A stretch of 64,000 nucleotides of DNA. It comes from Methanobacteriota archaeon (lineage in GTDB: Archaea; Thermoplasmatota; Poseidoniia; Poseidoniales; Thalassarchaeaceae). The stretch is taken from contig JABIGF010000019.1 of the NCBI GenBank assembly GCA_018650285.1, forward strand, positions 1 through 64,000. Reading direction: 5' to 3'. Within the stretch, counting starts at the first letter, position 1, and each line of letters starts with the position of its first letter. Shown piece by piece: positions 1 through 64,000 of this stretch. The notes beneath the pieces were generated by a model that saw only the letters and a program-made list of their open reading frames with translations, did no database searches and had not been told where the DNA came from. A program made the position numbers and the translations under genes.

Positions 1-1930
1 AAGAGGGTCATAGTTACCCCCGCTGTTTACCGGTCCTTCGTCAGGTTGAACCCCGATTTCAGATACCGGCACTGAGCAGGATTCACCGACTATACTCATC
101 CTTTCGGACTGGCAGTCGGCTATGTTTTTATTAAACAGTCGGGGACCCCTGGTCACTGCGACCAGCTTATCTCTAAGCTGGCACTCCTTCTCCCGAAGTT
201 ACGGAGCTATTTTGCCGAGTTCCCTTGCGGTACTTTTCCCGTCACACCTTAGGCTACTCACCCAGGGGCACCTGTGTCAGTTCTAGGTACGGTCTTCTGT
301 GCGGCTTTTCATGGGACCTAGGCGTCATCTCATATTGTCGATCGATTTCGAAATCTTCTCACCATGACGGTTCTCCAATTCCTTATACGATTTTCAGGCC
401 TGACATATGACCTGTGAGACTAGCCCAAGCCGTCACCATTATTGCACAGAGGCATACGAATATTAACGCATTTCCCTATTCGATCATTTCGGTTAAGAAT
501 GACCTTAGGACCGGCTAACCCTCGGCTGATGAACATTGCCGAGGAACCCTGGCCCCTCCGGTGGAGCGGATTCTCACCACTCTTTGCTGCTACTTTTCCC
601 TAGATTCTCATACATATACGGTCCAGTAGACTTCACAGCCTACCTTCTACCCGAACATGTCGCCGCGCTACCACATCAGCTTTCGCTGGTCTAGCGTATC
701 GGTGACTAACTTTAGCCCCGTCCCTTTTCCCGGCCCGCAAGCTTGACCAGTGATCTGTTACGAACTCTTTCAAGGATGGCTGCTTCTAAGCCCACCTTCT
801 GGTTGTTTTCGACCACGGACACGGTTTGTCTTTGACACTTAGTTAGTACTTTGGGACCTTAACGCTAGGCTGGACTGTTCTCCTTTCGTCACGGTAGCTT
901 ACCCACCGCGACTCACTCCCTGTTTCTACAATGATTGCACCTTCGGAGTTTGACAGCGTACCGAGGGATCGCTCCCCCTAAATACCCAATCAGTGCTCTA
1001 CAGCACAATCTATCTCCACAGAGGTCTACCTACGAGTAGTCTCGCGCGGAACCTGCTATTGCCCATCTCGATTGGACTTTCACCCCTATACCCAACTCGT
1101 CCGAGCGATTTGCACATCAGCAACGGTTCGATCCTCCACCCAACTTTCATCGGGCTTCAATCTGGCCAGGCATAGATCGATAGGCTTCAGGTCCTCCACC
1201 ATTGACTTCAGACGAGCACATCTCGTCCCTCACCCTTACGGGCTGCGGACTTGTCGGTTTCCCTACGGCTTCGCAGATCAACTGCTTAACCTCGCCAATG
1301 ATCAAGACTCCCAGGGGCATTATTCGAAACGCACGAATAGACGCTGCTCATATCTTCGCTTTCACGCCTATTCAGTCTGTCCCTAACTGGTTTCAGGTTC
1401 TTTTCACATCCCTCTCAGGATACTTTTCAACTTTCGTTCACACTACTGGTCAACTATCGGTCTCGAGTTGTATTTAGAATTGGAAGTTTATGCCTCCCAC
1501 ATTCACGCGCGATATCCAACGCACGCTACTCGGGATTCACCACGTGGTCATGTTCACTACGCATACGGGACTTTCACCCTCTATGGTACGTCGTTCCAGA
1601 TCGACTTCTGCTTCGTGAATTTAGACGATAGGTGATCCACACCCCACATCTCCCCAAGGTTTCCCAAGGGGATTCGGTTTGTTCTGTTCCGCTTTCATTC
1701 GCCACTACTAACGGAATCTCGTTTGATTTCTGTTCCTCGCCCTACTAAGATGCTTCAATTCGGGCGGTTCCCTTTCCAGTAAATTAATACGGGAATGACT
1801 TCGTAAAGCCAGGAGGTCCTATTCGGCCATCTACGGATCCAAGGCATTCATGCGCCTCCCCGTAGCTTATCGCAGCTTGTCACGACCTTCATCAGCTCTC
1901 GAGCCGAGCCATCCCCCAGTCAGGTTGTAG
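1..1930 (-). rRNA. 23S ribosomal RNA, 5' part (3' end outside window)
   Basis: The reverse complement reads as a continuous archaeal large-subunit rRNA. Its 5' domain contains the conserved segment GGATGGCTCGGCTCGAG followed by AAGCTGCGATAAGC near 1850-1910. Further along there are GGTGAAAGTCCCGTATG-like and GACCGATAGT-like conserved blocks and long runs without a plausible ORF. The 5' end is placed near 1930 by homology to other archaeal 23S genes; exact processing cannot be read. The gene runs off the left edge, so about one third (3' end, peptidyl-transferase region) is missing. No 16S rRNA or tRNA-Ala gene precedes it: the next gene upstream is a protein gene ending at 2206. This unlinked arrangement is known from Thermoplasma and relatives. 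Confidence 0.97.
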
Positions 1931-2205
1931 CATCAATTTGTTTTACTTATTCTTACTCCACACTTTCCTGTGTGAGTCCTCTGGTGTCCAGGAATCTATC
2001 TATCTCTGATTTCACAGAACACCTCGTTTCCCCACAGGGCGAGGCGTTCTCAATCACTTCCCTTGAGATGTGTACATCCCAAGGTGCATTGTAAGCATCC
2101 CGCCGACCTGCCGTCCCTTTATGAATGCACCGAATCAGGACCCCTCTCAAAGGATGGCCTAAATGGAGGATGCAATGCGATTTTGAATTAATTTCAAAGG
2201 TGGAC
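1931..2205 (-). other. Leader/flank of the 23S gene with stem-loops
   Basis: This 275-base gap between the 23S gene and the upstream TPR gene has no credible ORF. Two inverted repeats are visible. Positions 2016-2026 pair with 2040-2050 (AGAAC-CCTCG against CGAGG-GTTCT, one internal mismatch), and a possible inner CCC/GGG pairing sits in the loop. Positions 1955-1963 pair with 1970-1977 (CACAC/GTGTG plus flanking pairs with one bulge), just outside the mature 5' end. Archaeal pre-23S RNA is normally excised from long flanking stems, so these may belong to the precursor leader. The 3' flank needed to confirm a processing stem lies outside the window. The promoter for the 23S gene must be here or further upstream, but I cannot fix a TATA box with confidence. 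Confidence 0.4.
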
Positions 2206-3498
2206 TTAACCCATTGGGCTGATGCGGTGAAGATTACCTGAAACCACCGCATTATCCGGAGCAATTGTAGTTGCATGTCGGAGCAACTGAGTAGCCTCAT
2301 CAAACTCTCTGAGTCCAATCAAAGAAACTGCTTTCCCATTCATTGACGAAATATCTTCTGGGTCCAATGATAATGCGACGTCGTAAAATTTGACTGCGGC
2401 ATCGTGCCTATGGCAAGAACTGAGAGCAGTAGCCAGGTTACAAATGATAGAAACATCACTCTGAGACGACTTAGCTGCTTGCCTCAATGCAAGCACCGAT
2501 GCTTCAAAATGCGGCTCATCAACAGGATATTGACTCGGCCTTTCTTCTTGAATTAGCAGAGCCTGCTGGAGTAATGAAAGGCCAAAATTATTCAATGCAG
2601 CAGAATTTGAGGGCATAGATTCACATATTTTTCGGAAACAATCTGCAGCATCCTTCCAATCAGACTGAGCCAATGCTGCAAACCCAATGTGGGCATATTC
2701 TTTCAATGCAACATCATTCAAATCAGTGACCGCCAAAGCCCGAGCAGGCATTAACTCCGGCTCAGCGCCGCCCATCACTGTAGGGTCAAAAGCTACCGCA
2801 TTCGTTGCAGGGTCAACGAGGCTGTCAAAATCAACAACGACTTCACTGACCAACGACTCATTTTCAAAGTCATGATAGACAATGTCTTCTTGATGTAATA
2901 TTACATCTTGGTCAACACCATCGACTGTCCCCCCAGTAGTAGTAAATTGAGCGTTGCCATAATCCATCACCTCGGATGATGCTTGGAAAATCTGTGGACC
3001 ATCTTCAACAGGTGGAATATCTTGGCTGACTGGAGCGGGTTGTTCTTCAACCTCACTAATAACTCTAGCAACTAACACAACCTCTTCACTAGGTTTATTC
3101 AACTGTACCACTTGTACTTCTTCTTGGACCTCTAGAACACTTTGTTCTTCAACCACTACCTCTTCTAGAACGACCTCATTTGCATCACCCAATGATTCTT
3201 CTTCAATCCCCCTACTTGGGCTACCTACACCAAAGGGAAGGGATGTTTCTCCGCCTGATGAGCCGCCAATAGAAAATGGAAGAGAAGTTTTGGCGATTTT
3301 ATTTTCAGGTTCAAGGGAGACACCTTGAATGCCGTCCATTGAAGTCACAAGTTGATCTAGACCTGGCAATTCTCCCGATGGAGCGGTTTTACCACCTTCT
3401 TCTTTGACTGATGCCTCATGGGATATGCGACTACCACATGATGGACAAACTGCGCCACCACCAAATATCAGCCCACAGGCGTCGCACTCTTGCATCAT
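2206..3498 (-). CDS. Zinc-ribbon and TPR-repeat protein, function unknown
   Basis: About 430 aa. The N-terminus carries a zinc-ribbon pair (CDACG then CPSCGS, about residues 5-25 from the chosen start). A long acidic, low-complexity linker rich in Glu, Val and Gln follows (about 50-240), then a C-terminal helical region (about 255-430) with tetratricopeptide-like repeats containing ALNNFGLSLLQQAL, ICNLATALSSCHRHDAAVKF and GKAVSLIGLREFDEATQLL. TPRs usually make protein-protein scaffolds, and the zinc ribbon may bind nucleic acid or protein. No signal peptide is seen, so a cytoplasmic protein is inferred. The start is placed at the ATG ATG at 3498, because the longer frame begins with TTG. It sits directly upstream of the 23S rRNA gene on the same strand; whether it shares a transcript is unknown. 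Confidence 0.8.
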   Translation of the reverse strand: MMQECDACGLIFGGGAVCPSCGSRISHEASVKEEGGKTAPSGELPGLDQLVTSMDGIQGVSLEPENKIAKTSLPFSIGGSSGGETSLPFGVGSPSRGIEEESLGDANEVVLEEVVVEEQSVLEVQEEVQVVQLNKPSEEVVLVARVISEVEEQPAPVSQDIPPVEDGPQIFQASSEVMDYGNAQFTTTGGTVDGVDQDVILHQEDIVYHDFENESLVSEVVVDFDSLVDPATNAVAFDPTVMGGAEPELMPARALAVTDLNDVALKEYAHIGFAALAQSDWKDAADCFRKICESMPSNSAALNNFGLSLLQQALLIQEERPSQYPVDEPHFEASVLALRQAAKSSQSDVSIICNLATALSSCHRHDAAVKFYDVALSLDPEDISSMNGKAVSLIGLREFDEATQLLRHATTIAPDNAVVSGNLHRISPMG

Positions 3499-3556
3499 CC
3501 TGTGTGGGTGCGTGCTCCTCTTTGATGCTACCGCCAAGCAGGGCGAGTCTTTTTCT

Positions 3557-4999
3557 CTACGTACTGTAAATCATCCCGTGGAAAACAATCATGAATACAG
3601 TGGCTGTTATGCATGTGATAATCATCACCGGGAAGCCAACGCGCATCCACTCTTTTGTAGTAATTGGTTTCGGACCACGTTCACTGATTGAAACAGTCAT
3701 CACGTTTGCACTTGAACCGATTGGAGTTGCGTTACCACCAAATCCAGCACCCATTGCTAGCGCCCAAAATAGAGGAGCTAAGTCAAGGCTTGGGTCAGCT
3801 TCACCAATCCCAATGATGACAGGAATCATTGCTGCTGTAAATGGGATATTGTCAACAATTGCACTAGCAATTGCTGAGACCCAAATAATGGCAACGGCCA
3901 ACATGATTTCATTAGAACCAAAGTTGTCAAATATCCAGTTAGCAAGGTCTTCAAGATAGCCCACATTGCCCATCGCACCAACCAATATGAATAGCCCTGC
4001 GAAGAATAGCAATGCGTGCCATTCTACTTTTTCACTAACTGAATGTATCAATCCATGCCGCATCTCATGGTCTTCTGGGCGTGCTGCAACAAGGGCAAAA
4101 CCCGCACCAGCAAGGGCGATCGCATGTATCTCAATATGAAGGTGCAAGAACTCAGTCAATGAGAACATCAGGACTGTTGCGCCGAGTATCACAATTGTAT
4201 TTTTCAACAACCCCATATCTTCAATAGAATCCCACTCATCTTCTTCAAGAATTTTTTCAACATTCGCTGGTATTGATTCTCTCCATTCACGATAATACCA
4301 TCGCATATAGGCCAATGTTGTAATCCAAGCGAAGAGGGTTAGAACCCCTAGTCTCAACAAAAATCCATTGAAACCAAACAGATAACCGATGTCTAGGCTA
4401 CTAGTTGCACTTGCAATCATCACGTTTGGAGGGTCTCCAACCATGGACGCCACACCACCTGTATCGGAAAGTATCGCTTCGGCCAATAGAGGTGGCACTG
4501 GATTTATTTCCAACTTTTGACAAATCCGTAGTGTGACGGGGGCGATGATAATTATTGCAGTTACATTATCAATAATCAGTGAGATTAATGTAGTGAAGGT
4601 GCCAAGATATACTACTAATTTCCAAGGGTCGCCACCTGACATTTTTGCAGCCTTGACTGAGACGTATTCAAAGAAGCCCGACATTTCGAGAAGAGCAGCA
4701 AAAATCATCATACCTAGCAATAACCCAATCACATCAAAATGAATCCAACTGAGCATCAACGACTCTAATGATTCATGACAAATCTCAACAGTACCATCGC
4801 CTCCGAAAAGTGCGAAAACATGCCCACCTTCGCCATTTGCGACGGTCTCACACTTGTTGAATACACTCATCGTAAGCCCCAACAAGAGCATACAAACACA
4901 ACCAATCCAAGCAGCAATTGTACGGTGTAACTTCTCTGAAAGAATGAGGGCGAAAGCGCCCACGAATACTAGCAACACTGACTGCTCTGCTGAAATCAT
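3557..4999 (-). CDS. NhaD/ArsB-like Na+/H+ antiporter (ion transporter superfamily)
   Basis: A 480-aa polytopic membrane protein with about 11-13 hydrophobic helices. Segments typical of the NhaD/ArsB/CitM ion-transporter superfamily are present: LSLIIDNVTAIIIIAPV in the first half, the re-entrant motif SMVGDPPNVMIAS, and the second-half counterpart SAIVDNIPFTAAMIPVI. These two DN(V/I)T/P-type repeats are the inverted-topology core. The likely role is electroneutral Na+(Li+)/H+ exchange or export of another ion; the substrate cannot be fixed from sequence, and ArsB-type arsenite export or dicarboxylate transport are alternatives. It is followed upstream on the same strand, 72 bases away, by a CPA1 exchanger, so the two cation exchangers may be co-regulated. 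The start at 4999 gives a hydrophobic first helix immediately. Confidence 0.88.
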   Translation of the reverse strand: MISAEQSVLLVFVGAFALILSEKLHRTIAAWIGCVCMLLLGLTMSVFNKCETVANGEGGHVFALFGGDGTVEICHESLESLMLSWIHFDVIGLLLGMMIFAALLEMSGFFEYVSVKAAKMSGGDPWKLVVYLGTFTTLISLIIDNVTAIIIIAPVTLRICQKLEINPVPPLLAEAILSDTGGVASMVGDPPNVMIASATSSLDIGYLFGFNGFLLRLGVLTLFAWITTLAYMRWYYREWRESIPANVEKILEEDEWDSIEDMGLLKNTIVILGATVLMFSLTEFLHLHIEIHAIALAGAGFALVAARPEDHEMRHGLIHSVSEKVEWHALLFFAGLFILVGAMGNVGYLEDLANWIFDNFGSNEIMLAVAIIWVSAIASAIVDNIPFTAAMIPVIIGIGEADPSLDLAPLFWALAMGAGFGGNATPIGSSANVMTVSISERGPKPITTKEWMRVGFPVMIITCITATVFMIVFHGMIYST

Positions 5000-5071
5000 G
5001 GTTGGCCGTAATGATGACTATCTAAAAGCATCGCGAAAGATTAGTCCCAATACTTCAATACTGAATAGGGT

Positions 5072-6898
5072 TCACTCTTCTTCAATAAGTGATAGAGTTT
5101 CGTCATGAACAATAGTTTGAGTTGCGTCGGGAATTAAATCAGATGCATCTATTTCAACTTCCACCTTATCGTTGAACGCATCTTTTACTACAGTAATTTC
5201 TTCATGAGCAAATTCGGAAGATGCAAGTGCCACATCTAAGCCTTTTAGTGTACTTTCAATCACATGTGGATTTAGTTGGCCGAGTCTTTCAGCATGACGC
5301 AACGCTTCAATTTCTGCACGAATTAAATCACGTCTTGCCGATTCAATTCTACTTGCATGAACTAGTGAGGTATTTGCTAATTCATCAATATTTGACTTCG
5401 CTTTTTCAATGCTGGCTTCGTATGGCTGAGCCATACGCTCTCGATCTGATTCACTAATCATACCTTGAGTACTGAGCGTTGATAACTTTCGCAAAGCAGC
5501 ACGAGAGGCGACAAGCCTTGCTAGCGCCGACTCATAGCGAACTTCACTTTCTGCAAGACGTCCAGAAATACCAAGACGACTTAGTAGCGGTTTCATTGTG
5601 AGACCTTGAACTAACAATGTGAAAAGGATGACGCTAAAGGCAAGAATAAGCATATCGTGGTATATCGCTTCATCAAATTTGATGTTGACTACCTCGCCAT
5701 CAATTAGTAATTGCTGCCCCTCATGAACTATGTGTGAAAGGAGTAACAATAGTGCAATCGGAATGCTACCACGCAATCCACCCCACCACATAGCAGTCTG
5801 CCATTTCGCATCAATTTTATTGTCTTCCCCAATGTTTGCAATTGAAGTCAATGGGAAGACGACCAGACGGGCAATTAATGCACCACCAATTGCCACTATT
5901 GCAAGGAATCCAGTATGTAAATTCCACGAAAGTACCGATTGCAATTCATAACCCACAAGTAGGAAAAGAATGCTGTTAACTAGGAACGAAACGACTTCCC
6001 AAAAGTGATGTAAACCAACGCGAGCAGTTGGCGTCATTCCTTCATGCACGCCAATATTACCAACAAGAAGACCTGCTACCACTACTGAGATTACACCACT
6101 ACCATGCATAATTTCTGCAAGCAAGAATGAACCAAAAGCTAACGCCACAGTGAGAGCGATTTCAACAAGATGGTCTTCACTCTGATGCAACAAATGGTTA
6201 GCAACCATCCCACAAATGTAGCCTGAAAGTACACCAATAGTTACTACGAGCATGAAAGATGCTATCCCGTCTGTCAAGATGTTTCCAATATTGACTGTTT
6301 CACCTGCAATTACTGAAAGTGTCGTCAATAAAATGATATTGAATACTACGATTGCAGTCCCATCATTGAATAGAGATTCACCCTCTAAAAGAACTGACAA
6401 TCGTTTAGGTGCACCAAGTGAGCGTACAAGCGCGAGTACACTAACAGGGTCAGTGGCGGCAAGAATTGAGCCGATTAGTAGACCATAAAGTAGGCCATAA
6501 TCTTCACCCCACCATACAAACCGCCAACAAATGAGGCCAATTACAAATGTATTGAGAAGCACACCTGGTATTGCCAACAAAGAGATAGTACGCCAATTAC
6601 TTTTGAGTTTGTCAATGTGCATCGCCGATGAACCCTCAAACAGAAGAGGAGGGAGCAGAATAAACAGAATTAATTCAGCAGAAAGTAAGCCACCGCCTGG
6701 TTCTAATCCGATAAAGATTGATTCGCCGAGCCAGCCTAGAACTAGGCCAACAATAACCAATGCAATTGTGTAAGGGAGTCTCACCCAACGAATTGCAATT
6801 GCCACCAATAATGAGAGGATAAGGGTGCCAAGCAGACCTTCAAGCCATGTAGGTGGTATTGCAGACATCAGCCCTGCGAGGTTCAATTGGCTGTTCAA
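5072..6898 (-). CDS. CPA1-family Na+/H+ exchanger (NhaP-like) with long cytoplasmic tail
   Basis: 608 aa. The first about 420 residues form a 12-13 helix exchanger with hallmark CPA1 motifs: ILAATDPVSVLAL (helix with TDPV), GESLFNDGTAIVVF (ion-binding ND motif) and the later GGLRGSIPIALLL. The C-terminal about 170-180 residues are hydrophilic and helical, rich in Arg, Glu and Ala, consistent with a regulatory or dimerisation tail. Predicted role: Na+ extrusion in exchange for protons across the cell membrane, fitting a marine habitat. It lies upstream of the NhaD-like gene on the same strand. Assignment to CPA1 is firm; the exact subfamily (NhaP, NhaG, NHE-like) is not. Confidence 0.93.
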   Translation of the reverse strand: MNSQLNLAGLMSAIPPTWLEGLLGTLILSLLVAIAIRWVRLPYTIALVIVGLVLGWLGESIFIGLEPGGGLLSAELILFILLPPLLFEGSSAMHIDKLKSNWRTISLLAIPGVLLNTFVIGLICWRFVWWGEDYGLLYGLLIGSILAATDPVSVLALVRSLGAPKRLSVLLEGESLFNDGTAIVVFNIILLTTLSVIAGETVNIGNILTDGIASFMLVVTIGVLSGYICGMVANHLLHQSEDHLVEIALTVALAFGSFLLAEIMHGSGVISVVVAGLLVGNIGVHEGMTPTARVGLHHFWEVVSFLVNSILFLLVGYELQSVLSWNLHTGFLAIVAIGGALIARLVVFPLTSIANIGEDNKIDAKWQTAMWWGGLRGSIPIALLLLLSHIVHEGQQLLIDGEVVNIKFDEAIYHDMLILAFSVILFTLLVQGLTMKPLLSRLGISGRLAESEVRYESALARLVASRAALRKLSTLSTQGMISESDRERMAQPYEASIEKAKSNIDELANTSLVHASRIESARRDLIRAEIEALRHAERLGQLNPHVIESTLKGLDVALASSEFAHEEITVVKDAFNDKVEVEIDASDLIPDATQTIVHDETLSLIEEE

Positions 6899-6979
6899 TC
6901 CTCCGCCTAAATCACAACAAAAAATGCGAGTAAATGCCTAATCGGCAACGTGGCAGTAACCGTGTCTGAAATAGACTAG

Positions 6980-7252
6980 TTAACGATGAAATACAGCAAT
7001 ATTGCCACGCATCACAACTAGTGTAGAGTTGGTCTTTTCAGCCAACATCTCCCATAATTCTCGCTTATCATCTGAATCTTCAGCAAGACCACGGTTTAGT
7101 TTCGCTTTGACAAAAATACGTGACTTCAACTGAGAATCTAATTCGTCAACGACTGACTCAGTCATCCCTGATTTACCGACCCTCATAGTCACCTCTATCG
7201 AAGGGTCAAGAGCCCTTTTTTTCAATCTCTTATCTACGTCTTTCATTTTCAT
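6980..7252 (-). CDS. CRM-domain (YhbY-like) RNA-binding protein
   Basis: A 90-aa protein that is essentially one CRM domain. It has basic helix KRLKKRALDPS, the strand VTMRVGKSGMTESVVDEL, and RIFVKAKLNRGLAED with a GxxG-type loop, ending in TLVVMRGNIAVFHR. CRM proteins bind structured RNA and are associated with large-subunit ribosome assembly in bacteria and archaea. Its ATG overlaps the stop codon of the RNase P gene upstream (ATGA), with GGGGGA just before it, so the two are translationally coupled. The context with RNase P and adenylate kinase supports an RNA-metabolism role. Confidence 0.9.
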   Translation of the reverse strand: MKMKDVDKRLKKRALDPSIEVTMRVGKSGMTESVVDELDSQLKSRIFVKAKLNRGLAEDSDDKRELWEMLAEKTNSTLVVMRGNIAVFHR

Positions 7253-7584
7253 TCCCCCTTAGGAAAGTTTGGCCCACGGCGAATCATTATTCCGCAATCT
7301 AAACAGGTAATTCGCCAGACACCTTGGCGCACTCTAACACGTGCGTTGACCCCAGGTCTAAGTGCTGTTTCGCACGACCTGCATACCCATGAGCGGCGCC
7401 CATTTGGGAGACCCAACCGGTGCCTTTGTGATAGTTTGAGTATATCTTTTGCCGCTGAATTAACGGTCTTGTTAGAATGCTTCCATGGCTCTTTCAACAC
7501 TGTTTCAAGATGGCTTCTAGTTGCTATCGCTCTAGAGCGGCGGCGCTTGGCATTTCGTGCTTGACCACGTCGCCCTCTTGCCAT
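7249..7584 (-). CDS. rnp4: RNase P protein component 4 (Rpp21/Rpr2 family)
   Basis: 111 aa. A very basic N-terminal helix region (RGRRGQARNAKRRRSRAIA) is followed by the helix LSQRHRLGLPNGRRSWVCRSC, then a zinc ribbon formed by VCRSC and ITCLDCG, with the basic segment RVRVRQGVWR between. Length, fold order and the four cysteines match archaeal Rnp4 (Rpp21), the subunit that pairs with Rnp1 (Rpp29) on the RNase P RNA specificity domain during tRNA 5' maturation. It lies 14 bases downstream of adk and overlaps the CRM gene by four bases. The RNase P RNA gene was not found in the window. Confidence 0.92.
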   Translation of the reverse strand: MARGRRGQARNAKRRRSRAIATRSHLETVLKEPWKHSNKTVNSAAKDILKLSQRHRLGLPNGRRSWVCRSCETALRPGVNARVRVRQGVWRITCLDCGIMIRRGPNFPKGE

Positions 7585-7598
7585 TGTTTCACCTGAAA

Positions 7599-8219
7599 TT
7601 AAGATGTGATGACTTCGGCAATTTCTGCCGCCACATCACTCATCGCTTGGTTGCCATTGACTGTTGCCAAAACACCTTTTTGAGAATACCACTTTGCTAG
7701 TGGTGAAGTCTGATTATGATACGCTGAAAGACGAGTTCGGACAGCCTCTTCGTTGTCATCCTTTCTTTGTATAAGACGGCCTGCAATCTCAGAGGGTGCT
7801 GGCTTGAATGTGATGTGATAGATGTCTCCCGTATCGGGATCCATTCTCCTACCAACTATACGCTCAACAATAGCATCATCTGGAACTTCAATTGAAATTA
7901 CAAGTGATACTTCGGCTATTTCTGCTAAGGCTTCTGCTTGCGGGATTGTACGCGGGAATCCATCGAATAGTACACCATCCATTGCATCTGACTGAGTCAT
8001 TCGCTCTTCAATCAATCCTACTATGACATTGTCAGGTACAAGTTCACCCGCTTCCATGTACTTTTTTGCTTCTATTCCAAGGCGAGTACCGGCAGCTAAT
8101 GCCGCTCTCAACATGTCGCCTGTTGAAACTTGGGGTTTTCCTGTCGCTGCAACAATTGCTTCTGCTTGAGTTCCTTTGCCCGCCCCGGGGGGCCCGAACA
8201 GTACAATGGACTGACTCAT
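7599..8219 (-). CDS. adk: Adenylate kinase
   Basis: 206 aa from the ATG at 8219. The P-loop is IVLFGPPGAGKGTQ, followed by the AMP-binding segment STGDMLRAALAAGTRLG, the FDGFPRT motif, and the LID region beginning GRRMDPDTGDIYHITF, without zinc-binding cysteines. RLSAYHNQTSPL completes the C-terminal ATP-site region. The enzyme interconverts ATP + AMP and 2 ADP in the cytoplasm. This is the bacterial/eukaryotic-type Adk rather than the short trimeric archaeal AdkA. The longer frame (8 extra residues) lacks support because the family begins right at the P-loop strand. First gene of an adk-rnp4-CRM operon. Confidence 0.96.
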   Translation of the reverse strand: MSQSIVLFGPPGAGKGTQAEAIVAATGKPQVSTGDMLRAALAAGTRLGIEAKKYMEAGELVPDNVIVGLIEERMTQSDAMDGVLFDGFPRTIPQAEALAEIAEVSLVISIEVPDDAIVERIVGRRMDPDTGDIYHITFKPAPSEIAGRLIQRKDDNEEAVRTRLSAYHNQTSPLAKWYSQKGVLATVNGNQAMSDVAAEIAEVITS

Positions 8220-8330
8220 AGTGGTCGCGAAAATGCTCTTCACAATAAGGCCGACGGTTGGAGAGGCTGATGAGAAAGACTACACAAAGGTGAGTAGTTA
8301 CTCAAATTACCAATAGAGAGAGCCTACCGC

Positions 8331-11300
8331 TCATTCTGTTTTTTTGACCGGATTGGCGCCCATAGGAGGCGGTGGGGCTGTAGGCAAGGGGGCAGCGCCT
8401 TTGGGAGGCGGTGGTGAACCAGCAGGCAACGGCGGAGCGCCCATTGGAGGCGGCGCCTGACCTAGTGGCTTTGGAGGGGCGAGTGGCCCAGGACCTGAGG
8501 CTGCCAATGCGGCAGTAATTTCAGCGGAACTTACGGAACCTGAAACCATTTCATCTTCTGTAACACCAGTGCTCAAAGCAGCATCTCGACGTTGGTCAAC
8601 ACTACCCATCATTGTTGAGCCTGGTGAAATAATGTGTTCACCTGAATCGAAAACTGTTGAGTTCTTTCGCAAGACTACAACTGCGCCAACTAACGCTGCT
8701 AGAATAAGTAGAGCCACTAGACCAACCGCCCAACTAGGTATACCGGCTGATTCCAAGGCTTGGAGAAGACCTCCACCATCGCCTGTTAGAGATGTAGAGG
8801 CAGCATGAATTTCGGCACTACCATTAATCAACTCAGTATTTTCAGTTGAAGTCGGTATCGCAGTAATCACAACATCCGAAGACCCAACTGCATCATCATT
8901 GACAATAATGACTTCAAAGACTTCAGATGCGCCAGCATCAAGATTCTGAATTGTTGACAAGCCAGTAACCAACCAACCAGATTCCACCACGACTTCAAAA
9001 TCTACTTTACACGCGGTATTACCATCATTTTGTACAGTCAAGTTGAGCGTTCTTTGCCCACCTTTCTCAACACGTTCAAAATCATCAATATCTGCTGAAA
9101 GTGAGAGCCATGCTGCATTCTTACCATGGAATAATACCGTAGCACTACGAACTAATTCTTCCCCTCCAGAAGTTGTACCTGTAACCAACAACGTAAGCGT
9201 ATCAGCAAGTAAGCCGGTAGGTGTACCTGGTGGCATCACCACAGAAATTTGAATACTTTCAGAACGATGAATACCCAATGCATCTGGCGGAGGTGTCTTG
9301 AAACCAACTTGCCAACCCTCAGGGACGCTGCCAAATTCCCACAAGAGTGAAAGTGGGACGTTTCCACTGTTTTGGATGGTAAAGGTACCATAAGTAGCAC
9401 TTCCCGGCGCAACAAATAATGTATCCAAATCAGGACCATTTAGTGTCAAGTCAGGGCGCTCTTCAACTTTGAGTTCAGTCCGATTCATGATGAAACGAGA
9501 AAGAGTGAATTGTGTCCGAATATTGATTGTATTTGCATCCCCATTAGATACTTCTTGAGGTACTTGAATCTCCACTTTGCAATCAACATCATCTCCTTCC
9601 TGCAATGTGATCGTCAATTCATTATCATCCACTTGAAGGCCACAGGTGAGAGCGAATGGCCATGTTGTCAAAGTGGGGGTGACTTTGACATTCAAGGTGA
9701 TAGGTACATTTCCAAGATTAGCCACATTCAGTGTCAAATTGAGGTTTTGTCCATTATCAACAGCCTCATCTAAAGCATTACCTGCAGCGCCAACAGGAGT
9801 GCCGCTTGAGGAATATAAATCCGTACCGAAATCCTCCAAAATAGCAACGGTTATCGTCGTAGAATCAACTTGCGAAAGTGATGGGTCTTCTGTATGTGAA
9901 GTCGTACAAGAAATTGATTCAACGACTCCAGCAGCAGGTTCACCGTCAGCCATTGACGGCACCGTTATTCGGACTGCGATTGATAGATATTGAAGGCGAG
10001 CTAGCGGTTCAAGAGTAATTGTTGAAGAATTACCATCACCAACTGAAATAGACCAGCGATTTGGTGTCTCACATGATACATTGTATACACTTGGAGAATT
10101 ACCTGGGTTCATGACTGAAACTGAGAAAGTTGCCTCTTCTCCCGGCTGAGCGGTCAAACCAGAAACTCCTGCAAGCGATGTGATCATTCCATCAACATCG
10201 TCAACAATAATTGTCAATCTTATTGTGTGAGATACGACTGGAGATGAGCGATACCATGCGGTCAAATCAACCACATATGTGCCCGGGAGCGCATACAGGG
10301 GATACGGTGTTGCTGAAAGGTCAGCAGTTTCATCTCTAATAATCAAATCAATGACGATTTCATTATTCCCGCTACCAATCGGTTGCAATTGGTATGATGG
10401 TGCTATTGAAAGGAATTTCAACCATGTATCTGATGGCGCATCTAGCATACCATCTGGCCGCAAATATTGAACAGGGGTGACGCGTAAATCTATGCTTTCA
10501 TTGCTTGTACCTTCGTTAGCAATCTTGAATCTATACAATACTTCATCTTCGGTAGCAGGGTCAATATGACGGATTTTCGCCGCATCTAATTCACTCTCCC
10601 CGACTGGTGGCACCCCAGCCTCAGTATACGGAGTAATCCGCACGCCAATCGCTGAAACATTAACTTGCAAATTGAATACATTGTTATTGACACCTGATGT
10701 GAAATCATTTGGTTCATCTATGACATCAAAGACATCGATAGTCAAACGTAAGTCATGGAATCCTGTGCTAGAAAAGGCGTGAGTGAAAACTATGGAATCA
10801 CTTGCGCCGCCTGACAAACCACTTTTTGTCACATTGTATAGAGTAACGCCAGTAGTTAAATCCTCAACTTTCACTTCATACGGCACAGTAGTTGCAGGCG
10901 CTTGGTTGACCCAATTTGCACCAACAATAAGAGTTTCAGACTCTAGGGGTTCTGACGCTGAAATCCACAAACTAGAGTCGACAACAGCCAAATCACTGAC
11001 CGGATTTGCATTCCCCATCGCAGTAATTACGACAGCGTAATTTTGAGTGTTTCCACCGGAATTAGAAATTTGTATAGTCCAATTTCCACTTTGAGTTGCA
11101 CCCATTTTAACCCTCTCAACATTGTTTAGTGAATCATAAGAACCACCAGTTGTTGAGAATCCATTGCTGAATACATTACCTTTGTAGGTCGTACCATCTG
11201 GAGCAGTAACAAGCATATCTAGGTCGTTAACAAGTCGCGCAGATGATTGACTACCAGAAGATGAACCCTCTCTATCATTCCAAACTAAAGTCACAGAGAT

Positions 11301-13163
11301 TCCATACGCACCATCAATACTGTAAGTATAGAGGTAAGAATATCCTGGTGTTAATGATTGGTCTTGGTCATAGAATGTATTGAGCGCTAATATGCCACTA
11401 GTTGGATATATGCTTCTTTGTAGGTCGATTTGCCCCCAACCCTCGTCTGCATTTGGAATATCTGAAGAACCTATATCTTTTGCACCATTGATGAGAATGG
11501 CTCGAATTAAATCGCTACGCGGTTGATTGAGATTCATCTGAGTACGGAGGAATTGACGGACTAGAACCGTTGCTCCCGCCGCCACTGGAGTGGCTGCTGA
11601 AGTTCCATCTGCCTTCATGTACATCGGGTCGTTGTTACCGTGGCGGGCATTTGAGCAAGAAGGCCCAGCGGGATACTGCGCTTCCTCAGCTCGTGCCGCA
11701 CAGATTTGTACACCTGGGGCGACTACATCGGGCTTAATACGACCATCTAGAGTATTTCCTCGGCTAGAAAATGATACGACTTGTCCTACTGTGTATATTC
11801 TACCAGTTGTTGAGGCTCCAACAGTCAAGACGTTTTTCGCAGTTGATGGCGGAGAGACTGTTGTCTGGCCTGATGCTCCATCGTTTCCTGCAGCGAACAA
11901 TACGGTGTAGTCACCATAATCATCCATGAAGGCGTCTGCAGATCTACTGTCAGAGGTATATTGCCCACCCATATTTTCAGCACCCCACGAATTACTGTGA
12001 ACACCTGCTGATTGCTGACGAGAATGGCGGAACATGTCGTAAAGTGAGCCCCAACGAGCGAGTTGCCCCGATTGGTCATGCTCCATCTGATAGAAGTGGA
12101 AGGTTGTGGCTGGCGCCATCCCTTGGTAAGTTGAATCCCCACTGCCGTCGCCAAGCATTATCCCAGCAACGTGAGTGCCATGGCCGGTGTTCATGTCAGC
12201 ACCAGAATTGTCGGGCCCGAAGTTGTTGTATATCGTCAATACACGACCGGTGAAATCCCCATGGTCAGCATCCAATCCTGAATCAGATATTGCTGCAACT
12301 TCGCCAGTACCATCTAAGCCACTGTTGTGATTATTGACTACTTGGTCTATTCTAACAATATCGCTTGCGTAATTGTTTGCAAGGGTCAAAATCGTGCGAG
12401 ATTCAGTAAATAATATCCTGCCATCATTCGCCAAGACCGCCATCCAAACAGGGTCAATGCCACGAACTTGACAAAGGTAAGCGTCACAACGAACTTCTTC
12501 TGCACCGGTTGATGCCAAGTCATTACGCAACTCTTCAATCTGAGGTGCAGATAAGTCGCCTGCAGGTGTGACATCAACATCAACCACTCCAACATTAACT
12601 CCATTTTGTGCATCTATTGATAATGTCATCAAATCAGGCTGAAGTCTCCAGCCAGGATGTTGAACTACGACTGAGCGAACGGTAGGGTGCCTGCTCAATT
12701 CTTGTAATGCCAAGAAGGCGTCTTGTGAATCTGCTGGAAGTCGAACAAGATAGGCAGAGTCAGGGATGTGATCAAGGTCTACTAAACCAAGAGCGACTAT
12801 CAAATTCTCAAATGCGGTATAATCATGAGTGTTAAGTTGAACAATCACAAAACGAGTATTGTCAATATCGAACTGGTCACGAAATTCCACAGGAGGCAAC
12901 GGTGGCTCATCACTCACTGGGTCAAAAGAGCCCAATACCGTATGGATTTGCCCAGACGAAGATTTGATTGGAACGGTTAAACCGCTCGATGGATTTGCCA
13001 CCGACCATTGCGTCGCTGCCTCCTCAGCAGTCCATTGAGGCGCCACATCCTCAAGTTGAATTGATTCTGTTGTTGCTTCTTGATGGCTTGTTGACACTAG
13101 CGTTGCCAGCGATGTTGTGAGCATCAGAAATACAAGCAAAGTTGGAAGTAGTGACTGACGCAT
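8331..13163 (-). CDS. Giant secreted, membrane-anchored subtilisin-like serine protease (S8)
   Basis: 1610 aa. An N-terminal signal peptide (residues 1-25, LLPTLLVFLMLTTSLATLV) is followed by a propeptide-like region (about 90-170). The S8 catalytic domain has Asp in AISDSGLDADHGDF (about 290), His in GHGTHVAGIML (about 331), the oxyanion Asn in HSNSWGAEN (about 391) and Ser in GTSAATPVAAG (about 522). After a P-domain-like beta region (about 600-720), several CARDB/NEW3-type Ig-like repeats follow (about 730-1450), each with NxGNxP signatures. A single transmembrane helix (WAVGLVALLILAALVGAVVVL, about 1470-1492) precedes a proline/glycine-rich cytoplasmic tail (PPPPMGA-type repeats). It probably degrades external protein while tethered to the cell. 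All catalytic residues are intact. Confidence 0.95.
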   Translation of the reverse strand: MRQSLLPTLLVFLMLTTSLATLVSTSHQEATTESIQLEDVAPQWTAEEAATQWSVANPSSGLTVPIKSSSGQIHTVLGSFDPVSDEPPLPPVEFRDQFDIDNTRFVIVQLNTHDYTAFENLIVALGLVDLDHIPDSAYLVRLPADSQDAFLALQELSRHPTVRSVVVQHPGWRLQPDLMTLSIDAQNGVNVGVVDVDVTPAGDLSAPQIEELRNDLASTGAEEVRCDAYLCQVRGIDPVWMAVLANDGRILFTESRTILTLANNYASDIVRIDQVVNNHNSGLDGTGEVAAISDSGLDADHGDFTGRVLTIYNNFGPDNSGADMNTGHGTHVAGIMLGDGSGDSTYQGMAPATTFHFYQMEHDQSGQLARWGSLYDMFRHSRQQSAGVHSNSWGAENMGGQYTSDSRSADAFMDDYGDYTVLFAAGNDGASGQTTVSPPSTAKNVLTVGASTTGRIYTVGQVVSFSSRGNTLDGRIKPDVVAPGVQICAARAEEAQYPAGPSCSNARHGNNDPMYMKADGTSAATPVAAGATVLVRQFLRTQMNLNQPRSDLIRAILINGAKDIGSSDIPNADEGWGQIDLQRSIYPTSGILALNTFYDQDQSLTPGYSYLYTYSIDGAYGISVTLVWNDREGSSSGSQSSARLVNDLDMLVTAPDGTTYKGNVFSNGFSTTGGSYDSLNNVERVKMGATQSGNWTIQISNSGGNTQNYAVVITAMGNANPVSDLAVVDSSLWISASEPLESETLIVGANWVNQAPATTVPYEVKVEDLTTGVTLYNVTKSGLSGGASDSIVFTHAFSSTGFHDLRLTIDVFDVIDEPNDFTSGVNNNVFNLQVNVSAIGVRITPYTEAGVPPVGESELDAAKIRHIDPATEDEVLYRFKIANEGTSNESIDLRVTPVQYLRPDGMLDAPSDTWLKFLSIAPSYQLQPIGSGNNEIVIDLIIRDETADLSATPYPLYALPGTYVVDLTAWYRSSPVVSHTIRLTIIVDDVDGMITSLAGVSGLTAQPGEEATFSVSVMNPGNSPSVYNVSCETPNRWSISVGDGNSSTITLEPLARLQYLSIAVRITVPSMADGEPAAGVVESISCTTSHTEDPSLSQVDSTTITVAILEDFGTDLYSSSGTPVGAAGNALDEAVDNGQNLNLTLNVANLGNVPITLNVKVTPTLTTWPFALTCGLQVDDNELTITLQEGDDVDCKVEIQVPQEVSNGDANTINIRTQFTLSRFIMNRTELKVEERPDLTLNGPDLDTLFVAPGSATYGTFTIQNSGNVPLSLLWEFGSVPEGWQVGFKTPPPDALGIHRSESIQISVVMPPGTPTGLLADTLTLLVTGTTSGGEELVRSATVLFHGKNAAWLSLSADIDDFERVEKGGQRTLNLTVQNDGNTACKVDFEVVVESGWLVTGLSTIQNLDAGASEVFEVIIVNDDAVGSSDVVITAIPTSTENTELINGSAEIHAASTSLTGDGGGLLQALESAGIPSWAVGLVALLILAALVGAVVVLRKNSTVFDSGEHIISPGSTMMGSVDQRRDAALSTGVTEDEMVSGSVSSAEITAALAASGPGPLAPPKPLGQAPPPMGAPPLPAGSPPPPKGAAPLPTAPPPPMGANPVKKTE

Positions 13164-13281
13164 TGAATTCCCGACTCAACTTACCCTTTTTGATGGTTGA
13201 CGCTCTTAGAGCGTCTTGTTGCATCATCAAAAATGTGGAATTATTGACTACATTCAAGAAATAAGCGCAATATGCGTTTAT

Positions 13282-14322
13282 TCACAAATTGTAGTATTTT
13301 CCTATCGCCGCATCGGTCTTTGCAACCGATGCTCGCCAATCCGATTCAACACCCAACAAAGCACGGATACAATCGACATTCTCTGGGATAACATCTGACT
13401 CCTGATGAATTGCTTGGAAATAATAGAGTCTGTCGCCTTGCAAACTCACACCATCTTCCCACACAAAAATCTCGTGCAAATCGCCCCACTTACGGCCGAT
13501 ATCCCTAGCCATTTCCATTACTTCGGCAGTAGTTGTAATTCGGTTATCAGCCCCATGCATGACGATAACTCTTGGAGTCTCTTTCCACATCTCAATAATG
13601 CTTTCAGTAGTAAGGCCGTGACCGGCTGGTAAATCAGCAACAATTGCATGAGTATGCATAATGGTTGTTGGCACTGCAACAGCCAATGAATTGATTTCAA
13701 TCTCAGGCTTGACTGTCATCACATCAGGACCGTGGTGACTAGGTACTTTGAGTACAGGTTTAATCGCATTTATTGGGCCTTTATTTGAGTCACCAGGGTC
13801 GGCAGCACGACGAATCATTGTACACTCAACCTTCAATGAACCACAATGCTCGTAAAGTGGCACAAGTGTACGGGAAAGACCTGTTGTATTGCACGAAACA
13901 ACCCGTGTACCCTCGACATTGAGGTTTTCAGCATGGTTCGCTGAACTAGTGTAAGAACGGCCTGTGAGTGCGTGTTTTTCGCCACCTTGAAACAAATATT
14001 TCACTCCGGCGGCTTGGTATTTTGCTAGATTTTCTGCACCCATTTTCCCGGGTGAACAATCGACAACAACATCGGCAATAGCCAATAGGTCAGATAAGCC
14101 CCCTGAACAGACATAATCTTGTTCAGCAAAACGGGCAATTCTGTCTGCATCGTCAAAGGTACAGTAGAGTGGGAAACCCTTCTTCACGGCTAAATCACAA
14201 CCGAAAGATGGGCCTGTCTTTGTCACACCAACAATTTCCATATCATCTTGAGCGTCTACAGCATCTGCAACACGCTTTCCAATCGTTCCAAATCCATTTA
14301 TTGCGACCTTGATTATTGACAT
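13282..14322 (-). CDS. gap: Glyceraldehyde-3-phosphate dehydrogenase, type II (archaeal)
   Basis: 346 aa from the ATG at 14322. The NAD(P)-binding N-terminus is IKVAINGFGTIGKRVADAV, and the catalytic cysteine sits in VVSCNTTGLSRTL (about residue 140). IRRAADPGDSNKGPINAI and PEIEINSLAV are typical of archaeal GapII. It oxidises glyceraldehyde-3-phosphate, or works in the reverse gluconeogenic direction with NADP(H)/NAD(H). A 20-residue longer frame exists but adds non-conserved sequence; MSIIKVAINGFG is the family start. It is a single gene reading away from the divergent GltB-like gene, with about 215 bases between them for two promoters. Confidence 0.96.
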   Translation of the reverse strand: MSIIKVAINGFGTIGKRVADAVDAQDDMEIVGVTKTGPSFGCDLAVKKGFPLYCTFDDADRIARFAEQDYVCSGGLSDLLAIADVVVDCSPGKMGAENLAKYQAAGVKYLFQGGEKHALTGRSYTSSANHAENLNVEGTRVVSCNTTGLSRTLVPLYEHCGSLKVECTMIRRAADPGDSNKGPINAIKPVLKVPSHHGPDVMTVKPEIEINSLAVAVPTTIMHTHAIVADLPAGHGLTTESIIEMWKETPRVIVMHGADNRITTTAEVMEMARDIGRKWGDLHEIFVWEDGVSLQGDRLYYFQAIHQESDVIPENVDCIRALLGVESDWRASVAKTDAAIGKYYNL

Positions 14323-14537
14323 CCGCTGACCACACATACCGTTGCCGGTAATCTGCTGCGATAGCAAACCGCCTATGAACATAGCCTATGGCTAATATCC
14401 AATAGTGATATCAGTAAAAATCAGCCAAAACACAACACCTAGAGAAAAGATAAGACCTCAAAATATGGCTATTTAGTATACTTTCTTTGCGTCAGCATCA
14501 AGAACAAGTGCTCGCGCAAGGGGGTTGAGGTAGTACC

Positions 14538-16112
14538 ATGCGAGAGATGGTTGAGAAGAGCATACAATTGAATCGGGAACTCTCATCTCTATTGGTAAGA
14601 GCACTTGAATCAAACAAGGCAATCAAGATTGGCTGGGGTAAGGGCAATGACCCAAAACCCCGCAATGGAGAGATGGGAGTAGCATCCCATCTACCTGTAG
14701 GGGCGCGTGTCCGCTTGCTTGGAGACATTGGTGATTTAGCTGCTATTTGTGCCACTGGAGGAAATTTCACACTTGAAGGTGAATCTGGTGGTTGGTTTGG
14801 TGCATGGAATAGAGGTGCTAAACTAGTCGTAGAAAAAGAGTGTGGCGCTCGTATTGGCTTGAAAATGGAAGATGGCCAGATTGTATGTCACGGCTCTGCT
14901 GGAGCAGAGGCTGGTGCTGGAATGTCTGGCGGATTAATTGTAGTCCGAGGTTCTGCTGGAAAGCGGGCTGGAGCAGGGATGAAAGGAGGTTTACTCATCA
15001 TCATGGGTGATGCTGCATCAGACATTGGTACAAATATGCAAGGTGGAGAAATCATCGTCAACGGACGCTGCCCACCACCAGGCGAAGGTGCAGAAAGTAT
15101 TCCACTAAGCAGCAAACGATTCGCAGAAATCAATGAGATACTATCAGAACACAATTTCAAAATTGACTCTGATGCTGCTGTCATAGTCTCAGATTCAGAA
15201 CACCCCACGGTAGTTCAAACACCAACCAAGGGAATTGACTCGCAATATGAATCAATCACTATGGTCTCAGCAGGAAATCCTAGGCTCCATGACCACGCTC
15301 CTCTAGATTTGTTAACCCTCGTACCACTAAGAGGGCAAGAAAAGGGAATGCTACTACCATTGCCAATTATCCCAATAGTCGATAGTGGCAAAGGCCTTGT
15401 TGGTGACTTCCTTAATCGCCAACCCTGTATGGTAAACTCAAAACCTAGGTCAATTGATCTACTACGAATTACAGAATCAAATATTCATACCTGCACCGAT
15501 GACCTTGACGATGCGGCTGGTGTAGTCATCTGTCTTGAAGAACTTCCACGCATGAATGATGCTGAATTAGATGCGTTGATTTCGTTGCTGAAATCTAGAC
15601 TTGCTGATGAAAAATTCGTGCTACTTGGCGGCGGAGTTGACCGAATATCTCTGATTCACCGTCTTGCTGCCGCACTCGACTGCGATGGTGCGATTGCTAA
15701 TGCTGCCACTGCAGCAAACCTTCCTGCTTGTGCAACCTTACCAATGGTTGGACTCTCTGCAAGAGAACATCAATTAACTCGAAAAGGTGTTTCACAAGGA
15801 GTTGTTATTTCTTGGGCTGCTGACGCTAGTGACGCTCTAATTACCGCAGCAGCGGGTGCTCAATTCATCGTATCAAATCCATTTGCTAATAGTGAAGTGC
15901 CAAAAACCAGCAAAGCAATAACTGCTGCAATCGAGGATTGGCTTGCTAACATAGATGCTGAGATTCGTGGCCATCTAATTGAAATCGGTGAAGATGGAAT
16001 TGACCAACTTAACCGCCGACATCTTAGAGCACTAGACTCTGATACAGCAAATATGACTGGCATCCGTCTAGCAGGATATGACAGACCAATGCCACAATGG
16101 CTTGGACAGTGA
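14538..16112 (+). CDS. GXGXG beta-helix (GltB3-like) fused to a degenerate GltB2-like domain
   Basis: 524 aa. Residues about 55-215 form a GXGXG beta-helix with repeated G-rich turns (GDIGDLAAICATGGNFTLEG, EAGAGMSGGLIVVRG, RAGAGMKGGLLIIMG, DIGTNMQGGEIIVNG), as in the C-terminal domain of glutamate synthase large subunit or FwdC. Residues about 240-524 are alpha/beta with a C-terminus (ALITAAAGAQFIVSNPF, then HLRALDSDTANMTGIRLAGYD) resembling the tail of the FMN-binding GltB2 domain. The family Cys-rich FeS motif (CPVGI) is absent and the domain order is the reverse of ordinary glutamate synthase. Function unknown; a role in glutamate metabolism or as a scaffold is inference. GAGGT lies 11 bases before the ATG. 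Confidence 0.7.
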   Translation: MREMVEKSIQLNRELSSLLVRALESNKAIKIGWGKGNDPKPRNGEMGVASHLPVGARVRLLGDIGDLAAICATGGNFTLEGESGGWFGAWNRGAKLVVEKECGARIGLKMEDGQIVCHGSAGAEAGAGMSGGLIVVRGSAGKRAGAGMKGGLLIIMGDAASDIGTNMQGGEIIVNGRCPPPGEGAESIPLSSKRFAEINEILSEHNFKIDSDAAVIVSDSEHPTVVQTPTKGIDSQYESITMVSAGNPRLHDHAPLDLLTLVPLRGQEKGMLLPLPIIPIVDSGKGLVGDFLNRQPCMVNSKPRSIDLLRITESNIHTCTDDLDDAAGVVICLEELPRMNDAELDALISLLKSRLADEKFVLLGGGVDRISLIHRLAAALDCDGAIANAATAANLPACATLPMVGLSAREHQLTRKGVSQGVVISWAADASDALITAAAGAQFIVSNPFANSEVPKTSKAITAAIEDWLANIDAEIRGHLIEIGEDGIDQLNRRHLRALDSDTANMTGIRLAGYDRPMPQWLGQ

Positions 16113-16125
16113 AGGGGGAAGCGGG

Positions 16126-17886
16126 ATGCCAACCGTCAAATTTGAACACGATGTTCTAAAAATTATCCAACTAGGTGGAGATGTTACTCACGACCCTAAA
16201 CTTTGGAATGACCATCTCAGCCAGATAGGATGCGTCGTTGAAGAATGCAATGAAGAAAGCGTTGAAATTGAGGTCTTTCCTGACCGACCTGACCTACTCA
16301 GTGCTGAAACCATGGCTTATGCAGCAAGGACCTTCTTGCATGGGAAGGCGGCACAACCTGAATTGCCCGTTACAAGTGGTAGTATCACTATGGCAGTTGA
16401 CCCCTCTTTGGAAAATGTACGCCCAATCATCTACGGAGCGGTTGTTCGTGGAGTTGACCAAGGGCACACAGCAGAGGCTAGAGATAACTTCATCCAGGGT
16501 TTGATGGACCATCAAGAAAAACTCCATTTCGCCCTTGGGCGAGGGAGAAAACGGTCATCGATTGGAGTGCACGACCTATCAAGACTCAAACCTCCTTTTA
16601 GAGTGATTACTGTTGATTCCAAATACAAATTCACACCTCTAGCAATGGTGGAAAAAATGAGTATTGAAGAGATTCTTACAAGCCATCCAAAAGGTGTTGA
16701 TTATGCACACCTACTAGATGGATTTGATAGATTCCCAGTAATTCTTGACGCTTCAGAAGATGTCATATCTTTCCCTCCAATAATTAACGGAGCACATACG
16801 ACAGTGACTGAAAACACCACCGATTTCTTCATTGATGTAACGGGTTGGGACCAACGTTCTTGTGAATCATCACTGCTTCTAGTATGCCTATCTCTTGCCC
16901 TTCACGGTGGAACTGTTGAAAGTATTGAATTGACTGATTGGCAAGGTAATACTACTACCTGCCCGAATGGGTCTGCGCAGACACATTCACTACCTCAAGT
17001 TCTTCTTGAAGATGTTCTTGGGCGACAATTTAGTGACAGTGAGGTTGCTGAAGCGATAAATCGCATGGGTGGTAAATTACTACGCCGTCGCGTCATTACT
17101 GATGGACCACGTACACGTGAACGTTGGGCTGATGGGGCAGCGGGTAGCGATGAATATCTAATTGAAATGCCCCGCTGGCGAGCTGATATCTTGCATCCAA
17201 TTGATTTGGTTGAAGAGGTTGCTACTGGGATTGGATTTGAAGACTTAGGTGTTGCAACATCAACACAAAGCATTGCTGGGAAACCGCTGACGAAAATGAC
17301 ACTAAACCGCAGAATTAGAGAATGCATGCAAGGCTGTGGGATGCAACAGATTCAATCACTAACGCTTTCAAACGAAAGTGATCAATTCACCAAAATGAGA
17401 AATGCAACCAAGGGCGATGTTACTCAATTGCATAATCCGATTACAACTGAGCACACGATAATGAGACAATATCTTCTACCAAGTTTACTCAGACTTTTAG
17501 CAGCAAATCGCCATCATGAATTACCTCAAAGAGTGTATGAGATGGGTACTGTCGTGCACGACCATCACAACCGAGATAGAGTCGCTTGGGCATGTGCCGA
17601 AGTTGGCACCGGATTTACCGGAGCCAAAGGAATTGCCGAAGCACTACTTCGTGACTTGGGTGCTGTCAGTGAAAATTTGGATGTGACTTACCGAGCCACT
17701 AAAGATGGACGCGGACCGTGGCTAACTGGCCGTGGTGCCGAAGTCAGAATTTCAGGAGAGTTAGTTGGCACAATTGGTGAAATCGACCCTGCTGTTGCCG
17801 ATTTATTCGAGTTGCGAGTTCCTATTCAGGCGGGAGAATTCAATGTGGAGAAATTGAATAAACTCATCTCGGACCCTGTCCATTAA
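16126..17886 (+). CDS. pheT: Phenylalanyl-tRNA synthetase beta subunit (archaeal/eukaryal type)
   Basis: 586 aa, the size of archaeal PheT. The N-terminal segment VEIEVFPDRPDLLSAETMAYA and the FIQGLMDHQEKLHFALGRGRKRSSIGVHDL region correspond to the B3/B4 domain start. The B5 domain contains EMPRWRADILHPIDLVEEVA, and the C-terminal catalytic-like domain carries LHNPITTEHTIMRQYLLPSL. It forms an alpha2-beta2 enzyme with PheS, which is not in this window, to charge tRNA-Phe. The start at 16126 follows GGGGGAAGCGGG and begins just downstream of the previous gene's stop (gap of 13 bases), so the two may be co-transcribed. A longer frame into the upstream gene is rejected. Its stop abuts the convergent small gene without a spacer. 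Confidence 0.96.
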   Translation: MPTVKFEHDVLKIIQLGGDVTHDPKLWNDHLSQIGCVVEECNEESVEIEVFPDRPDLLSAETMAYAARTFLHGKAAQPELPVTSGSITMAVDPSLENVRPIIYGAVVRGVDQGHTAEARDNFIQGLMDHQEKLHFALGRGRKRSSIGVHDLSRLKPPFRVITVDSKYKFTPLAMVEKMSIEEILTSHPKGVDYAHLLDGFDRFPVILDASEDVISFPPIINGAHTTVTENTTDFFIDVTGWDQRSCESSLLLVCLSLALHGGTVESIELTDWQGNTTTCPNGSAQTHSLPQVLLEDVLGRQFSDSEVAEAINRMGGKLLRRRVITDGPRTRERWADGAAGSDEYLIEMPRWRADILHPIDLVEEVATGIGFEDLGVATSTQSIAGKPLTKMTLNRRIRECMQGCGMQQIQSLTLSNESDQFTKMRNATKGDVTQLHNPITTEHTIMRQYLLPSLLRLLAANRHHELPQRVYEMGTVVHDHHNRDRVAWACAEVGTGFTGAKGIAEALLRDLGAVSENLDVTYRATKDGRGPWLTGRGAEVRISGELVGTIGEIDPAVADLFELRVPIQAGEFNVEKLNKLISDPVH

Positions 17887-18240
17887 TCAAGCCGAATAAG
17901 GTGCGAAAGAACCGTCATCTCCCTTGATATAGGCAGTGGGTTCAAAGGAGCCATCTGAATTTTTCATGTACCAATATCCATCAGTGCCCTGTTGGTAATC
18001 CATTTCGGCCTCATTATCATCATCACTCTCAATTACGGTTTGTGAAATTATCTCTTTCCCTGCCTCACCGCCCAGATGAGGTTTTGTCAATAGGTCAAGC
18101 GCTGCCTTGTAATCATCATCCTCCACATGACTTCTATCAGACAATACCCCTTCAGCATGTGAATCATCTCTGTTGTATGTTACAACTTTTTGTCCTTCGG
18201 GCTCCGCCGCCTTTTTCTTGAATGGCCACAATCTTCTCAT
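17887..18240 (-). CDS. Small acidic hypothetical protein
   Basis: 117 aa from the ATG at 18240. A short basic N-terminus (MRRLWPFKKKA) is followed by an acidic disordered stretch with DDDYKAALDLL, and the C-terminus has the pattern QQGTDGYWYMKNSDGSFEP then YIKGDDGSFAPY. This Tyr/Trp-rich tail resembles the WxWDPxTNxW tail of the surface protein at 61.5 kb. No family is recognised. Convergent with pheT (the stop codons are adjacent) and divergent from the secreted protein at 18365. The basic N-terminus could be a membrane-proximal or nucleic-acid contact; that is a guess. Confidence 0.6.
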   Translation of the reverse strand: MRRLWPFKKKAAEPEGQKVVTYNRDDSHAEGVLSDRSHVEDDDYKAALDLLTKPHLGGEAGKEIISQTVIESDDDNEAEMDYQQGTDGYWYMKNSDGSFEPTAYIKGDDGSFAPYSA

Positions 18241-18364
18241 CGTACTGCGAACTGGGTATTTCCCCTTAGAATGAACGTATGGAAAGGCTGTTTTTAGCAT
18301 ATTTTCTCAATATCAACACACAACCCATAGCAACTATTCAAGAACCAAAACAACTCGGAGAGCC

Positions 18365-20626
18365 ATGCGAAGGTGGCAACTTCTCCACTTTCTGATCATA
18401 TTATTCTTAGTCACATCAACAGTCCTACCTGCATTTATCCAACTGAATAACTTCGAAGACGAAGGTTTCACTTTTTCTACAGAGTTAATTGAATCAGATA
18501 CAACGAGTTGGACGGGGAACTCCTCAAATTATTCTAGCAACCTATCATGGGGGCCAAATTCAGGCCTCAATGCCTACGCTTCAGTTGGCATGCCAATCAC
18601 AATGTCTGTCAACATCTCAAATGGAGCAAACATTACTGATACCGTTGATTTCAAATTAACGAGTATTGTTGGTTGGGATTGTATCTGGTTTGCAACAGTC
18701 ATCCCCTGCCACCAACCTACTCAAATCATCATCGCCCCAGGTGAATTGGGTTGGCCAAAATACACAATTACAGTCCCTGAAGTTGTTGATGGTGTGCCAC
18801 TTGCATTCGTACGTCACGATTTTCAATTAACTGCTACGTCAAGTATTGATGGCGCCCAAATACCTTACAATTTCACCCTAGAGCCTGACGAGTTCTACCA
18901 AGCCGAATTTGACTCACCGAGCATAAACATAACACTTGATCCCGGCAACAAAGAGAGACGAACATTTACTGCCAGAAATAGTGGTAATTCACCTGCATCC
19001 TTGGTCGCACGCGTGGTTCCGTTAGCAAATGATGGGCAACCCATCAACGGGTTCCCTCCCGACCTTTCATTCCAACACAATGGTTGGTTAGTAGGTCTAT
19101 TCAATTATCACAACCTCAATGGATTAGGCGGAAATGGAATGGCAGCAAACGCTCAAGCAACTATTGATGTTGAAGTTCAACCTCCCTCCTTAACAACTGG
19201 CGAAATTAGAATTGGAATCATATTATGGAGTGCTAATAACCCATCAGATACCAAATTAATTGAAATTAATTCAAGTATTCAATGGCAACGTAATGGTAGC
19301 CTATCGATTGATGACAATTGTGATGATAATGATGTGATGCCTGACGCAAGTTGTTTAGTTGAAATTTCAATTACAAATCTTGGAAATTTTGAAGATGCCT
19401 TTGAACTAACGGTTGATTCAACAGAGTGGTTAACACCTATTCTATCGCGTGCAACAACAGTTGTTGCCAAAGGAGAGACTCAAGAAACTGCCACCTTGAT
19501 TCTTATCGTAAATGGTATGGTTCCTGCTTTCAGCCATGGTCAAGCGACAATCACGCTGAAACTCAACAATGGCGAAATATTGGGGAGTGAAACTGTTGAA
19601 ATGCGTGTCGCACCCTTAGTGGCATGGGAACTAAATGCGGTTGAGAGTAGCACTGACGCACTAGACAATGTTTCAGTCGCGTTTACGATGCGTAATCTAG
19701 GGAATGGTGATGATGGACTACAAGTCACCTTACATGTAGACATGAATGTTGAGCACGGTTTCATCCCTCCTGAACAAGCCCAGCATGGGTCAACCGTTGG
19801 AGCTCCACGATACTTTGAAATTGAGCAAATACCGCCTAGCGTAAACCTAACTTTTCGGGCTTGGATGCACATCCCTCGCGACACGGATGCTAATGGGACA
19901 ATTACGATGACTGTTGAGATGCAGAGCACCCTGATCCCTACAACCGTATTCAGTAATGTGACTCAAGCCAATTATTTAGCAGAAGAATGGCGTCCAGAAA
20001 ACATACCTGAAGAAACATTTTGGTTGGATATTGAAATTGCGGCCGCAGAGTTTTGGAACGAATATAATGGATTATTTCTGACAATTCTTGTCGTGCTTGC
20101 TGGGGCGCTTGGGCTCTTACAAGCACTGAAACACCGTGAAGCAAAAGATACTGCATGGAGAGCGAAGTTGGCTGCTGCCGAGCCACCATTGCCAGAAAAA
20201 CCAGAAGATTGGATGCTGAAATTCAGCCACAATGCAGCTGCTGCACCAAAGGCGGTAGTAGGGGCAGTGATTGAAGCGCCAAAAATGGCTGCCAAAGTCT
20301 TTACAGACATATTTGCTTCAAAGTCGCCTCCAAAGCGGGAAGAAAAAGTGAAGCCATCTGAGGAATTGCTAGATGCAGCAAATACAGTACTTGTCCATCA
20401 TGAAACTACCAAAGAGGGTGATTTACTAGATGACTTAGCCAGTTCCTTAGTGGTTGAGAAAGCATCTCATCCAGCCAACGATCTATTTCCAGAAGTGGAA
20501 GCCGATTCTGGTCGAACAGTAAGAAAACCAAAGCGAGCCGCTCGCCAAATAAAAGACGCAAATAGCAAGAAAGCAGTGAAAAAGGACATTCCTCAAAAAG
20601 AGGATGAATTTGACCTCGACCTCTGA
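18365..20626 (+). CDS. Signal-peptide surface protein with Ig-like repeats and one C-terminal membrane anchor
   Basis: 753 aa. A signal peptide (LLHFLIILFLVTSTVLPAFI) precedes an extracellular part of about 540 residues. This holds NEW3/CARDB-like beta domains marked by NSGNSPASL, TNLGNFEDAFEL and RNLGNGDDGLQV and many Asn-X-Ser/Thr sites. One transmembrane helix follows (GLFLTILVVLAGALGLLQAL, about residues 564-584). A long charged cytoplasmic tail of about 170 residues is Lys/Ala/Pro-rich, then acidic and basic (KKAVKKDIPQKEDEFDLDL). No enzymatic motif is seen. GGAGAG precedes the ATG. It is probably a cell-surface scaffold or adhesion protein. Confidence 0.8.
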   Translation: MRRWQLLHFLIILFLVTSTVLPAFIQLNNFEDEGFTFSTELIESDTTSWTGNSSNYSSNLSWGPNSGLNAYASVGMPITMSVNISNGANITDTVDFKLTSIVGWDCIWFATVIPCHQPTQIIIAPGELGWPKYTITVPEVVDGVPLAFVRHDFQLTATSSIDGAQIPYNFTLEPDEFYQAEFDSPSINITLDPGNKERRTFTARNSGNSPASLVARVVPLANDGQPINGFPPDLSFQHNGWLVGLFNYHNLNGLGGNGMAANAQATIDVEVQPPSLTTGEIRIGIILWSANNPSDTKLIEINSSIQWQRNGSLSIDDNCDDNDVMPDASCLVEISITNLGNFEDAFELTVDSTEWLTPILSRATTVVAKGETQETATLILIVNGMVPAFSHGQATITLKLNNGEILGSETVEMRVAPLVAWELNAVESSTDALDNVSVAFTMRNLGNGDDGLQVTLHVDMNVEHGFIPPEQAQHGSTVGAPRYFEIEQIPPSVNLTFRAWMHIPRDTDANGTITMTVEMQSTLIPTTVFSNVTQANYLAEEWRPENIPEETFWLDIEIAAAEFWNEYNGLFLTILVVLAGALGLLQALKHREAKDTAWRAKLAAAEPPLPEKPEDWMLKFSHNAAAAPKAVVGAVIEAPKMAAKVFTDIFASKSPPKREEKVKPSEELLDAANTVLVHHETTKEGDLLDDLASSLVVEKASHPANDLFPEVEADSGRTVRKPKRAARQIKDANSKKAVKKDIPQKEDEFDLDL

Positions 20627-20695
20627 AGTGACATTATGCTGAGCGAAAACCTCTCAACAATAGAGCAAATGTGCGTCATGTAGGGAGGTGTCTGA

Positions 20696-21469
20696 ATGTG
20701 GCTTGCAGGAATTGATGAAGCAGGCCGAGGACCATGTATTGGGCCACTTGTAGTCGCCATAGTAGCAATCCCTCATTCAGACTTACATCTTCTAGATGAG
20801 CAAGGAATTGATGATTCAAAGAAGATGACATATCACCAACGATTGGATTCTTACAATTGGTTGCAACAACAAGCGAAGGAAAGGGGCTGGGTAATACAAT
20901 CATTCAGTGCAGCCCCTGGCCAAATTGACAACTGGATGGAATCGCATTCACTAAACGAATTAGAAGTTGAAATGTTTGCTAACTTGGCAAACAAAATGCA
21001 AGATGATATCAAATCACATGGGAATGACAGCACAAAAAGTTCAGATAGCAATGAAAATAGTATTCTTCATCTTGATGCTTGCGATGTTAACGAACAACGA
21101 TTTGGCGACAACATCGCAACAAGACTTGATAGTTGGCCGTGGAAGAATTGGGAAATATTGAGTGAACATGGTGCTGATGCCAACTACAAAATAGTCGGTG
21201 CGGCATCAATAATTGCCAAACATGAACGCGACCTAGAAATTGACAAACTGAAAGAAAAAAGTGGTTTAGATATTGGTTCGGGCTACCCATCCGACCCAAA
21301 GACAATTGCAGTATTGCCTAAATTGGTCAGTGGCAGTGAACCTCACGAAATGTTACGTTGGGCTTGGAAAACTACTGAACGCTCTTGGCAAGAAATACAT
21401 GACGGGAATATTCCTATCCGCCCACATCAAACACCCCTCTTCAAAAAGAAGAACCTCTTTGATTTTTGA
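20696..21469 (+). CDS. rnhB: Ribonuclease HII
   Basis: 257 aa. The active-site start is LAGIDEAGRGPCIGPLVVA, followed by IDDSKKMTYHQR, HLDACDVNEQRF (third acidic residue) and ADANYKIVGAASIIAKHERDLEID with the final acidic residue. GSGYPSDPKTIAVL completes the family signature. It cleaves the RNA strand of RNA-DNA hybrids, including misincorporated ribonucleotides and Okazaki primers. A strong GGGAGGTG lies 5-6 bases before the ATG. gltX follows on the same strand about 58 bases later. An insertion around residues 105-125 (HGNDSTKSSDSNENS) is Ser/Asn-rich and not typical. Confidence 0.95.
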   Translation: MWLAGIDEAGRGPCIGPLVVAIVAIPHSDLHLLDEQGIDDSKKMTYHQRLDSYNWLQQQAKERGWVIQSFSAAPGQIDNWMESHSLNELEVEMFANLANKMQDDIKSHGNDSTKSSDSNENSILHLDACDVNEQRFGDNIATRLDSWPWKNWEILSEHGADANYKIVGAASIIAKHERDLEIDKLKEKSGLDIGSGYPSDPKTIAVLPKLVSGSEPHEMLRWAWKTTERSWQEIHDGNIPIRPHQTPLFKKKNLFDF

Positions 21470-21527
21470 CATTTTGACTATCTATATGCGGGTTAGGCTC
21501 AAGAGTCTTGAGCAATGCCGCAACTAC

Positions 21528-23270
21528 ATGAGTGAGTGGGTCCCTGACGAAGCGACCACTCGCTTGATTCGCAAGTATGCAATGCAAAATGCCCTTGAAT
21601 ACGATGGCAAAGGCCAAGCAGGTTCAGTGCAAGGAAGGATTCTAGGAGAAGTGGAAGCACTTCGCCCACACGCAAAATATCTGTTCGGTATTCTTGGACC
21701 TGCCGTTGAAGAAGCAAATTTGTTGTGGCACACCGAAGGTGCTGAAGCAGTAAAATCTGTTTTGGAATCCGAAGCACCTGAAGCTCTTGAAAAGCGTGTA
21801 AAAGAAAGACGTATTGGATTACCTGAATTACCTAATGCAGTCGATGGAGAGGTTGTGCTTCGTTTTGCTCCTAATCCAAACGGCCCACTTACATTAGGCC
21901 ACAGTCGTGGAGTCATCATCAATTCACAATACGCTGAAATGTACAATGGAAAAATGATTCTTAGATTTGATGACACCGATACTAAAATTAAACGACCAGA
22001 TTTGAAAGCGTATGATTGGATAATACAGGATTTTACCTGGCTTTCTGGAAAAGAACCCGACCTAATTCTTGAAGCATCAGCAAGAATGCCGGAATATCTG
22101 ACTCATGCCAATGAGTTCATCGCTGCTAATCACATGTATGTCTGCACCTGCACTGCTGAGGATTTCAGAGAGTTGAGAGTAGCAAAATCTGAATGCCCAT
22201 GTCGCGCCAATACCGCTGAAAAGAATAGCGAATTGTGGAGACAAATGAATGATTCAGATGGCAGCCTTGTTGAAGGCGATGCTGTAGTTAGAGTACGCAC
22301 CGGTATGGACAACAAGAACCCCGCCTTACGTGACTGGCCGGCGTGGAGAATACAAAGAGCGCCTCATCCAAAGGTTGGAGAAAAGTATCGAGTTTGGCCA
22401 CTTCTTGACTTTCAAAGTGCGGTTGAAGACCACCTTCAAGGCGTCACTCACATCATCCGCGGCAAGGATTTGATGGACTCTACTAGAAAACAAAAATTGC
22501 TCTATGATATGGTTGGCTGGAAATACCCTGAAACGCTATACTGGGGGCGTGTCAAAGTGCATGAGTTCGGTGGTTTCAGCACATCACAGATGAAAAAAGA
22601 TATTCAATCAGGCCAATTTTCGGGATGGGATGACCCTCGATTACCGACCATCAGTGCATTGCGGCGCCGAGGATATGATGCTGGAGCCATGACGAAATTC
22701 TGGATAGATATGGGCCTGACTCAGAAGGACATCTCAGTCCCTATGTCTACGCTGAACAGTCTCAACGCCAAGGCGGTCAATGCAGAGGCACCACGGCTAA
22801 CATTTGTGCGCGAACCAGTGAGCATCAGGCTAGATTTAGGAGATGGGTTCGAAAGTCCTGCCAAAGTCACCTTGCCCATCCACCCTGAACATCTAGACAA
22901 GGGAGTACGAGAATGGCCACTTGGAGAAGGGGTCATCAAGGTGAAGATTGCTAAAGAAGATTTTACATCACGTGAAGAAAGGCGTTTGAAGGATTTTGCA
23001 GACATAGGAATCAAGCATCAAAAAACGATTCACGGATGGGAGAGTGAAATCATACGAACCGAACGCGTTGGCAACACCCCGATTATTCATTGGCTACCTA
23101 GCAATATGGCAAAACCTGCAGTATTGCTGCTTGAAGAAGAAGGCGAATTGATTGCAGCTGAAGGTTTGCTAGAGATCAATGATTACCCTGTCGGAACGGT
23201 GGTTCAACTGGAAAGGATGGGTTTTGCTCGGATAGAAAGCAATGAAATCATGATATGGACTCACTCTTGA
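21528..23270 (+). CDS. gltX: Glutamyl-tRNA synthetase (archaeal/eukaryal GlnS-like class)
   Basis: 580 aa from the ATG at 21528. The N-terminal helical domain (EATTRLIRKYAMQNALEYDG) matches archaeal GltX starts. The HIGH motif is LRFAPNPNGPLTLGHSRG and the KMSKS counterpart is FGGFSTSQMKKDI. RFDDTDTKIKRPDLKAYDWI and VTHIIRGKDLMDSTRKQ are class Ib signatures. In archaea lacking GlnRS this enzyme charges tRNA-Glu and also tRNA-Gln for later amidation. An in-frame ATG at 21486 would add 14 residues and cannot be excluded. The still longer frame beginning inside rnhB is rejected. Confidence 0.95.
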   Translation: MSEWVPDEATTRLIRKYAMQNALEYDGKGQAGSVQGRILGEVEALRPHAKYLFGILGPAVEEANLLWHTEGAEAVKSVLESEAPEALEKRVKERRIGLPELPNAVDGEVVLRFAPNPNGPLTLGHSRGVIINSQYAEMYNGKMILRFDDTDTKIKRPDLKAYDWIIQDFTWLSGKEPDLILEASARMPEYLTHANEFIAANHMYVCTCTAEDFRELRVAKSECPCRANTAEKNSELWRQMNDSDGSLVEGDAVVRVRTGMDNKNPALRDWPAWRIQRAPHPKVGEKYRVWPLLDFQSAVEDHLQGVTHIIRGKDLMDSTRKQKLLYDMVGWKYPETLYWGRVKVHEFGGFSTSQMKKDIQSGQFSGWDDPRLPTISALRRRGYDAGAMTKFWIDMGLTQKDISVPMSTLNSLNAKAVNAEAPRLTFVREPVSIRLDLGDGFESPAKVTLPIHPEHLDKGVREWPLGEGVIKVKIAKEDFTSREERRLKDFADIGIKHQKTIHGWESEIIRTERVGNTPIIHWLPSNMAKPAVLLLEEEGELIAAEGLLEINDYPVGTVVQLERMGFARIESNEIMIWTHS

Positions 23271-23336
23271 ATAATTTGACTGATTGTAGAGGTTGCATAC
23301 AGAAATTACAAAACCTAAACCCACATAGAGTCAAAT

Positions 23337-23906
23337 ATGAATACAGGTGCTAAAATTACCTTGGCAATCGGTGGAATTATTGTTTTACTAGGCGTCATTA
23401 CGATTGTGATGGCTGGACCTTCTGCAAAGCAATATTATGTCAATCCATCAGATGAGGTACAATGGAGAACTGATTCAACAACAAATGAAACAATTCCTCT
23501 TTCAGATGAGACTTACGAATTATTTGTCAAAAATGGGGCAGAATATCATAATCTATCAATTACAGACTCTAGTGGCAATGAATTGTTTCTAGGCGAACAC
23601 TGTGAAGAATATGATGGTGAAGAAGCATCTTGTGAATATGAATGGATTGAAATCGGATATTTTGATGCCTACGATTGCCCTTGTAAAATTACTGTTAACT
23701 CAACAGAAGACATCATCTTTACAGTCTATGGAGAGGCTGGAGAAAAAACCGATGTTGATGGATATTTCATGTCCTTTTGTGGCGGAATTATTGCAATACT
23801 ATCGGGAATTGTTCTCCTAGCTGTTGGTGGAGGAATCTCTCTATTCAGCAAAAAAACCAATGTTAACATTGCACCAGCAATTCAACAACAATACCCACCA
23901 CAATGA
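23337..23906 (+). CDS. Small two-helix membrane protein with Cys-rich extracellular loop
   Basis: 189 aa. An N-terminal helix (ITLAIGGIIVLLGVITIVMAG) is followed by an acidic external domain of about 115 residues carrying four cysteines (HCEEYDGEEASCEYEW and YDCPCKI). A second helix (GGIIAILSGIVLLAVGGGISLF) and a short Gln/Pro-rich cytoplasmic end (IQQQYPPQ) complete it. No family is recognised. The paired cysteines suggest disulphides or metal binding outside the cell. It is convergent with the CBS-domain gene, with one base between stop codons. The upstream 66-base gap is AT-rich and may hold its promoter. Confidence 0.7.
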   Translation: MNTGAKITLAIGGIIVLLGVITIVMAGPSAKQYYVNPSDEVQWRTDSTTNETIPLSDETYELFVKNGAEYHNLSITDSSGNELFLGEHCEEYDGEEASCEYEWIEIGYFDAYDCPCKITVNSTEDIIFTVYGEAGEKTDVDGYFMSFCGGIIAILSGIVLLAVGGGISLFSKKTNVNIAPAIQQQYPPQ

Positions 23907-23907
23907 A

Positions 23908-24336
23908 TCATTCATGCTGTGCTAAACGCTTGATAGCAGGCCTTGATTCAATGTGAGCAAGTGCTTCACGGTAATCATTAGGAGAGAAATATCCGGCAAA
24001 GGCGCCATCAGAATCTACAGCAACAACTGCATGTGGTTTACGTTCATTCATTTGAGTAATAATGTCGTCAACACTGTCGTGCTGACCTACTTCCATGACA
24101 TCAGCATCCATGTGTGCACCAACGGTTTCACTAGATGTATCCGCACCACTAGCAACTGCAGCAAGAACTTGATTAGGAGTCAAAATACCCTTTACTTTCT
24201 TATCATCTCCAAGAACGACAAGTATTCCACGTCCAAGTTCTAACAACTTCCCAGCAGCGTCAGTTATTGACGCATCCATATCTACAACATCGTGCTCATC
24301 TGTCAAAATTAAATCTGATACCTTCACATCATCCAT
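23908..24336 (-). CDS. Two-CBS-domain protein
   Basis: 142 aa consisting of a Bateman module. CBS1 includes VSDLILTDEHDVVDMDASITDAAGKLLELGRGILVVLGDDKKVKGILT (about 5-57). CBS2 includes VGAHMDADVMEVGQHDSVDDIITQMNERKPHAVVAVDSDGAFAGYFSPND (about 75-125). Such stand-alone pairs bind adenosine nucleotides or SAM and act as sensors for partner proteins. No fused effector domain is present, and no partner is obvious among the neighbours. It is divergent from the membrane protein at 24513. Confidence 0.88.
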   Translation of the reverse strand: MDDVKVSDLILTDEHDVVDMDASITDAAGKLLELGRGILVVLGDDKKVKGILTPNQVLAAVASGADTSSETVGAHMDADVMEVGQHDSVDDIITQMNERKPHAVVAVDSDGAFAGYFSPNDYREALAHIESRPAIKRLAQHE

Positions 24337-24512
24337 AATAGACCACTAACACCGAGGCGGGCCTTCAGGTTCATGAATCTGTTGGACTTACAATCACAGC
24401 CATACATAGTAACTACGGTGATTTTGACATACCCAAGAAGTAGCATAAAATGAGCCCTTTGACCCGTTCCCTTCAAAGAGTCAACAATACCCACAAGTGC
24501 TGGGGATGTAAT

Positions 24513-26591
24513 ATGGCCAACCGCACAACTGCTATTCTCATACTACTTTCTATGCTCGCCATGTGTATCCCTAATAGCCAAATTATCGGCGAGGCTGATG
24601 CACAAGTCACCTGTTGCGACTCTGCTGAAGTGGATTATTATCTGCTAGGAAAGGGCGATGAGGCCGGAGAAGGAACTTTGAGTCCTTTTTCAGTTGACCT
24701 AGGAGCAGAACATGAAGTATGGGTGACATCATCAGTCAGCCAACTCACAGAGATTGCGCGGTGGCGTCTACCACAAGCAACTTCTGGAAATTATCCAAGT
24801 TCAACTTGGACCCTATCTGTTGACTACGAAGTAGTTGATGCAACTGGAATCCAAGCCAATGTTTCAGCAGAAGTGAAAATTGGAGGGAAATCATGGACTG
24901 GTTATTCAAATACCAATCCTGCTTACACACCAGGAGAAAACACAATTCAAATTCAAATTGATATTGATGAAGAGGGAAATATCTTCTCAAGTGGAGAATT
25001 AATCGTAGTGGTTTTGAGCGTTCATTCAATTATTTTCAACTCAGCAGGAGATGATGCGGGTGTGCGTTTTGTATGGGGGACAGAAGACCACCCATCAAAT
25101 CTTGAAGCAACAATACCTATTGTCAAAATGGATTGGCAACCGGCAATAGTCAACGGCCATTCTGTCCAAATCCCTGTTGTCCTAAACTCAGGTCACGGTT
25201 CTGCAATTTGGGAGAAATCAATTACTGAGTTCAAGGTTGATGGATTAGTCGTTGATACTGTTGTAGCGACAACACACAATGATGGCGCTCAAATCTATCT
25301 GAATTGGGAGGCGCCTATTAGTGCATCAGATGGAGTCTATGAGGTGAATCTCTCACTAACAGTTTCCGATTCACAAATTCAACCGCTTGAAGGTGGATTT
25401 TCTTATGCCATCGTCTTTGGCTCTGGCGGCAGTAGTGGTGGTATTTTCCCAGCGGATGAACCATTGCGAAGTGGTGGAAGTCAACTGAGTGTTACTATTG
25501 ATGCTAAAGTAGAGGCGGGAGACCGCATTCGAAGAACTACTCAAATTGATTTTGAAGGACCTATGGCAACATGGATGCGATGGGGATTTGATAACATAGG
25601 AAATGAATCACTAGATTCGCTTTCACAATGGAAGCAAGTGCAAGGCACTACATCAACAGAAGCAACTCGCAACAACCACCAAGTTGACTCTGCAGAAGTA
25701 CAAGCATTAGAGACTCACCTTTCTGGTAAAGCGTCCTCTCTGAAGCGGTTCATGTTTGATGGCTTGATGATTGATTGTGGGCGCCTTATTGGTGTGGAAC
25801 CAATTGCAGCTGCTGCTGCGCCAACAGTAGAGATCACTGTCCACGACGATTTCGGATTTAGCGATTCAAAAATCACCATCACAATAGAATCGCTTGAAAA
25901 CATCAAAGTCGGTGAAAAGAAAGTCTTGTTCGATAATTTTGTTCGGCCTCAACCTTCTGCAACACCATTTTGGACAGATTTGACCATTGATGCGAAATTT
26001 ACAACTTCGTTAATGGTTGGAACATCAGCGGTTGACGGTAGTGGAATAGGTTACTCCCACAATAGATTCATCATCACAGAATCAATTGGAGTAAGTGGCA
26101 CAACACTTTCTGGAGAGGAGGATATGAAGGACTATCGCGTTGCCTTTGTGATAGGTGACATTACCCACGCCCCACTAATCACTCTATTCGAATCGTTTGC
26201 AATTGTCGTATTGTTTTCCATGTTGGCTCGCCGCCTAACTGAAAATAAACCTAGAACGGGTTACTGGCTTACCTCTCTCCTCTTTACAGCCGTATGGGGT
26301 TACGCCTACTTCTTTGCCCTCCCATTATTCTTCATGTTAGCCGCATTGGTTGCTGCTGGAATAATGATGTTAGCAGTCGCCGTAGTGACGCCCAAAATTA
26401 GTTTAGAAGATTCTCTTGCAGACGAAGCCGCATATCTTTCCATCATGCCAACCATTGGTAAGCGCAAAAGAAAAGTGGCCAATCCAGTAGTAGAATGTCC
26501 AGTCTGCCTTGAAGCAATAGAAATTAAATCGAAACAGAGACCTGTAAGAGTAAGGTGTGATATCTGTGATACTAAACTAAAAATTTCCTGA
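24513..26591 (+). CDS. Exported surface protein with C-terminal membrane helices and terminal zinc ribbon
   Basis: 692 aa from the ATG at 24513, preceded by GGGGATG. The signal peptide (TTAILILLSMLAMCIPNSQII) ends before ADAQVTCCDSAEVDYY. A mainly beta ectodomain of about 500 residues follows with no recognised enzyme motif. At about 555-630 there are three hydrophobic helices (LITLFESFAIVVLFSMLA, WLTSLLFTAVWGYAYFFA, LFFMLAALVAAGIMMLAVAV). The last about 45 residues form a cytoplasmic zinc ribbon with CPVC and CDIC. This outside-beta, inside-zinc-ribbon layout suggests a surface sensor or scaffold; that is inference. The 21-residue longer frame would hide the signal peptide and is rejected. 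Confidence 0.78.
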   Translation: MANRTTAILILLSMLAMCIPNSQIIGEADAQVTCCDSAEVDYYLLGKGDEAGEGTLSPFSVDLGAEHEVWVTSSVSQLTEIARWRLPQATSGNYPSSTWTLSVDYEVVDATGIQANVSAEVKIGGKSWTGYSNTNPAYTPGENTIQIQIDIDEEGNIFSSGELIVVVLSVHSIIFNSAGDDAGVRFVWGTEDHPSNLEATIPIVKMDWQPAIVNGHSVQIPVVLNSGHGSAIWEKSITEFKVDGLVVDTVVATTHNDGAQIYLNWEAPISASDGVYEVNLSLTVSDSQIQPLEGGFSYAIVFGSGGSSGGIFPADEPLRSGGSQLSVTIDAKVEAGDRIRRTTQIDFEGPMATWMRWGFDNIGNESLDSLSQWKQVQGTTSTEATRNNHQVDSAEVQALETHLSGKASSLKRFMFDGLMIDCGRLIGVEPIAAAAAPTVEITVHDDFGFSDSKITITIESLENIKVGEKKVLFDNFVRPQPSATPFWTDLTIDAKFTTSLMVGTSAVDGSGIGYSHNRFIITESIGVSGTTLSGEEDMKDYRVAFVIGDITHAPLITLFESFAIVVLFSMLARRLTENKPRTGYWLTSLLFTAVWGYAYFFALPLFFMLAALVAAGIMMLAVAVVTPKISLEDSLADEAAYLSIMPTIGKRKRKVANPVVECPVCLEAIEIKSKQRPVRVRCDICDTKLKIS

Positions 26592-26635
26592 ATAATGATG
26601 AATGACTTTTAGCAGATGGTCTTTGTCGGGTGGCT

Positions 26636-27481
26636 ATGCGCTCACTGTTAGAGTTGGAGGCATTTGCCACAATTTCTGACAATCTGCAAGCTATAGCAAA
26701 ATCAATAGACAAATCTGAGCATCTTACTCTACTTGTACCACCATCACCAACTGGTGCAGCGGCATCCGCACAATTGGAAGCGGCTCTACTTGATTCTGAA
26801 ATCCCCTATCGCCGCCAGTTTACACCGCGGGAGGCATCGCCACCTTGTATCGAAATTACTGAGGGCGAGGCAAAAGACGGGCCTGTCCCCTTTTCTAATG
26901 AATCAATGAATGCAAAACTATCACCTATGTTCGCAATAGGAGTTAGAGGACACGATGGGGCTGCTCATCGGGGCGTCCTCTCACCTGTAGCACAAGCGGC
27001 TGCTTTAGCCGAGTTGATCTCACCTGATGGCAAACGTATGCGAAAGATTAGGCCATGGCTACTTGCAGGCAATTGGTGGGCTTCAGGGCTAGACCAAGGC
27101 TATGACCCCATATACAGTGCATTAAGAGACCACTTGAAGGAGGAAGGCGGGGTACGAATATTACCATTGCCAGAAGTTGACAATCCTGACATGACTAGGC
27201 TCTCAAAAATAGATTCAGAGAGAGATACAACAACACGAGAGGCGTGGCCTGCCATGGACCTTGATGACAAAGCAAATGCCCTCAGCACACTAATTCTACC
27301 CCAAGTAGTTAGTGAAAATCCTTCAACCGCCCGACTTGAAGAATTAATTTGGCATCGGGTCAAAATATCTAGTTCCGGCAAAGACCTGCATTCAAGCATG
27401 GTTGCTGCAAGGTCAATGTGGGATGGTTCGCCAAAATCAACTGCTGATTTAGTAGACGCAATTGTATCTGATTCTATCTGA
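26636..27481 (+). CDS. Unknown soluble protein, possibly a degenerate DHH-like phosphoesterase
   Basis: 281 aa from the ATG at 26636 (a GTG lies six bases earlier). It is soluble, alpha/beta, with no signal peptide. The segment LTLLVPPSPTGAAASAQLEAALLDSEIPYRR is laid out like the first motif of DHH/RecJ proteins (strand, acidic motif, helix, next strand), but the catalytic Asp/His residues are replaced. GVRGHDGAAHRGVLSPVAQAAAL could be a second core segment. In Euryarchaeota the DHH nuclease GAN is often next to rpsO. Here rpsO is the convergent neighbour, which is weak contextual support only. I do not recognise the family with confidence. Confidence 0.55.
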   Translation: MRSLLELEAFATISDNLQAIAKSIDKSEHLTLLVPPSPTGAAASAQLEAALLDSEIPYRRQFTPREASPPCIEITEGEAKDGPVPFSNESMNAKLSPMFAIGVRGHDGAAHRGVLSPVAQAAALAELISPDGKRMRKIRPWLLAGNWWASGLDQGYDPIYSALRDHLKEEGGVRILPLPEVDNPDMTRLSKIDSERDTTTREAWPAMDLDDKANALSTLILPQVVSENPSTARLEELIWHRVKISSSGKDLHSSMVAARSMWDGSPKSTADLVDAIVSDSI

Positions 27482-27521
27482 TACCAAATAATTGAGAATG
27501 ATTTGCTGAGCAAATCAATAA

Positions 27522-27977
27522 TCATTCTACCATTAGACGTAGTTGGTCACGCTTGTAATTCCAATCACCGTCTAACATTCCGTTACCCTTGTAGTAACGT
27601 GCTGAGCGACGAATCTTTGATTCGATGAGATTGAGTTGACGACTATTGTGCAAATCCTTTCGGTTACTCTCTAAATGGTCGATGATTCCCTGCGCCTTGC
27701 GCATCATGTTCATCAATTCTTCAGGAACTTTGCGAGTCTTACCTGCTTCGTTGAGTACATCACTGACTGATTTGCCAAGAAGAAGTTTTACGCTTGGTAC
27801 TGAATGCTGGTCACGAAGAATTGTGCCAATCATCGCATTGGAATGGCCTGCATCGTGCATTTCAACGATTAATGATTCAACCATTGATGCATCTTTTTCT
27901 GACCACTCAGGTACTTCACTAGAATCAGGACGCTTGGAGCCTGACTTACCCTTTCCACCACTGTGCATTCGAGCCAT
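27522..27977 (-). CDS. rpsO: 30S ribosomal protein S15 (archaeal S15/eS13 type)
   Basis: 151 aa. The Gly/Lys/Ser-rich archaeal N-terminal start MARMHSGGKGKSGSKRP is followed by the helical extension and the S15 core: IGTILRDQHSVPSVKLLLGKS, LNLIESKIRRSARYYKGNG and WNYKRDQLRLMVE. It binds the 16S rRNA central domain early in small-subunit assembly. A 24-residue longer frame exists but the ATG at 27977 fits the family. It lies downstream of arcS on the same strand (68-base gap), so a shared transcript is plausible. Confidence 0.97.
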   Translation of the reverse strand: MARMHSGGKGKSGSKRPDSSEVPEWSEKDASMVESLIVEMHDAGHSNAMIGTILRDQHSVPSVKLLLGKSVSDVLNEAGKTRKVPEELMNMMRKAQGIIDHLESNRKDLHNSRQLNLIESKIRRSARYYKGNGMLDGDWNYKRDQLRLMVE

Positions 27978-28045
27978 ATGTACACCTTGAGCGAGCCGCC
28001 GACCTACTCCCCATTCATAACCGCTCCGCCTCTCTAAGAGAGGCT

Positions 28046-29887
28046 TCACAGCCTGTGTTTGGTCTTTGCAACTCTTCCAGGGCTACCAAAATACTCCCAC
28101 TTTGAAGTCACGCTTCTAGCGCTTCCAAGAAGTTTACCGGACCTGAAAATAAGAACCTCATCGCCCTCTCTTAAATCGCCTACGACCTTGTCAACCATTG
28201 GTGAAAATATGTCACCTTCTAATTTTGGACCGTCCACTAAATGAACCTCTCCAAGAGTTTTACATTCAGATAAATTGGGCAATGTTGATTTTGCAAATGC
28301 AAACCTTCCATCGTTTGGATGCCACATTGCCAACTGCTCTTTTCCTTGCAAAATCTTCCATCTAGGGGGTTTTCCACCCACATGTGCTTTAGCAAGCCAG
28401 TCATCATTTGCATGAAGCCAACGCGAAATGGCTCGCATTTTGATGAGCAAATGTTGTTTCTCACCAATACGATATTCTGGATGGAATTGTTTTGCCGCAG
28501 CATCAGATGCTTCCTTCAAACGGTCAAGTGCATCTGCAGAACCTGCCCCTTCACCTTGACGTGTATCAATTATTTCAGCGGGGATTTCATCGCCATCTAA
28601 ACTAATTCCGCTGTGGTTAATGACCTGCTTGTATCCATTGTTTTGAACGAACGATTTTACCAACTTTTGGATCATTTCTATTTCTTCGCCATCCCAGTCG
28701 CCGGTGACCGGAATATCGTAGTGACCAGCCGGCCATAATTCCTCTAATTCCCTTGGCACTAATCCAAGTGGAGAGGTGACCATAACTTCGTGAATTGGTC
28801 GGTGACGAAGCACTCTTCGGAAACGTCTGTGAGATTGAGACATTGAGTATGGTTTACGAGCACTACATGGGAGTAATACTAGAACTTCTGATTGCTCTGC
28901 AGGTGCACGGTATTCAGTAGCCATGCGATTAATCCAATCAACTATCAATGGGTCTTGACGACTGACTGCGCTATTACAACGCCATTTAGTCCCCTCTTTG
29001 ACGAAGCGGCGCAACGGGGCACCATGAATTTCAATATTATTCAGGCCGTGCAATTCATCCTTCATCATTCGGTCATGGAAACGAAGATGTTCGACCAATT
29101 TAGGAGAATTTAGAGAACGCTTTTCAACCAATTGTCTCAATGTACCACCTGTGATAGCTGACTTTACTGCAGAAAGTTCTCTCTTCCACTCGACTACCTG
29201 TTCGGAGAAGACTGAATCCTCATCAAATTCAGCATTCGGCTTTCTAGCACCATCTGCTGTCAGAAGGTAGCCAAGTGATTCCGCTTGTCGTGAACGGGTG
29301 AAATCATGTAAATCTGCACCAAACCATGTGAGAAGTGCGAGATTGTCTGGCCCTGACAGTCCTGGGCACCAGAGTAGCGCACCGGGAAAACGTGTCCTCA
29401 ATACGGCCAAAGCAGTAGCCAATTTACCAGGGTGGTTCGCTAATTGCAATGAATCAACCAATGCAATAATTTCGGGCTGCTCACCAAGTTCCGCTAATTC
29501 AGAATCATGAATCATCGCTTGCCAAGATATTGCTAGCAACCCACCGAAGGCGCGGCTTTTCAAGCCGCTGTCAGCATCTTCTAACGACGGTGGCAACACA
29601 TGATTCATCTGACAATGCCATTCAGGGCTATCATTGTCAAATGGCATTGCCAAAGCCCCCCGTCCAGTTACTTTCATTGATGCTGGCAAAGAAGTGCTAT
29701 CGTATTCGACGATAAAAGGCATAATTCCAGCTGACAATTCGACTTCATCAACATCTTTCTTGGTTCCAACAAGAGCCGGTGTGCGGCAGATGGGAGATTT
29801 GCGGTCTCCAAGCGCAATAATGCGCGAATGGCGCAATCTTTGGACGACTGTGCGCCCCAAGGTGGAATCAATCACGAAGGGCGCCAC
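28046..29887 (-). CDS. arcS: Archaeosine synthase ArcS (alpha subunit, TgtA2)
   Basis: About 613 aa from a GTG at 29887. The N-terminal half is TGT-like but non-catalytic (LLWCPGLSGPDNLALLTWFGADLHDF). The central ArcS signature LLPCSARKPYSMSQSHRRF is present (about 360), and the C-terminus is a PUA domain (GDEVLIFRSGKLLGSARSV). ArcS converts preQ0 at tRNA position 15 towards archaeosine, lysine-adducting in ArcS-RaSEA systems. The tRNA-guanine transglycosylase TgtA and the RaSEA partner are not in this window. The frame stays open to an ATG at 30007, but that would overlap the divergent surface-protein gene by over 60 bases; family alignment favours the later start near VAPFVIDSTLGRT. Confidence 0.92.
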   Translation of the reverse strand: MAPFVIDSTLGRTVVQRLRHSRIIALGDRKSPICRTPALVGTKKDVDEVELSAGIMPFIVEYDSTSLPASMKVTGRGALAMPFDNDSPEWHCQMNHVLPPSLEDADSGLKSRAFGGLLAISWQAMIHDSELAELGEQPEIIALVDSLQLANHPGKLATALAVLRTRFPGALLWCPGLSGPDNLALLTWFGADLHDFTRSRQAESLGYLLTADGARKPNAEFDEDSVFSEQVVEWKRELSAVKSAITGGTLRQLVEKRSLNSPKLVEHLRFHDRMMKDELHGLNNIEIHGAPLRRFVKEGTKWRCNSAVSRQDPLIVDWINRMATEYRAPAEQSEVLVLLPCSARKPYSMSQSHRRFRRVLRHRPIHEVMVTSPLGLVPRELEELWPAGHYDIPVTGDWDGEEIEMIQKLVKSFVQNNGYKQVINHSGISLDGDEIPAEIIDTRQGEGAGSADALDRLKEASDAAAKQFHPEYRIGEKQHLLIKMRAISRWLHANDDWLAKAHVGGKPPRWKILQGKEQLAMWHPNDGRFAFAKSTLPNLSECKTLGEVHLVDGPKLEGDIFSPMVDKVVGDLREGDEVLIFRSGKLLGSARSVTSKWEYFGSPGRVAKTKHRL

Positions 29888-29939
29888 CTGTGCGCCATAA
29901 TTGAATGATTCTAAATGCCTCGGAGGTTGCCAAGCAGAT

Positions 29940-32177
29940 GTGAGCAGGCTAGCACTACCCACCGCACTAGCAATTTTGCTGCTCTTCGCAGCCATCCCAA
30001 TGGCCAATGAAGAGCCATTTCAACTTGCAGAAAATAGTCAGCCACAACAATCTTCCACCCATTCTCTAGGCGAAGGGGAGACAAATTGGTCGAATACGGT
30101 CATGACTCGCCAGAGTTCATTTTGGGTTGCTATTGATTGCCCGTCAGAAACCGCCTGCGAAGAATTGAATTTGACAGTGACTGATTCGGCAGGCACAGAA
30201 TACACAGAAACAGGGCGTTTTCACCTTGAACTTACTGGAAACCTCTCCTTTGGAGAAACCACTGTTCGCATCACTCGCCTAGGAAATACCGCACAAGATT
30301 TAGTCATTCAACAGATATTCTTTGATACATACTCGGGTGAGTTTGGTGATGCCCCCTCACAAATACCTAATCCTGGAGAAAACAGTTCTAATTGGCCCCT
30401 TGCTGAACTTGATGGTTGCAATGGAGTAGTCACTTGTGGACTGATTGACCGAACGATGATTGACCCCGCAGCAGTCTGGTTGAACGGCAGTTTGGATTCC
30501 CTCGAAGATGCGGATACATTCAAACTCAATAGTAGTTCAAATGAATTGATTGAATTGGAAGTTGTTGCTGTTTCCACCGATATTACAATTGAAGTCTGGA
30601 ATCTTACAGATGAAGATCTCTTCCTTATGGGGCAGTGGCAATTTATGGCTGGTAGCAGTTTTGTACCAACTCGGCTAATTCTTGAACAAACAAATGGAGA
30701 AACTTGGATTTCAATCAACAACGCCGGAGGCGTTGGTCTTTATTCGCTAAGATTGGCAAACCATTCTCAATACTATGAACTACAAAACACAACGAGTGAT
30801 TTTGATTTACCAACCCATCCATATTTTGGATATAGTGGGAATATGACACTTTCTGGCCACATCATTACAGGCGACTTAGGTGATGCTCTTACCATCCAAA
30901 TGGGGTCGCGTAGTACTGTGACGATTGAATGGTATTTCAGCGATGATGCTGAAATCCAAATCCTTGCAAGAGATGGGAATTGGCAGACAATTCACACACT
31001 AACCAATAGAACTGGAAGTATTGATTTCACCGCCCCTGAAAATTCTGACAGAGGCGGTTTTGTAATCACGAATGCTAGCGGGCCCCTAATTTGGTCTGTC
31101 AAAATAATTGAGTGGGGGCCGTGGGATGGAGGATGGGTTGGAGATGCACTTGACCAGCCACCAAATGGCATGGCTGATGCTAACGATATGGCAGCCTTCA
31201 CAGGGGCTAGCGGCAGTATTTCAGGCGAGATTGGTGGAGATGATATTCGCGATGTGTATCTCATTGAGAGAGAAGTTGGTTTCCCCTATCGCTCCCTGCT
31301 AAGTGCAACTATTGAAGGAGACCCTGGCACCTGTACATTGAAACTTGTTCAACTCAACACAACGGCATACAGTTCGTGGAGTACTGTGTCATGGAATCTT
31401 ACAGATATGACTGGCCAACAAGCAAGCACCACACTTGATTTACCACACGGAACCCACCTATTAATTATAGAATCGAGAACTACAACTGAGGTCGGTTATT
31501 CAGTAAACTGGGCTTGGTTGACACCTGAAGGAGCAGAGCCAATTGAAGAAGAATGGGTTGATTATTCTGATGGGATGAAAGGGTTTTACATCTTGATTGG
31601 AATCATTCTATTATTGCCAATGATGGTAGCAATATACTGGAAATTCAATGAGGATGACGAAATTGAAATTGAAGTACATGAAAAGAAACGACTTGAACGC
31701 TTGCGTCAGAGATTGATAAGTGCAGACCCGAATGATTCAATGGACCCAAATGCCTTACTGCACGCATTGGAATCGCTAGCAGACACCGATTGGGAGGCAT
31801 TGACTAAACAATGGGGTGAACCAATGACTAGACACACCACCGAATCTTTAGATCTAGCCATTTGGCAACTTGCCGAATTAGATGGTGCAAAATCAGTCAC
31901 GGTAGGCCTAACTGTTGGCGATGAGAATTGGACACTAGCGGGAATTAGATTCCAAGCAATACAAGGAAGTGAATGGGAAATTATTGCTGTAACACCAGAG
32001 AGTATGTTTGATGGTGATGAAGTATTCTTAGGTGACTTAAAATCACAAAGCAGCCAATTCTACCGCATTGACCTAGCTGGTAAAGCGGAGGGCTTTGATT
32101 TAATTTTATCAGGACTTGTCGGAGGAAACCCTGTTGCAGCAGTCCCTACAAAAGCCGCTTTACTAGAAGAAGAATAA
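29940..32177 (+). CDS. Signal-peptide surface protein with one membrane helix and cytoplasmic tail
   Basis: About 745 aa if read from the GTG at 29940, which gives a standard signal peptide (SRLALPTALAILLLFAAIPM). An ATG at 29901 would add 13 residues. The ectodomain of about 520 residues is beta-rich. It contains repeated PPC-like modules (LDSLEDADTFKLNSSSNELI, LSGHIITGDLGDALTIQM and GEIGGDDIRDVYLIE), similar to bacterial pre-peptidase C-terminal domains. A single transmembrane helix (GFYILIGIILLLPMMVAIYW, about 545-565) precedes a cytoplasmic region of about 180 residues with an acidic, helical character. No protease motif is seen. The start lies back-to-back with arcS, so promoters must overlap the coding ends. 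Confidence 0.78.
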   Translation: MSRLALPTALAILLLFAAIPMANEEPFQLAENSQPQQSSTHSLGEGETNWSNTVMTRQSSFWVAIDCPSETACEELNLTVTDSAGTEYTETGRFHLELTGNLSFGETTVRITRLGNTAQDLVIQQIFFDTYSGEFGDAPSQIPNPGENSSNWPLAELDGCNGVVTCGLIDRTMIDPAAVWLNGSLDSLEDADTFKLNSSSNELIELEVVAVSTDITIEVWNLTDEDLFLMGQWQFMAGSSFVPTRLILEQTNGETWISINNAGGVGLYSLRLANHSQYYELQNTTSDFDLPTHPYFGYSGNMTLSGHIITGDLGDALTIQMGSRSTVTIEWYFSDDAEIQILARDGNWQTIHTLTNRTGSIDFTAPENSDRGGFVITNASGPLIWSVKIIEWGPWDGGWVGDALDQPPNGMADANDMAAFTGASGSISGEIGGDDIRDVYLIEREVGFPYRSLLSATIEGDPGTCTLKLVQLNTTAYSSWSTVSWNLTDMTGQQASTTLDLPHGTHLLIIESRTTTEVGYSVNWAWLTPEGAEPIEEEWVDYSDGMKGFYILIGIILLLPMMVAIYWKFNEDDEIEIEVHEKKRLERLRQRLISADPNDSMDPNALLHALESLADTDWEALTKQWGEPMTRHTTESLDLAIWQLAELDGAKSVTVGLTVGDENWTLAGIRFQAIQGSEWEIIAVTPESMFDGDEVFLGDLKSQSSQFYRIDLAGKAEGFDLILSGLVGGNPVAAVPTKAALLEEE

Positions 32178-32232
32178 TTTATTATTCCCAAACATATTAT
32201 CCAATTAGTAAATTAATTATTGAATTGTTATC

Positions 32233-32251
32233 ATGACACCTTTGGTGTCAT
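32233..32251. repeat. Perfect 8-bp inverted repeat with 3-base loop
   Basis: ATGACACC-TTT-GGTGTCAT lies 56 bases past the stop of the surface-protein gene. It could form an RNA hairpin at the end of that transcript or be a dimeric regulator site. There is no long T-run directly after it. Confidence 0.6.
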
Positions 32252-32430
32252 TATGAAAGATAAGGCACCAATATAATAACGGCTGCCGAGTATACAAATA
32301 ATAGGATTTATTAAAAAATTAGAATATAACAAATAAAAAAGTTAAAATTTGTTAAAAACCGGTTTTGAATCGTAACATTTTTATACCCCCGCCACATCTG
32401 ACCCTATATAGCAATATTATGGTGATTATT
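32252..32430 (+). promoter_or_regulatory. AT-rich non-coding region with palindrome and TATA-like box
   Basis: No ORF is credible here. A perfect 12-base palindrome AAAACCGGTTTT occupies 32355-32366. A TATA-like TTTTTATA lies at 32378-32385, about 45-50 bases before the ATG of the small ORF at 32431, which has GGTG seven bases upstream. A second AT-rich element (CTATATAG, from 32404) follows. The layout (palindrome just upstream of TATA) is what an archaeal promoter with an operator would look like. That reading is inference; no start site is known. The sequence is visibly richer in A+T than the flanking genes. Confidence 0.4.
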
Positions 32431-32511
32431 ATGTGCCAAGAAAAATTCATCCGGGGGGGTCGTCTTCGCAGACGAGTTCGATTTAATGAATGTACATTTG
32501 AAGCCTTGTAA
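32431..32511 (+). CDS. Possible 26-aa Arg-rich micro-ORF over a hairpin
   Basis: ATG to TAA gives the peptide MCQEKFIRGGRLRRRVRFNE followed by CTFEAL. Codons 8-17 include CGG, CGT, CGC, AGA, CGA and CGA: six arginines using five different codons. The same DNA contains a perfect 6-bp stem with a 4-base loop (TCGTCT-TCGC-AGACGA, 32460-32475). It is preceded by a TATA-like box and a weak GGTG and lies about 70 bases before the first tRNA-Arg gene. It could be a chance ORF, or a leader peptide. No homologue is known to me. Confidence 0.3.
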   Translation: MCQEKFIRGGRLRRRVRFNECTFEAL

Positions 32512-32579
32512 TTATTCGGCGCCTCTCATTCTATTAATTAGGCTGAGAAGCGTCTTTAGACAAAATTTGCCGGCACCTT

Positions 32580-32651
32580 GGAGGTGTGGTGTAATGGATA
32601 GCATCGGGGGTTTCGAACCCCTGGATCCCGGTTCAATCCCGGGCACCTTCG
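32580..32651 (+). tRNA. tRNA-Arg (anticodon TCG, reads CGA)
   Basis: A complete cloverleaf can be drawn. The acceptor GGAGGTG pairs with CACCTTC (one G-T). The D stem GTGT/GCAT is weak, with two wobbles. The anticodon stem GGGGG/CCCCT encloses loop TTTCGAA with anticodon TCG at 32613-32615. The T arm is CCCGG-TTCAATC-CCGGG. The discriminator is G and CCA is not encoded. The gene is bracketed by the palindrome GCCGGC at 32569-32574 and 32651-32656; these could pair and extend the acceptor stem in the precursor. Confidence 0.88.
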
Positions 32652-32671
32652 CCGGCATTAATTCGCTATAC

Positions 32672-32747
32672 GGGTGTGTGACTGTAGCGGATATCACTTG
32701 GGACTGCGACTCCCTCGACCTGGGTTCAATTCCCAGCACGCCCACCA
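32672..32747 (+). tRNA. tRNA-Arg-like gene (anticodon GCG) with abnormal D arm, CCA encoded
   Basis: The acceptor GGGTGTG pairs with CACGCCC (one G-T). The T arm CTGGG-TTCAATT-CCCAG is perfect. The anticodon loop CTGCGAC has GCG at 32706-32708, but the first anticodon-stem pair is T-T. In the canonical register the D stem ACTG/TCAC does not pair. A shifted GTGA/TCAC stem would pair perfectly but uses the last acceptor base and removes the two linker bases. A73 and CCA follow directly in the DNA. It may be a diverged, element-borne or decaying tRNA. It starts 20 bases after the first tRNA-Arg. Confidence 0.7.
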
Positions 32748-32797
32748 AATCAAAACAAAATAAAAAGGAGAAACAAAACAAAAAAGGAAGTAATAAT

Positions 32798-33250
32798 ATG
32801 ATGAAAAATATAAGAAAAATTGCGATAAAAACAATCGGTAGAATATCGGATAACGGTCCGCCAATCGTTTCAATCAACGGCATCCTTGGATTCAGGGAGT
32901 ACACCAGATACGAGAATTCATGGTTCTACATAGGTAGGTCGCCCATTAGTAGATGCATTGTCATTATGCAGGACGACTGGGTTGAGATTCACAATGTGTG
33001 CGTAAATGAGCCTGAAGATAGAAGCAAGGGTCACGGCACTGCTATGATTGCAGATATTAGACAAGCTTTCCCAAACCATCACATCTGGGTCAACACGGCC
33101 GAATGCTCGAGAGCGTTCTGGGAAAAGATGGTCGATAGGGGTCACATTGACTCCATCGAAAATGAATACTGGTGGCCTTGCTGGGATACAACCTGCACTA
33201 TTTGTCACCCGACAAGAACAACAGGAAAAAGGAGGTGTGGCTCATGGTGA
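32798..33250 (+). CDS. GNAT-family N-acetyltransferase-like protein with C-terminal Cys cluster
   Basis: 150 aa from ATG ATG at 32798, with GGAAG upstream. The GNAT acetyl-CoA loop is VNEPEDRSKGHGTAMIADI (RxxGxG/A type, about residues 70-88), and AECSRAFWEKMVDRGH matches the late GNAT helix-strand. The C-terminus WPCWDTTCTICHPTR plus a later KRRC adds four cysteines, possibly a metal site, which is unusual for GNATs. All 13 Arg codons are AGA or AGG. The substrate is unknown. First gene of the island operon; its end overlaps the next start by 7 bases. Confidence 0.72.
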   Translation: MMKNIRKIAIKTIGRISDNGPPIVSINGILGFREYTRYENSWFYIGRSPISRCIVIMQDDWVEIHNVCVNEPEDRSKGHGTAMIADIRQAFPNHHIWVNTAECSRAFWEKMVDRGHIDSIENEYWWPCWDTTCTICHPTRTTGKRRCGSW

Positions 33251-33978
33251 GACCAAACGACAAAAGTATCATCCCCCCAGATGATATGATAGACCACAAC
33301 AATGCGAACTTCTCACAGATTGAGAACATCATGACCATCTTTGTTGCCTACAATCAAGTCAACATCCAACAAGGAACACCTTGGGATAACTGGCCTGAAT
33401 GGGAACTTTGCTTGACAGCGATAAATCCAGATATCCACTTTGAAGTTGAGGAGGATTCGAATGAAATCAAAGCCGTAAGAGAGCACTGGTTGGCTGTGAT
33501 GCAGTTCATACACGACTCAGAGCACATCGAGTTCGATGGCTATGCCATCACTGTAAATGGTGTCCATGGGAACACTTTCAACTTCGTTATCTGCTTTCAA
33601 ACCGAAATGTGGGGTGACCCTATAATGACAAAAGATGGTGAAGAGGAATGTTTCAGTGGCATTGGATTGGTCCCCATGCCTTTCCCGCATATCATGCCTA
33701 GCGAAATCGGGCATAGCCTTGGGCCCCTTTGGGTGTGCCCAGAACACGTACCAAAGTACGGTGGTGAGCAATTCTATTGTTCAGAGGGTTCAATTTGCAT
33801 TAGCAAGGATATTGATGGGGCATTTCCATTAGCACTATACTCCCTACTGAATCTCTGTATTGATGATACTAAAATATGGGCAGATGCTTGTGCAAGAGAC
33901 CTTGAGTTACATGATAATTTGCACAGGATGAATGAAAAATGGCCCGGCGGAATACCGGAAGATTGGGAGTACCAATGA
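33244..33978 (+). CDS. Island protein of unknown function, 244 aa
   Basis: It starts at the ATG at 33244, preceded by a strong GGAGGTG six bases away; a longer frame upstream overlaps the GNAT gene and is rejected. The protein is soluble, acidic, and rich in Trp, His, Cys, Met and Pro. It has the segment GIGLVPMPFPHIMPSEIGHS and a cysteine set (WVCPEHVPKYGGEQFYCSEG). No signal peptide, membrane helix or known motif was recognised. All Arg codons seen are AGA or AGG. The C-terminus ends in an acidic-aromatic WPGGIPEDWEYQ. It is transcribed with the neighbours, judging by spacing. Confidence 0.65.
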   Translation: MVRPNDKSIIPPDDMIDHNNANFSQIENIMTIFVAYNQVNIQQGTPWDNWPEWELCLTAINPDIHFEVEEDSNEIKAVREHWLAVMQFIHDSEHIEFDGYAITVNGVHGNTFNFVICFQTEMWGDPIMTKDGEEECFSGIGLVPMPFPHIMPSEIGHSLGPLWVCPEHVPKYGGEQFYCSEGSICISKDIDGAFPLALYSLLNLCIDDTKIWADACARDLELHDNLHRMNEKWPGGIPEDWEYQ

Positions 33979-33987
33979 GGTGAAAAA

Positions 33988-34188
33988 ATGTTAGAAAAAG
34001 AACTGAAAGAACTGATAATAGCAATGAAAATGTTGATTGATGCGAAAACTGCAAACTTGGCAGTTGAAACTGAATTCGACAAAATCAGACTAAAAGATTT
34101 TGTCAAGCACGCAGAGAGACAAGGACTCAATATGAATGAAAATGACAACCCTTCGTGGCCAGATGATTTTGAGGAGGACTGGGAATGA
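33988..34188 (+). CDS. Small acidic helical island protein, 66 aa
   Basis: The ATG at 33988 follows GAGGTGAAAAA, nine bases after the previous stop. Residues 1-45 are predicted helical (LEKELKELIIAMKMLIDAK), then the chain becomes acidic with a Trp-rich end (NPSWPDDFEEDWE). Its acidic-aromatic C-terminus resembles that of the preceding 244-aa protein. Its stop overlaps the next ATG (ATGA), implying translational coupling to the peptidase-like gene. It could be an inhibitor, substrate or chaperone of that peptidase; this rests on position only. Confidence 0.6.
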   Translation: MLEKELKELIIAMKMLIDAKTANLAVETEFDKIRLKDFVKHAERQGLNMNENDNPSWPDDFEEDWE

Positions 34189-34730
34189 GCCTTCTTTGGA
34201 AGCCAAACGCGAACGCACCTTTGTGGGATGCTGCAGATGAGGATGAGTCCGACGGGCCATTCTTTGACTACCTTGAGTTGGCGCACATCAGGCAATCAGG
34301 TCCAACCTGTGTGCCAACTACATTGGCGATGTTGGCTAGAGCCACGGGAGCAAATGTAGAGCCTGAGGATTTCATGCCTCTCATCAATTCACAATCACCA
34401 CATTCGTGGTCGAAAGCACTAGCACCCTACGGATTGCAATTGGCGTACTGTAACAACGATTTGAGGAGACTTGAGTACTATATTGACGAGCTCACCGATT
34501 ACGATGACTTGTTCTTGCTGTGCTTCTACTCTCAAGACCCACCTTATGAGCCAGATGAGAATGGGAAATTGTGTACTGCACACATAGTGACACTGCACAA
34601 AGATAGAATCATTGATACAGCCAAATCGGACCAATATGCAAATGGCAAGGCGAGCGATTATCACAGGCTCGCAAGACAGACGAAGAGAATCTTCAGAGTG
34701 GTTCCGAAGGGACATGCGAGGTGTGTGTGA
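34185..34730 (+). CDS. C39/papain-like cysteine peptidase
   Basis: 181 aa. The segment HIRQSGPTCVPTTLAMLARA (about 34-53) has the papain-clan layout with oxyanion Gln37 and nucleophile Cys42. CTAHIVTLHKDRIIDTAKSD (about 129-149) supplies the His (about 132) and the following Asp (about 144). Order, spacing and the helix after Cys match C39/C39_2-like peptidases. No ABC transporter domain or signal peptide is attached, so it is a free cytoplasmic enzyme. GGAGGA precedes its ATG, which overlaps the stop of the 66-aa gene. Substrate unknown; the small neighbouring proteins are candidates. A protease-fold enzyme with a different reaction (for example transglutaminase) is possible. Confidence 0.72.
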   Translation: MSLLWKPNANAPLWDAADEDESDGPFFDYLELAHIRQSGPTCVPTTLAMLARATGANVEPEDFMPLINSQSPHSWSKALAPYGLQLAYCNNDLRRLEYYIDELTDYDDLFLLCFYSQDPPYEPDENGKLCTAHIVTLHKDRIIDTAKSDQYANGKASDYHRLARQTKRIFRVVPKGHARCV

Positions 34731-36070
34731 TGCTATGGAAGGGCAATCACTTATTCTGCAACGTACCGTTGCCGAAAGCCGACGATAGGCCTCTCATTGT
34801 GTCGCACCCTGGTGCCCACATGAACTACCTCGCATCGTGGAACGTGATGGTCGAACACGGCGAGCCATTCGTGCTCGTTTGTGATGACCTTGGACCCGCG
34901 TACCCCGACGGATGGTGGGCACAGCACAGCAAAGATGGGATGGAATACTTCGCAAGACTCCAAAACCCACAAGGGGTTGGGCAAGCCTACAGAAATCCCG
35001 ACCTATCATTTCAGAATTTGCTGGTGCACAGAGGGTTGGATGCCAACAAAGGAATGGAAGATTTCCCCTTAATTGACATCATGTATGTCGATTTCATCGA
35101 AATCTTCCTGAAGTACAATGGTGAAGTTGACTGGAGACCAACTTTCATGGCAGCTGCTCCCAAAATGGTGGAGAAGGTCAGAGATGGCGGTGTGCTCATC
35201 ATCGACAGGAAAAACGTGCACGAGGATTACGACCAATGGTTGGAATTCCCTCAAGGCGAATTCGAGGTCTCGCCTGGGATCACGTTGGAACATGTCGGCA
35301 AAGGTGAGTGGCTCATACTCGACATGCCATTGAATGGAGGCGGCAGAGATGAAATCCATGCTGAAGTCTTCAGGGTGTCCAACAGCAACCCCCCAGGAAA
35401 TCCCGATGATTTCCTAGCGACTCTAATGAAAGAGAGGAGATTAGCCCCTAAAGATTTGGAGGGTTTCAAGGGAACCTTACCTACAAGATGGCCAGGGCAC
35501 CCTACATTGGATGATTACACTGAGAGACTATTCAATCATTATGATCACCCTGACGCCTTCGATAGGCCCGATTATCCAGAACCGCTGGAGAGTTCTTGGA
35601 AGAGTGAAAAGTACGACGAATGGCTACAGTGGTTGATTAACCACCCAGAGTCGTTGAGACCCATTGAGAGAAACGAGAGAATCATGCAGATGGGCAGCAC
35701 AACAGTGAGGTTGGTCCATGGCACCATTTTGGCACATCTCGATTGGTTGCAAACCAAAGACGCGAGTCTCGTGGTGAGAGATGCTCTAAGGGAGAGTTGT
35801 CTTGCAGAGAATCTCTTCTTGGGGAAAAATGCGGCCAATTTACAGCCGTTCATGAGATGGAAGAAACCCATCAGACACATGAGGTGGTCTGGACCCGATG
35901 CCACACCGAATTTGACCAGAGAGTTACTGAAACTTTCGAAGAGTAACGTGATGGCCACCATCTCGCATGGTATTGCAACTTTGGAAGAACTTGAAGCCGC
36001 CCTTACCGACTACGATGGCGAGGTTGAGGAATTGGTGATTTTCCACTTGGATGAGGAGGACTACAGATGA
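34730..36070 (+). CDS. Large island protein of unknown function, possible Rossmann/methyltransferase-like segment
   Basis: 446 aa from the ATG at 34730, which overlaps the stop of the peptidase gene (TGATG). The middle segment LIDIMYVDFIEIFLKYNG followed by PKMVEKVRDGGVLIIDRKN (about 115-160) resembles motifs IV-V of class I methyltransferases, but no GxGxG SAM loop is evident at the N-terminus. The second half is helical with TLPTRWPGHPTLDDYTERLF and ends acidic (LVIFHLDEEDYR). All Arg codons, about 30, are AGA or AGG. Function cannot be assigned; the methyltransferase-like reading is weak. Confidence 0.6.
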   Translation: MLWKGNHLFCNVPLPKADDRPLIVSHPGAHMNYLASWNVMVEHGEPFVLVCDDLGPAYPDGWWAQHSKDGMEYFARLQNPQGVGQAYRNPDLSFQNLLVHRGLDANKGMEDFPLIDIMYVDFIEIFLKYNGEVDWRPTFMAAAPKMVEKVRDGGVLIIDRKNVHEDYDQWLEFPQGEFEVSPGITLEHVGKGEWLILDMPLNGGGRDEIHAEVFRVSNSNPPGNPDDFLATLMKERRLAPKDLEGFKGTLPTRWPGHPTLDDYTERLFNHYDHPDAFDRPDYPEPLESSWKSEKYDEWLQWLINHPESLRPIERNERIMQMGSTTVRLVHGTILAHLDWLQTKDASLVVRDALRESCLAENLFLGKNAANLQPFMRWKKPIRHMRWSGPDATPNLTRELLKLSKSNVMATISHGIATLEELEAALTDYDGEVEELVIFHLDEEDYR

Positions 36071-36360
36071 GTGACAGCAAGTATCTGGATGCTTATCTCA
36101 AATTGAATGAAGAGCACGGTCAGAACCAGTGGCCCTCAAAGTTGAGGTTGATGGGTGTTGAGAAGTACGATCCAATGTATACCTCAAGTCATCTGTTTGT
36201 CATTTACTTCCCTGAGAAAAAACATGAGGATTTCATCGCTTGGAGACATCACAGATTACAAAATGGCTGGCAAGATGACATCTATTGGATGAGTGAAGCC
36301 GAATTCAAATATCATTGGCCGATGCTTGCAGGCTTGTTTACGTGGGAGTGGGTGGAATAA
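36067..36360 (+). CDS. Small island protein of unknown function, 97 aa
   Basis: ATGA overlap with the preceding gene and GAGGAGGA just upstream indicate coupled translation. The protein is Trp/Tyr/His-rich (SSHLFVIYFPEKKHEDFIAW, WQDDIYWMSEAEFKYHW) and ends LFTWEWVE, again an acidic-aromatic C-terminus. No family recognised. Arg codons are AGA/AGG only. Confidence 0.6.
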   Translation: MSDSKYLDAYLKLNEEHGQNQWPSKLRLMGVEKYDPMYTSSHLFVIYFPEKKHEDFIAWRHHRLQNGWQDDIYWMSEAEFKYHWPMLAGLFTWEWVE

Positions 36361-36440
36361 TGAGTGACTGCAAACAGTGCGGTAATGCGTGGGATACACT
36401 ACGCGAAGCCATAACCAAGGATTTTGGGAATTGGAGATGA
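36360..36440 (+). CDS. Possible 26-aa CxxC micro-protein at the end of the island operon
   Basis: The ATG at 36360 overlaps the TAA of the 97-aa gene (TAATG). The peptide is MSDCKQCGNAWDTLREAITK followed by DFGNWR. It carries one CxxC, half a zinc knuckle, so a dimer could bind a metal. It begins MSD like its neighbour. It uses one CGC codon, unlike the larger island genes. Coupled position is the only support, so it may be a chance ORF. Confidence 0.35.
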   Translation: MSDCKQCGNAWDTLREAITKDFGNWR

Positions 36441-36523
36441 TGGATTATCCCACATAGATAAGATAATAATATGAAAAATTGTTTAGGAGTTGCTGAAAAC
36501 AGTGTGGGAATGCATTATGTTCA

Positions 36524-37675
36524 TCATCTAGTACGACGACGATTCTTTGCCTCATTGCGCACCATGTCAGCCATTGAATCTGGCGCTATGCCAATTTCAC
36601 TTCGCAAATCTTCAATCTGCTTTTTTACATTCTTTGATAATTTTTCAGGAACAAACAGTTTCAACAACACTGTGACATTTCCGCGGCCTCTTCCACGTCT
36701 ATGAGGGAAACCACGCCCTTTCACTTCTAATGTATCACCGGGTGTAGAACTTGCTGGAACATCAATTGTAATGTCCTTGCCATCAATATGAGGTAGTGTC
36801 ACAGAAGTACCCAAAATTAACTCTGAGTAACCAACTGGCATTGCCATTAGAAGATCGGAACCGTCCCTTTCATACCACTCGTGCTCTAGAATATTAACTT
36901 GGATATACAGGTCACCTGCACGCCCTCCACCGCCACGTATTGGCTCTCCACGCTCAGCCATTCGTAAACGTATGCCGTCGGAAATACCGGCAGGAATAGT
37001 GAACTTGATGGTCTGCTTTTTTCTCTCACGCCCTTCGCCTTTACAAGCCTTACAAGGGTCAGTGATTTTTCGACCTGTACCGCCACAATCTGGACAGTCA
37101 GTAACCATCTGTTGAATGAATGGGCCGATTTTTCTATTCTGGGTAACTTGCCCTTGGCCCGAACAAGTGTCGCAAGTTCTGACACCATCTGGTGTAGCTG
37201 CTGCTCGGCCATCACATTCATCACAGGCGACGAGTGATTTGACTTCAAGTTCAGTTTCTCCGCCAACCATGGCCATATCCATAGAAATTGAATGGCGGAT
37301 TAGTACATCGTTGCCACGGAAACTTCTGCGACTAGAACTACTTCCACCACCTCCAAAAAATTGTGAAAAGACTGAATCAAAACCCCCGCTGAAAATATCA
37401 TCCATTGAAATGTTGACGCCTTGGAATCCACCGCTTCCAAAGGGATTGCCGCCAGGCGAATCGTGCCCAAACATGTCGTAATTTTGACGCTGTTGGGGGT
37501 TGGAAAGCACTGCATACGCTTCTTGAATTTCTTTAAAACGGTCTTCAGCAGTAGGGTCGTCAGGATTTTTATCGGGGTGGTTGCGTCGAGCAAGAGTACG
37601 GAATGCCTTTTTTAATTCTGCATCGTCAGCATTGCGACTTACTCCGAGAATTTCGTAGTAGTCTCTCTTCGCCAT
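36524..37675 (-). CDS. dnaJ: Chaperone DnaJ (Hsp40, type I)
   Basis: 383 aa from the ATG at 37675 (ATG ATG after GAGGGGTC). The J domain (KRDYYEILGVSRNADDAELK with the HPD motif NHPDKN) is followed by a Gly/Phe-rich linker and a zinc-binding region with four CxxC repeats (CDECDG, CDTCSGQG, CPDCGGTG, CKACKGEG). The C-terminal substrate-binding and dimerisation domains follow, ending in a basic RRRTR tail. It delivers unfolded proteins to DnaK and stimulates its ATPase. dnaK and grpE are not adjacent in this window. The first repeat has lost its last Gly (CDECDGRA). Confidence 0.97.
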   Translation of the reverse strand: MAKRDYYEILGVSRNADDAELKKAFRTLARRNHPDKNPDDPTAEDRFKEIQEAYAVLSNPQQRQNYDMFGHDSPGGNPFGSGGFQGVNISMDDIFSGGFDSVFSQFFGGGGSSSSRRSFRGNDVLIRHSISMDMAMVGGETELEVKSLVACDECDGRAAATPDGVRTCDTCSGQGQVTQNRKIGPFIQQMVTDCPDCGGTGRKITDPCKACKGEGRERKKQTIKFTIPAGISDGIRLRMAERGEPIRGGGGRAGDLYIQVNILEHEWYERDGSDLLMAMPVGYSELILGTSVTLPHIDGKDITIDVPASSTPGDTLEVKGRGFPHRRGRGRGNVTVLLKLFVPEKLSKNVKKQIEDLRSEIGIAPDSMADMVRNEAKNRRRTR

Positions 37676-37802
37676 CATGACCCCTCTGTGAGTTGCCGCT
37701 GACAGCCCGCCTGTTTTGAATCTGACCCGTGCCCTGAATGGCAATTAGATATCTATTTTCACAAGCAAGACAACGAGAAAACATTTCTCAAACAGTTAGC
37801 AC

Positions 37803-38660
37803 TCAAGTTAATGAAGCACCACAATTTTGGCAATTGCCTCTTCCTATTTGGTTACGTACACCACAATCTAGACAAATCTTGGTCTCTTTGCTGACGCTCT
37901 TCCCTCCGCCTATTGACGCCCCTAAGTCATCAAACAAATCGTCAACAGTTGTTTTGCCAGCTGCTGCCATCTCCCCGCCACCAACTTCCTTTGGTTTTGG
38001 TTTTGGCTTTGGCTTTGGAGCTGGAGTTGGCTTTGGTTTTGGCGCTGGCTTCTCCTTCTTCCTCTTAGACAACCTCTCGTCTTCAGCAGCCAATTCAGCC
38101 AACATATCGTCAACATTAGTTTGGCCTGAGCCCGATTTCATCATCTCAATGGCGGCGCCTGACATTTGAGCCATTGGATCCATATCACCGGACATACGAG
38201 CAGTTGAACGCCTAACGTGTTCTTCATCGTGAAGCATTCTAACCTCTTCCTCTGGTTCATCATCGGTAATTTCACCAGTGCGCTTATCGCGCATAATTTC
38301 CCTGACTTGTTTACCTTGAATCAGATCTTTGTCAAACGCTTCATAGCCCTCGGCATCTCTCTCAAGGCCGGCCATTGCTGAATCAGCCTTACTCCATAAT
38401 CCACGGTCTTCTGCCTTGTACGCCTTACTCAACTTCTTGATGTTCTTTACGCGGTGAAACTCGTGGTCTTTCTCTTTGCGTGAGTTCTTGAAAAGCAATA
38501 CACCAACAATAAATGCCGCACCATAATAAGCACCGATTTGCCAATTTTCAACCAATACATAATCATTAATCGCTGGAATGATGTTACCTAGGAGTCCGGC
38601 AATAATCAATGGGACCACTAATAGTGCCCACGAATTCATGCTGTTCTTATCCTCAGCCAT
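37803..38660 (-). CDS. Membrane protein with Lys/Pro linker and C-terminal zinc ribbon
   Basis: 285 aa from the ATG at 38660. Two N-terminal helices (WALLVVPLIIAGLLGNIIPAI and IGAYYGAAFIVGVLLF) are followed by a charged cytoplasmic region with helical DMDPMAQMSGAAIEMM and DDMLAELAAEDERL. A strict Lys-Pro/Ala-Pro low-complexity linker comes next (about 215-240), then VDDLFDDLGASI, and a terminal zinc ribbon (KICLDCG then GNCQNCGASL). Function unknown; the zinc ribbon probably recruits a partner at the membrane. The same ribbon-at-C-terminus design occurs in the protein at 24513. Confidence 0.75.
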   Translation of the reverse strand: MAEDKNSMNSWALLVVPLIIAGLLGNIIPAINDYVLVENWQIGAYYGAAFIVGVLLFKNSRKEKDHEFHRVKNIKKLSKAYKAEDRGLWSKADSAMAGLERDAEGYEAFDKDLIQGKQVREIMRDKRTGEITDDEPEEEVRMLHDEEHVRRSTARMSGDMDPMAQMSGAAIEMMKSGSGQTNVDDMLAELAAEDERLSKRKKEKPAPKPKPTPAPKPKPKPKPKEVGGGEMAAAGKTTVDDLFDDLGASIGGGKSVSKETKICLDCGVRNQIGRGNCQNCGASLT

Positions 38661-38749
38661 GCCTATCACTTGGTTGGAAAATGCCCTAAGGGTTCAATGT
38701 TACCCTACTGTGGTCGTTCAAAAAAAAACCTATTCAATAGATGAATGTG

Positions 38750-39805
38750 TCAAGATATACGGTCTTTTGGTGCTCTTCCGCGACGTAATAATCCGTCAAG
38801 AAGCCCCAATGAAAATGTGATGTGTAACAAAATCAACATGATTGGAAGCCCAATTATCAATGAAATTTGACTGTGAGATATTGCTTCTAAAATAGAATGA
38901 AGAATAAGTACGATTAGATAGGCCACCACAGGAATTTGCCAAGTAGGGTAGCCCAACAATTCCGTACCAGACCAACACAAACCAAGAGTTGCAAGTAGGC
39001 CTATCCAAGGAAGAAACTCTAGAATTGATGCTCTTTCAGGGGTTTTTAGGAGGTGTTTTGTGCGCCAAAAACCATAACGGTGGCCAAAGCGAAGCCAACC
39101 AGAAATAGAAGTCCGCTTCGCCATTCTGCAATATGATGAATCCGATCTAAAAAGAGACCAGCCATCGTTGACTAAGCGCATATTGAGTTCTGAATCTTGA
39201 GTAGTGATGAAATCTGTATTCCAACCTTCGGCCGCTTCAATAGCATCGCGGCGATAGATTGTGAAAGGTGGAATTATTGTCTCTTGTAGGCCACTGAATT
39301 GAGCGAATTGACCACGGCCGCTTGCTAGTGGGTTTTGCAATGATGCCTCAACCCATCTGCCGACCAACTTCAAAGGTTGGTCGCTCTCTTTGACAAGAGT
39401 CCCCACTCCTGCTAACTTTTTGCCATCTATAGCAAGTTTTGATTCAATTTCATCAAACTCATTCATGCGCGCCTCAATGTGTTGTGACGGCAACCATACA
39501 TGCCCTATCATCTCAAAAATATGCGTTACTTCATCGGGCAATTGTGACAAACTAATATTTCTTGCATGTGGCACATATTTGTCAGGATTATCCAACAAGA
39601 TAATTTCGGGGCCATCATTTTGTTTCGACTTCTTCTGCATTTCAGCAACAATTTCGCGCGTACCATCACTACTGCCACCATCTACAACATGAATCAAATG
39701 ACGCTCTGATGGCCAAGTTTGTTCCAACAATGAACGTAAACATCGTTCAATAAATTCGCCCTCCTGAAAGGTGGGAATTACAGTGACTACAAACGGTTCA
39801 ACCAT
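38750..39805 (-). CDS. Family 2 glycosyltransferase, membrane-bound
   Basis: 351 aa. The N-terminal GT-A domain begins FVVTVIPTFQEGEFIERCLRSLLEQTW, with the nucleotide-binding segment HVVDGGSSDGTREIV. The later FITTQDSELNMRLVNDGW corresponds to the ED acceptor/catalytic region. The C-terminal about 100 residues hold three hydrophobic helices, as in ExoA-like succinoglycan or S-layer-glycan transferases. It likely moves a sugar onto a lipid carrier or surface glycan at the inner face of the membrane. Sugar and acceptor cannot be read. Divergent from the UPF0201 gene. Confidence 0.9.
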   Translation of the reverse strand: MVEPFVVTVIPTFQEGEFIERCLRSLLEQTWPSERHLIHVVDGGSSDGTREIVAEMQKKSKQNDGPEIILLDNPDKYVPHARNISLSQLPDEVTHIFEMIGHVWLPSQHIEARMNEFDEIESKLAIDGKKLAGVGTLVKESDQPLKLVGRWVEASLQNPLASGRGQFAQFSGLQETIIPPFTIYRRDAIEAAEGWNTDFITTQDSELNMRLVNDGWSLFRSDSSYCRMAKRTSISGWLRFGHRYGFWRTKHLLKTPERASILEFLPWIGLLATLGLCWSGTELLGYPTWQIPVVAYLIVLILHSILEAISHSQISLIIGLPIMLILLHITFSLGLLDGLLRRGRAPKDRIS

Positions 39806-39898
39806 CTCTAACGCAATGCGCCGGTAACTGAACTATTGTCAATCTTGTCACGAAATAAGCGGCATAGTTCATGTTGTAGGGGCTCGGCCCACAAGCCA

Positions 39899-40414
39899 AT
39901 GGATGAACCCCACGCCATAGTTGAGACGACCATACAACCGTTTCATGACCAATCTAAGGTAAGTGAAGCATTAGTTGCTCTCTTCCCAACATTATCTCCT
40001 CTAGATGTGAAAATAGAGGTATTCCCAACCACTCAAGAAGAACAACAATGGACATTTGACAACGTGGATTTAACAAATTTTCTAGATTCAATCTCCAAAC
40101 AAAGAATCCTTGATACTGCATTGGATGCTATGGGTGCCAATTTACACAATGATAATACCATTTTTTCACTATCGCGACAAGCTGCTAGTGCTGGGAAAGT
40201 TGCATTTGTTTTGAATGATGAGAAAACTCTTGGCGGCACGTTTGAAGTAACACTTTCTGGCAATAATTTAGCAGCATGGATAGAAGAAGCAACTTGGCAT
40301 CAAGGGCGGGTTGATTTCCCTCGTTCCCTTAGCGATGAATATGCCATGCGGCGTAGTGGTGAAGTCAGTGAATGGGTCGACCCAAGCCAACCTAATTTGA
40401 CCGACTCAGATTAA
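39899..40414 (+). CDS. UPF0201 family archaeal protein (predicted RNA-binding)
   Basis: 171 aa from the ATG at 39899. The archaeal UPF0201 pattern is clear: an N-terminal strand-helix VETTIQPFHDQSKVSEALVALFP, then NFLDSISKQRILDTALDAM, and TIFSLSRQAASAGKVAFVLND followed by LGGTFEVTLSG. The family is archaea-specific and of unknown biochemical role, with a ferredoxin-like fold suggested to bind RNA. The C-terminal 30 residues (RRSGEVSEWVDPSQPNLTDSD) lie beyond the family core. A 21-residue longer frame is rejected. Confidence 0.82.
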   Translation: MDEPHAIVETTIQPFHDQSKVSEALVALFPTLSPLDVKIEVFPTTQEEQQWTFDNVDLTNFLDSISKQRILDTALDAMGANLHNDNTIFSLSRQAASAGKVAFVLNDEKTLGGTFEVTLSGNNLAAWIEEATWHQGRVDFPRSLSDEYAMRRSGEVSEWVDPSQPNLTDSD

Positions 40415-40439
40415 TCAGCAATTACGCCGGTTTTCAGCC

Positions 40440-41501
40440 TCAAAGATTAGCCACGCCATGCTCTTGAATTCGCTTAACAAATTCTACATCTGGTGGAAGC
40501 CATTCAACACTCATCAATTCATCCTCGGCAAGCCAACGGTTTTCATCGTGGGAAGTCATTACTGCTGGAGGTAACTCCCCCTCGGATTCACACAAGAAAA
40601 AAGTCAGATGAACGACCATTTCGGGCCACGCATGAGAGTATTCATCACACACACGTAAAGGTTTGACTACCCAGCCGAACTCTTCGTGATACTCGCGGCT
40701 AATTGCTGCCTCTTTTGTCTCGCCTTTCTCGACCTTACCCCCAGGAAATTCCCAATAACCATTCATGTATTCTTTAGGGGCTCTTCTTGCAGCCAATAAA
40801 CGGTTATTCTCATCCCTTAACATACCGCCCACAACTTGCATCTCAGGCCTTTGTACAACAATCCCAATGATTCTTTTCACATATTCAAGTTGTACATCAA
40901 TTGGCATTATTTCAGCCGGAGGCAGATGTACGAAGATGACAGGTATTGCCCTTCCTATTCTCTCTTTCAAATCATTTTGTTCAACTGCTTCAAGAGTTCT
41001 GAAATAGGTCTCATTACAGACAAAACGCCCTGGGTCTATACTTTTGACAATGTTTTGGTCGCCATCAAATTCTGCCATTAGCAAGTTTATCGGAGATGTT
41101 GTATGCAAAATTGAATGCCCTGATTCAGAAACAACACTAGACTTTTCTTGGCGGCCTGAATTATCCTTGATACGGAAATCCAATTCATTGAATGCTGTTG
41201 CTTCAAGTGAAATGTGCTCACGGTTTTCAGCCAAACCAAGATGGACAATCGCTTGAGGAGTGAATTCTTCAGTATCGGCCAGCCGTTCTGCTATCATCAC
41301 ACTCCCATTAGCATCAACGGTCAGAATCTGTGATTCAATATCAACTTCAGATTCTCTATATTCTGCAGCAAAAGGACCTATCGCATCACCTAATGGAATT
41401 ACACCACTAAACCCGCTTAATTCATTCGCTATTTGAGCAGAAATATTTTCGTTGTGCTTGCCAAACGGTTCAAATCCAGACAACCATACTTTGAGTCCCA
41501 T
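40440..41501 (-). CDS. Pyroglutamyl peptidase I fused to a Nudix hydrolase
   Basis: 353 aa from the ATG at 41501 after GAGGGGTGGGT. Residues 1-205 are peptidase C15 (Pcp): LSGFEPFGKHNENIS, then LGLAENREHISLEATAFNEL with the catalytic Glu, GRFVCNETYFRTL with the catalytic Cys, and VIFVHLPP with the catalytic His. Residues about 220-353 are a MutT-like Nudix domain, with the complete Nudix box GGKVEKGETKEAAISREYHE-EFG and the entry VVGGMLRDENNRLLAARRAP of CTP/8-oxo-dGTP pyrophosphatase type. Both halves look active. One would remove N-terminal pyroglutamate from peptides, the other hydrolyse damaged nucleotides. I know of no functional link that explains the fusion. Confidence 0.93.
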   Translation of the reverse strand: MGLKVWLSGFEPFGKHNENISAQIANELSGFSGVIPLGDAIGPFAAEYRESEVDIESQILTVDANGSVMIAERLADTEEFTPQAIVHLGLAENREHISLEATAFNELDFRIKDNSGRQEKSSVVSESGHSILHTTSPINLLMAEFDGDQNIVKSIDPGRFVCNETYFRTLEAVEQNDLKERIGRAIPVIFVHLPPAEIMPIDVQLEYVKRIIGIVVQRPEMQVVGGMLRDENNRLLAARRAPKEYMNGYWEFPGGKVEKGETKEAAISREYHEEFGWVVKPLRVCDEYSHAWPEMVVHLTFFLCESEGELPPAVMTSHDENRWLAEDELMSVEWLPPDVEFVKRIQEHGVANL

Positions 41502-41561
41502 ACCCACCCCTCACAATCGCTCTGAACACAGGCGGCGGCGGGGCATCCATTATGTCACCGA

Positions 41562-42134
41562 TTGCTCACGCAGTCAATTGTGGACGACATTGAGCGCCTC
41601 TCTCTAGAGCATTCTCGTGCCCGATTTGAAAAAATCGATGGAGAAATTACTGCTAATTTCGGCCTTTTACTTGCAGATGCAATGATCTATGCAATCGGAT
41701 TCGTCTCAGTTATTGTCGCTTTAGCAGATATCGCCTTCTCAATCAATCCAACTGAGTGGTTATGGTCAGAGGGCGATTTGATTCTATTTGGTTGTGGGGC
41801 TGCCCTATGGGTTTGCTCACAATCATTAAACGACTTCAAACGATTATTGCCACTTTGGTTACGTATGGTCCTAAAATTGGGAATTGGTCCAAAACAATTC
41901 TCTGACCAATCGGAAGCGGCACAATCTCGTCGTGCCTACACCCTCATTATCGCATCCATTCTATCGGCAATAATAGGTTGGAGAATTGATAACCTTGCTG
42001 ACACATTAGTGACAAGAATTGGTCTTGACTTTTACATCGTAATCTATGTAGTAGCGATTGGTCTCTTATTCTTAGCAATTCACTGGTTCCGCTTAATCGG
42101 CGATGGGGCTTCAATTGAACAATTCAACAGATAA
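41562..42134 (+). CDS. Small polytopic membrane protein, unknown
   Basis: Up to 190 aa. An N-terminal amphipathic helical region (VDDIERLSLEHSRARFEKID) is followed by four hydrophobic stretches (LLADAMIYAIGFVSVIVALAD, GDLILFGCGAALWVC, AYTLIIASILSAIIGW, FYIVIYVVAIGLLFLAIHW). The start is uncertain: TTG at 41562 or GTG at 41580. No family recognised. It is followed by another small membrane protein starting about 50 bases after its stop, suggesting an operon. Confidence 0.65.
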   Translation: MLTQSIVDDIERLSLEHSRARFEKIDGEITANFGLLLADAMIYAIGFVSVIVALADIAFSINPTEWLWSEGDLILFGCGAALWVCSQSLNDFKRLLPLWLRMVLKLGIGPKQFSDQSEAAQSRRAYTLIIASILSAIIGWRIDNLADTLVTRIGLDFYIVIYVVAIGLLFLAIHWFRLIGDGASIEQFNR

Positions 42135-42183
42135 TGGAACAAATGACCGTCGGACTCAAAATGTACAACTTGGAGGAATAGGT

Positions 42184-42531
42184 GTGAGCGGAGGATTTTC
42201 AGAGCGCGTTGGAGAGCGCTTGCGTGAGAAATTAGAGAATTCTCCGAAATGGCACACACCCTTCTACGCTGTTCTAGTTGTCCTCAGTGAAATCACTGGA
42301 GGTGTTGGCCCTTGGGGGGCTATTCGGCCACTCATTGCCACTTCTCTAGCAATTATTCCATTCCTATTTCTTGGGCAACATTTCAACCGCCAGCATTCTA
42401 AAGCATTTGATTGGTTTGCACTGCAAATCCCATTACTATTCTGTTTACTTTGGCCACTTATTTGGCTATGGTCAATCTTTGATGCTTATCAAACTGCAAT
42501 GCTTTCGGTAACAAAAACCTATTCAGCATAA
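42184..42531 (+). CDS. Small membrane protein, unknown
   Basis: 115 aa from a GTG at 42184 that follows GGAGG nine bases upstream; the frame is open further upstream but overlaps the preceding gene. A basic amphipathic start (GERLREKLENSPKW) is followed by three hydrophobic segments (FYAVLVVLSEITG, LIATSLAIIPFLFLG, WFALQIPLLFCLLWPLIWLW). No family recognised. Convergent with the giant surface protein that ends at 42540. Confidence 0.6.
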   Translation: MSGGFSERVGERLREKLENSPKWHTPFYAVLVVLSEITGGVGPWGAIRPLIATSLAIIPFLFLGQHFNRQHSKAFDWFALQIPLLFCLLWPLIWLWSIFDAYQTAMLSVTKTYSA

Positions 42532-42539
42532 TCTATTCA

Positions 42540-45500
42540 TTATGATTTGAATGATGCTGCAGCTTCTTCAAGTTCCTTTCCATTGAGATAATTATTGCCA
42601 TCTAAATCAAATGTAATAGCATGCTCCATAAATGCTGCTTTGTCAGTAATACCATGTGTTTCCATCACTGAATCAACAACTGAATCTGAATAATTATAAC
42701 CTGCGGCAGGATGATTTGCTGGCAGTTTTACATCTAATGCTGTTGGAACCAACACTTGAACGGCCTGAGTAGGTGGGTCTTCAAATCCATATTTTGAGGT
42801 TGATTCTAGTTCCACAACTGCAGCAGGCGAAGAATTGCCGTCCTGTTCTGCTCTCCAAGTATCAACTTGCCATTGAGTCCAACCTTGAGCAATCAACATC
42901 TCATCAGTCCAGCCAGAATTGACAGATGGTGCTGCTGCCACCTCTTGCTCCGCCGCGACGACTTCGCTACTTCCCGCATTCGGATCAAATCCAACTGGTG
43001 GAGGGGGTGTTGCATTAGGGTCAAAACCCGGTGGAGGTGGAGGTGAATCACCTAAATCAAAACCAGGAGGCGGTGGGGGCGAATCCAATTCGCCATCAAC
43101 TTCCATCGTTTGGTCTGCAGGATCAAAGTCAATCTCGGCCTCAGATAGTTTTCTGTTCATTACAATAAGTACAACAATTGCAATCAATGCCACCATCAAA
43201 GCAATGTAAAGCAACACAGTGCCCATTTGCTCACTAAATTGTTGGGAAATTGCTTCTCCATCACGAGCAACAGGTGGTTGCAATATCAACGGGTCAAGAG
43301 ACATTCTATCAAGGATAACATGGCCATCTTTGACAACTAGACGATATCTCTCAACGGTCTCTTCTTCGACTTCATCCGTTTTAATTGAAATCTCTGAAAT
43401 AAATTCCCCATTAGGCCTCAATAGTGAATCTGAAGAGGCGTTGTTAACATTAATCCAATCGCCATCTTTTGTCTTTTGCTGCAGAGCAAAAGTCAAGGTA
43501 CCTTCCTCACTATTCTGATTAGTACCAGCAATGTGTAAACTAACATTCTCGCCTGATACAGGCGTTGCATCGGACCAATAGACATCTAAATCTACCAAAG
43601 AAACAACTGGCCCAACTCGAATGATTCTCCATTGAGTCAGAGGTACGTTTTCGGTATTATTCTCAGAAACATAGGGGTTTCCTGCCGCATCGGCACCAGT
43701 CACCCAAACATCCACAGAATATCCAGGGAGAAGTTCGGTCACCCCTCCATCAGTGAGGTCAACAACACCTGTCCAGTGACCATACCCATACTGCTCAAGC
43801 AGTGTCCCCAACTCTTGCGAGCCACGCGAAACTTCAGACTCACCTGCCTTCACCTTGTAATGCAAAACTGCTGACCGTTGTGAGATGAAACCGTGGTCAT
43901 CGCTTGAATTGATGAATACTGGAATTTCAGACGCATCTGTGATAGCAATATCACCTGAGGGACTGATGGCATTAATCTGTGGCGAGTTCCCATCCACCTC
44001 TAATAGAATCCTAGGTTGTTCTTCGCTTTCATCAGATGCTAAGCCCGGAAGATTTTCTAGCCAAGCGATCATATCTAAATGCCCACTTCTGACATTTGGA
44101 ACTAAAATATCGCTAGTAAATTCACCTGTCGAACGCGGGACTGCTCGCCATTCCAATTCCAAATTACCAATTACAATATCAAAAGCACCTTCTGGCGCTG
44201 GAGTTTCATCTTCACTGAAGAGGATTCTACCATTGACCCTAACAACTTGGCCTGCGGCAATGGTTTCCTGCTCATCGCCACCAGTATACAGATTTCGCCC
44301 AGTAGCAAGATCAATTGCTGTAAAGTGACCTGGGTCCATATCGAATCGCAAATCGTTATCAAGACTCCATCGGTCATTCCCTAACCCATTACGATGCTCG
44401 TAACAAGGGTCAATAGAATCATCAATACATGGCCAATCAGTAACTTCTACAACTGGGATGAATGTGGTATCGCCATCAGTATCCCATGATTCTGAAAATA
44501 ACCATGTCAACTGGAATTGAATAGCTAAATCAATCGCAGTCTCATTGAAAATTGAGAAAGAACTGTACAAATTAGAAACAGCCAAGCCAGAACCACCAGA
44601 CTCTAGGTACATCGAAAGATTACCGTCTGCTTCTTTGGTAAAGTTAGCCCAAATTGCAGTATCATTTGCATCAATATCGCTACCTAGAGCCAATTTGATA
44701 CTTTCAATATCATTCCAACCATTATTGTCCCAAATACGTAAACCGGCTGTATACAATGTACCAGGGTGTAATGGCTCAGAGTCATCGTGACCAATTATTG
44801 TAGTATTACCATCAATTACCAACTCAGGTTCAAATTCTTCACGGATTCTATATGTGACTAAATCAGCATCCCACTCGGCTGGACTTTGGCTAGGAAGGTC
44901 TCCACATGGTGCGTTACCATCGGGGCAAACAGGGCCACCTCCCATTGCCAATTCATTTCCTTGCGCATCAGCACCAGAGAGATAGAATGAGACAAATTCC
45001 CCATGTTTGTTCATTGAATCTGTAATCAAACCTTCAAAAATATTCAATCCACCAGGCTGCAACTCGGGTGTTCTAAGTGAAAGGGTTACGTACTCATTTT
45101 CATCAGGTATTTGGTCATAATTCAAATCGTCTTGACCTTGGCGCCAATAGTGCAATGTTAGGAGTGTGGGTGGGTCCACTGAGTCTTGAACTACAATTCT
45201 CACTGGCTGGTCGGGATTTCCTTTATGCCTCTCAGCCCCATCATTAGGGGTTGCCTCTATCACAAGTGGGCTATTTCCATCTAGGACGATACGAACAGAA
45301 TTGAAATCGGGATTGATGTATGTTGAGCCGTTTTGCATGTTTACGGCTTTGATTCTAAAGAGCATGCCACCTTGAGATGACTCGATAGGTGATACCAAGG
45401 TGAACATATATTGTCCATGGCTTGGATTTGACTCAATATGAAATTGCTTTTCTGGTTCTTCTGGAAGACCATTTTGGGTCAAGTTCTGACCTGTCAGTTC

Positions 45501-48119
45501 AATACTAAACTGGCCGGCTTTAGGAGTATAACTTGTGCCCTCGAATACAATGGCTCCTGAAAATGTCATATCCATTCCACCTCGCATCCAATCATTGGCT
45601 TGAAGAACTCTGCCTGTTTCGTCAGTCACACCTAGGTTCATGAGAACAATATCGTTCTCAACCCTCAAGTCGAGGTCATCTGTTTGCCAACCATTGACTT
45701 GACGGCCAATGTCATCATCAACTGTGACTTTAGCTTCAACATCTGTTTCATCATCCCATTCCCATGTGGATTGAATTGGTAGAAGGATAGAAAATATACC
45801 ATCTGCTCCTTCAGATGCCGTGCAATTGCCAGCGTCAAAATCAATGAGGTTATCACTATTTGACAATGTACTGCAAGTATTTCCAGTCTGCCATTGAATT
45901 ACTGAATTATTGCGACCATTTGCAATGAGTTCAACTTGAACTTGATTGATACGGTCTGCTTCATCACCTTCAGCAACACGAACTAGAAGAATACGACTAT
46001 CACCATCGGGAACCAGCATATTGCCTTCAACGGTAACATCTAGAGCACGAGTATTCAACCGATATGTGACATCAAGATTTGAGACCATAATTCTCCCGGG
46101 TGAACCTGCGGAAATACCGAGCGTGACGTTAGAAACACCAACTCCATTATTGGCAATGTGGGTATTGAAAGCGGAAACTAATGCCGCACCATCAATATCA
46201 ATTGGAGAGTTTAGCAAGCCTGTGCCGATGAATTCGTTTGTGTTATCATCGCCGATATCCAACCTAACTGCAGTTGGATATCCCTCTTCATAATCTAGTG
46301 TGAATGAATGAAGAAGTGGAGTTATTGATGAATCATTAGTGGTGAAATCAATTTTATACATCAATTTTGAACCTTGGACTTGCAATTCAATTAATTGATT
46401 ATTTGTAGCAGAATGCCAATTTGAACCATTGTCATTACTGACTTCAACACTCATTGAAGTACCTGTAGGTGTAGTTGATGTCCACTGTGGACGCATTGTT
46501 CCAACTTGCGTACCAGTTGGAATAACCGGAGATGTCCATGAACCAGATGTAGCAAATTCGGTACCATATTCCATATTCACCCACCATGAAACTGCAGTCC
46601 CACCAACTAATTGCAATTTCCAGCGTAAATGGTCACCTGGATTTGAGAAAATGACTGTTTCATTATTTGTCACTTGAACCCAATGCGTACCATTATCTGC
46701 GCTAACCCAATAATCAACTCGATCACCAGCTGATGTCGCTGTCCAAGATGTCTCAACATTAGCCATCAAGACATCGTCATTCGTGATTATTGGTTCCGAT
46801 ACCCATGTTGCTGTCCCTGGTTGAGGTGAAATTGGATAAGCCCAACCGCTACCATACTCACGGTAATATCGGGCTGACCACATATTATGGTCAATTAATG
46901 AGAGACGAATTCCATTGTAATACAAACCAAATCCGTTTGCGCTGATTAGACGCTCACCTGTCTGCTTAGCAAGAGTTGTTGAGGTGCCACTTACGGCATA
47001 GGCTACCAACTTGTCTTGATATGCCCAACCAGTTGTTTTACATCTAATATAGAACATATTGTTGTCTGCTACCAATCCATTCTGTTCGGGGTAACTTGAA
47101 TAATAGGAATATTGTGAATCTGAATCTCTCTCAAACGACCCGTCAGAATTGAAGGTATAGGGAGTGATAGTACTGCGCGCCCCATGTAGAACCCAAACGA
47201 GGTCGCGGCTACGGTCATAGGAAATCCCAGTGTAAGGACCATACGAATTTGTTGAGATATCATAGGTGTTCAAACAAGTCCAAACATCTTCGTATCTGAT
47301 ATCCATTACAACAAGAACAAGTTCGTTAATTGATGAATATTGCCTATTGAGTCCAAGTATCCCATACAATTTTTCATCGTCACCAATAGTCCAATCTCTA
47401 AAACCGTAATATGCGCTCCAAGTTGAACCTGCAGGTGAAGGGATGTTACAACTTGCCTCATCAATAACTATTGAAGTCGCAGTAGTCAAATTATTAGGAT
47501 AAGTTTTCTTTACTAATTGATTAAGATTTGTAGATGCGAATGTTGAGACATAAGTCCAACCGCGGTAATTTAGTGCAGCACCAGCGCCTTGATTGCCAAA
47601 GGGAGACGATATGGTGACCTGAGGGTGAAATCTTGTTTCAGATGCATTTGATGTTCGTGGTTGGCGGATGCTAAAAGAACCGTTATCAGACCAAGCAGTA
47701 CCTGTTGTTGCAATTTCATCAACTCCGTGAGACGAGAAATTCAATTGTTGTGAAGCGAGGCCAAGAGAAACTGCATCAGACCTTGTTTCTGTGTCAACAG
47801 ATTCGCCCGCTAACCAATTTGCTCTAGAGTTATGTTGAATCTGATTCCAACCAGTTGAAGATGCGCCACTAAGAGTCATTTCAACCGCAGTAACTTCAGC
47901 ACCTTTTGGCAAAGCAACTTTGATATTTGTTGCTTTTTGGCCACTTTGATAGAGAGCAATTGATTCCGTTGAACCATCTGAAAATGTGTAAATGTGTCTA
48001 GTCCCACCAGATGCTTCAGCCACTTCAGATGAAAATTCTAGCATTGGTGCAAGAGAGCCAAGGAGGAATAACACGACGAGAAACAATGGGATTCGATTTG
48101 TGTTTAGCCCTGTTGACAC
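42540..48119 (-). CDS. Giant surface protein with membrane anchor, PPPPG repeats and EF-hand-like tail
   Basis: About 1859 aa from a GTG at 48119 preceded by GGAGGGGATGAG. Signal peptide NRIPLFLVVLFLLGSLAPML. The ectodomain of about 1600 residues is beta-rich. It has an N-terminal region with discoidin/lectin-like strands and recurrent modules such as VSNDNGSNWHSATNNQ, then many Ig-like domains. One transmembrane helix (MGTVLLYIALMVALIAIVVL, about 1640) leads to a cytoplasmic tail. The tail has four acidic PPPPGFD repeats, a SHOCT-like WTDEMLIAQGWTQWQVDTW, and a terminal EF-hand-like loop FDLDGNNYLNGKELEEAA. A calcium-responsive or adaptor-binding interior is inferred. No enzyme motif is seen. 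Confidence 0.85.
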   Translation of the reverse strand: MSTGLNTNRIPLFLVVLFLLGSLAPMLEFSSEVAEASGGTRHIYTFSDGSTESIALYQSGQKATNIKVALPKGAEVTAVEMTLSGASSTGWNQIQHNSRANWLAGESVDTETRSDAVSLGLASQQLNFSSHGVDEIATTGTAWSDNGSFSIRQPRTSNASETRFHPQVTISSPFGNQGAGAALNYRGWTYVSTFASTNLNQLVKKTYPNNLTTATSIVIDEASCNIPSPAGSTWSAYYGFRDWTIGDDEKLYGILGLNRQYSSINELVLVVMDIRYEDVWTCLNTYDISTNSYGPYTGISYDRSRDLVWVLHGARSTITPYTFNSDGSFERDSDSQYSYYSSYPEQNGLVADNNMFYIRCKTTGWAYQDKLVAYAVSGTSTTLAKQTGERLISANGFGLYYNGIRLSLIDHNMWSARYYREYGSGWAYPISPQPGTATWVSEPIITNDDVLMANVETSWTATSAGDRVDYWVSADNGTHWVQVTNNETVIFSNPGDHLRWKLQLVGGTAVSWWVNMEYGTEFATSGSWTSPVIPTGTQVGTMRPQWTSTTPTGTSMSVEVSNDNGSNWHSATNNQLIELQVQGSKLMYKIDFTTNDSSITPLLHSFTLDYEEGYPTAVRLDIGDDNTNEFIGTGLLNSPIDIDGAALVSAFNTHIANNGVGVSNVTLGISAGSPGRIMVSNLDVTYRLNTRALDVTVEGNMLVPDGDSRILLVRVAEGDEADRINQVQVELIANGRNNSVIQWQTGNTCSTLSNSDNLIDFDAGNCTASEGADGIFSILLPIQSTWEWDDETDVEAKVTVDDDIGRQVNGWQTDDLDLRVENDIVLMNLGVTDETGRVLQANDWMRGGMDMTFSGAIVFEGTSYTPKAGQFSIELTGQNLTQNGLPEEPEKQFHIESNPSHGQYMFTLVSPIESSQGGMLFRIKAVNMQNGSTYINPDFNSVRIVLDGNSPLVIEATPNDGAERHKGNPDQPVRIVVQDSVDPPTLLTLHYWRQGQDDLNYDQIPDENEYVTLSLRTPELQPGGLNIFEGLITDSMNKHGEFVSFYLSGADAQGNELAMGGGPVCPDGNAPCGDLPSQSPAEWDADLVTYRIREEFEPELVIDGNTTIIGHDDSEPLHPGTLYTAGLRIWDNNGWNDIESIKLALGSDIDANDTAIWANFTKEADGNLSMYLESGGSGLAVSNLYSSFSIFNETAIDLAIQFQLTWLFSESWDTDGDTTFIPVVEVTDWPCIDDSIDPCYEHRNGLGNDRWSLDNDLRFDMDPGHFTAIDLATGRNLYTGGDEQETIAAGQVVRVNGRILFSEDETPAPEGAFDIVIGNLELEWRAVPRSTGEFTSDILVPNVRSGHLDMIAWLENLPGLASDESEEQPRILLEVDGNSPQINAISPSGDIAITDASEIPVFINSSDDHGFISQRSAVLHYKVKAGESEVSRGSQELGTLLEQYGYGHWTGVVDLTDGGVTELLPGYSVDVWVTGADAAGNPYVSENNTENVPLTQWRIIRVGPVVSLVDLDVYWSDATPVSGENVSLHIAGTNQNSEEGTLTFALQQKTKDGDWINVNNASSDSLLRPNGEFISEISIKTDEVEEETVERYRLVVKDGHVILDRMSLDPLILQPPVARDGEAISQQFSEQMGTVLLYIALMVALIAIVVLIVMNRKLSEAEIDFDPADQTMEVDGELDSPPPPPGFDLGDSPPPPPGFDPNATPPPPVGFDPNAGSSEVVAAEQEVAAAPSVNSGWTDEMLIAQGWTQWQVDTWRAEQDGNSSPAAVVELESTSKYGFEDPPTQAVQVLVPTALDVKLPANHPAAGYNYSDSVVDSVMETHGITDKAAFMEHAITFDLDGNNYLNGKELEEAAASFKS

Positions 48120-48215
48120 CTCATCCCCTCCTTTTTTCAGACAATCTTCACACCTTTGAAATCTCCCCTGCTTGGTCACGGGTGACCATAGGTCACAATC
48201 AAGACCAAATCAACA

Positions 48216-51200
48216 TCAACCACTGTTCGTTGTTCGGTCATCGTATCGAATCGGTGATGGCCCATTTCCTCGGATTCCATCCAACATATCATTCTCAATT
48301 TCAAACCAATCGTTTAGCCAATCGCCATCTGTATCCCAATCAAGAGGATTTGTACCATCGGCAATCATGTCACCATTGTAATCAAGTAACCACCAACCAT
48401 ACACATTCTCACCTAAACCAGTATTTGGCAAGTGATACTGGTCTCCGAACACACGGTCCCAATCGGCTGTCCAGTCGCCCTTGACCATAGGTGTATCATC
48501 GGCGCCGTTAATGGTCAAATAATCAACATCGTGATCATCAACAACTAGGGCATAAAGTTGGTCAGACATTTGATTTATTCGGAACATTCTGAAATAATTC
48601 CAATCATATTCGTTTGACCTACCTTTAGCAAGGAGAGCGGTTTGCAATTCCCACCATTCTTGGGCGACAATCTGAATCGGAGGATCTGAGCCAGCAATTG
48701 TCACTGGTGTCGCTCTAGCTAACATTGCAGAAGTAATTGATTGATTTGTCAATCCAAAGAATTCTTGGAAATTATTGTACGGAATATAGGTACAGCCAAC
48801 ATTACTACAATCCCAATTACCATCCTTATCTGGGTCTTGAAGGGCATCCGCTGGGTCGGTTGGGTCAAATGTAACCCAAGTCCAATTCAATAGTGGGCGC
48901 TCCAACAATGTACCATTTGCATGCAATGGTCGCATTGCAATGTTGCCAATAATTGAATACTGCTCCCAAACAACTTCTATCTGTTGATAGGATGACCAAT
49001 TATCATTGGTCTCATTCCAACCAAATTGGAACTCATACCAATCAGGCAACATATCCCAATCAGTATCATTGTCAACCGGCGACGAACCATATTTCAAAAC
49101 TTCACGTCCATCAGTTAAAGCCCAATTACGGTAGTAATCATCTGTCAACATTGGGTCTACGCCATTAGCAACACGAATCATGTTGACTGCATCTGCATCT
49201 GTATCATTAAGGTCAGGCCTTGTACCATTATCATACTCCATCCAATTGGTAAAGAATAGAGGAGAGTTACCTGGTGCATATTGGTCATCAATAGAGCCGG
49301 GCGTGAAAGAGTGACTTTCCCACCTTCCCTGTTCAGCAGGAGTATCGCCAATAGTACGGTCAAACCAACCATCAAGGTCTGGGTCATAGTGCGCATCTAG
49401 TGGGTTTACAGGATTCAATGTCCACCTATACTCATTGACCGGCATTACTTCATCATATACACCGTAACAGAATTCCCAACCATCAGGCAAACCATCCATG
49501 TCACTATCTGGATGTGTAGGGTCTGAAATTCCAAGTAAGCTGATATTGAAATTATCAGCCCACGCAGTATTGATTCTAGCCAACCTTTCCGTGCTAGTAA
49601 CATCCTTGGATGAGAAAATATTGACGACTACTTGACGACTTTCTTCCCAAGTCAACGAGTTCTCACTCATTTGAGCATTAATTGCATCATCACCAAAGTC
49701 GACTAAACCCACTCCAGGCGGGAACATATATCGTAGTGATTCTTTACCATAAATACGTGCTTCATACTCTCTCAAATTAGTATATCTCTCAGACATTTGT
49801 ATGACACCATCTTCGTTGCAGTCATACGAATCATCGTCGCTGTCAGCATCAATATCTGATTGAGTCAATGGATTCATTGACCAGCGATTTTCATCTAAAT
49901 CCCACTCAGTAAACCAGTACTCATAACCATCAATCATACCATCATCATCAGTATCATTGTTAGTCGGGTCTGTGATACCAATTAAGGTTGAAAGAAGAGG
50001 TCTGCTAATTCCAGTAGTCACCCATTCAGAATGCTGTTCCAAAGCCAAGTAAGCGCGGCCTAATTTATTGTCTAATATAGACTGCATTCTGCTGGTAAAG
50101 TTTTGTGGCTCAAGGGCATAAGCCTCCTCCCACATCTTTGGAGCATCAGGTGGTGCAAGACCACCATTCAAGGGATTCTCATAAGTCAAATTTAATTCCT
50201 GACGGTCTGTCAAAGCATCTTGGTCTCCATCACCACCGCCATCGCCTGCAACAAGCGGATTAAGTGACCAATTTTGGAATGTTGAATTCCACTGAGTAAA
50301 GAGTAACTCAATTCCATCAAGTAACCCATCACCATCGCTGTCACCGTTATTGGGGTCGCATGTTGGACCACTCAAAGCGTATTGCTCAGGTGTCACGTAT
50401 GTCCCAAAAGAGGAGGTCCCGACTGCAAGATTCCATGGCGTCAAAATCAGTACATTCCCTAACTTAAACGGATGATACTGTGGTGAAGTTTGATTCACAT
50501 CGGTTTCAGTAATGGTTGCATCAATGCTATTGTATTCCTCCCAGTTCGTCATCCCATCGCCATCAGGATCATTGAAGATATCAGATTCATTTACAGGGTT
50601 CAAAGTCCATTCAGAATCAAATGTATCCCAACGAGCAAACCAAACTTCCCAACCATCTGGCATGCCATCACCATCTGTATCAGCTAACAATGGGTTTGCT
50701 GAACCTTGGTCAGTCAAAGGCATGCCTGGAACACTTGCGAGGGTGACTGCACTAGCCGTCTCTCCAAATGGCCGTGAGGCACTAGAAACCCAAGTATCAT
50801 TCCATAATGATGTGGAAAAACCGGCTGGCAATTCAACACCATTTTCTGTAATGTTGCCCAGTATTTGGTCGTCTCTTATGTGGTATTCCATCCAGTTGTT
50901 GAACTCTTCTTCCGGCTGCAGAATACCATCTAAATTCGCATCATAACCATCACCATCGGGATTCGAGAAAGCATCGCTACCATTGAGTGGATTAATTCCA
51001 ACATTAGTTATTGACCAAGTGCAGGAATATCTCGATTCCCAACCATCTGGGAGTGAGTCACCATCAGAATCGGGATTATTTGGATCTATTTTATGCCAAT
51101 CTGCTGCTGCTTCTGCTGATTCACCAAACGCCGGCAAACCATCTTCTAATGCTGCTTGTAAGAGAAGTTCCCACTGATATTCGCAGATATTTGTCAAACC

Positions 51201-53948
51201 ATCACTATCCGCGTCTTCATTTGCATCAGAAGGGTCACGTGGGTCAAGAGACCATTCGTTTCCACCATGGAAACTCGTGCCTATCCAACGACGGTTTTCA
51301 ATTTCCCAACCATCTGGCATACCATCGCCATCAGAATCAGAGTTTGTCGGGTCAGTCGTACGGTCAGTTCCGCCACTAGCTTGAGTACCGGGATACCCTA
51401 CAGCATAGACTTGAGCGGCCGCTTCGCCTTCTGCTTGGTCACATACATACTGACCTATTTCGTAATGACAAGTGAAATTCGTTTGGTCGTAAAACCAACC
51501 CCAATACTCAGAGCCATCAAGCAAACCATCGCCATCTGTATCAGATAATCTTGGGTCAGTACCATTCCACCCTTCTGGTGTGCTTGCGATGTAACGGTAT
51601 TCGTCAAGATTGGTCCAGTTATGGTCAATCAAATTGTCTTCGTATGGATTTAGATTGATTCCGTCAACATCCAAATCTTCGTCGCGGTCAAATGGGTCTG
51701 TTGGGTCTAAGCCATGAGCATTTTCCCAACCATCAGGCATACCATCCAAATCTGAATCATTAGAAAATGGATTGATTAGCATCCTGTTAGAATAGCGACC
51801 AGGGTGTAATCCAGCAAAGATAGTGTCATTCCCATTAACATCCATGACTACAAGTTCAGTAACAAAACCAGGAATGCGTGTATCTTGGCTATTTACCCCA
51901 AGAGCGCGTGCATGGTCACCATCAAGAGACCATGTGCCAAACCTAGAACCAATGAGCACCTCATCACCAAGTGGCAATATTGCATGGACATCATTTGCAC
52001 CTTCAATATCAAAGTCATTGTTTTGCATACGGTCACGGGAGAAAGCAATTGCCGGGTCGTCCTCATCTAATAGCGAGAATTGATGGACTCCGCCACCAGT
52101 TCCAACCCAAAGTGTCTGAGTGCTAGAAAGACTACCGTCTGGTTGTCTAGGGCCATCCAACACTAAAGTTCTAACATTAGCTGAATGAGAAATATTCTGA
52201 GCATTTGCTTGACGAACAAAATCCTCGGCATCGGTCTGATTGAAAATCCACACGACTGGAAAATCACCATTCGCATCCTCTGTGCTTGCAACAAAGAATC
52301 CTTTATCTGTTCCAACGTAGAGTTTCTTTAATCCACCATTGACTGATGTGTGCGCTACTGCCTGAACGGTAGCGTTCTCCATGCTGAGTGCCTCATTCAG
52401 AGTTTCTGCAACCTTGAAATTAGTAATTTGACTAGAGCCATCAATTGTCATCGTCCACGCTTGAGAACCTTCTCCAGATGCCAACAAGTCAAGATTACCT
52501 GAACCAGTATCAAGTTGGTATAATCCAGTTACGGCCCCCATCTCAACTCCAGTTATTCCAGCGAGTTCATTACGGAAACCATTTCCATCTAAAGTCCAAA
52601 CTTCAACACCATCATTGGTTGCTAACACAAGCCGCTGCTCCCCACCTTGGTCGGCCCAGAGAATCATATCGTTCAATTCGCCACCTGGCGGCAAAGCCAA
52701 ATCCCAACTACCACCAGTATTAGGTTCGAATATTGAGACGCCGCGCTTTGTGCCAACGTATAGTAAGCCAAGGATATCATCTGCTTGCAAAGAACGAACA
52801 TCGTGATGCATGATGTGTGGTGTCGTACCTTGGTCATACATAGAAACCGGAGCACCAGATTGACCTAGAAGGGTTGACTTCATTCCGGCTCTCACCCACG
52901 TCCCATTATCGATATAGGTGTAATATTCTTCTAAATTTGAATATGCTTCACCAAGATATATCGTTGCTCTTGAACCATCTGGCATTATCATTCCATCGCG
53001 ATTCAAGTCCCAGCCATCAACATCACTGTCAAGTAAACTATCAGATTCATTCAATGGATCTAAGCCGAAGAAAACTTCCCATCCATCTAGAATAGCATCG
53101 CCACGTGAACTCTTTGCCAACTCACGGCTTCCAGACCAATAGTAATAATCACTATCATTTCGAAGAGGGTCAGTACCAAGCCAACCTGATGAGCCTGTCG
53201 GACGAGAAACATTTTCTGCACAAGCATCCATTAAGTCAAGACAGCGCAATCCGTGAATTTCAGTAGTCCAATTATCTGGGGCTGCGTAATTATATTCCTC
53301 TGCATTTGTATACCATTCATGGACTTCTATTATTCCATCACGGTCAACGTCAAATCCATCACCACAACCGAGTTCACCATCCCAACAACGGTCTGAATCA
53401 TTGAAACCGTCATTTGCATTCAAGGGGTCGAAATCGTCACACTCCCAAGCCATAGATTCATTTTTGGAACCCGTCTCCCTCATACACATCCAAATTTCAT
53501 ATCCATCAGGTAATCCGTCACCGTCAGTATCACTTAGACGAGGGTCAAGGAACTCTCGCATTCCTGACTCCGTCATTTCTGGAGGAACTCCAGTGAGTGA
53601 CTTACGATCTGTGAAACAATGTTCCAAATCATATGGCCAACAATACTCTTCTAAGGAATTGAGCCCGTCCTTATCAAAATCAGATTCATTATCGGATGCA
53701 TTTTCATAATCTAAACCATTGATAGTGTAAATTACTTCATCCAATGTGATGTTTCTTGCAATACCAAACATCTGCTCGTGCAGGTCAGGAATCATGTCCT
53801 TGTCAGTATCTGTAATTGGTGGACCTTCACCTGTTGTATCATCAGGGTGAACTGAATCCACATTTGATGCCGGCCTTGTCATTGAGACAAAGGCAAGGCT
53901 TCCAATCAATAGTAAAGTGATGAAGAGAACTGTCTGTTTTCTGCGCAT
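48216..53948 (-). CDS. Giant secreted thrombospondin type 3-like repeat protein with internal beta-propeller
   Basis: 1910 aa from the ATG at 53948. The signal peptide is KQTVLFITLLLIGSLAFVSM. More than fifteen copies of the calcium-binding motif DTDGDGLPDGYE / DSDGDGMPDGWE recur through the chain, often followed by WSLNPxNxxD. Residues about 400-725 break the pattern with propeller-like blades (YVGTKRGVSIF, LVLATNDGVEVW, LYVGTDKGFFVA, LWVGTGGGVHQF, VLIGSRFGTWSL). No membrane helix follows, so release or non-covalent attachment to the surface is expected. TSP3-type loops bind Ca2+ and stiffen long surface proteins. It lies on the same strand directly upstream of the other giant gene. Confidence 0.9.
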   Translation of the reverse strand: MRRKQTVLFITLLLIGSLAFVSMTRPASNVDSVHPDDTTGEGPPITDTDKDMIPDLHEQMFGIARNITLDEVIYTINGLDYENASDNESDFDKDGLNSLEEYCWPYDLEHCFTDRKSLTGVPPEMTESGMREFLDPRLSDTDGDGLPDGYEIWMCMRETGSKNESMAWECDDFDPLNANDGFNDSDRCWDGELGCGDGFDVDRDGIIEVHEWYTNAEEYNYAAPDNWTTEIHGLRCLDLMDACAENVSRPTGSSGWLGTDPLRNDSDYYYWSGSRELAKSSRGDAILDGWEVFFGLDPLNESDSLLDSDVDGWDLNRDGMIMPDGSRATIYLGEAYSNLEEYYTYIDNGTWVRAGMKSTLLGQSGAPVSMYDQGTTPHIMHHDVRSLQADDILGLLYVGTKRGVSIFEPNTGGSWDLALPPGGELNDMILWADQGGEQRLVLATNDGVEVWTLDGNGFRNELAGITGVEMGAVTGLYQLDTGSGNLDLLASGEGSQAWTMTIDGSSQITNFKVAETLNEALSMENATVQAVAHTSVNGGLKKLYVGTDKGFFVASTEDANGDFPVVWIFNQTDAEDFVRQANAQNISHSANVRTLVLDGPRQPDGSLSSTQTLWVGTGGGVHQFSLLDEDDPAIAFSRDRMQNNDFDIEGANDVHAILPLGDEVLIGSRFGTWSLDGDHARALGVNSQDTRIPGFVTELVVMDVNGNDTIFAGLHPGRYSNRMLINPFSNDSDLDGMPDGWENAHGLDPTDPFDRDEDLDVDGINLNPYEDNLIDHNWTNLDEYRYIASTPEGWNGTDPRLSDTDGDGLLDGSEYWGWFYDQTNFTCHYEIGQYVCDQAEGEAAAQVYAVGYPGTQASGGTDRTTDPTNSDSDGDGMPDGWEIENRRWIGTSFHGGNEWSLDPRDPSDANEDADSDGLTNICEYQWELLLQAALEDGLPAFGESAEAAADWHKIDPNNPDSDGDSLPDGWESRYSCTWSITNVGINPLNGSDAFSNPDGDGYDANLDGILQPEEEFNNWMEYHIRDDQILGNITENGVELPAGFSTSLWNDTWVSSASRPFGETASAVTLASVPGMPLTDQGSANPLLADTDGDGMPDGWEVWFARWDTFDSEWTLNPVNESDIFNDPDGDGMTNWEEYNSIDATITETDVNQTSPQYHPFKLGNVLILTPWNLAVGTSSFGTYVTPEQYALSGPTCDPNNGDSDGDGLLDGIELLFTQWNSTFQNWSLNPLVAGDGGGDGDQDALTDRQELNLTYENPLNGGLAPPDAPKMWEEAYALEPQNFTSRMQSILDNKLGRAYLALEQHSEWVTTGISRPLLSTLIGITDPTNNDTDDDGMIDGYEYWFTEWDLDENRWSMNPLTQSDIDADSDDDSYDCNEDGVIQMSERYTNLREYEARIYGKESLRYMFPPGVGLVDFGDDAINAQMSENSLTWEESRQVVVNIFSSKDVTSTERLARINTAWADNFNISLLGISDPTHPDSDMDGLPDGWEFCYGVYDEVMPVNEYRWTLNPVNPLDAHYDPDLDGWFDRTIGDTPAEQGRWESHSFTPGSIDDQYAPGNSPLFFTNWMEYDNGTRPDLNDTDADAVNMIRVANGVDPMLTDDYYRNWALTDGREVLKYGSSPVDNDTDWDMLPDWYEFQFGWNETNDNWSSYQQIEVVWEQYSIIGNIAMRPLHANGTLLERPLLNWTWVTFDPTDPADALQDPDKDGNWDCSNVGCTYIPYNNFQEFFGLTNQSITSAMLARATPVTIAGSDPPIQIVAQEWWELQTALLAKGRSNEYDWNYFRMFRINQMSDQLYALVVDDHDVDYLTINGADDTPMVKGDWTADWDRVFGDQYHLPNTGLGENVYGWWLLDYNGDMIADGTNPLDWDTDGDWLNDWFEIENDMLDGIRGNGPSPIRYDDRTTNSG

Positions 53949-54251
53949 AGGTATCACCCACAGCATACGCTGCTATTGTAACAACCCTACGGGTTGCCTT
54001 ATGATGCTGATGGAGCACAGTTCATACAGGCAAAATTGAATATATTCCGATTTGGTGAAAAAATAATGAAATGGACCTAAATAATAAACTAACTTTGATG
54101 CTGAGTAAAAAGAATGGTGAACAGCAGACAGCGAGACCGTTTTTCAACAAAATTTACTATTTCGAATAATTTCAAAGCAGAGTAAAATGGGCTTTTCTTT
54201 GTTGTACCGAGGGTGAGTTTCAAGGGGTGACCGCGCTCCGCTCAAAATTAG
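53949..54251. promoter_or_regulatory. Divergent intergenic region (303 bases)
   Basis: It separates the divergently transcribed TSP3 giant and MBL-hydrolase genes, so it must hold both promoters. A perfect inverted repeat CAACCC-TAC-GGGTTG lies at 53982-53996, about 35-50 bases upstream of the TSP3-protein start. It could be an operator or a 5' leader hairpin. AT-rich stretches around 54060-54090 and 54150-54180 may include TATA boxes. I see no ORF, tRNA or repeat beyond these. Confidence 0.45.
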
Positions 54252-55052
54252 ATGACGCTCTCTATCACTCATCTCGGCACAGGCTCCAAAGGAAATGCCA
54301 CACTCCTAGCCACCGATGAGACAAAAATTCTGTTAGATTGTGGTTTCTCAGGGCGCCAGTTAGAGAAGCGTCTCGCCCTCTTAGAAATATGTCCTAGCGA
54401 GATTGATGCCATCCTCATCAGCCACCACCATTCAGACCATTCTAAAGGTGCGACGATCGCCCAGAGGAGATGGGATATTCCAGTATTTGCCAATTTTGAG
54501 ACTTGTGCACGTATGGGAATGGACCCAGTCAATGAGTGCAAATTATTTGAGTCGTTAGAGCGAATTAATTTAGGAGGAGATTTGAGTATATTACCTGTCT
54601 CCGTCAATCATGATAGGTCGGACAATGTTGGATTCATTGCAAGCCACCGTGGAGAGCGTGCTGCGGTTGTTACAGACCTAGGCTCATGGAACGATGAATT
54701 AATTCGATATATGTCTGATTGTGTGCACATTTCTATTGAAGCAAATTACGACTCTGAACGCTTGTGGGAGGGGCCCTATCCTAGCCAATTAAAACAACGT
54801 ATTTCTGGGCGCGGGGGTCACTTGTCAAACCGCCAGACTGCGGAGTTGTTAGCAAATGTCGTAGGCAGCCATACTAGAAGCATTGTACTAACTCATTTGA
54901 GTGAACAAAATAACGCCCCGCATATGGCTGAAAGTGAAGTACTATTGGAGATAGATGATTTGTTCTCTGGAGACCTTTCAATCAGCACCCAAGAGGGGCC
55001 TGATTTTTCACACTATCTCGGGCAATCTGAATCAGAAAAAATAGTGATTTGA
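54252..55052 (+). CDS. MBL-fold metallo-hydrolase (YycJ/WalJ-like)
   Basis: 266 aa. It begins SITHLGTGSKGNATLLATDE, the typical YycJ start. The metal-binding motif is ILISHHHSDHSKG (HxHxDH), followed by NHDRSDNVGFI, VVTDLGSW with the bridging Asp, and the later GRGGHLSNRQT and IVLTHLSEQNN supplying His ligands. Bacterial YycJ is a 5'-3' exonuclease linked to DNA repair; the archaeal substrate is unknown. A single gene between the giant surface genes and the pilin-like operon. Confidence 0.9.
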   Translation: MTLSITHLGTGSKGNATLLATDETKILLDCGFSGRQLEKRLALLEICPSEIDAILISHHHSDHSKGATIAQRRWDIPVFANFETCARMGMDPVNECKLFESLERINLGGDLSILPVSVNHDRSDNVGFIASHRGERAAVVTDLGSWNDELIRYMSDCVHISIEANYDSERLWEGPYPSQLKQRISGRGGHLSNRQTAELLANVVGSHTRSIVLTHLSEQNNAPHMAESEVLLEIDDLFSGDLSISTQEGPDFSHYLGQSESEKIVI

Positions 55053-55207
55053 TTCCGCTAAAATTTTTGCTTTTTAGCCCAATAATTGCGAGTGGTGCGA
55101 TTTCAATCTGAGTTAAGGAATCTGGAAGAACTGAATTTGAGGAAATATCGCCGTAGGCGATGGTTACCTCGGCGAAGTCATAAGAACACAAAGGACTAGT
55201 CGCCTCT

Positions 55208-56227
55208 ATGAGGCGAACTCGTGGCCACGCTGAAAACGCGGTCAGCGAAATCCTCGGAGTGACCATGCTTTTGGCAATGGTCGTCACTGTCATAGGCGGT
55301 GTTTTCGTCCTTCTTGGCCCATTTATGGACGATATCAGCGACAATCGAGAATGGTCTTCAGGCTCAGTTGCTGCTACTCAACTAAATGACCGAATATTAA
55401 TTGCAGCCCAAACACCAGAGGGGAGTGGGCTTGTTCAACAAAACGCCCAAATTTCTCGCTCCATGGACTCTTTAAGAGATGCAGAAATATGGCAAGTCCA
55501 AGCCGATTTGAATGGTTTCGACCGAACCATTGTCAGCCTCTACGGCGATTCGTTGATAGTTTCAAGCCTCAACCGTACCGCTTCTATCGTTCATCTTTCA
55601 GATGCTAATTCAAACCAAACATTGAGCCTAACAAACGGCTCGGGCAACTTTACAATTTCAGGATTATCTGGAAACATTTTCATAGACATAGAAGATATTC
55701 ACGGCGCTATTTCACATCGTTTTGTGGAAGTTTCTCTTGACGGGATTCGAATGAAGAATATTATGACAGACGGAGATTATTCTGTTGATCTTATCAATGG
55801 TGGAAGAATTGAAAAATTACCAAAACAACCTGTGGCAGTAAAACAATTCCCACGCCTAAACACCGACCTTCTGCTTGATGGGACCCCTAGAGTTTCACTT
55901 ATCCTACTTGACTTGGATATCTCCTCCACAGCAAGCCGGCACATGACCAATGTCCACATTGATTCCAACGGCCAACAGACTCTTTTCAATGAAGAAGCAC
56001 GAAATCTAATTATTGATGTCGAAATCGCAGGAGACCCATCAATCTCGCCACAATATGCGCACCACTGGACAGGAGATTACAATCTCTTTTTGACAGGTGA
56101 TTCTGTTGAAGATTACCATGGATTTGGACCGTATGGACGCCTTTCAGGACTTGATGGAATGACACTATATCCTACTGACCCTCCATTCGAACTTCTAGTT
56201 AGTTTACAATCGGTGGTGATATACTGA
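55208..56227 (+). CDS. Archaeal type IV pilin-like protein (first of three)
   Basis: 339 aa. The N-terminus is a class III signal peptide: basic MRRTRGHAEN, then the hydrophobic core AVSEILGVTMLLAMVVTVIGG, the pattern of archaeal pilins (VSxxIGVxLM). It would be cut by a PibD/EppA-type prepilin peptidase and leave the core helix for filament assembly. The remaining about 300 residues are beta-rich and secreted; this is large for a major pilin, so a minor or tip subunit is possible. Its stop overlaps the next start (TGATG). Confidence 0.82.
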   Translation: MRRTRGHAENAVSEILGVTMLLAMVVTVIGGVFVLLGPFMDDISDNREWSSGSVAATQLNDRILIAAQTPEGSGLVQQNAQISRSMDSLRDAEIWQVQADLNGFDRTIVSLYGDSLIVSSLNRTASIVHLSDANSNQTLSLTNGSGNFTISGLSGNIFIDIEDIHGAISHRFVEVSLDGIRMKNIMTDGDYSVDLINGGRIEKLPKQPVAVKQFPRLNTDLLLDGTPRVSLILLDLDISSTASRHMTNVHIDSNGQQTLFNEEARNLIIDVEIAGDPSISPQYAHHWTGDYNLFLTGDSVEDYHGFGPYGRLSGLDGMTLYPTDPPFELLVSLQSVVIY

Positions 56228-58437
56228 TGCGCCGACGATTTGATGATGATGCTGTTTCAGCAGCAATCGCAACGGTCCTCCTCTTTGCTGGAGTCTTAGC
56301 CATCATTTCGGGGATGATGGTAACTATCACTCCGGTCATTAATGAAAAACATGGTTCAATTGAACGTCAAGCAATGGCTGGGCAGATGGCTGATTTAGCA
56401 GAAGAGACTGTTCGCATCTCAGAAACTGGGCTCCCAGGTGATTCCGCCACCATGCAAATTCGCCCACATAGTGGCGAATTAGGTTGGGACTTTACCCGTG
56501 GAGGGACTTGGTATTCTGTCTCATTCACCGAAGAGGGGAGTTTCCGCCTTGATGATTTGCTTGATTTAGATGACCTTACTAGAATTAGATACCCAGATAG
56601 TGAAGTTTCAGCAGCGTGCTTCTCCGACCTACGTGCTAGCGAAGAATCTCTCTGGAACTACCGACTCCCATCCCTTAGTGGCACTGTTATTGCAACACCT
56701 GTAACCACCCTACAACAACCACTTTACACAACTAGTGTAACCTTGACTAGTGATGGCGACTCTACGCCATTCACTCTAACACCTGGTATGTCAATGGCTA
56801 GTACAACAAATGGAGATAGTTGGCTAACTTCAGACGGGCCTCTCAAAGTTCTCTTCTTGCGCGGTACCGCCGGCGCAACAATGGTTGAACCGGATATCAA
56901 TAATCCTACAGATGGCAAAGGTCGAGCTTGGACGATCCCATTGCCGACAGGAGATGTTAGCCTCCATCTAGTCACATCAGGATTAGCAACTGTTAGTTGG
57001 GATTCTATTTCTGCATCGGGCACAGAGAGCACCAGTGATGATTCTTCTTGGAATCTTGATTTCACTGCTACTGCAGGAGATGTAATGTCTGTACAATCAA
57101 GCGCCCCTGCTCATCTGATGATGACGTGGGGTTCAGGAGCAGGGGCAACTGTTTGGCCTGATGATGGAGGTAGTGGAATTGGTGTCAGCCATACTCTACC
57201 TGCGGCGGCAGGAAGTTTACTAATTGAAAATGCAGCAACATCTTCAGTTGCTGTCCAAGTTGATGGGCTTTTCAATACCGTCCCGGCTCAAGGTTCGACT
57301 AGAATTTCTTGGCCGGCTCAATCCAAACAGGTTGTATCCACTGGCCCAGTAACAATTCATTGGCTTTCAGAAGATACCAGCAACCGTCACCGTACTGGCT
57401 CACTAGAAATGATTCCAGCACTTGACACCGGCCGTTCAAGTGGACTTGCATACTCGTATGCTACACCGACATCTGCAGGAGATGAATTAGTTCTAATTCA
57501 GCCCGCAAGCCCCGAAACATCACTGACAATACTAGGAGACCTTAGTGGCAATCAATCAGCCCAAGTCGTATTCAATGCAACAAGCCAAAACCATATAGCA
57601 ACGCTTTCTTCAACTGCATCTAGTCTAGTAAGAACGGCAATCAACAGTACTGATTTCCTTGAAGATGCACCTTACCGCATCATCTCAGTCGCAGGAGATG
57701 ATGGGATGATGGAAATCCGCCATGATGGGAATGAAAGATGCGTCCCTATTGGCTACCGCGCCTCAGGCTGGATTGAAATCACACTCCCGTGGAAAGATAT
57801 GTCACAATCATCTGATGTGAATATCATGCTTGCATGGATTGATGGCACCCACCCACTCGGGATTGAAGTCTCACTATACGGCCCCGGAGAAGGTGCCCCT
57901 CACGACACACTTGCCTCCGCATGGGGTGCACATCTACCGCGATTGAACTACCGTTTTGAAAGTTCAATATCAGGTATGGAGATAGGATACCGAGGGGGAT
58001 TTGTTGGCACCAACCACCCAGAGTATCAAGCAGATGTCCTCACCTTACCACCAGCGCGTGAGGGACCAGGCCCAAGATTAGCCGTAACAATACCTCTGAC
58101 AATGCCTGACGGGAGTTCATCCCTAGGAAATAGCGGGGTTGACATGACTGTTGAATTGAACCAGCGTGAACAATTAGTATCTATACAAGCACACGAAATT
58201 CGTCGCGGTTGGGATGGGCCATATGGTGCTGCAATTGCTGCTGAATCGTCTCAAGAATTAGCATTCAGTGCTGACTGGTTGACTTTCCCCGGCCGTATTG
58301 ACTTGTTAGACGATTATGTCGGCTGGGTTCAATTGACTCATTCTAGCCCAGAGGCGGTATACCACGCCTCGGGAGAGCCGATAATGTTCAACTTGCAATT
58401 GAGTCAATTGACAATCGTAACGGAGATCGTTTCATGA
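56227..58437 (+). CDS. Very large pilin-like protein (second of three)
   Basis: 736 aa. The N-terminus MRRRFDDDAVSAAIATVLLF continues into AGVLAIISGMMVTITPVI, again a class III pilin-like core after a short charged head, followed by a helical spine (QAMAGQMADLAEETVRIS). The rest is a long beta-rich, Ser/Thr/Gly-rich ectodomain of about 650 residues without a recognised enzyme motif. The size suggests a filament tip or adhesin subunit; that is inference. It overlaps the neighbouring genes at both ends (TGATG and ATGA), so the three products are made together. Confidence 0.75.
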   Translation: MRRRFDDDAVSAAIATVLLFAGVLAIISGMMVTITPVINEKHGSIERQAMAGQMADLAEETVRISETGLPGDSATMQIRPHSGELGWDFTRGGTWYSVSFTEEGSFRLDDLLDLDDLTRIRYPDSEVSAACFSDLRASEESLWNYRLPSLSGTVIATPVTTLQQPLYTTSVTLTSDGDSTPFTLTPGMSMASTTNGDSWLTSDGPLKVLFLRGTAGATMVEPDINNPTDGKGRAWTIPLPTGDVSLHLVTSGLATVSWDSISASGTESTSDDSSWNLDFTATAGDVMSVQSSAPAHLMMTWGSGAGATVWPDDGGSGIGVSHTLPAAAGSLLIENAATSSVAVQVDGLFNTVPAQGSTRISWPAQSKQVVSTGPVTIHWLSEDTSNRHRTGSLEMIPALDTGRSSGLAYSYATPTSAGDELVLIQPASPETSLTILGDLSGNQSAQVVFNATSQNHIATLSSTASSLVRTAINSTDFLEDAPYRIISVAGDDGMMEIRHDGNERCVPIGYRASGWIEITLPWKDMSQSSDVNIMLAWIDGTHPLGIEVSLYGPGEGAPHDTLASAWGAHLPRLNYRFESSISGMEIGYRGGFVGTNHPEYQADVLTLPPAREGPGPRLAVTIPLTMPDGSSSLGNSGVDMTVELNQREQLVSIQAHEIRRGWDGPYGAAIAAESSQELAFSADWLTFPGRIDLLDDYVGWVQLTHSSPEAVYHASGEPIMFNLQLSQLTIVTEIVS

Positions 58438-58910
58438 AACGCGAAAGAGAATTTCTTCGTGACACTGTTGCAGCGGCAACAGAAATTGGATATGTGCTAA
58501 CTTTCCTTCTTGGTTTGTCATTTATGTCATTTTTCAGCGTTTGGACTTGGGAAATGCAGGATTCCCGTGGTGATGTTTGGATGGAGCAAGCGATGGAAGA
58601 GAACCTAGATTCTGTCGCAGCAGCAGTTGAAAGAGCAGATATGGCAAGTCGCCTTGATGGCAATATCACATATGCTGAACCAGTTGAATTGCTATTGTCA
58701 ACCGCTGTAAATTTAGAATTCAAAATGTTACTAACCGATAGTGGAATCACTATGCAAGATAAAGGCCTAACAATGGTATCTACTAGAGATATTTCTGCTG
58801 CAGGAACTGCAGGGCATTCAGGAGAAATTGAATTGGCTGGAATAGAACAGGTTTGGGTAGTTCTGCAAAACGGAGTAATCACCCTAACTACTAGCCAACC
58901 AGGCGTCTGA
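58434..58910 (+). CDS. Small pilin-like membrane protein (third of three)
   Basis: 158 aa. A charged head (MKREREFLRD) is followed by TVAAATEIGYVLTFLLGLSFMSFFSVWTW and an amphipathic helix (VWMEQAMEENLDSVAAAVERAD), then a small beta domain ending VWVVLQNGVITLTTSQP. This head-helix-beta layout matches the minor pilin-like genes found in clusters in Halobacteria. ATGA overlap with the preceding gene. No secretion ATPase or PilC-like membrane gene is in the window, so assembly must depend on genes elsewhere. Confidence 0.72.
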   Translation: MKREREFLRDTVAAATEIGYVLTFLLGLSFMSFFSVWTWEMQDSRGDVWMEQAMEENLDSVAAAVERADMASRLDGNITYAEPVELLLSTAVNLEFKMLLTDSGITMQDKGLTMVSTRDISAAGTAGHSGEIELAGIEQVWVVLQNGVITLTTSQPGV

Positions 58911-58924
58911 TTCTCAAAGAGAAA

Positions 58925-61444
58925 TCATCCCATGAGGGCGCGATGAACTTTAGCCTGAATATCTCGCATTCTATCATTTGCTCCCAGTTCTCTAAACACT
59001 GTGAGAGAGCGTTGCAAATATTCCATGCGGCGGCTCTTATCTGGTGCCGCCTCTCCAAGACGAGCAAGCAATTCACCAATCAACATCCTGTAATCATGAG
59101 ATTCTGCCAATGAGAGAGCATCACGATAGCATTCCATTGCTTCTTCACGCCGCCCAGAATCAACCAAAACCTCACCCAATAGTAGAGTAATTTCCACTTC
59201 TGCATGGTGGTCAGTTTCCTCTGATAATCCTTCAAGAGCACCGGTGTAATGGTGCAATGCAAGTTCTGGGTCACCAGTTTTTGAATAGTATCGACCTAAC
59301 ACACCTCTTGCCCGAGCGTGAAGAGCAGCATTCCCGCCCTCGGTGGTTACGTCATGGGCTAGGAAAGCATGTTCCTTAGCTCGGTCATTCTCACCCATTT
59401 CTAAAAAGGCAGATGCCAATTTAATACGTGATTCTACCAACTCAGGGTTATCTTCAGATTCCAGCAATTGTTCAACATTTGCATAGACTTCAAGTGCTCT
59501 TTTGTCATCTCTTTGCCTACGGTAAATGTACCCCATGTTGTTGTATGTTCTTGCCGCCCCTTTCGGGTCATTTAGTTTGATGAATGATTCAAGCGCTTCT
59601 TTGTGAAGGGTAAGTGCTTCATCGGCTTTGCCGATAGTAACGGAAATATCCGCAAGACTAGATTTAATACGCGCACGCATTAATTCTTCTTTTTTGCTTG
59701 AGCCAAGCATATCAATCGCTTCTTTGTAATTTGATTCTGCTCCAGCCCAATTACCCTGCATTGTGAGGATATTTGCCAACAATTCTAGAATAACTGTCCA
59801 CGCTTTGTCACCAACATCTTCTCTCTCAACAGCATCAAGAATTGAAAACAGTTCCATGTGCCCTGCGCTAATTAGGTTGGCACCAGTAGTTGCTAGTTCA
59901 TCCCCTAACTCTTTACTACCACCTGAATGTGATAGATGGAACAAAAATTCAACCTGTTCTTCGGGACGGTCTTTTCTTGTCCTATACCACTCAACTGCTC
60001 TAGCATGTAAGTCATGGTTTGTGGAAGTGTCAAGTGAACGTGTTAAAAATTCTCTAATCAAATCGTGTACATCATACATATCTGAGTCAGCCTGTCTTGC
60101 TAACCCTTTTTCGACTAAATCATCAAGTAAATTGGTTTCCAAGTCATGGCCACTTAATGCTTCAAGTGGCATCGGTTCACGGAATACTGCTAATGCGCCC
60201 AATAATCGCTTTTCAGAACCAGATAATTTACTGAAAATTTCTTTTTCAACATACATTTCAAGAGTTTCATAAAATGTCGTACCAATTGAACCCCTGTTAA
60301 TTAAATTTAGAACTAGTGGATGGCCCCTTGAAAGGCCGTAAATGTGCTGATAAGTGACTTCATCAACTGGCTCAAGAGAAGGTAATAGGTTTCTACAAGC
60401 ATCTCTATCTAATCCATCAAGTGGAACTACCAATGTAGTGATTTTTCCTTCCGCATCTTTTAGCGGAACTACAGACTTGAATGAACGCGAAAAGAGAATA
60501 AGACCTGTTTGATCTAAATCATCCATTCTCTGCGTTAATCCTCGAATAACAGCATAGAGGATATCGTCAGCGACTTTATGTAAATCGTCAATTACTATCA
60601 AAGTTGGAACATCTGTCAACGCATCAATAATCAAATCAACCGATAATTGAGGCGCCGGCACTGGAGTAGCTGCCAAATAATCAGACAGAGAATCATGACC
60701 TATTGCCGCTAGCCATTCTCCGCAAGCCTCCAAAAAGGCTCTAGAGCCCTCCCAATCTTGAACACGATGATAGAGCAAATTTCTCTTGTGTGTATACGAT
60801 TCAACCAACTTTCCGGCCAGCGCAGTCTTACCAATTCCAGCAATACCTGGGACAAGAATTGTTGTCGAACGTGCGTCTAGCAGGTCAATCATGGTCTTTA
60901 ATTCGGTATCTCTCCCGAAAAAACTACGCAAGCGTGGTAAATCTTCTAGAGATGTCACCAATTGTTTCTCAACATGTTTGGATAAATCCCTTTCAATTAA
61001 TTCTGGATTTAAGGGGCGCAAATCAACTAGGCCGCTATCATCCATGTAACGAATGATATCAACTGAACGAATAGGGAACGGTGAACTCTCTATCGCCTTT
61101 GATAGTGTAGTGTTTGTTGTAGTCCCATCTTGGCCAATTAGACGTAGTGGGTGGTCTGCTAACCTCTCCCATGTCTCTTCAGCAACAATCATTCCAGAAT
61201 CGGTAAGGAAGTATGCCTTTCTTTTTCTTGTCACACCTGTAACGTGAGTCTGCCTTTCTATCAGCAACCCTTGGTCCTTCAAGCCTGCAATTGCTCTAGG
61301 GACGTTACTGCGCGCTATGGCGACTGCATTTGCAATCCCCATCTGAGAAAGTGAAAAGGGTACTTCCACCTTACTAGAATAATCACCAAAATCGCGCAAA
61401 TGCAGCAAAATTCTCTCTTGCACACCTGGTTTTGCAACAACCAT
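58925..61444 (-). CDS. Winged-helix / STAND ATPase / TPR signal-transduction protein
   Basis: 839 aa. Residues 1-100 are a winged helix-turn-helix (FSLSQMGIANAVAIARSNVP, RAIAGLKDQGLLIERQ, with a basic wing RKRKAYFL). Residues about 170-400 form a STAND NTPase (FFGRDTELKTMIDLL, P-loop LVPGIAGIGKTALAGKL, Walker B TLIVIDDLHKVAD, SRGHPLVLNLI as the GxP segment). Residues about 500-830 are TPRs (for example YNNMGYIYRRQRDDKRALEVYANVE). The layout resembles MalT/AfsR-type regulators in which an inducer switches ATP binding and oligomerisation. It lies beside the pilin-like operon, convergent with it, so regulation of surface genes is a guess. Confidence 0.88.
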   Translation of the reverse strand: MVVAKPGVQERILLHLRDFGDYSSKVEVPFSLSQMGIANAVAIARSNVPRAIAGLKDQGLLIERQTHVTGVTRKRKAYFLTDSGMIVAEETWERLADHPLRLIGQDGTTTNTTLSKAIESSPFPIRSVDIIRYMDDSGLVDLRPLNPELIERDLSKHVEKQLVTSLEDLPRLRSFFGRDTELKTMIDLLDARSTTILVPGIAGIGKTALAGKLVESYTHKRNLLYHRVQDWEGSRAFLEACGEWLAAIGHDSLSDYLAATPVPAPQLSVDLIIDALTDVPTLIVIDDLHKVADDILYAVIRGLTQRMDDLDQTGLILFSRSFKSVVPLKDAEGKITTLVVPLDGLDRDACRNLLPSLEPVDEVTYQHIYGLSRGHPLVLNLINRGSIGTTFYETLEMYVEKEIFSKLSGSEKRLLGALAVFREPMPLEALSGHDLETNLLDDLVEKGLARQADSDMYDVHDLIREFLTRSLDTSTNHDLHARAVEWYRTRKDRPEEQVEFLFHLSHSGGSKELGDELATTGANLISAGHMELFSILDAVEREDVGDKAWTVILELLANILTMQGNWAGAESNYKEAIDMLGSSKKEELMRARIKSSLADISVTIGKADEALTLHKEALESFIKLNDPKGAARTYNNMGYIYRRQRDDKRALEVYANVEQLLESEDNPELVESRIKLASAFLEMGENDRAKEHAFLAHDVTTEGGNAALHARARGVLGRYYSKTGDPELALHHYTGALEGLSEETDHHAEVEITLLLGEVLVDSGRREEAMECYRDALSLAESHDYRMLIGELLARLGEAAPDKSRRMEYLQRSLTVFRELGANDRMRDIQAKVHRALMG

Positions 61445-61511
61445 TTACATTACCCCAATATCTCAATTTGTCCTCTAACCATTAATAAGTTCAGTATTAC
61501 TGATTCAATAA

Positions 61512-64000
61512 CTATTGGTCTGGTATCCATTGATTTGTTTCAGGATCCCACTTCCATCCAGGATAGGTTGGCTGTGGTTCTGCTACTGGCGCCGGCGCAG
61601 GCGCCGGCGTTGCTGCAACTGCTGGTGTTTGATTGGCTTGTCCCCATGCGTATGTGTCCTCTTCGACAACTTCTTCCTCAATGAAAGAAGGATCAGGTTC
61701 CTCTTCAAATTCTACAAAGAAGAACATGAAGACTGCTCCGAGTGCTGCCAAAGTAATCACTGCAAGAATTGCCCAAACAATCCATCCCAGCCCACTACTA
61801 CCATCTGCTGCACCTACTTGCACATCGAGTGTTTGACCAGTATTTTCACCATCATACTCAAATTTGACAGAATTCATACCGTTCTCCAATTTAGTCCCTT
61901 GAACTTCAATAGTCCAAACGCCGTTATCTCCAACAATAGTGTTGTTAAGTCGCAAACCAGTGTTCCCTGAACGTGCAATGACCTCTACCCCAGGTCTTCC
62001 TTGTCCAGTGAAGATTACAGTTTGACTCTCGCCGAGTTCATCTATCCCATCAATTCTCTCAGCACTGAATGAAACCGCTCTTACAGTGAAATCCACATTC
62101 ATTGTGTATGCTGTAGAAGAGCCATCCTTTCCAACAAACTTCATTCCATCACAAGACCATAAATCCATATCAGGAGTGTGGAAAGACATTCCTACTGGGT
62201 CATATGTTGCTTTACCATGAATATCAATTGAAATTAGGTCAGCACACAACTCGTCGTGTTGCAAATCACCATTAGCAATGATTTCAGGGTCATCGAATAC
62301 ATCGTAGTCAATCATATCTCCATCTTCATCACTAAAATATGGAGCAAGTTGTATGCTACCGCCATTTCCACAACGGTCCAAAGCTTGACTGCCCTCTTCA
62401 CAGAAGATGATGACTTCACTTTCCCAACCTGAACTATTGAATACTGGGGCGCGATTATCTGCATCTGATGGATTATGGATAATCACCTCTACTTCGACCC
62501 AACCGCTGTATGAATGGCCATCAAACGAACGAGCGCTGATGAGGTAGTGGAAGTCATGAATCATGTTACTAGTATCCCAAGTAGTACTCCACAAACCATT
62601 TGCAGCAATTGATGTCACATATGGCGGAGCATTTGGTAACTCACGCATTCCATCCTGTGGATCACGAATACGGATTTCAACTCGGCTTACCTCGCCATCA
62701 GTATCGCGTGCGATACCGGAAATACCAGTATCTTCTGATGCCGTAATAACTTCGTCATTGTATGGTGCTAATAATGAAATCACTGGCTCTGCGTTACTGT
62801 TATCAATATCCAAAACAAGAGTCACGGACTGACAAGTATCAACTTCTTCCAAACAATAACCAGAATCAGAAGCCCAAATCACAAATGTCCAATCTTCACG
62901 TACCTTTGGCATAACAGAGAAATCCCATTCCCAAGACCATGTTGTCAGTGAACCAATAGGGTTGCCAAAACTATCAAGTGGGCGTGCAATTGATGTAGTC
63001 GTAGTAGCCCAAGTTGGACTTGACATACGGAAATGAATTTCCTGAATATCACTACCTAATGCGCCATTATACGCATCACTAGAACTACCTGAAAATACTA
63101 CTTTCCCAGAATTATGCATTGAACCATTAACAGGAGATGCAATATTGATAGTTGGAGGATTGGTGTTTAACTTGATGGTCTTAGTTACAATTGGACTGTA
63201 ATCTACACCATCATATGCACGGAAGTCAAATGTGTAATCACCTTCAGGTTGCTCTGACATATCATACTCAAAGTACCAATTCTTGAAAGGACGGTTATTA
63301 CGAGTCACTTCACCGTTTGAACCGCTGTTGTCAGTAGCATAGCGTACATCGTTCCATGAACTAGAATCTGGAGTCTTCACTTCGATTCTTTGCACCGCGC
63401 CCTGCTGCTCCCACTGGGCTTGTTCATCTGTTCCGAATACACCTGTCCCAACATTTCCATCCCAGGCATAACCTGTGAAGTTGATATTGCGAATGAACGA
63501 ATGACCATCACTTTGAGTAACCACAACAGTAGGATCCAAGTTTACCATTGATAGTGTGTCCTCGTAAGTACTTGTTAGATTAAATGAGGATTTGTGGTAA
63601 CCCTTACCAAACTTGTATGCTGTAACGAAATACTTTGATAATTCACGAGTCCCTGAACCTGTTGCGCAATCGGGATCTTCAGAATCATAAAGTAAATCTC
63701 CATCATTATCCATACCGTCAGCACAAGAATCTTCACCAACATCATCGGCAAATCCATCCGGATTATTTCCGTTACCTCTGATATCTAGGTGGAAATCTGA
63801 GGGTAGAGCAACCCATGGAGCGAATCCTTGAGAATCGGTTTTCATATTATACAAGTCATTTCCGTGTGCATCTTCTAGCATTATCGTTGCACCTGGGACT
63901 CGCACACCACCAACCGTTGCCCGAATACGAACAAGAGCGGCCTCTCTAACTTGAACGGACCAGATACTTGGTGATGCACCAGTTTCAATCTTTGAAAGAG
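61512..64000 (-). CDS. Large surface protein with Ig-like repeats and C-terminal anchor (5' end outside window)
   Basis: The reading frame is open to the right edge, so at least 829 residues are visible and the signal peptide is missing; the internal start at 63905 is not the true one. Visible parts include a carboxypeptidase-regulatory-like module (TIMLEDAHGNDLYNMKTDSQ), an acidic segment DGMDNDGDLLYDSEDPDC, several Ig/cadherin-like domains (NIASPVNGSMHNSGKVVFSG, EPVISLLAPYNDEVI), and a membrane helix (LGWIVWAILAVITLAALGAVFMFFF). The cytoplasmic tail is acidic, then Pro/Ala-rich, ending WKWDPETNQWIPDQ. A surface scaffold or receptor is likely. The short aromatic end resembles tails elsewhere in this window. 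Confidence 0.82.
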   Translation of the reverse strand, partial: LSKIETGASPSIWSVQVREAALVRIRATVGGVRVPGATIMLEDAHGNDLYNMKTDSQGFAPWVALPSDFHLDIRGNGNNPDGFADDVGEDSCADGMDNDGDLLYDSEDPDCATGSGTRELSKYFVTAYKFGKGYHKSSFNLTSTYEDTLSMVNLDPTVVVTQSDGHSFIRNINFTGYAWDGNVGTGVFGTDEQAQWEQQGAVQRIEVKTPDSSSWNDVRYATDNSGSNGEVTRNNRPFKNWYFEYDMSEQPEGDYTFDFRAYDGVDYSPIVTKTIKLNTNPPTINIASPVNGSMHNSGKVVFSGSSSDAYNGALGSDIQEIHFRMSSPTWATTTTSIARPLDSFGNPIGSLTTWSWEWDFSVMPKVREDWTFVIWASDSGYCLEEVDTCQSVTLVLDIDNSNAEPVISLLAPYNDEVITASEDTGISGIARDTDGEVSRVEIRIRDPQDGMRELPNAPPYVTSIAANGLWSTTWDTSNMIHDFHYLISARSFDGHSYSGWVEVEVIIHNPSDADNRAPVFNSSGWESEVIIFCEEGSQALDRCGNGGSIQLAPYFSDEDGDMIDYDVFDDPEIIANGDLQHDELCADLISIDIHGKATYDPVGMSFHTPDMDLWSCDGMKFVGKDGSSTAYTMNVDFTVRAVSFSAERIDGIDELGESQTVIFTGQGRPGVEVIARSGNTGLRLNNTIVGDNGVWTIEVQGTKLENGMNSVKFEYDGENTGQTLDVQVGAADGSSGLGWIVWAILAVITLAALGAVFMFFFVEFEEEPDPSFIEEEVVEEDTYAWGQANQTPAVAATPAPAPAPVAEPQPTYPGWKWDPETNQWIPDQ

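Follow-up and report, generated by a model that had tools for sequence, protein, structure and literature searches.

A fused gene between gap and pheT

The window examined in this study is a 64,000-nucleotide stretch of contig JABIGF010000019.1 (forward strand, positions 1 to 64,000) from an archaeal genome assembly assigned to the order Poseidoniales. It carries an open reading frame for a protein composed of a GXGXG beta-helix, an eroded GltB2-like region and a conserved tail, and this gene is situated between pheT and a divergently oriented gap gene (Table 1). The same setting was observed in 24/24 order loci examined, a sample of loci with long flanks taken from 57 matches. Beyond gap, the minus strand of the window (8331-13163) encodes a very large protein that looks subtilase-like by eye, and its gene likewise adjoins gap in 24/24 loci.

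Table 1. Features of the window at and around the fused gene
Feature	Position	Strand	Basis
Glyceraldehyde-3-phosphate dehydrogenase gene (gap), divergent upstream neighbor	13282..14382	-	PF02800
Open reading frame of the fusion of GXGXG with an eroded GltB2-like region, 524 aa	14538..16112	+	ATG at 14538; stop ends at 16112
N-terminal helix and GXGXG beta-helix, residues 8-223	14559..15206	+	PF01493, FwdC model, VIA-align
Eroded GltB2-like beta/alpha barrel region, residues 224-480	15207..15977	+	hhalign, motif counts; loss of FMN and FeS signatures
Conserved C-terminal tail, residues 481-522	15978..16103	+	Common to split GltB2-like proteins (alignments)
pheT, next gene, 13 bases downstream	16126..17886	+	PF17759, PF03484, PF03483; start codon inferred

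The N-terminal half is a GXGXG beta-helix

The Pfam model for GXGXG domains (PF01493) matches residues 64-136 (E = 1.2e-11; 44.9 bits versus a gathering cut-off of 32.5), and the domain is therefore not located at the C-terminus as it is in GltB. An AF2 model of the window protein has low confidence overall (mean pLDDT of 48) and reaches about 80 at residues 110-210. When residues 8-223 of this model were compared using VIA-align with the C-terminal domain of a glutamate synthase (6s6s_A 1209-1464), 202 residues were aligned with a Z score of 17.2 and an rmsd of 4.1, and the score obtained with FwdC/FhcC was slightly lower.

The likeness to FwdC raises the question of whether the protein is part of a complex resembling formylmethanofuran dehydrogenase (FwdC/FhcC), in which its GXGXG half would serve as FwdC. 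A phmmer search of PDB sequences with the window protein returned FwdC chains as the best matches to the N-terminal half and glutamate synthases only weakly, and the NCBIfam model for FwdC (TIGR03122) aligns with residues 60-181 (E = 7.6e-20). However, the resulting 71.2 bits are far under the cut-off of 130.65 for this model, which led us to reject FwdC membership. Furthermore, the GXGXG domains of FwdC and GltS are alike by structural score (Z 13.5-17 with the window model as query), and a C-terminal half derived from GltB2 also speaks against such a complex. We consider this explanation very improbable.

The C-terminal half is probably derived from GltB2

At E values up to 1, PF01493 is the sole Pfam match in the window protein. 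The C-terminal half has no match to any family, including PF01645 (the FMN synthase domain), and an N-terminal glutamine amidotransferase domain was likewise not found by Pfam. Profile comparisons were based on an alignment of the window family (A1) with 52 rows from 57 matches. Those left out were L001, which is the window itself, L010, which has an internal TGA, and L032, L034 and L037, which are near-copies of retained rows.

Using hhalign, A1 was found to match GltB2-like proteins that relatives encode in a gene of their own (98.4%, E = 9.9e-15) over the last 170 columns at the C-terminal end, a stretch for which the tail (consensus LRALDxDTAAISGLRLxGYDRPLPMW) accounts in large part. Fusions from outside the class are matched over 485 columns, or nearly the whole length (100%, E = 5.4e-41), and comparison with the profile of the sister family gave 99.9% (E = 1.1e-36). 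The synthase (FMN) domain of solved glutamate synthases is matched by the split GltB2-like proteins (E = 5e-44) and by the fusions (E of about 3e-13). Judged by these profile comparisons, the C-terminal half of the window protein is in all probability GltB2-derived. The two AF2 runs with 7 rows each gave pLDDT values mostly below 50 for this half, which is too low to confirm its fold. Residues 304-391 resemble response-regulator-like folds in most VIA rows (Z of about 6), and this was not read as homology.

Signatures for FMN and iron-sulfur binding have eroded

Sequence signatures were counted after residue 180 in the 52 window-family rows using loose patterns. A GEGG-like motif is present in 1 row, and the MSxG, GGTGA and phosphate motifs are present in 0, whereas the same script applied to five split genes detected 4 GEGG-like, 2 MSxG, 1 GGTGA and 4 phosphate motifs. 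A close Cys pair appears in 3/52 rows and in 4 of the split genes, and inspection by eye indicates that the position-specific cysteines of the GltB FeS motif have been lost from the window family. The tail pattern and the P-x-W end were counted in 51 and 50 rows of the window family and in 3 and 4 of the split genes, respectively. QxxxGRxG-like and GAKPG-like sequences occur in 10/52 and 2/52 rows, part of them by chance.

The original prediction had described an N-terminal GXGXG beta-helix, a tail resembling GltB2, and the lack of both the FeS cysteine motif and a clear FMN site. The first agrees with a PF01493 match far beyond chance and with the alignment of the model to the GltS beta-helix, the second with the profile comparison, and the third extends from the window to nearly all 52 orthologs.

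Could the protein still be a flavoenzyme whose FMN site has changed greatly, such as an ammonia-dependent glutamate synthase or a related enzyme? Parts of the FMN site are retained in some relatives. Moreover, the operon that contains the GltB2-like gene in L086 also encodes electron carriers resembling HdrA/FlpD and FrhB, and the fusion in L092 follows electron-transfer genes. Against this idea, nearly all 52 rows lack the phosphate-loop glycines, GEGG, GGTGA and the FeS cysteines, and no flavin barrel of any kind is matched in Pfam. We therefore view a surviving flavoenzyme as improbable.

Domain order reflects the order of a split gene pair

In each of the nine genomes of the phylum that encode the two halves in separate frames of a single contig (G119, G120, G130, G133, G139, G147, G177, G184 and G249), the GXGXG gene is upstream of the GltB2-like gene. 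Because relatives encode these proteins as adjacent genes in this order, the “reversed domain order” of the original prediction corresponds to the gene order of the split pair, fused into one frame. The description thus stands insofar as GXGXG comes first and the GltB2-like part after it. The protein is not a permuted GltB, a possibility we rejected because the 9/9 split pairs have the same order and less eroded fusions exist.

Both halves are present in one frame in nine genomes outside the order (G117, G125, G134, G152, G180, G182, G192, G241 and G246). Five of these genomes represent the sister family. A further fusion, in G383, came from a later search. The fusions in G180, G152 and G383 have better preserved synthase barrels. 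At the level of individual loci, PF01645 matches strongly in the tail-bearing genes of L077, L078, L079, L081 and L086 (E from 1.9e-44 to 1.4e-108). Among fusions from outside the class (L083, L092, L093 and L094), the match is strong in L083 (E = 1.6e-48), weaker in L094 (E = 5.2e-11) and marginal in L092 (E = 0.028). The sister-family fusions are those of L075, L076, L080, L084 and L087, and PF01645 had no match in L076, L080, L084 or L090. An N-terminal extension of 260 aa in L080 is an apparent read-through in frame of the adjacent polyprenyl synthetase gene, and it was trimmed from the A4 alignment.

A tree was built from 32 rows, comprising 16 from the order, 5 from the sister family, 4 other fusions and 7 split pairs that were artificially joined. 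The order and the sister family are each set apart by a fully supported branch, yet they are not joined on one branch, and the remaining fusions fall into more than one group (2 changes). This topology would be compatible with multiple fusion events or with a later split, each of which is possible. Because the tree is midpoint-rooted and the letter make-up of the sequences is uneven, we do not use it to count fusion events.

A near-universal gene under purifying selection

Poseidoniales correspond to Marine Group II, an abundant and uncultured lineage of marine archaea. The gene has a match in 114/115 genomes of the order (E up to 0.001), including 30/30 of those with completeness of 90% or more and contamination of 5% or less. 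G067 is the sole order genome without a match, and since pheT is also not matched there, the absence of the gene may be an assembly gap. Across the class, 141/145 genomes match the sister-family profile (E up to 1e-10). The four misses are G060, where the order search found the gene in two pieces, G067, G290, which is matched by another profile, and G272, which is 65% complete. In the phylum, 96/194 genomes match the 52-row profile (E up to 1e-4), and outside the class many of these matches fall on GXGXG domains in other proteins. One scan of assembled genome contigs returned close relatives alone, among them entries named as Candidatus Poseidoniales and Thalassarchaeaceae, which places the window in Marine Group II. 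No relative was found in the viral contigs searched. A literature search of titles and abstract openings returned nothing on this protein.

The gene is under purifying selection. Whole-gene dN/dS (NG86) is 0.05-0.09 for pairs with computable dS, with pairs involving L035 being saturated. By part, the values are 0.07-0.14 for the barrel region where computed, 0.03-0.06 for the beta-helix and 0-0.03 for the tail, which is the most strictly constrained. Conservation and dN/dS together rule out a pseudogene or a chance reading frame. Averaged over 20-residue blocks, majority identity reaches 0.80 at residues 501-520, compared with 0.58-0.70 for the beta-helix and 0.30-0.57 for most of the barrel region.

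Five residues (D307, R493, R497, R510 and W521) are invariant in 52/52 rows, and seven more Asp and Arg residues (D212, D257, R304, R369, D383, D432 and R516) are conserved in 46-50 of 52. This pattern is consistent with a barrel that was repurposed after FMN was lost, where invariant Asp and Arg residues would form a new ligand or catalytic site in an enzyme or a sensor of a small anionic metabolite. However, interfaces also conserve charges, and by eye the sister family and the split genes do not conserve most of these residues, except for the tail R497 and the tail Trp.

Gene neighborhoods differ between lineages

The gap/pheT setting is specific to the order, and neighbors are not kept across lineages. 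In the sister family, a polyprenyl synthetase gene adjoins the fusion and 5/5 loci share a neighbor cluster, which was annotated with Pfam on L076 only. Elsewhere, genes for aromatic amino acid lyases (histidine ammonia-lyase-like) adjoin the tail-bearing gene in three loci (L094:2547-4199, L088:4764-5934 and L108:1127-2734). Lyase genes occur widely across the order (34/40 genomes), and the copy in the genome studied here is on contig C20 rather than on the window contig. Aminotransferase genes are beside the relatives in L086 and L088, and a glutamine synthetase gene is beside that in L092.

In L086 (3967-10884), HdrA/FlpD-like, FrhB-like, GXGXG and intact-looking GltB2-like genes occur in a row. 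The last of these encodes a protein whose N-terminus is ferredoxin-like. Within the stretch read, no amidotransferase was seen. The fusion in L092, which is itself eroded, comes after electron-transfer genes that include an FAD/NAD-binding reductase.

We treat all of these neighbors of relatives, from the lyase, aminotransferase and glutamine synthetase genes to the HdrA/FlpD-like and FrhB-like genes, only as leads. The first three make an ancestral role in amino-acid or nitrogen metabolism plausible, and in this respect they favor the new ligand site described above, but their differences between lineages weaken the argument. On balance, a repurposed barrel seems rather unlikely to us, and it is nevertheless the main rival to the scaffold or regulator reading developed below.

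Other glutamate synthase genes in the genome

GltB1, whose presence in this genome had been raised as a question, occurs on contig C10 in an ordinary-looking GltB1-GltB3/GltB2 operon. In this row of genes, one encodes a protein with GATase_6 and GXGXG, and the other two encode PF01645 proteins, one of them intact (297.8 bits) and one matching only weakly (20.2 bits). The last of these (L105:1553-3106) is a degenerate GltB2-like protein scoring just below the cut-off of 20.4, and its gene directly precedes those for intact GltB2 and GATase_6-GXGXG. It thus appears to be another eroded paralog next to an active-looking one.

Among 40 order genomes, the window protein is present in all 40 and strong PF01645 matches (more than 270 bits) are present in 11. 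Therefore, an intact GltB2 is in general no requirement for the window protein, and dependence on such a protein in the same cell was rejected for most genomes. PF00310 is matched in 0/40 order genomes, and the GltB1-GltB3 protein on C10 matches GATase_6 instead.

A possible origin and function

We think it probable, with some reservation, that this protein is a pseudo-enzyme that arose from an archaeal GltB3-GltB2 module and now acts as a scaffold or regulator. The ancestor would have been a module of two genes, in which a GltB3-like GXGXG gene preceded one for a GltB2-like FMN barrel ending in the characteristic C-terminal tail, and these two genes would then have become one. In the class of this genome, made up of Poseidoniales/Marine Group II and the sister family, the barrel has lost the FMN-phosphate glycines, GEGG, GGTGA and the FeS cysteines. 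Given the loss of these signatures, the making of glutamate or the carriage of electrons by flavin is no longer expected. The beta-helix may have remained as a rigid core, on which the tail could pack as a contact element, unless it packs on a partner. Retention of the beta-helix and the tail is as expected for a structural or regulatory subunit. We infer from this pattern that the protein lacks flavin, has a noncatalytic role and acts with a partner.

The original prediction had offered two directions for function. Its repurposed or scaffold role is the likely one, given that the FMN and FeS signatures are lost and the beta-helix and tail are retained. Its new flavin or ammonia-channel enzyme finds no support in the sequence, as flavin signatures and an amidotransferase domain are both absent. 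A more speculative and decidedly doubtful scenario is that of a class-wide core protein whose former flavin barrel, set on the beta-helix as a platform, became a novel site for sensing or catalysis and perhaps links the status of amino acids to the pheT operon.

Regardless of its precise role, this is a near-universal gene of a marine archaeal lineage that is under purifying selection yet diverges fast, and more than half of its length belongs to no Pfam family. Intermediates in neighboring lineages trace stepwise a route by which a flavoenzyme encoded by two genes could have turned into one protein whose barrel is eroded, and they make the question of a pseudo-enzyme directly testable.

Comparison with known systems

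Both domains of the window protein share descent with the GXGXG domain and FMN barrel of the glutamate synthase large subunit (GltB/GltS alpha; PDB 6s6s, 1ofd and 7mfm). The window protein differs from GltB in its opposite domain order and in having no amidotransferase, no PF01645 match and no FMN or FeS signatures; as far as its sequence can tell, the signatures for a bound FMN are missing from its barrel. With FwdC/FhcC it has the GXGXG beta-helix in common, but it scores below the cut-off for that family, and to our knowledge FwdC has no GltB2-like half.

The split pairs in L077, L078, L079, L081 and L086 are closer in organization. Their adjacent genes each correspond to one half of the window protein, with the same gene order and the same C-terminal tail. 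They differ in producing separate proteins, several of which have strong PF01645 matches and still carry a good part of the motifs of a flavin barrel. Fusions from outside the class and from the sister family are full-length relatives with the same architecture, although their neighbors differ and those in L083 and L094 are less eroded than the window protein, as judged by their matches to PF01645. With its tail and its arrangement of GXGXG followed by a barrel, the window protein fits the tail-bearing GXGXG/GltB2-like family of the phylum.

What the first reader, a model, noticed from the sequence alone, without database searches (positions are those of the whole stretch)
32748..36440. Coupled accessory operon combining GNAT, a C39/papain-like peptidase and small unknown proteins
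Seen: seven plus-strand ORFs, mostly overlapping (ATGA, TGATG, TAATG) and preceded by GGAGG or GAGGTG. They include a GNAT-like protein, a cysteine peptidase-like protein with Gln-Cys-His-Asp in the right order, a 446-aa protein and three or four small proteins. Several products end in acidic-aromatic tails (EDWEYQ, EEDWE, TWEWVE). Inference: an acetyltransferase plus a maturation-type peptidase plus small peptides would fit peptide modification and processing, or a virus takeover or defence module. No described system with this gene set is known to me.
Basis: partly seen in the sequence, partly recalled or inferred. Interest (0 to 1): 0.68.

Follow-up and report, generated by a model that had tools for sequence, protein, structure and literature searches.

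The report
Alarm operon for lost arginine tRNAs
In abundant marine archaea, this operon carries two spare arginine tRNAs and is written without the four CGN codons they read, while a tiny leader gene in front of it is packed with exactly those codons, as expected of an alarm that switches on when the cell loses its CGN-reading tRNAs and keeps working when they are gone.

Summary
Just upstream lie two extra tRNA-Arg genes (UCG, GCG) and, before them, a 26-codon leader ORF with five in-frame CGN codons. The operon genes contain no CGN codon (0 of 57 Arg; host genes 66%). In 65 related loci, all marine Group II archaea (Poseidoniales), the layout recurs: leader, tRNA-Arg pair, (GNAT)-B-C-peptidase-E-(F). 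Over 56,373 operon codons CGN is 0.7% of Arg codons against 71% in neighbours; no other codon is comparably biased. Leaders hold 216 CGN codons in frame, 29 and 23 in the other frames. Two peptidase homologues lacking the tRNAs use CGN freely; two variant cassettes found only through the tRNA again had CGN leaders and CGN-free genes. Best reading: ribosomes stalling at leader CGN codons sense loss of CGN-decoding tRNA-Arg and release a CGN-independent operon supplying replacement tRNAs and effectors, an accessory rescue or defence system. The agent that attacks the tRNAs, and the proteins' roles, are inferred. I found no described system of this kind.

The parts
32380..32385 (+). TATA-like box (TTTATA), 51 nt before the leader start
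   Evidence: A TATA-like box sits 41-52 nt upstream of the leader ATG in 23 of 59 loci; inferred promoter
32431..32511 (+). Leader ORF MCQEKFIRGGRLRRRVRFNECTFEAL, five in-frame CGN codons (CGG CGT CGC CGA CGA)
   Evidence: equivalent leaders in 59 loci, 216 CGN in frame against 29/23 in the other frames
32461..32474 (+). RNA hairpin inside the CGN run of the leader
   Evidence: also the only terminator-like hit of the region (1 found, 0.9 expected by chance)
32518..32554 (+). Second hairpin between leader and tRNA 1, followed by TTT; possible terminator
   Evidence: Folding; inference
32580..32653 (+). Cassette tRNA-Arg 1, anticodon UCG
   Evidence: ARAGORN, RF00005 53.7 bits; cloverleaf covariation in homologues
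32672..32747 (+). Cassette tRNA-Arg 2, anticodon GCG, CCA encoded
   Evidence: RF00005 41.4 bits, lowest in the genome; ARAGORN calls its homologues; covariation
32798..33250 (+). A: GNAT-like protein with a C-terminal C..C..CH motif; 0/13 CGN
   Evidence: 24 of 66 loci
33244..33978 (+). B: 244 aa, no known family, conserved C-terminal tail; 0/4 CGN
   Evidence: (62 of 66 loci)
33988..34188 (+). C: 66 aa, invariant Phe and Trp in the last residues; 0/2 CGN
   Evidence: (46 loci)
34185..34730 (+). D: C39/papain-like cysteine peptidase; 0/10 CGN
34730..36070 (+). E: 446 aa, class I SAM-methyltransferase-like fold, nearest solved folds mostly tRNA methyltransferases; 0/25 CGN
   Evidence: 56 of 66 loci
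36067..36360 (+). F: 97 aa, unknown; 0/3 CGN; last gene of the CGN-free unit
   Evidence: 13 loci

Best explanation
A sensor-and-rescue operon for the arginine CGN codon box. Inferred sequence of events: a promoter starts just before the leader. While CGN-decoding tRNA-Arg is plentiful, ribosomes finish the leader quickly and the RNA downstream folds so that the operon stays mostly off. When those tRNAs are lost (cleaved, modified or uncharged), a ribosome stalls on the leader's CGN codons, the hairpins around them rearrange, and expression continues into the tRNA-Arg pair and genes A-F. UCG reads CGA/CGG and GCG reads CGC/CGU, so the pair covers the whole CGN box. A-F contain no CGN codon, so they are translated while CGN decoding is down. 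The tRNAs restore CGN decoding; the proteins (peptidase D, methyltransferase-like E, GNAT A, small or adaptor-like B, C and F) probably act on the attacker or protect the new tRNAs. Shown: leader composition and frame, CGN avoidance, extra tRNAs, conservation, folds of D and (weakly) E. Inferred: stalling, RNA switch, role of the proteins, and the attacker, most likely a tRNA-Arg nuclease or toxin of a virus or competitor.
For: CGN 0/57 Arg codons in the window cassette against 460/699 in 21 host ORFs (p about 3e-27). In 64 loci 16/2,279 against 71%, with every other codon within about 2^0.75 and NCG codons slightly enriched, so neither CpG avoidance nor general bias. CG at codon positions 1-2: 0; positions 2-3: 45; across codons: 84. 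GC3 of D follows the host from about 0.22 to 0.78, so no donor signature remains. D homologues without the tRNAs use CGN: 11/14 and 7/11. Leaders: 216 CGN, 65 AGR codons, CGN mostly in the last 14 codons; frames 216/29/23. tRNA genes upstream in 61 of 66 loci, three of the exceptions cut by contig ends. Cloverleaf covariation; Arg identity base A20 in 58/59 and 44/45. The host has its own Arg UCG and GCG tRNAs. tRNA 1 and D co-occur in 37 of 39 D-bearing genomes. Independent test: two variant cassettes found through the tRNA alone have CGN leaders and CGN-free genes.
Against: No expression, ribosome-profiling or tRNA data. The RNA switch is not proven: the leader hairpins show little covariation, and terminator hits in the window do not exceed chance. 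Leader-peptide attenuation is not established in archaea as far as I know. No protein has an identified target, and no attacker was identified. Eight loci have ACG instead of UCG, and about a dozen seem to have lost the second tRNA, so full coverage of the CGN box is not universal. Per-locus shuffle tests of the leader are mostly weak; the strength is in the pooled frame test, and related loci are not independent.
Confidence: 0.6

Rival explanations
1. Weapon with codon-coded self-immunity: one of the proteins itself disables host CGN-decoding tRNA-Arg (for example GNAT A acetylating Arg-tRNA, or E or D acting on tRNA or ArgRS) to stop virus growth; the operon avoids CGN to survive its own attack, the leader is an autoregulatory loop, and the cassette tRNAs are the resistant antidote.
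For: Explains the CGN-free genes, the leader and the antidote tRNAs in one element; GNAT toxins that acetylate charged tRNAs are known (background knowledge); patchy presence as in toxin-antitoxin or defence systems.
Against: No nuclease, GNAT-toxin or defence family is recognised; A is absent from about 40 of 66 loci and D from the two variants, so no single constant toxin is evident beyond E.
Confidence: 0.2
2. Ordinary arginine-starvation attenuator, like the leaders of amino-acid operons.
For: Arg-rich leader; the Salmonella speF leader orf34 senses arginine through two Arg codons (PMC6386406).
Against: Arginine starvation would also stop AGA/AGG reading, yet the operon is full of AGR codons and strips only CGN; no arginine biosynthesis or transport gene belongs to the unit.
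Confidence: 0.08
3. Poison tRNAs: the pair is charged with another amino acid and mistranslates CGN codons; the operon avoids CGN to stay accurate.
For: CGN avoidance and the tandem extra tRNAs.
Against: Arg identity position A20 is kept in 58/59 and 44/45 cassette tRNAs and N73 of the first is mostly G; a CGN-packed leader is hard to explain by poisoning alone.
Confidence: 0.07
4. Foreign genes with the AGA/AGG-biased codon usage of a donor.
For: The cassette is accessory and sits at varied sites.
Against: All other codons and GC3 match the host; the bias holds in 64 loci at 35-63% GC; the leader in the same element is CGN-rich; homologues without the tRNAs lose the bias.
Confidence: 0.02
5. 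Peptide maturation module.
For: D resembles C39 leader peptidases; small proteins B and C share acidic-aromatic tails.
Against: D lacks the ABC transporter of C39 exporters; no modification-enzyme family found; does not explain tRNAs, leader or codon avoidance.
Confidence: 0.03

Closest known systems
Leader-peptide attenuators (trp, his; arginine-sensing orf34-speF, PMC6386406)
   Same: Short leader ORF with in-frame codons for one amino acid near hairpins, before an operon
   Different: Codon-box specific (CGN, not AGR); precedes tRNA genes and accessory proteins, not metabolism; the operon itself avoids the sensed codons; in archaea
Phage tRNAs that counter tRNA-targeting defences (PMC11555353, PMC10264068)
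   Same: Replacement tRNAs that would restore decoding after tRNA attack
   Different: Carried by the cell, with a codon-rich leader and CGN-free proteins; no relatives in viral contigs
tRNA-cleaving defences PrrC, RloC, PARIS AriB (PMC2610378, PMC12409363)
   Same: Isoacceptor-specific tRNA attack is the presumed signal or effect
   Different: No homologous nuclease here
C39 peptidases (ComA, PCAT1)
   Same: Fold and Gln-Cys-His-Asp of D
   Different: Stand-alone, 14-17% identity, no ABC transporter
tRNA methyltransferases MnmC, MnmM, TrmB
   Same: Rossmann methyltransferase-like fold of E
   Different: Weak match (E about 5e-3, TM about 0.46 on the target at best), no detectable sequence homology; activity unknown

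Membership tests
Leader-peptide attenuator | Short upstream ORF enriched in the sensed codons, in frame | tested here: met
   216 CGN in frame against 29/23; two further variants
Leader-peptide attenuator | Mutually exclusive RNA structures around the codon run | tested here: inconclusive
   Hairpins conserved within groups, little covariation; exclusivity not tested
Leader-peptide attenuator | Ribosome stalling changes downstream expression | not testable with these tools
   Needs experiment
Functional tRNA-Arg (UCG, GCG) | Cloverleaf kept by compensatory change | tested here: met
   99.5% and 93.9% paired, 9 and 12 pairs with double changes
Functional tRNA-Arg (UCG, GCG) | Arg identity bases (A20, C35) | tested here: met
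   A20 58/59 and 44/45; anticodons
Functional tRNA-Arg (UCG, GCG) | Charged with arginine | not testable with these tools
   Needs experiment
C39/papain-like peptidase (D) | Gln-Cys-His-Asp conserved | tested here: met
   Q37, C42, H133 invariant in 47; D144 nearly
C39/papain-like peptidase (D) | Papain-like fold | tested here: met
   ComA peptidase domain E 1.2e-4, TM 0.50/0.63
C39/papain-like peptidase (D) | Pfam C39 above the curated cut-off | tested here: not met
   Best E 0.016 among members; window protein 14.1 against 24 bits
GNAT acetyltransferase (A) | Pfam GNAT above cut-off | tested here: not met
   14.5 against 20.7 bits; RxxGxG motif kept
SAM methyltransferase (E) | Rossmann methyltransferase fold | tested here: inconclusive
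   Foldseek best E 5e-3, TM about 0.23/0.46
Known anti-phage or toxin-antitoxin system | Match to a described defence family | tested here: not met
   PADLOC 0 hits for A-F
Virus or provirus | Homologues in viral contigs | tested here: not met
RiPP or PEARL peptide pathway | Recognisable modification enzyme or aminoacyl-tRNA ligase | tested here: not met

The most novel reading that the evidence does not exclude
The operon is an immune weapon that shuts down reading of one codon box: it disables CGN-decoding tRNA-Arg in an infected cell, is itself written without CGN so that it stays active, senses its own effect through a CGN-packed leader, and ends the shutdown with resistant spare tRNAs: immunity encoded in synonymous codon choice.
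Probability: 0.2. Interest if true: 0.95.

Novelty: categorically new. Interest (0 to 1): 0.86.

Why it matters
If right, this is a stress or immune circuit whose sensor, immunity and repair are all written in synonymous codons: a leader rich in one codon box, genes that avoid it, and tRNAs that read it. It would be a leader-peptide sensor in archaea specific for an isoacceptor group, it predicts an unknown agent in the ocean that destroys tRNA-Arg(CGN), and it gives testable roles to several new protein families of the abundant Poseidoniales. The signature (codon-free operon, codon-rich leader, matching tRNAs) can be scanned for in other codon boxes and genomes.

Tried and rejected
Virus origin: no homologues of peptidase, B, E or tRNA in IMG/VR. 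A ubiquitin-conjugating (E2-like) fold for B, my first guess by eye: no support from Pfam or PDB profiles; the UvrD_C_2 hit (E 0.002, 2 of 42 members) and the Rpo13 hit (E 0.005) look like chance. Low-GC or foreign codon bias, and CpG avoidance: excluded. tRNA pair as the host's only CGN readers: excluded in the window genome; the complete MG-II genome also has GCG and an interrupted UCG gene at 31780-31877. D as the constant core: two variants lack D but keep tRNA and, in L191, A and an E homologue; their 382-aa protein is not a clear B relative. Per-locus shuffle test of leaders underpowered and sometimes mis-assigned, replaced by the pooled frame test.
Full report
OBSERVATION. The window holds the ORFs described: A (GNAT-like, 32798-33250), B (244 aa), C (66 aa), D (181 aa), E (446 aa) and F (97 aa), tightly packed on the plus strand between a host gene (29901-32177) and dnaJ (minus strand, from 36524). 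The window lies in a 2.1-Mb assembly of 28 contigs whose closest named relatives are Thalassarchaeaceae and other Poseidoniales. D is a credible papain-like peptidase: Gln37, Cys42 and His133 are invariant and Asp144 nearly so in 47 homologues, and the AlphaFold2 model (pLDDT 90.6) matches the C39 peptidase domain of ComA (E 1.2e-4) and other papain-like enzymes. E is predicted well (pLDDT 85.9) and looks like a class I SAM methyltransferase; its nearest solved folds include the tRNA enzymes MnmC, MnmM and TrmB, but weakly (E about 5e-3). A, B, C and F reach no family cut-off.

WHAT WAS MISSED: THE tRNAs. A tRNA-Arg (UCG) lies at 32580-32653 and a second, more divergent one (GCG) at 32672-32747; both pass the tRNA covariance model. 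The genome has further tRNA-Arg genes with UCG and GCG elsewhere, so these are extra. The peptidase alignment found 65 loci in genome contigs, all Poseidoniales by title or relationship, including the 2.06-Mb MG-II chromosome CM001443. In 61 of 66 loci at least one tRNA-Arg lies 0.4-3.3 kb upstream on the same strand, usually as a tandem pair, first UCG (51 loci) or ACG (8), then GCG. Three exceptions start inside the cassette at a contig edge; only L089 and L092 truly lack it. The flanking host genes vary between groups. Both tRNAs keep the cloverleaf through compensatory changes and the arginine identity base A20.

WHAT WAS MISSED: THE CODONS. Genes A-F of the window use no CGN codon in 57 arginines; 21 host ORFs of the window use 66% (p about 3e-27). 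Across 64 loci the six families hold 16 CGN in 2,279 arginines, against 71% in neighbouring host genes; the next most biased codons differ by less than 2^0.75, NCG codons are slightly enriched, and GC3 of D tracks its host. In the window cassette, CG occupies codon positions 1-2 zero times but positions 2-3 45 times and codon junctions 84 times. The avoidance therefore acts on the codon, in frame. The two D homologues without the tRNAs use CGN freely (11/14 and 7/11), which is a natural control.

WHAT WAS MISSED: THE LEADER. Upstream of tRNA 1 there is a short ORF with clustered CGN codons, often preceded by a ribosome-binding sequence; in the window MCQEKFIRGGRLRRRVRFNECTFEAL (32431-32511). 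Such an ORF with at least two CGN codons was found in all 59 loci where tRNA 1 was located. Different groups have unrelated peptides that share only the codons...LKRTLRHRS...WKRRR...YRYRRYFRFHPIR...RDCNRCQSQFRWVR...LRRRVRSFELN. In these 59 leaders there are 216 CGN and 65 AGR codons (many AGR are codon 2, inside a hairpin), and CGN counts by frame are 216, 29 and 23. A TATA-like box lies 41-52 nt before the leader start in 23 loci. Hairpins overlap the CGN run and others lie between leader and tRNA 1, but their covariation is limited and the terminator scan of the window is not above chance.

INDEPENDENT TEST. Searching 96 Poseidoniaceae genomes for tRNA 1 gave 43 strong hits; 37 also have D, while D without tRNA 1 occurs in two (Fisher p 7e-18). 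Of the six without D, four end at a contig edge (three of them show CGN-free cassette genes); the other two (L191, L192) are variants. L191 has tRNA 1, A, a 382-aa protein with 0/14 CGN and a distant E with 0/20 CGN; L192 is truncated within a relative of the 382-aa protein. Both have a CGN leader (MTTSAYNKKFLRRKIA, MSYWFCDNSLRRKMRK). These loci were found without using D, the leader or codon usage.

MECHANISM. The simplest account is a codon-box sensor. Loss of CGN-decoding tRNA-Arg stalls ribosomes in the leader and releases the operon; the operon can be read without CGN tRNAs; its two tRNAs together read all four CGN codons and restore decoding; A-F act on the cause or protect the tRNAs. 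Arginine starvation fits poorly because AGR codons are kept. The presumed threat is an agent that attacks tRNA-Arg(CGN). Patchy presence (D in 39 of 96 Poseidoniaceae genomes at least 80% complete; 10 of 148 genomes of the window's family) fits defence or rescue rather than housekeeping. I give about 0.8 to the sensor-plus-immunity core and 0.6 to the whole account.

KNOWN SYSTEMS. Leader-peptide sensing of arginine is known in Salmonella speF (PMC6386406); phages carry tRNAs against tRNA-targeting defences (PMC11555353; PMC10264068, abstract only); anticodon nucleases such as RloC and PARIS AriB are known (PMC2610378 and PMC12409363, abstracts). My literature searches returned no described system that joins a codon-box sensor, codon-free effectors and matching tRNAs; the library holds open-access papers only.

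LIMITS. All evidence is sequence-based. Most cassettes come from metagenome-assembled genomes; related loci are not independent, though leaders of several unrelated sequences and a 35-63% GC range argue against one inherited accident. The role of each protein is open.

Noticed in passing
G000:C6:461-615 (L141, L146): A second unusual tandem near a contig end: tRNA-Arg(UCG) with U73 and encoded CCA beside a tRNA-Cys; possibly another tRNA-carrying element.
   Followed up: no
L051, 179-aa ORF between ileS and the tRNA pair (L012:4339-4878 in reversed orientation): An ORF with an HExxH-like motif (by eye SprT-like) has 0/11 CGN codons although it lies before the tRNAs.
   Followed up: no
L064, L070, L071, L080, L084, L088, L091, L099 downstream; L114 upstream: A family that by eye resembles GIY-YIG/T5orf172 proteins often neighbours the cassette; it uses CGN normally.
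   Followed up: no
L089, L092: Peptidase homologues without tRNAs or cassette, with normal CGN usage; L089 has Tyr in place of the catalytic Asp. They may have been co-opted.
   Followed up: partly
L107 (CM001443) 7038-7753: Gene B of the MG-II chromosome cassette is split into two frames; frameshift or assembly error.
   Followed up: no
L050 and L052, after D: E is replaced by a 216/217-aa gene with normal CGN usage (11/17, 8/16), so these cassettes look partly replaced or newly mixed.
   Followed up: partly
window 33940-33975 (tail of B) and 34153-34185 (tail of C): B and C share a C-terminal aromatic-acidic motif (WP...DWEYQ / WPDDFEEDWE) that could be a recognition tag for D or E.
   Followed up: no
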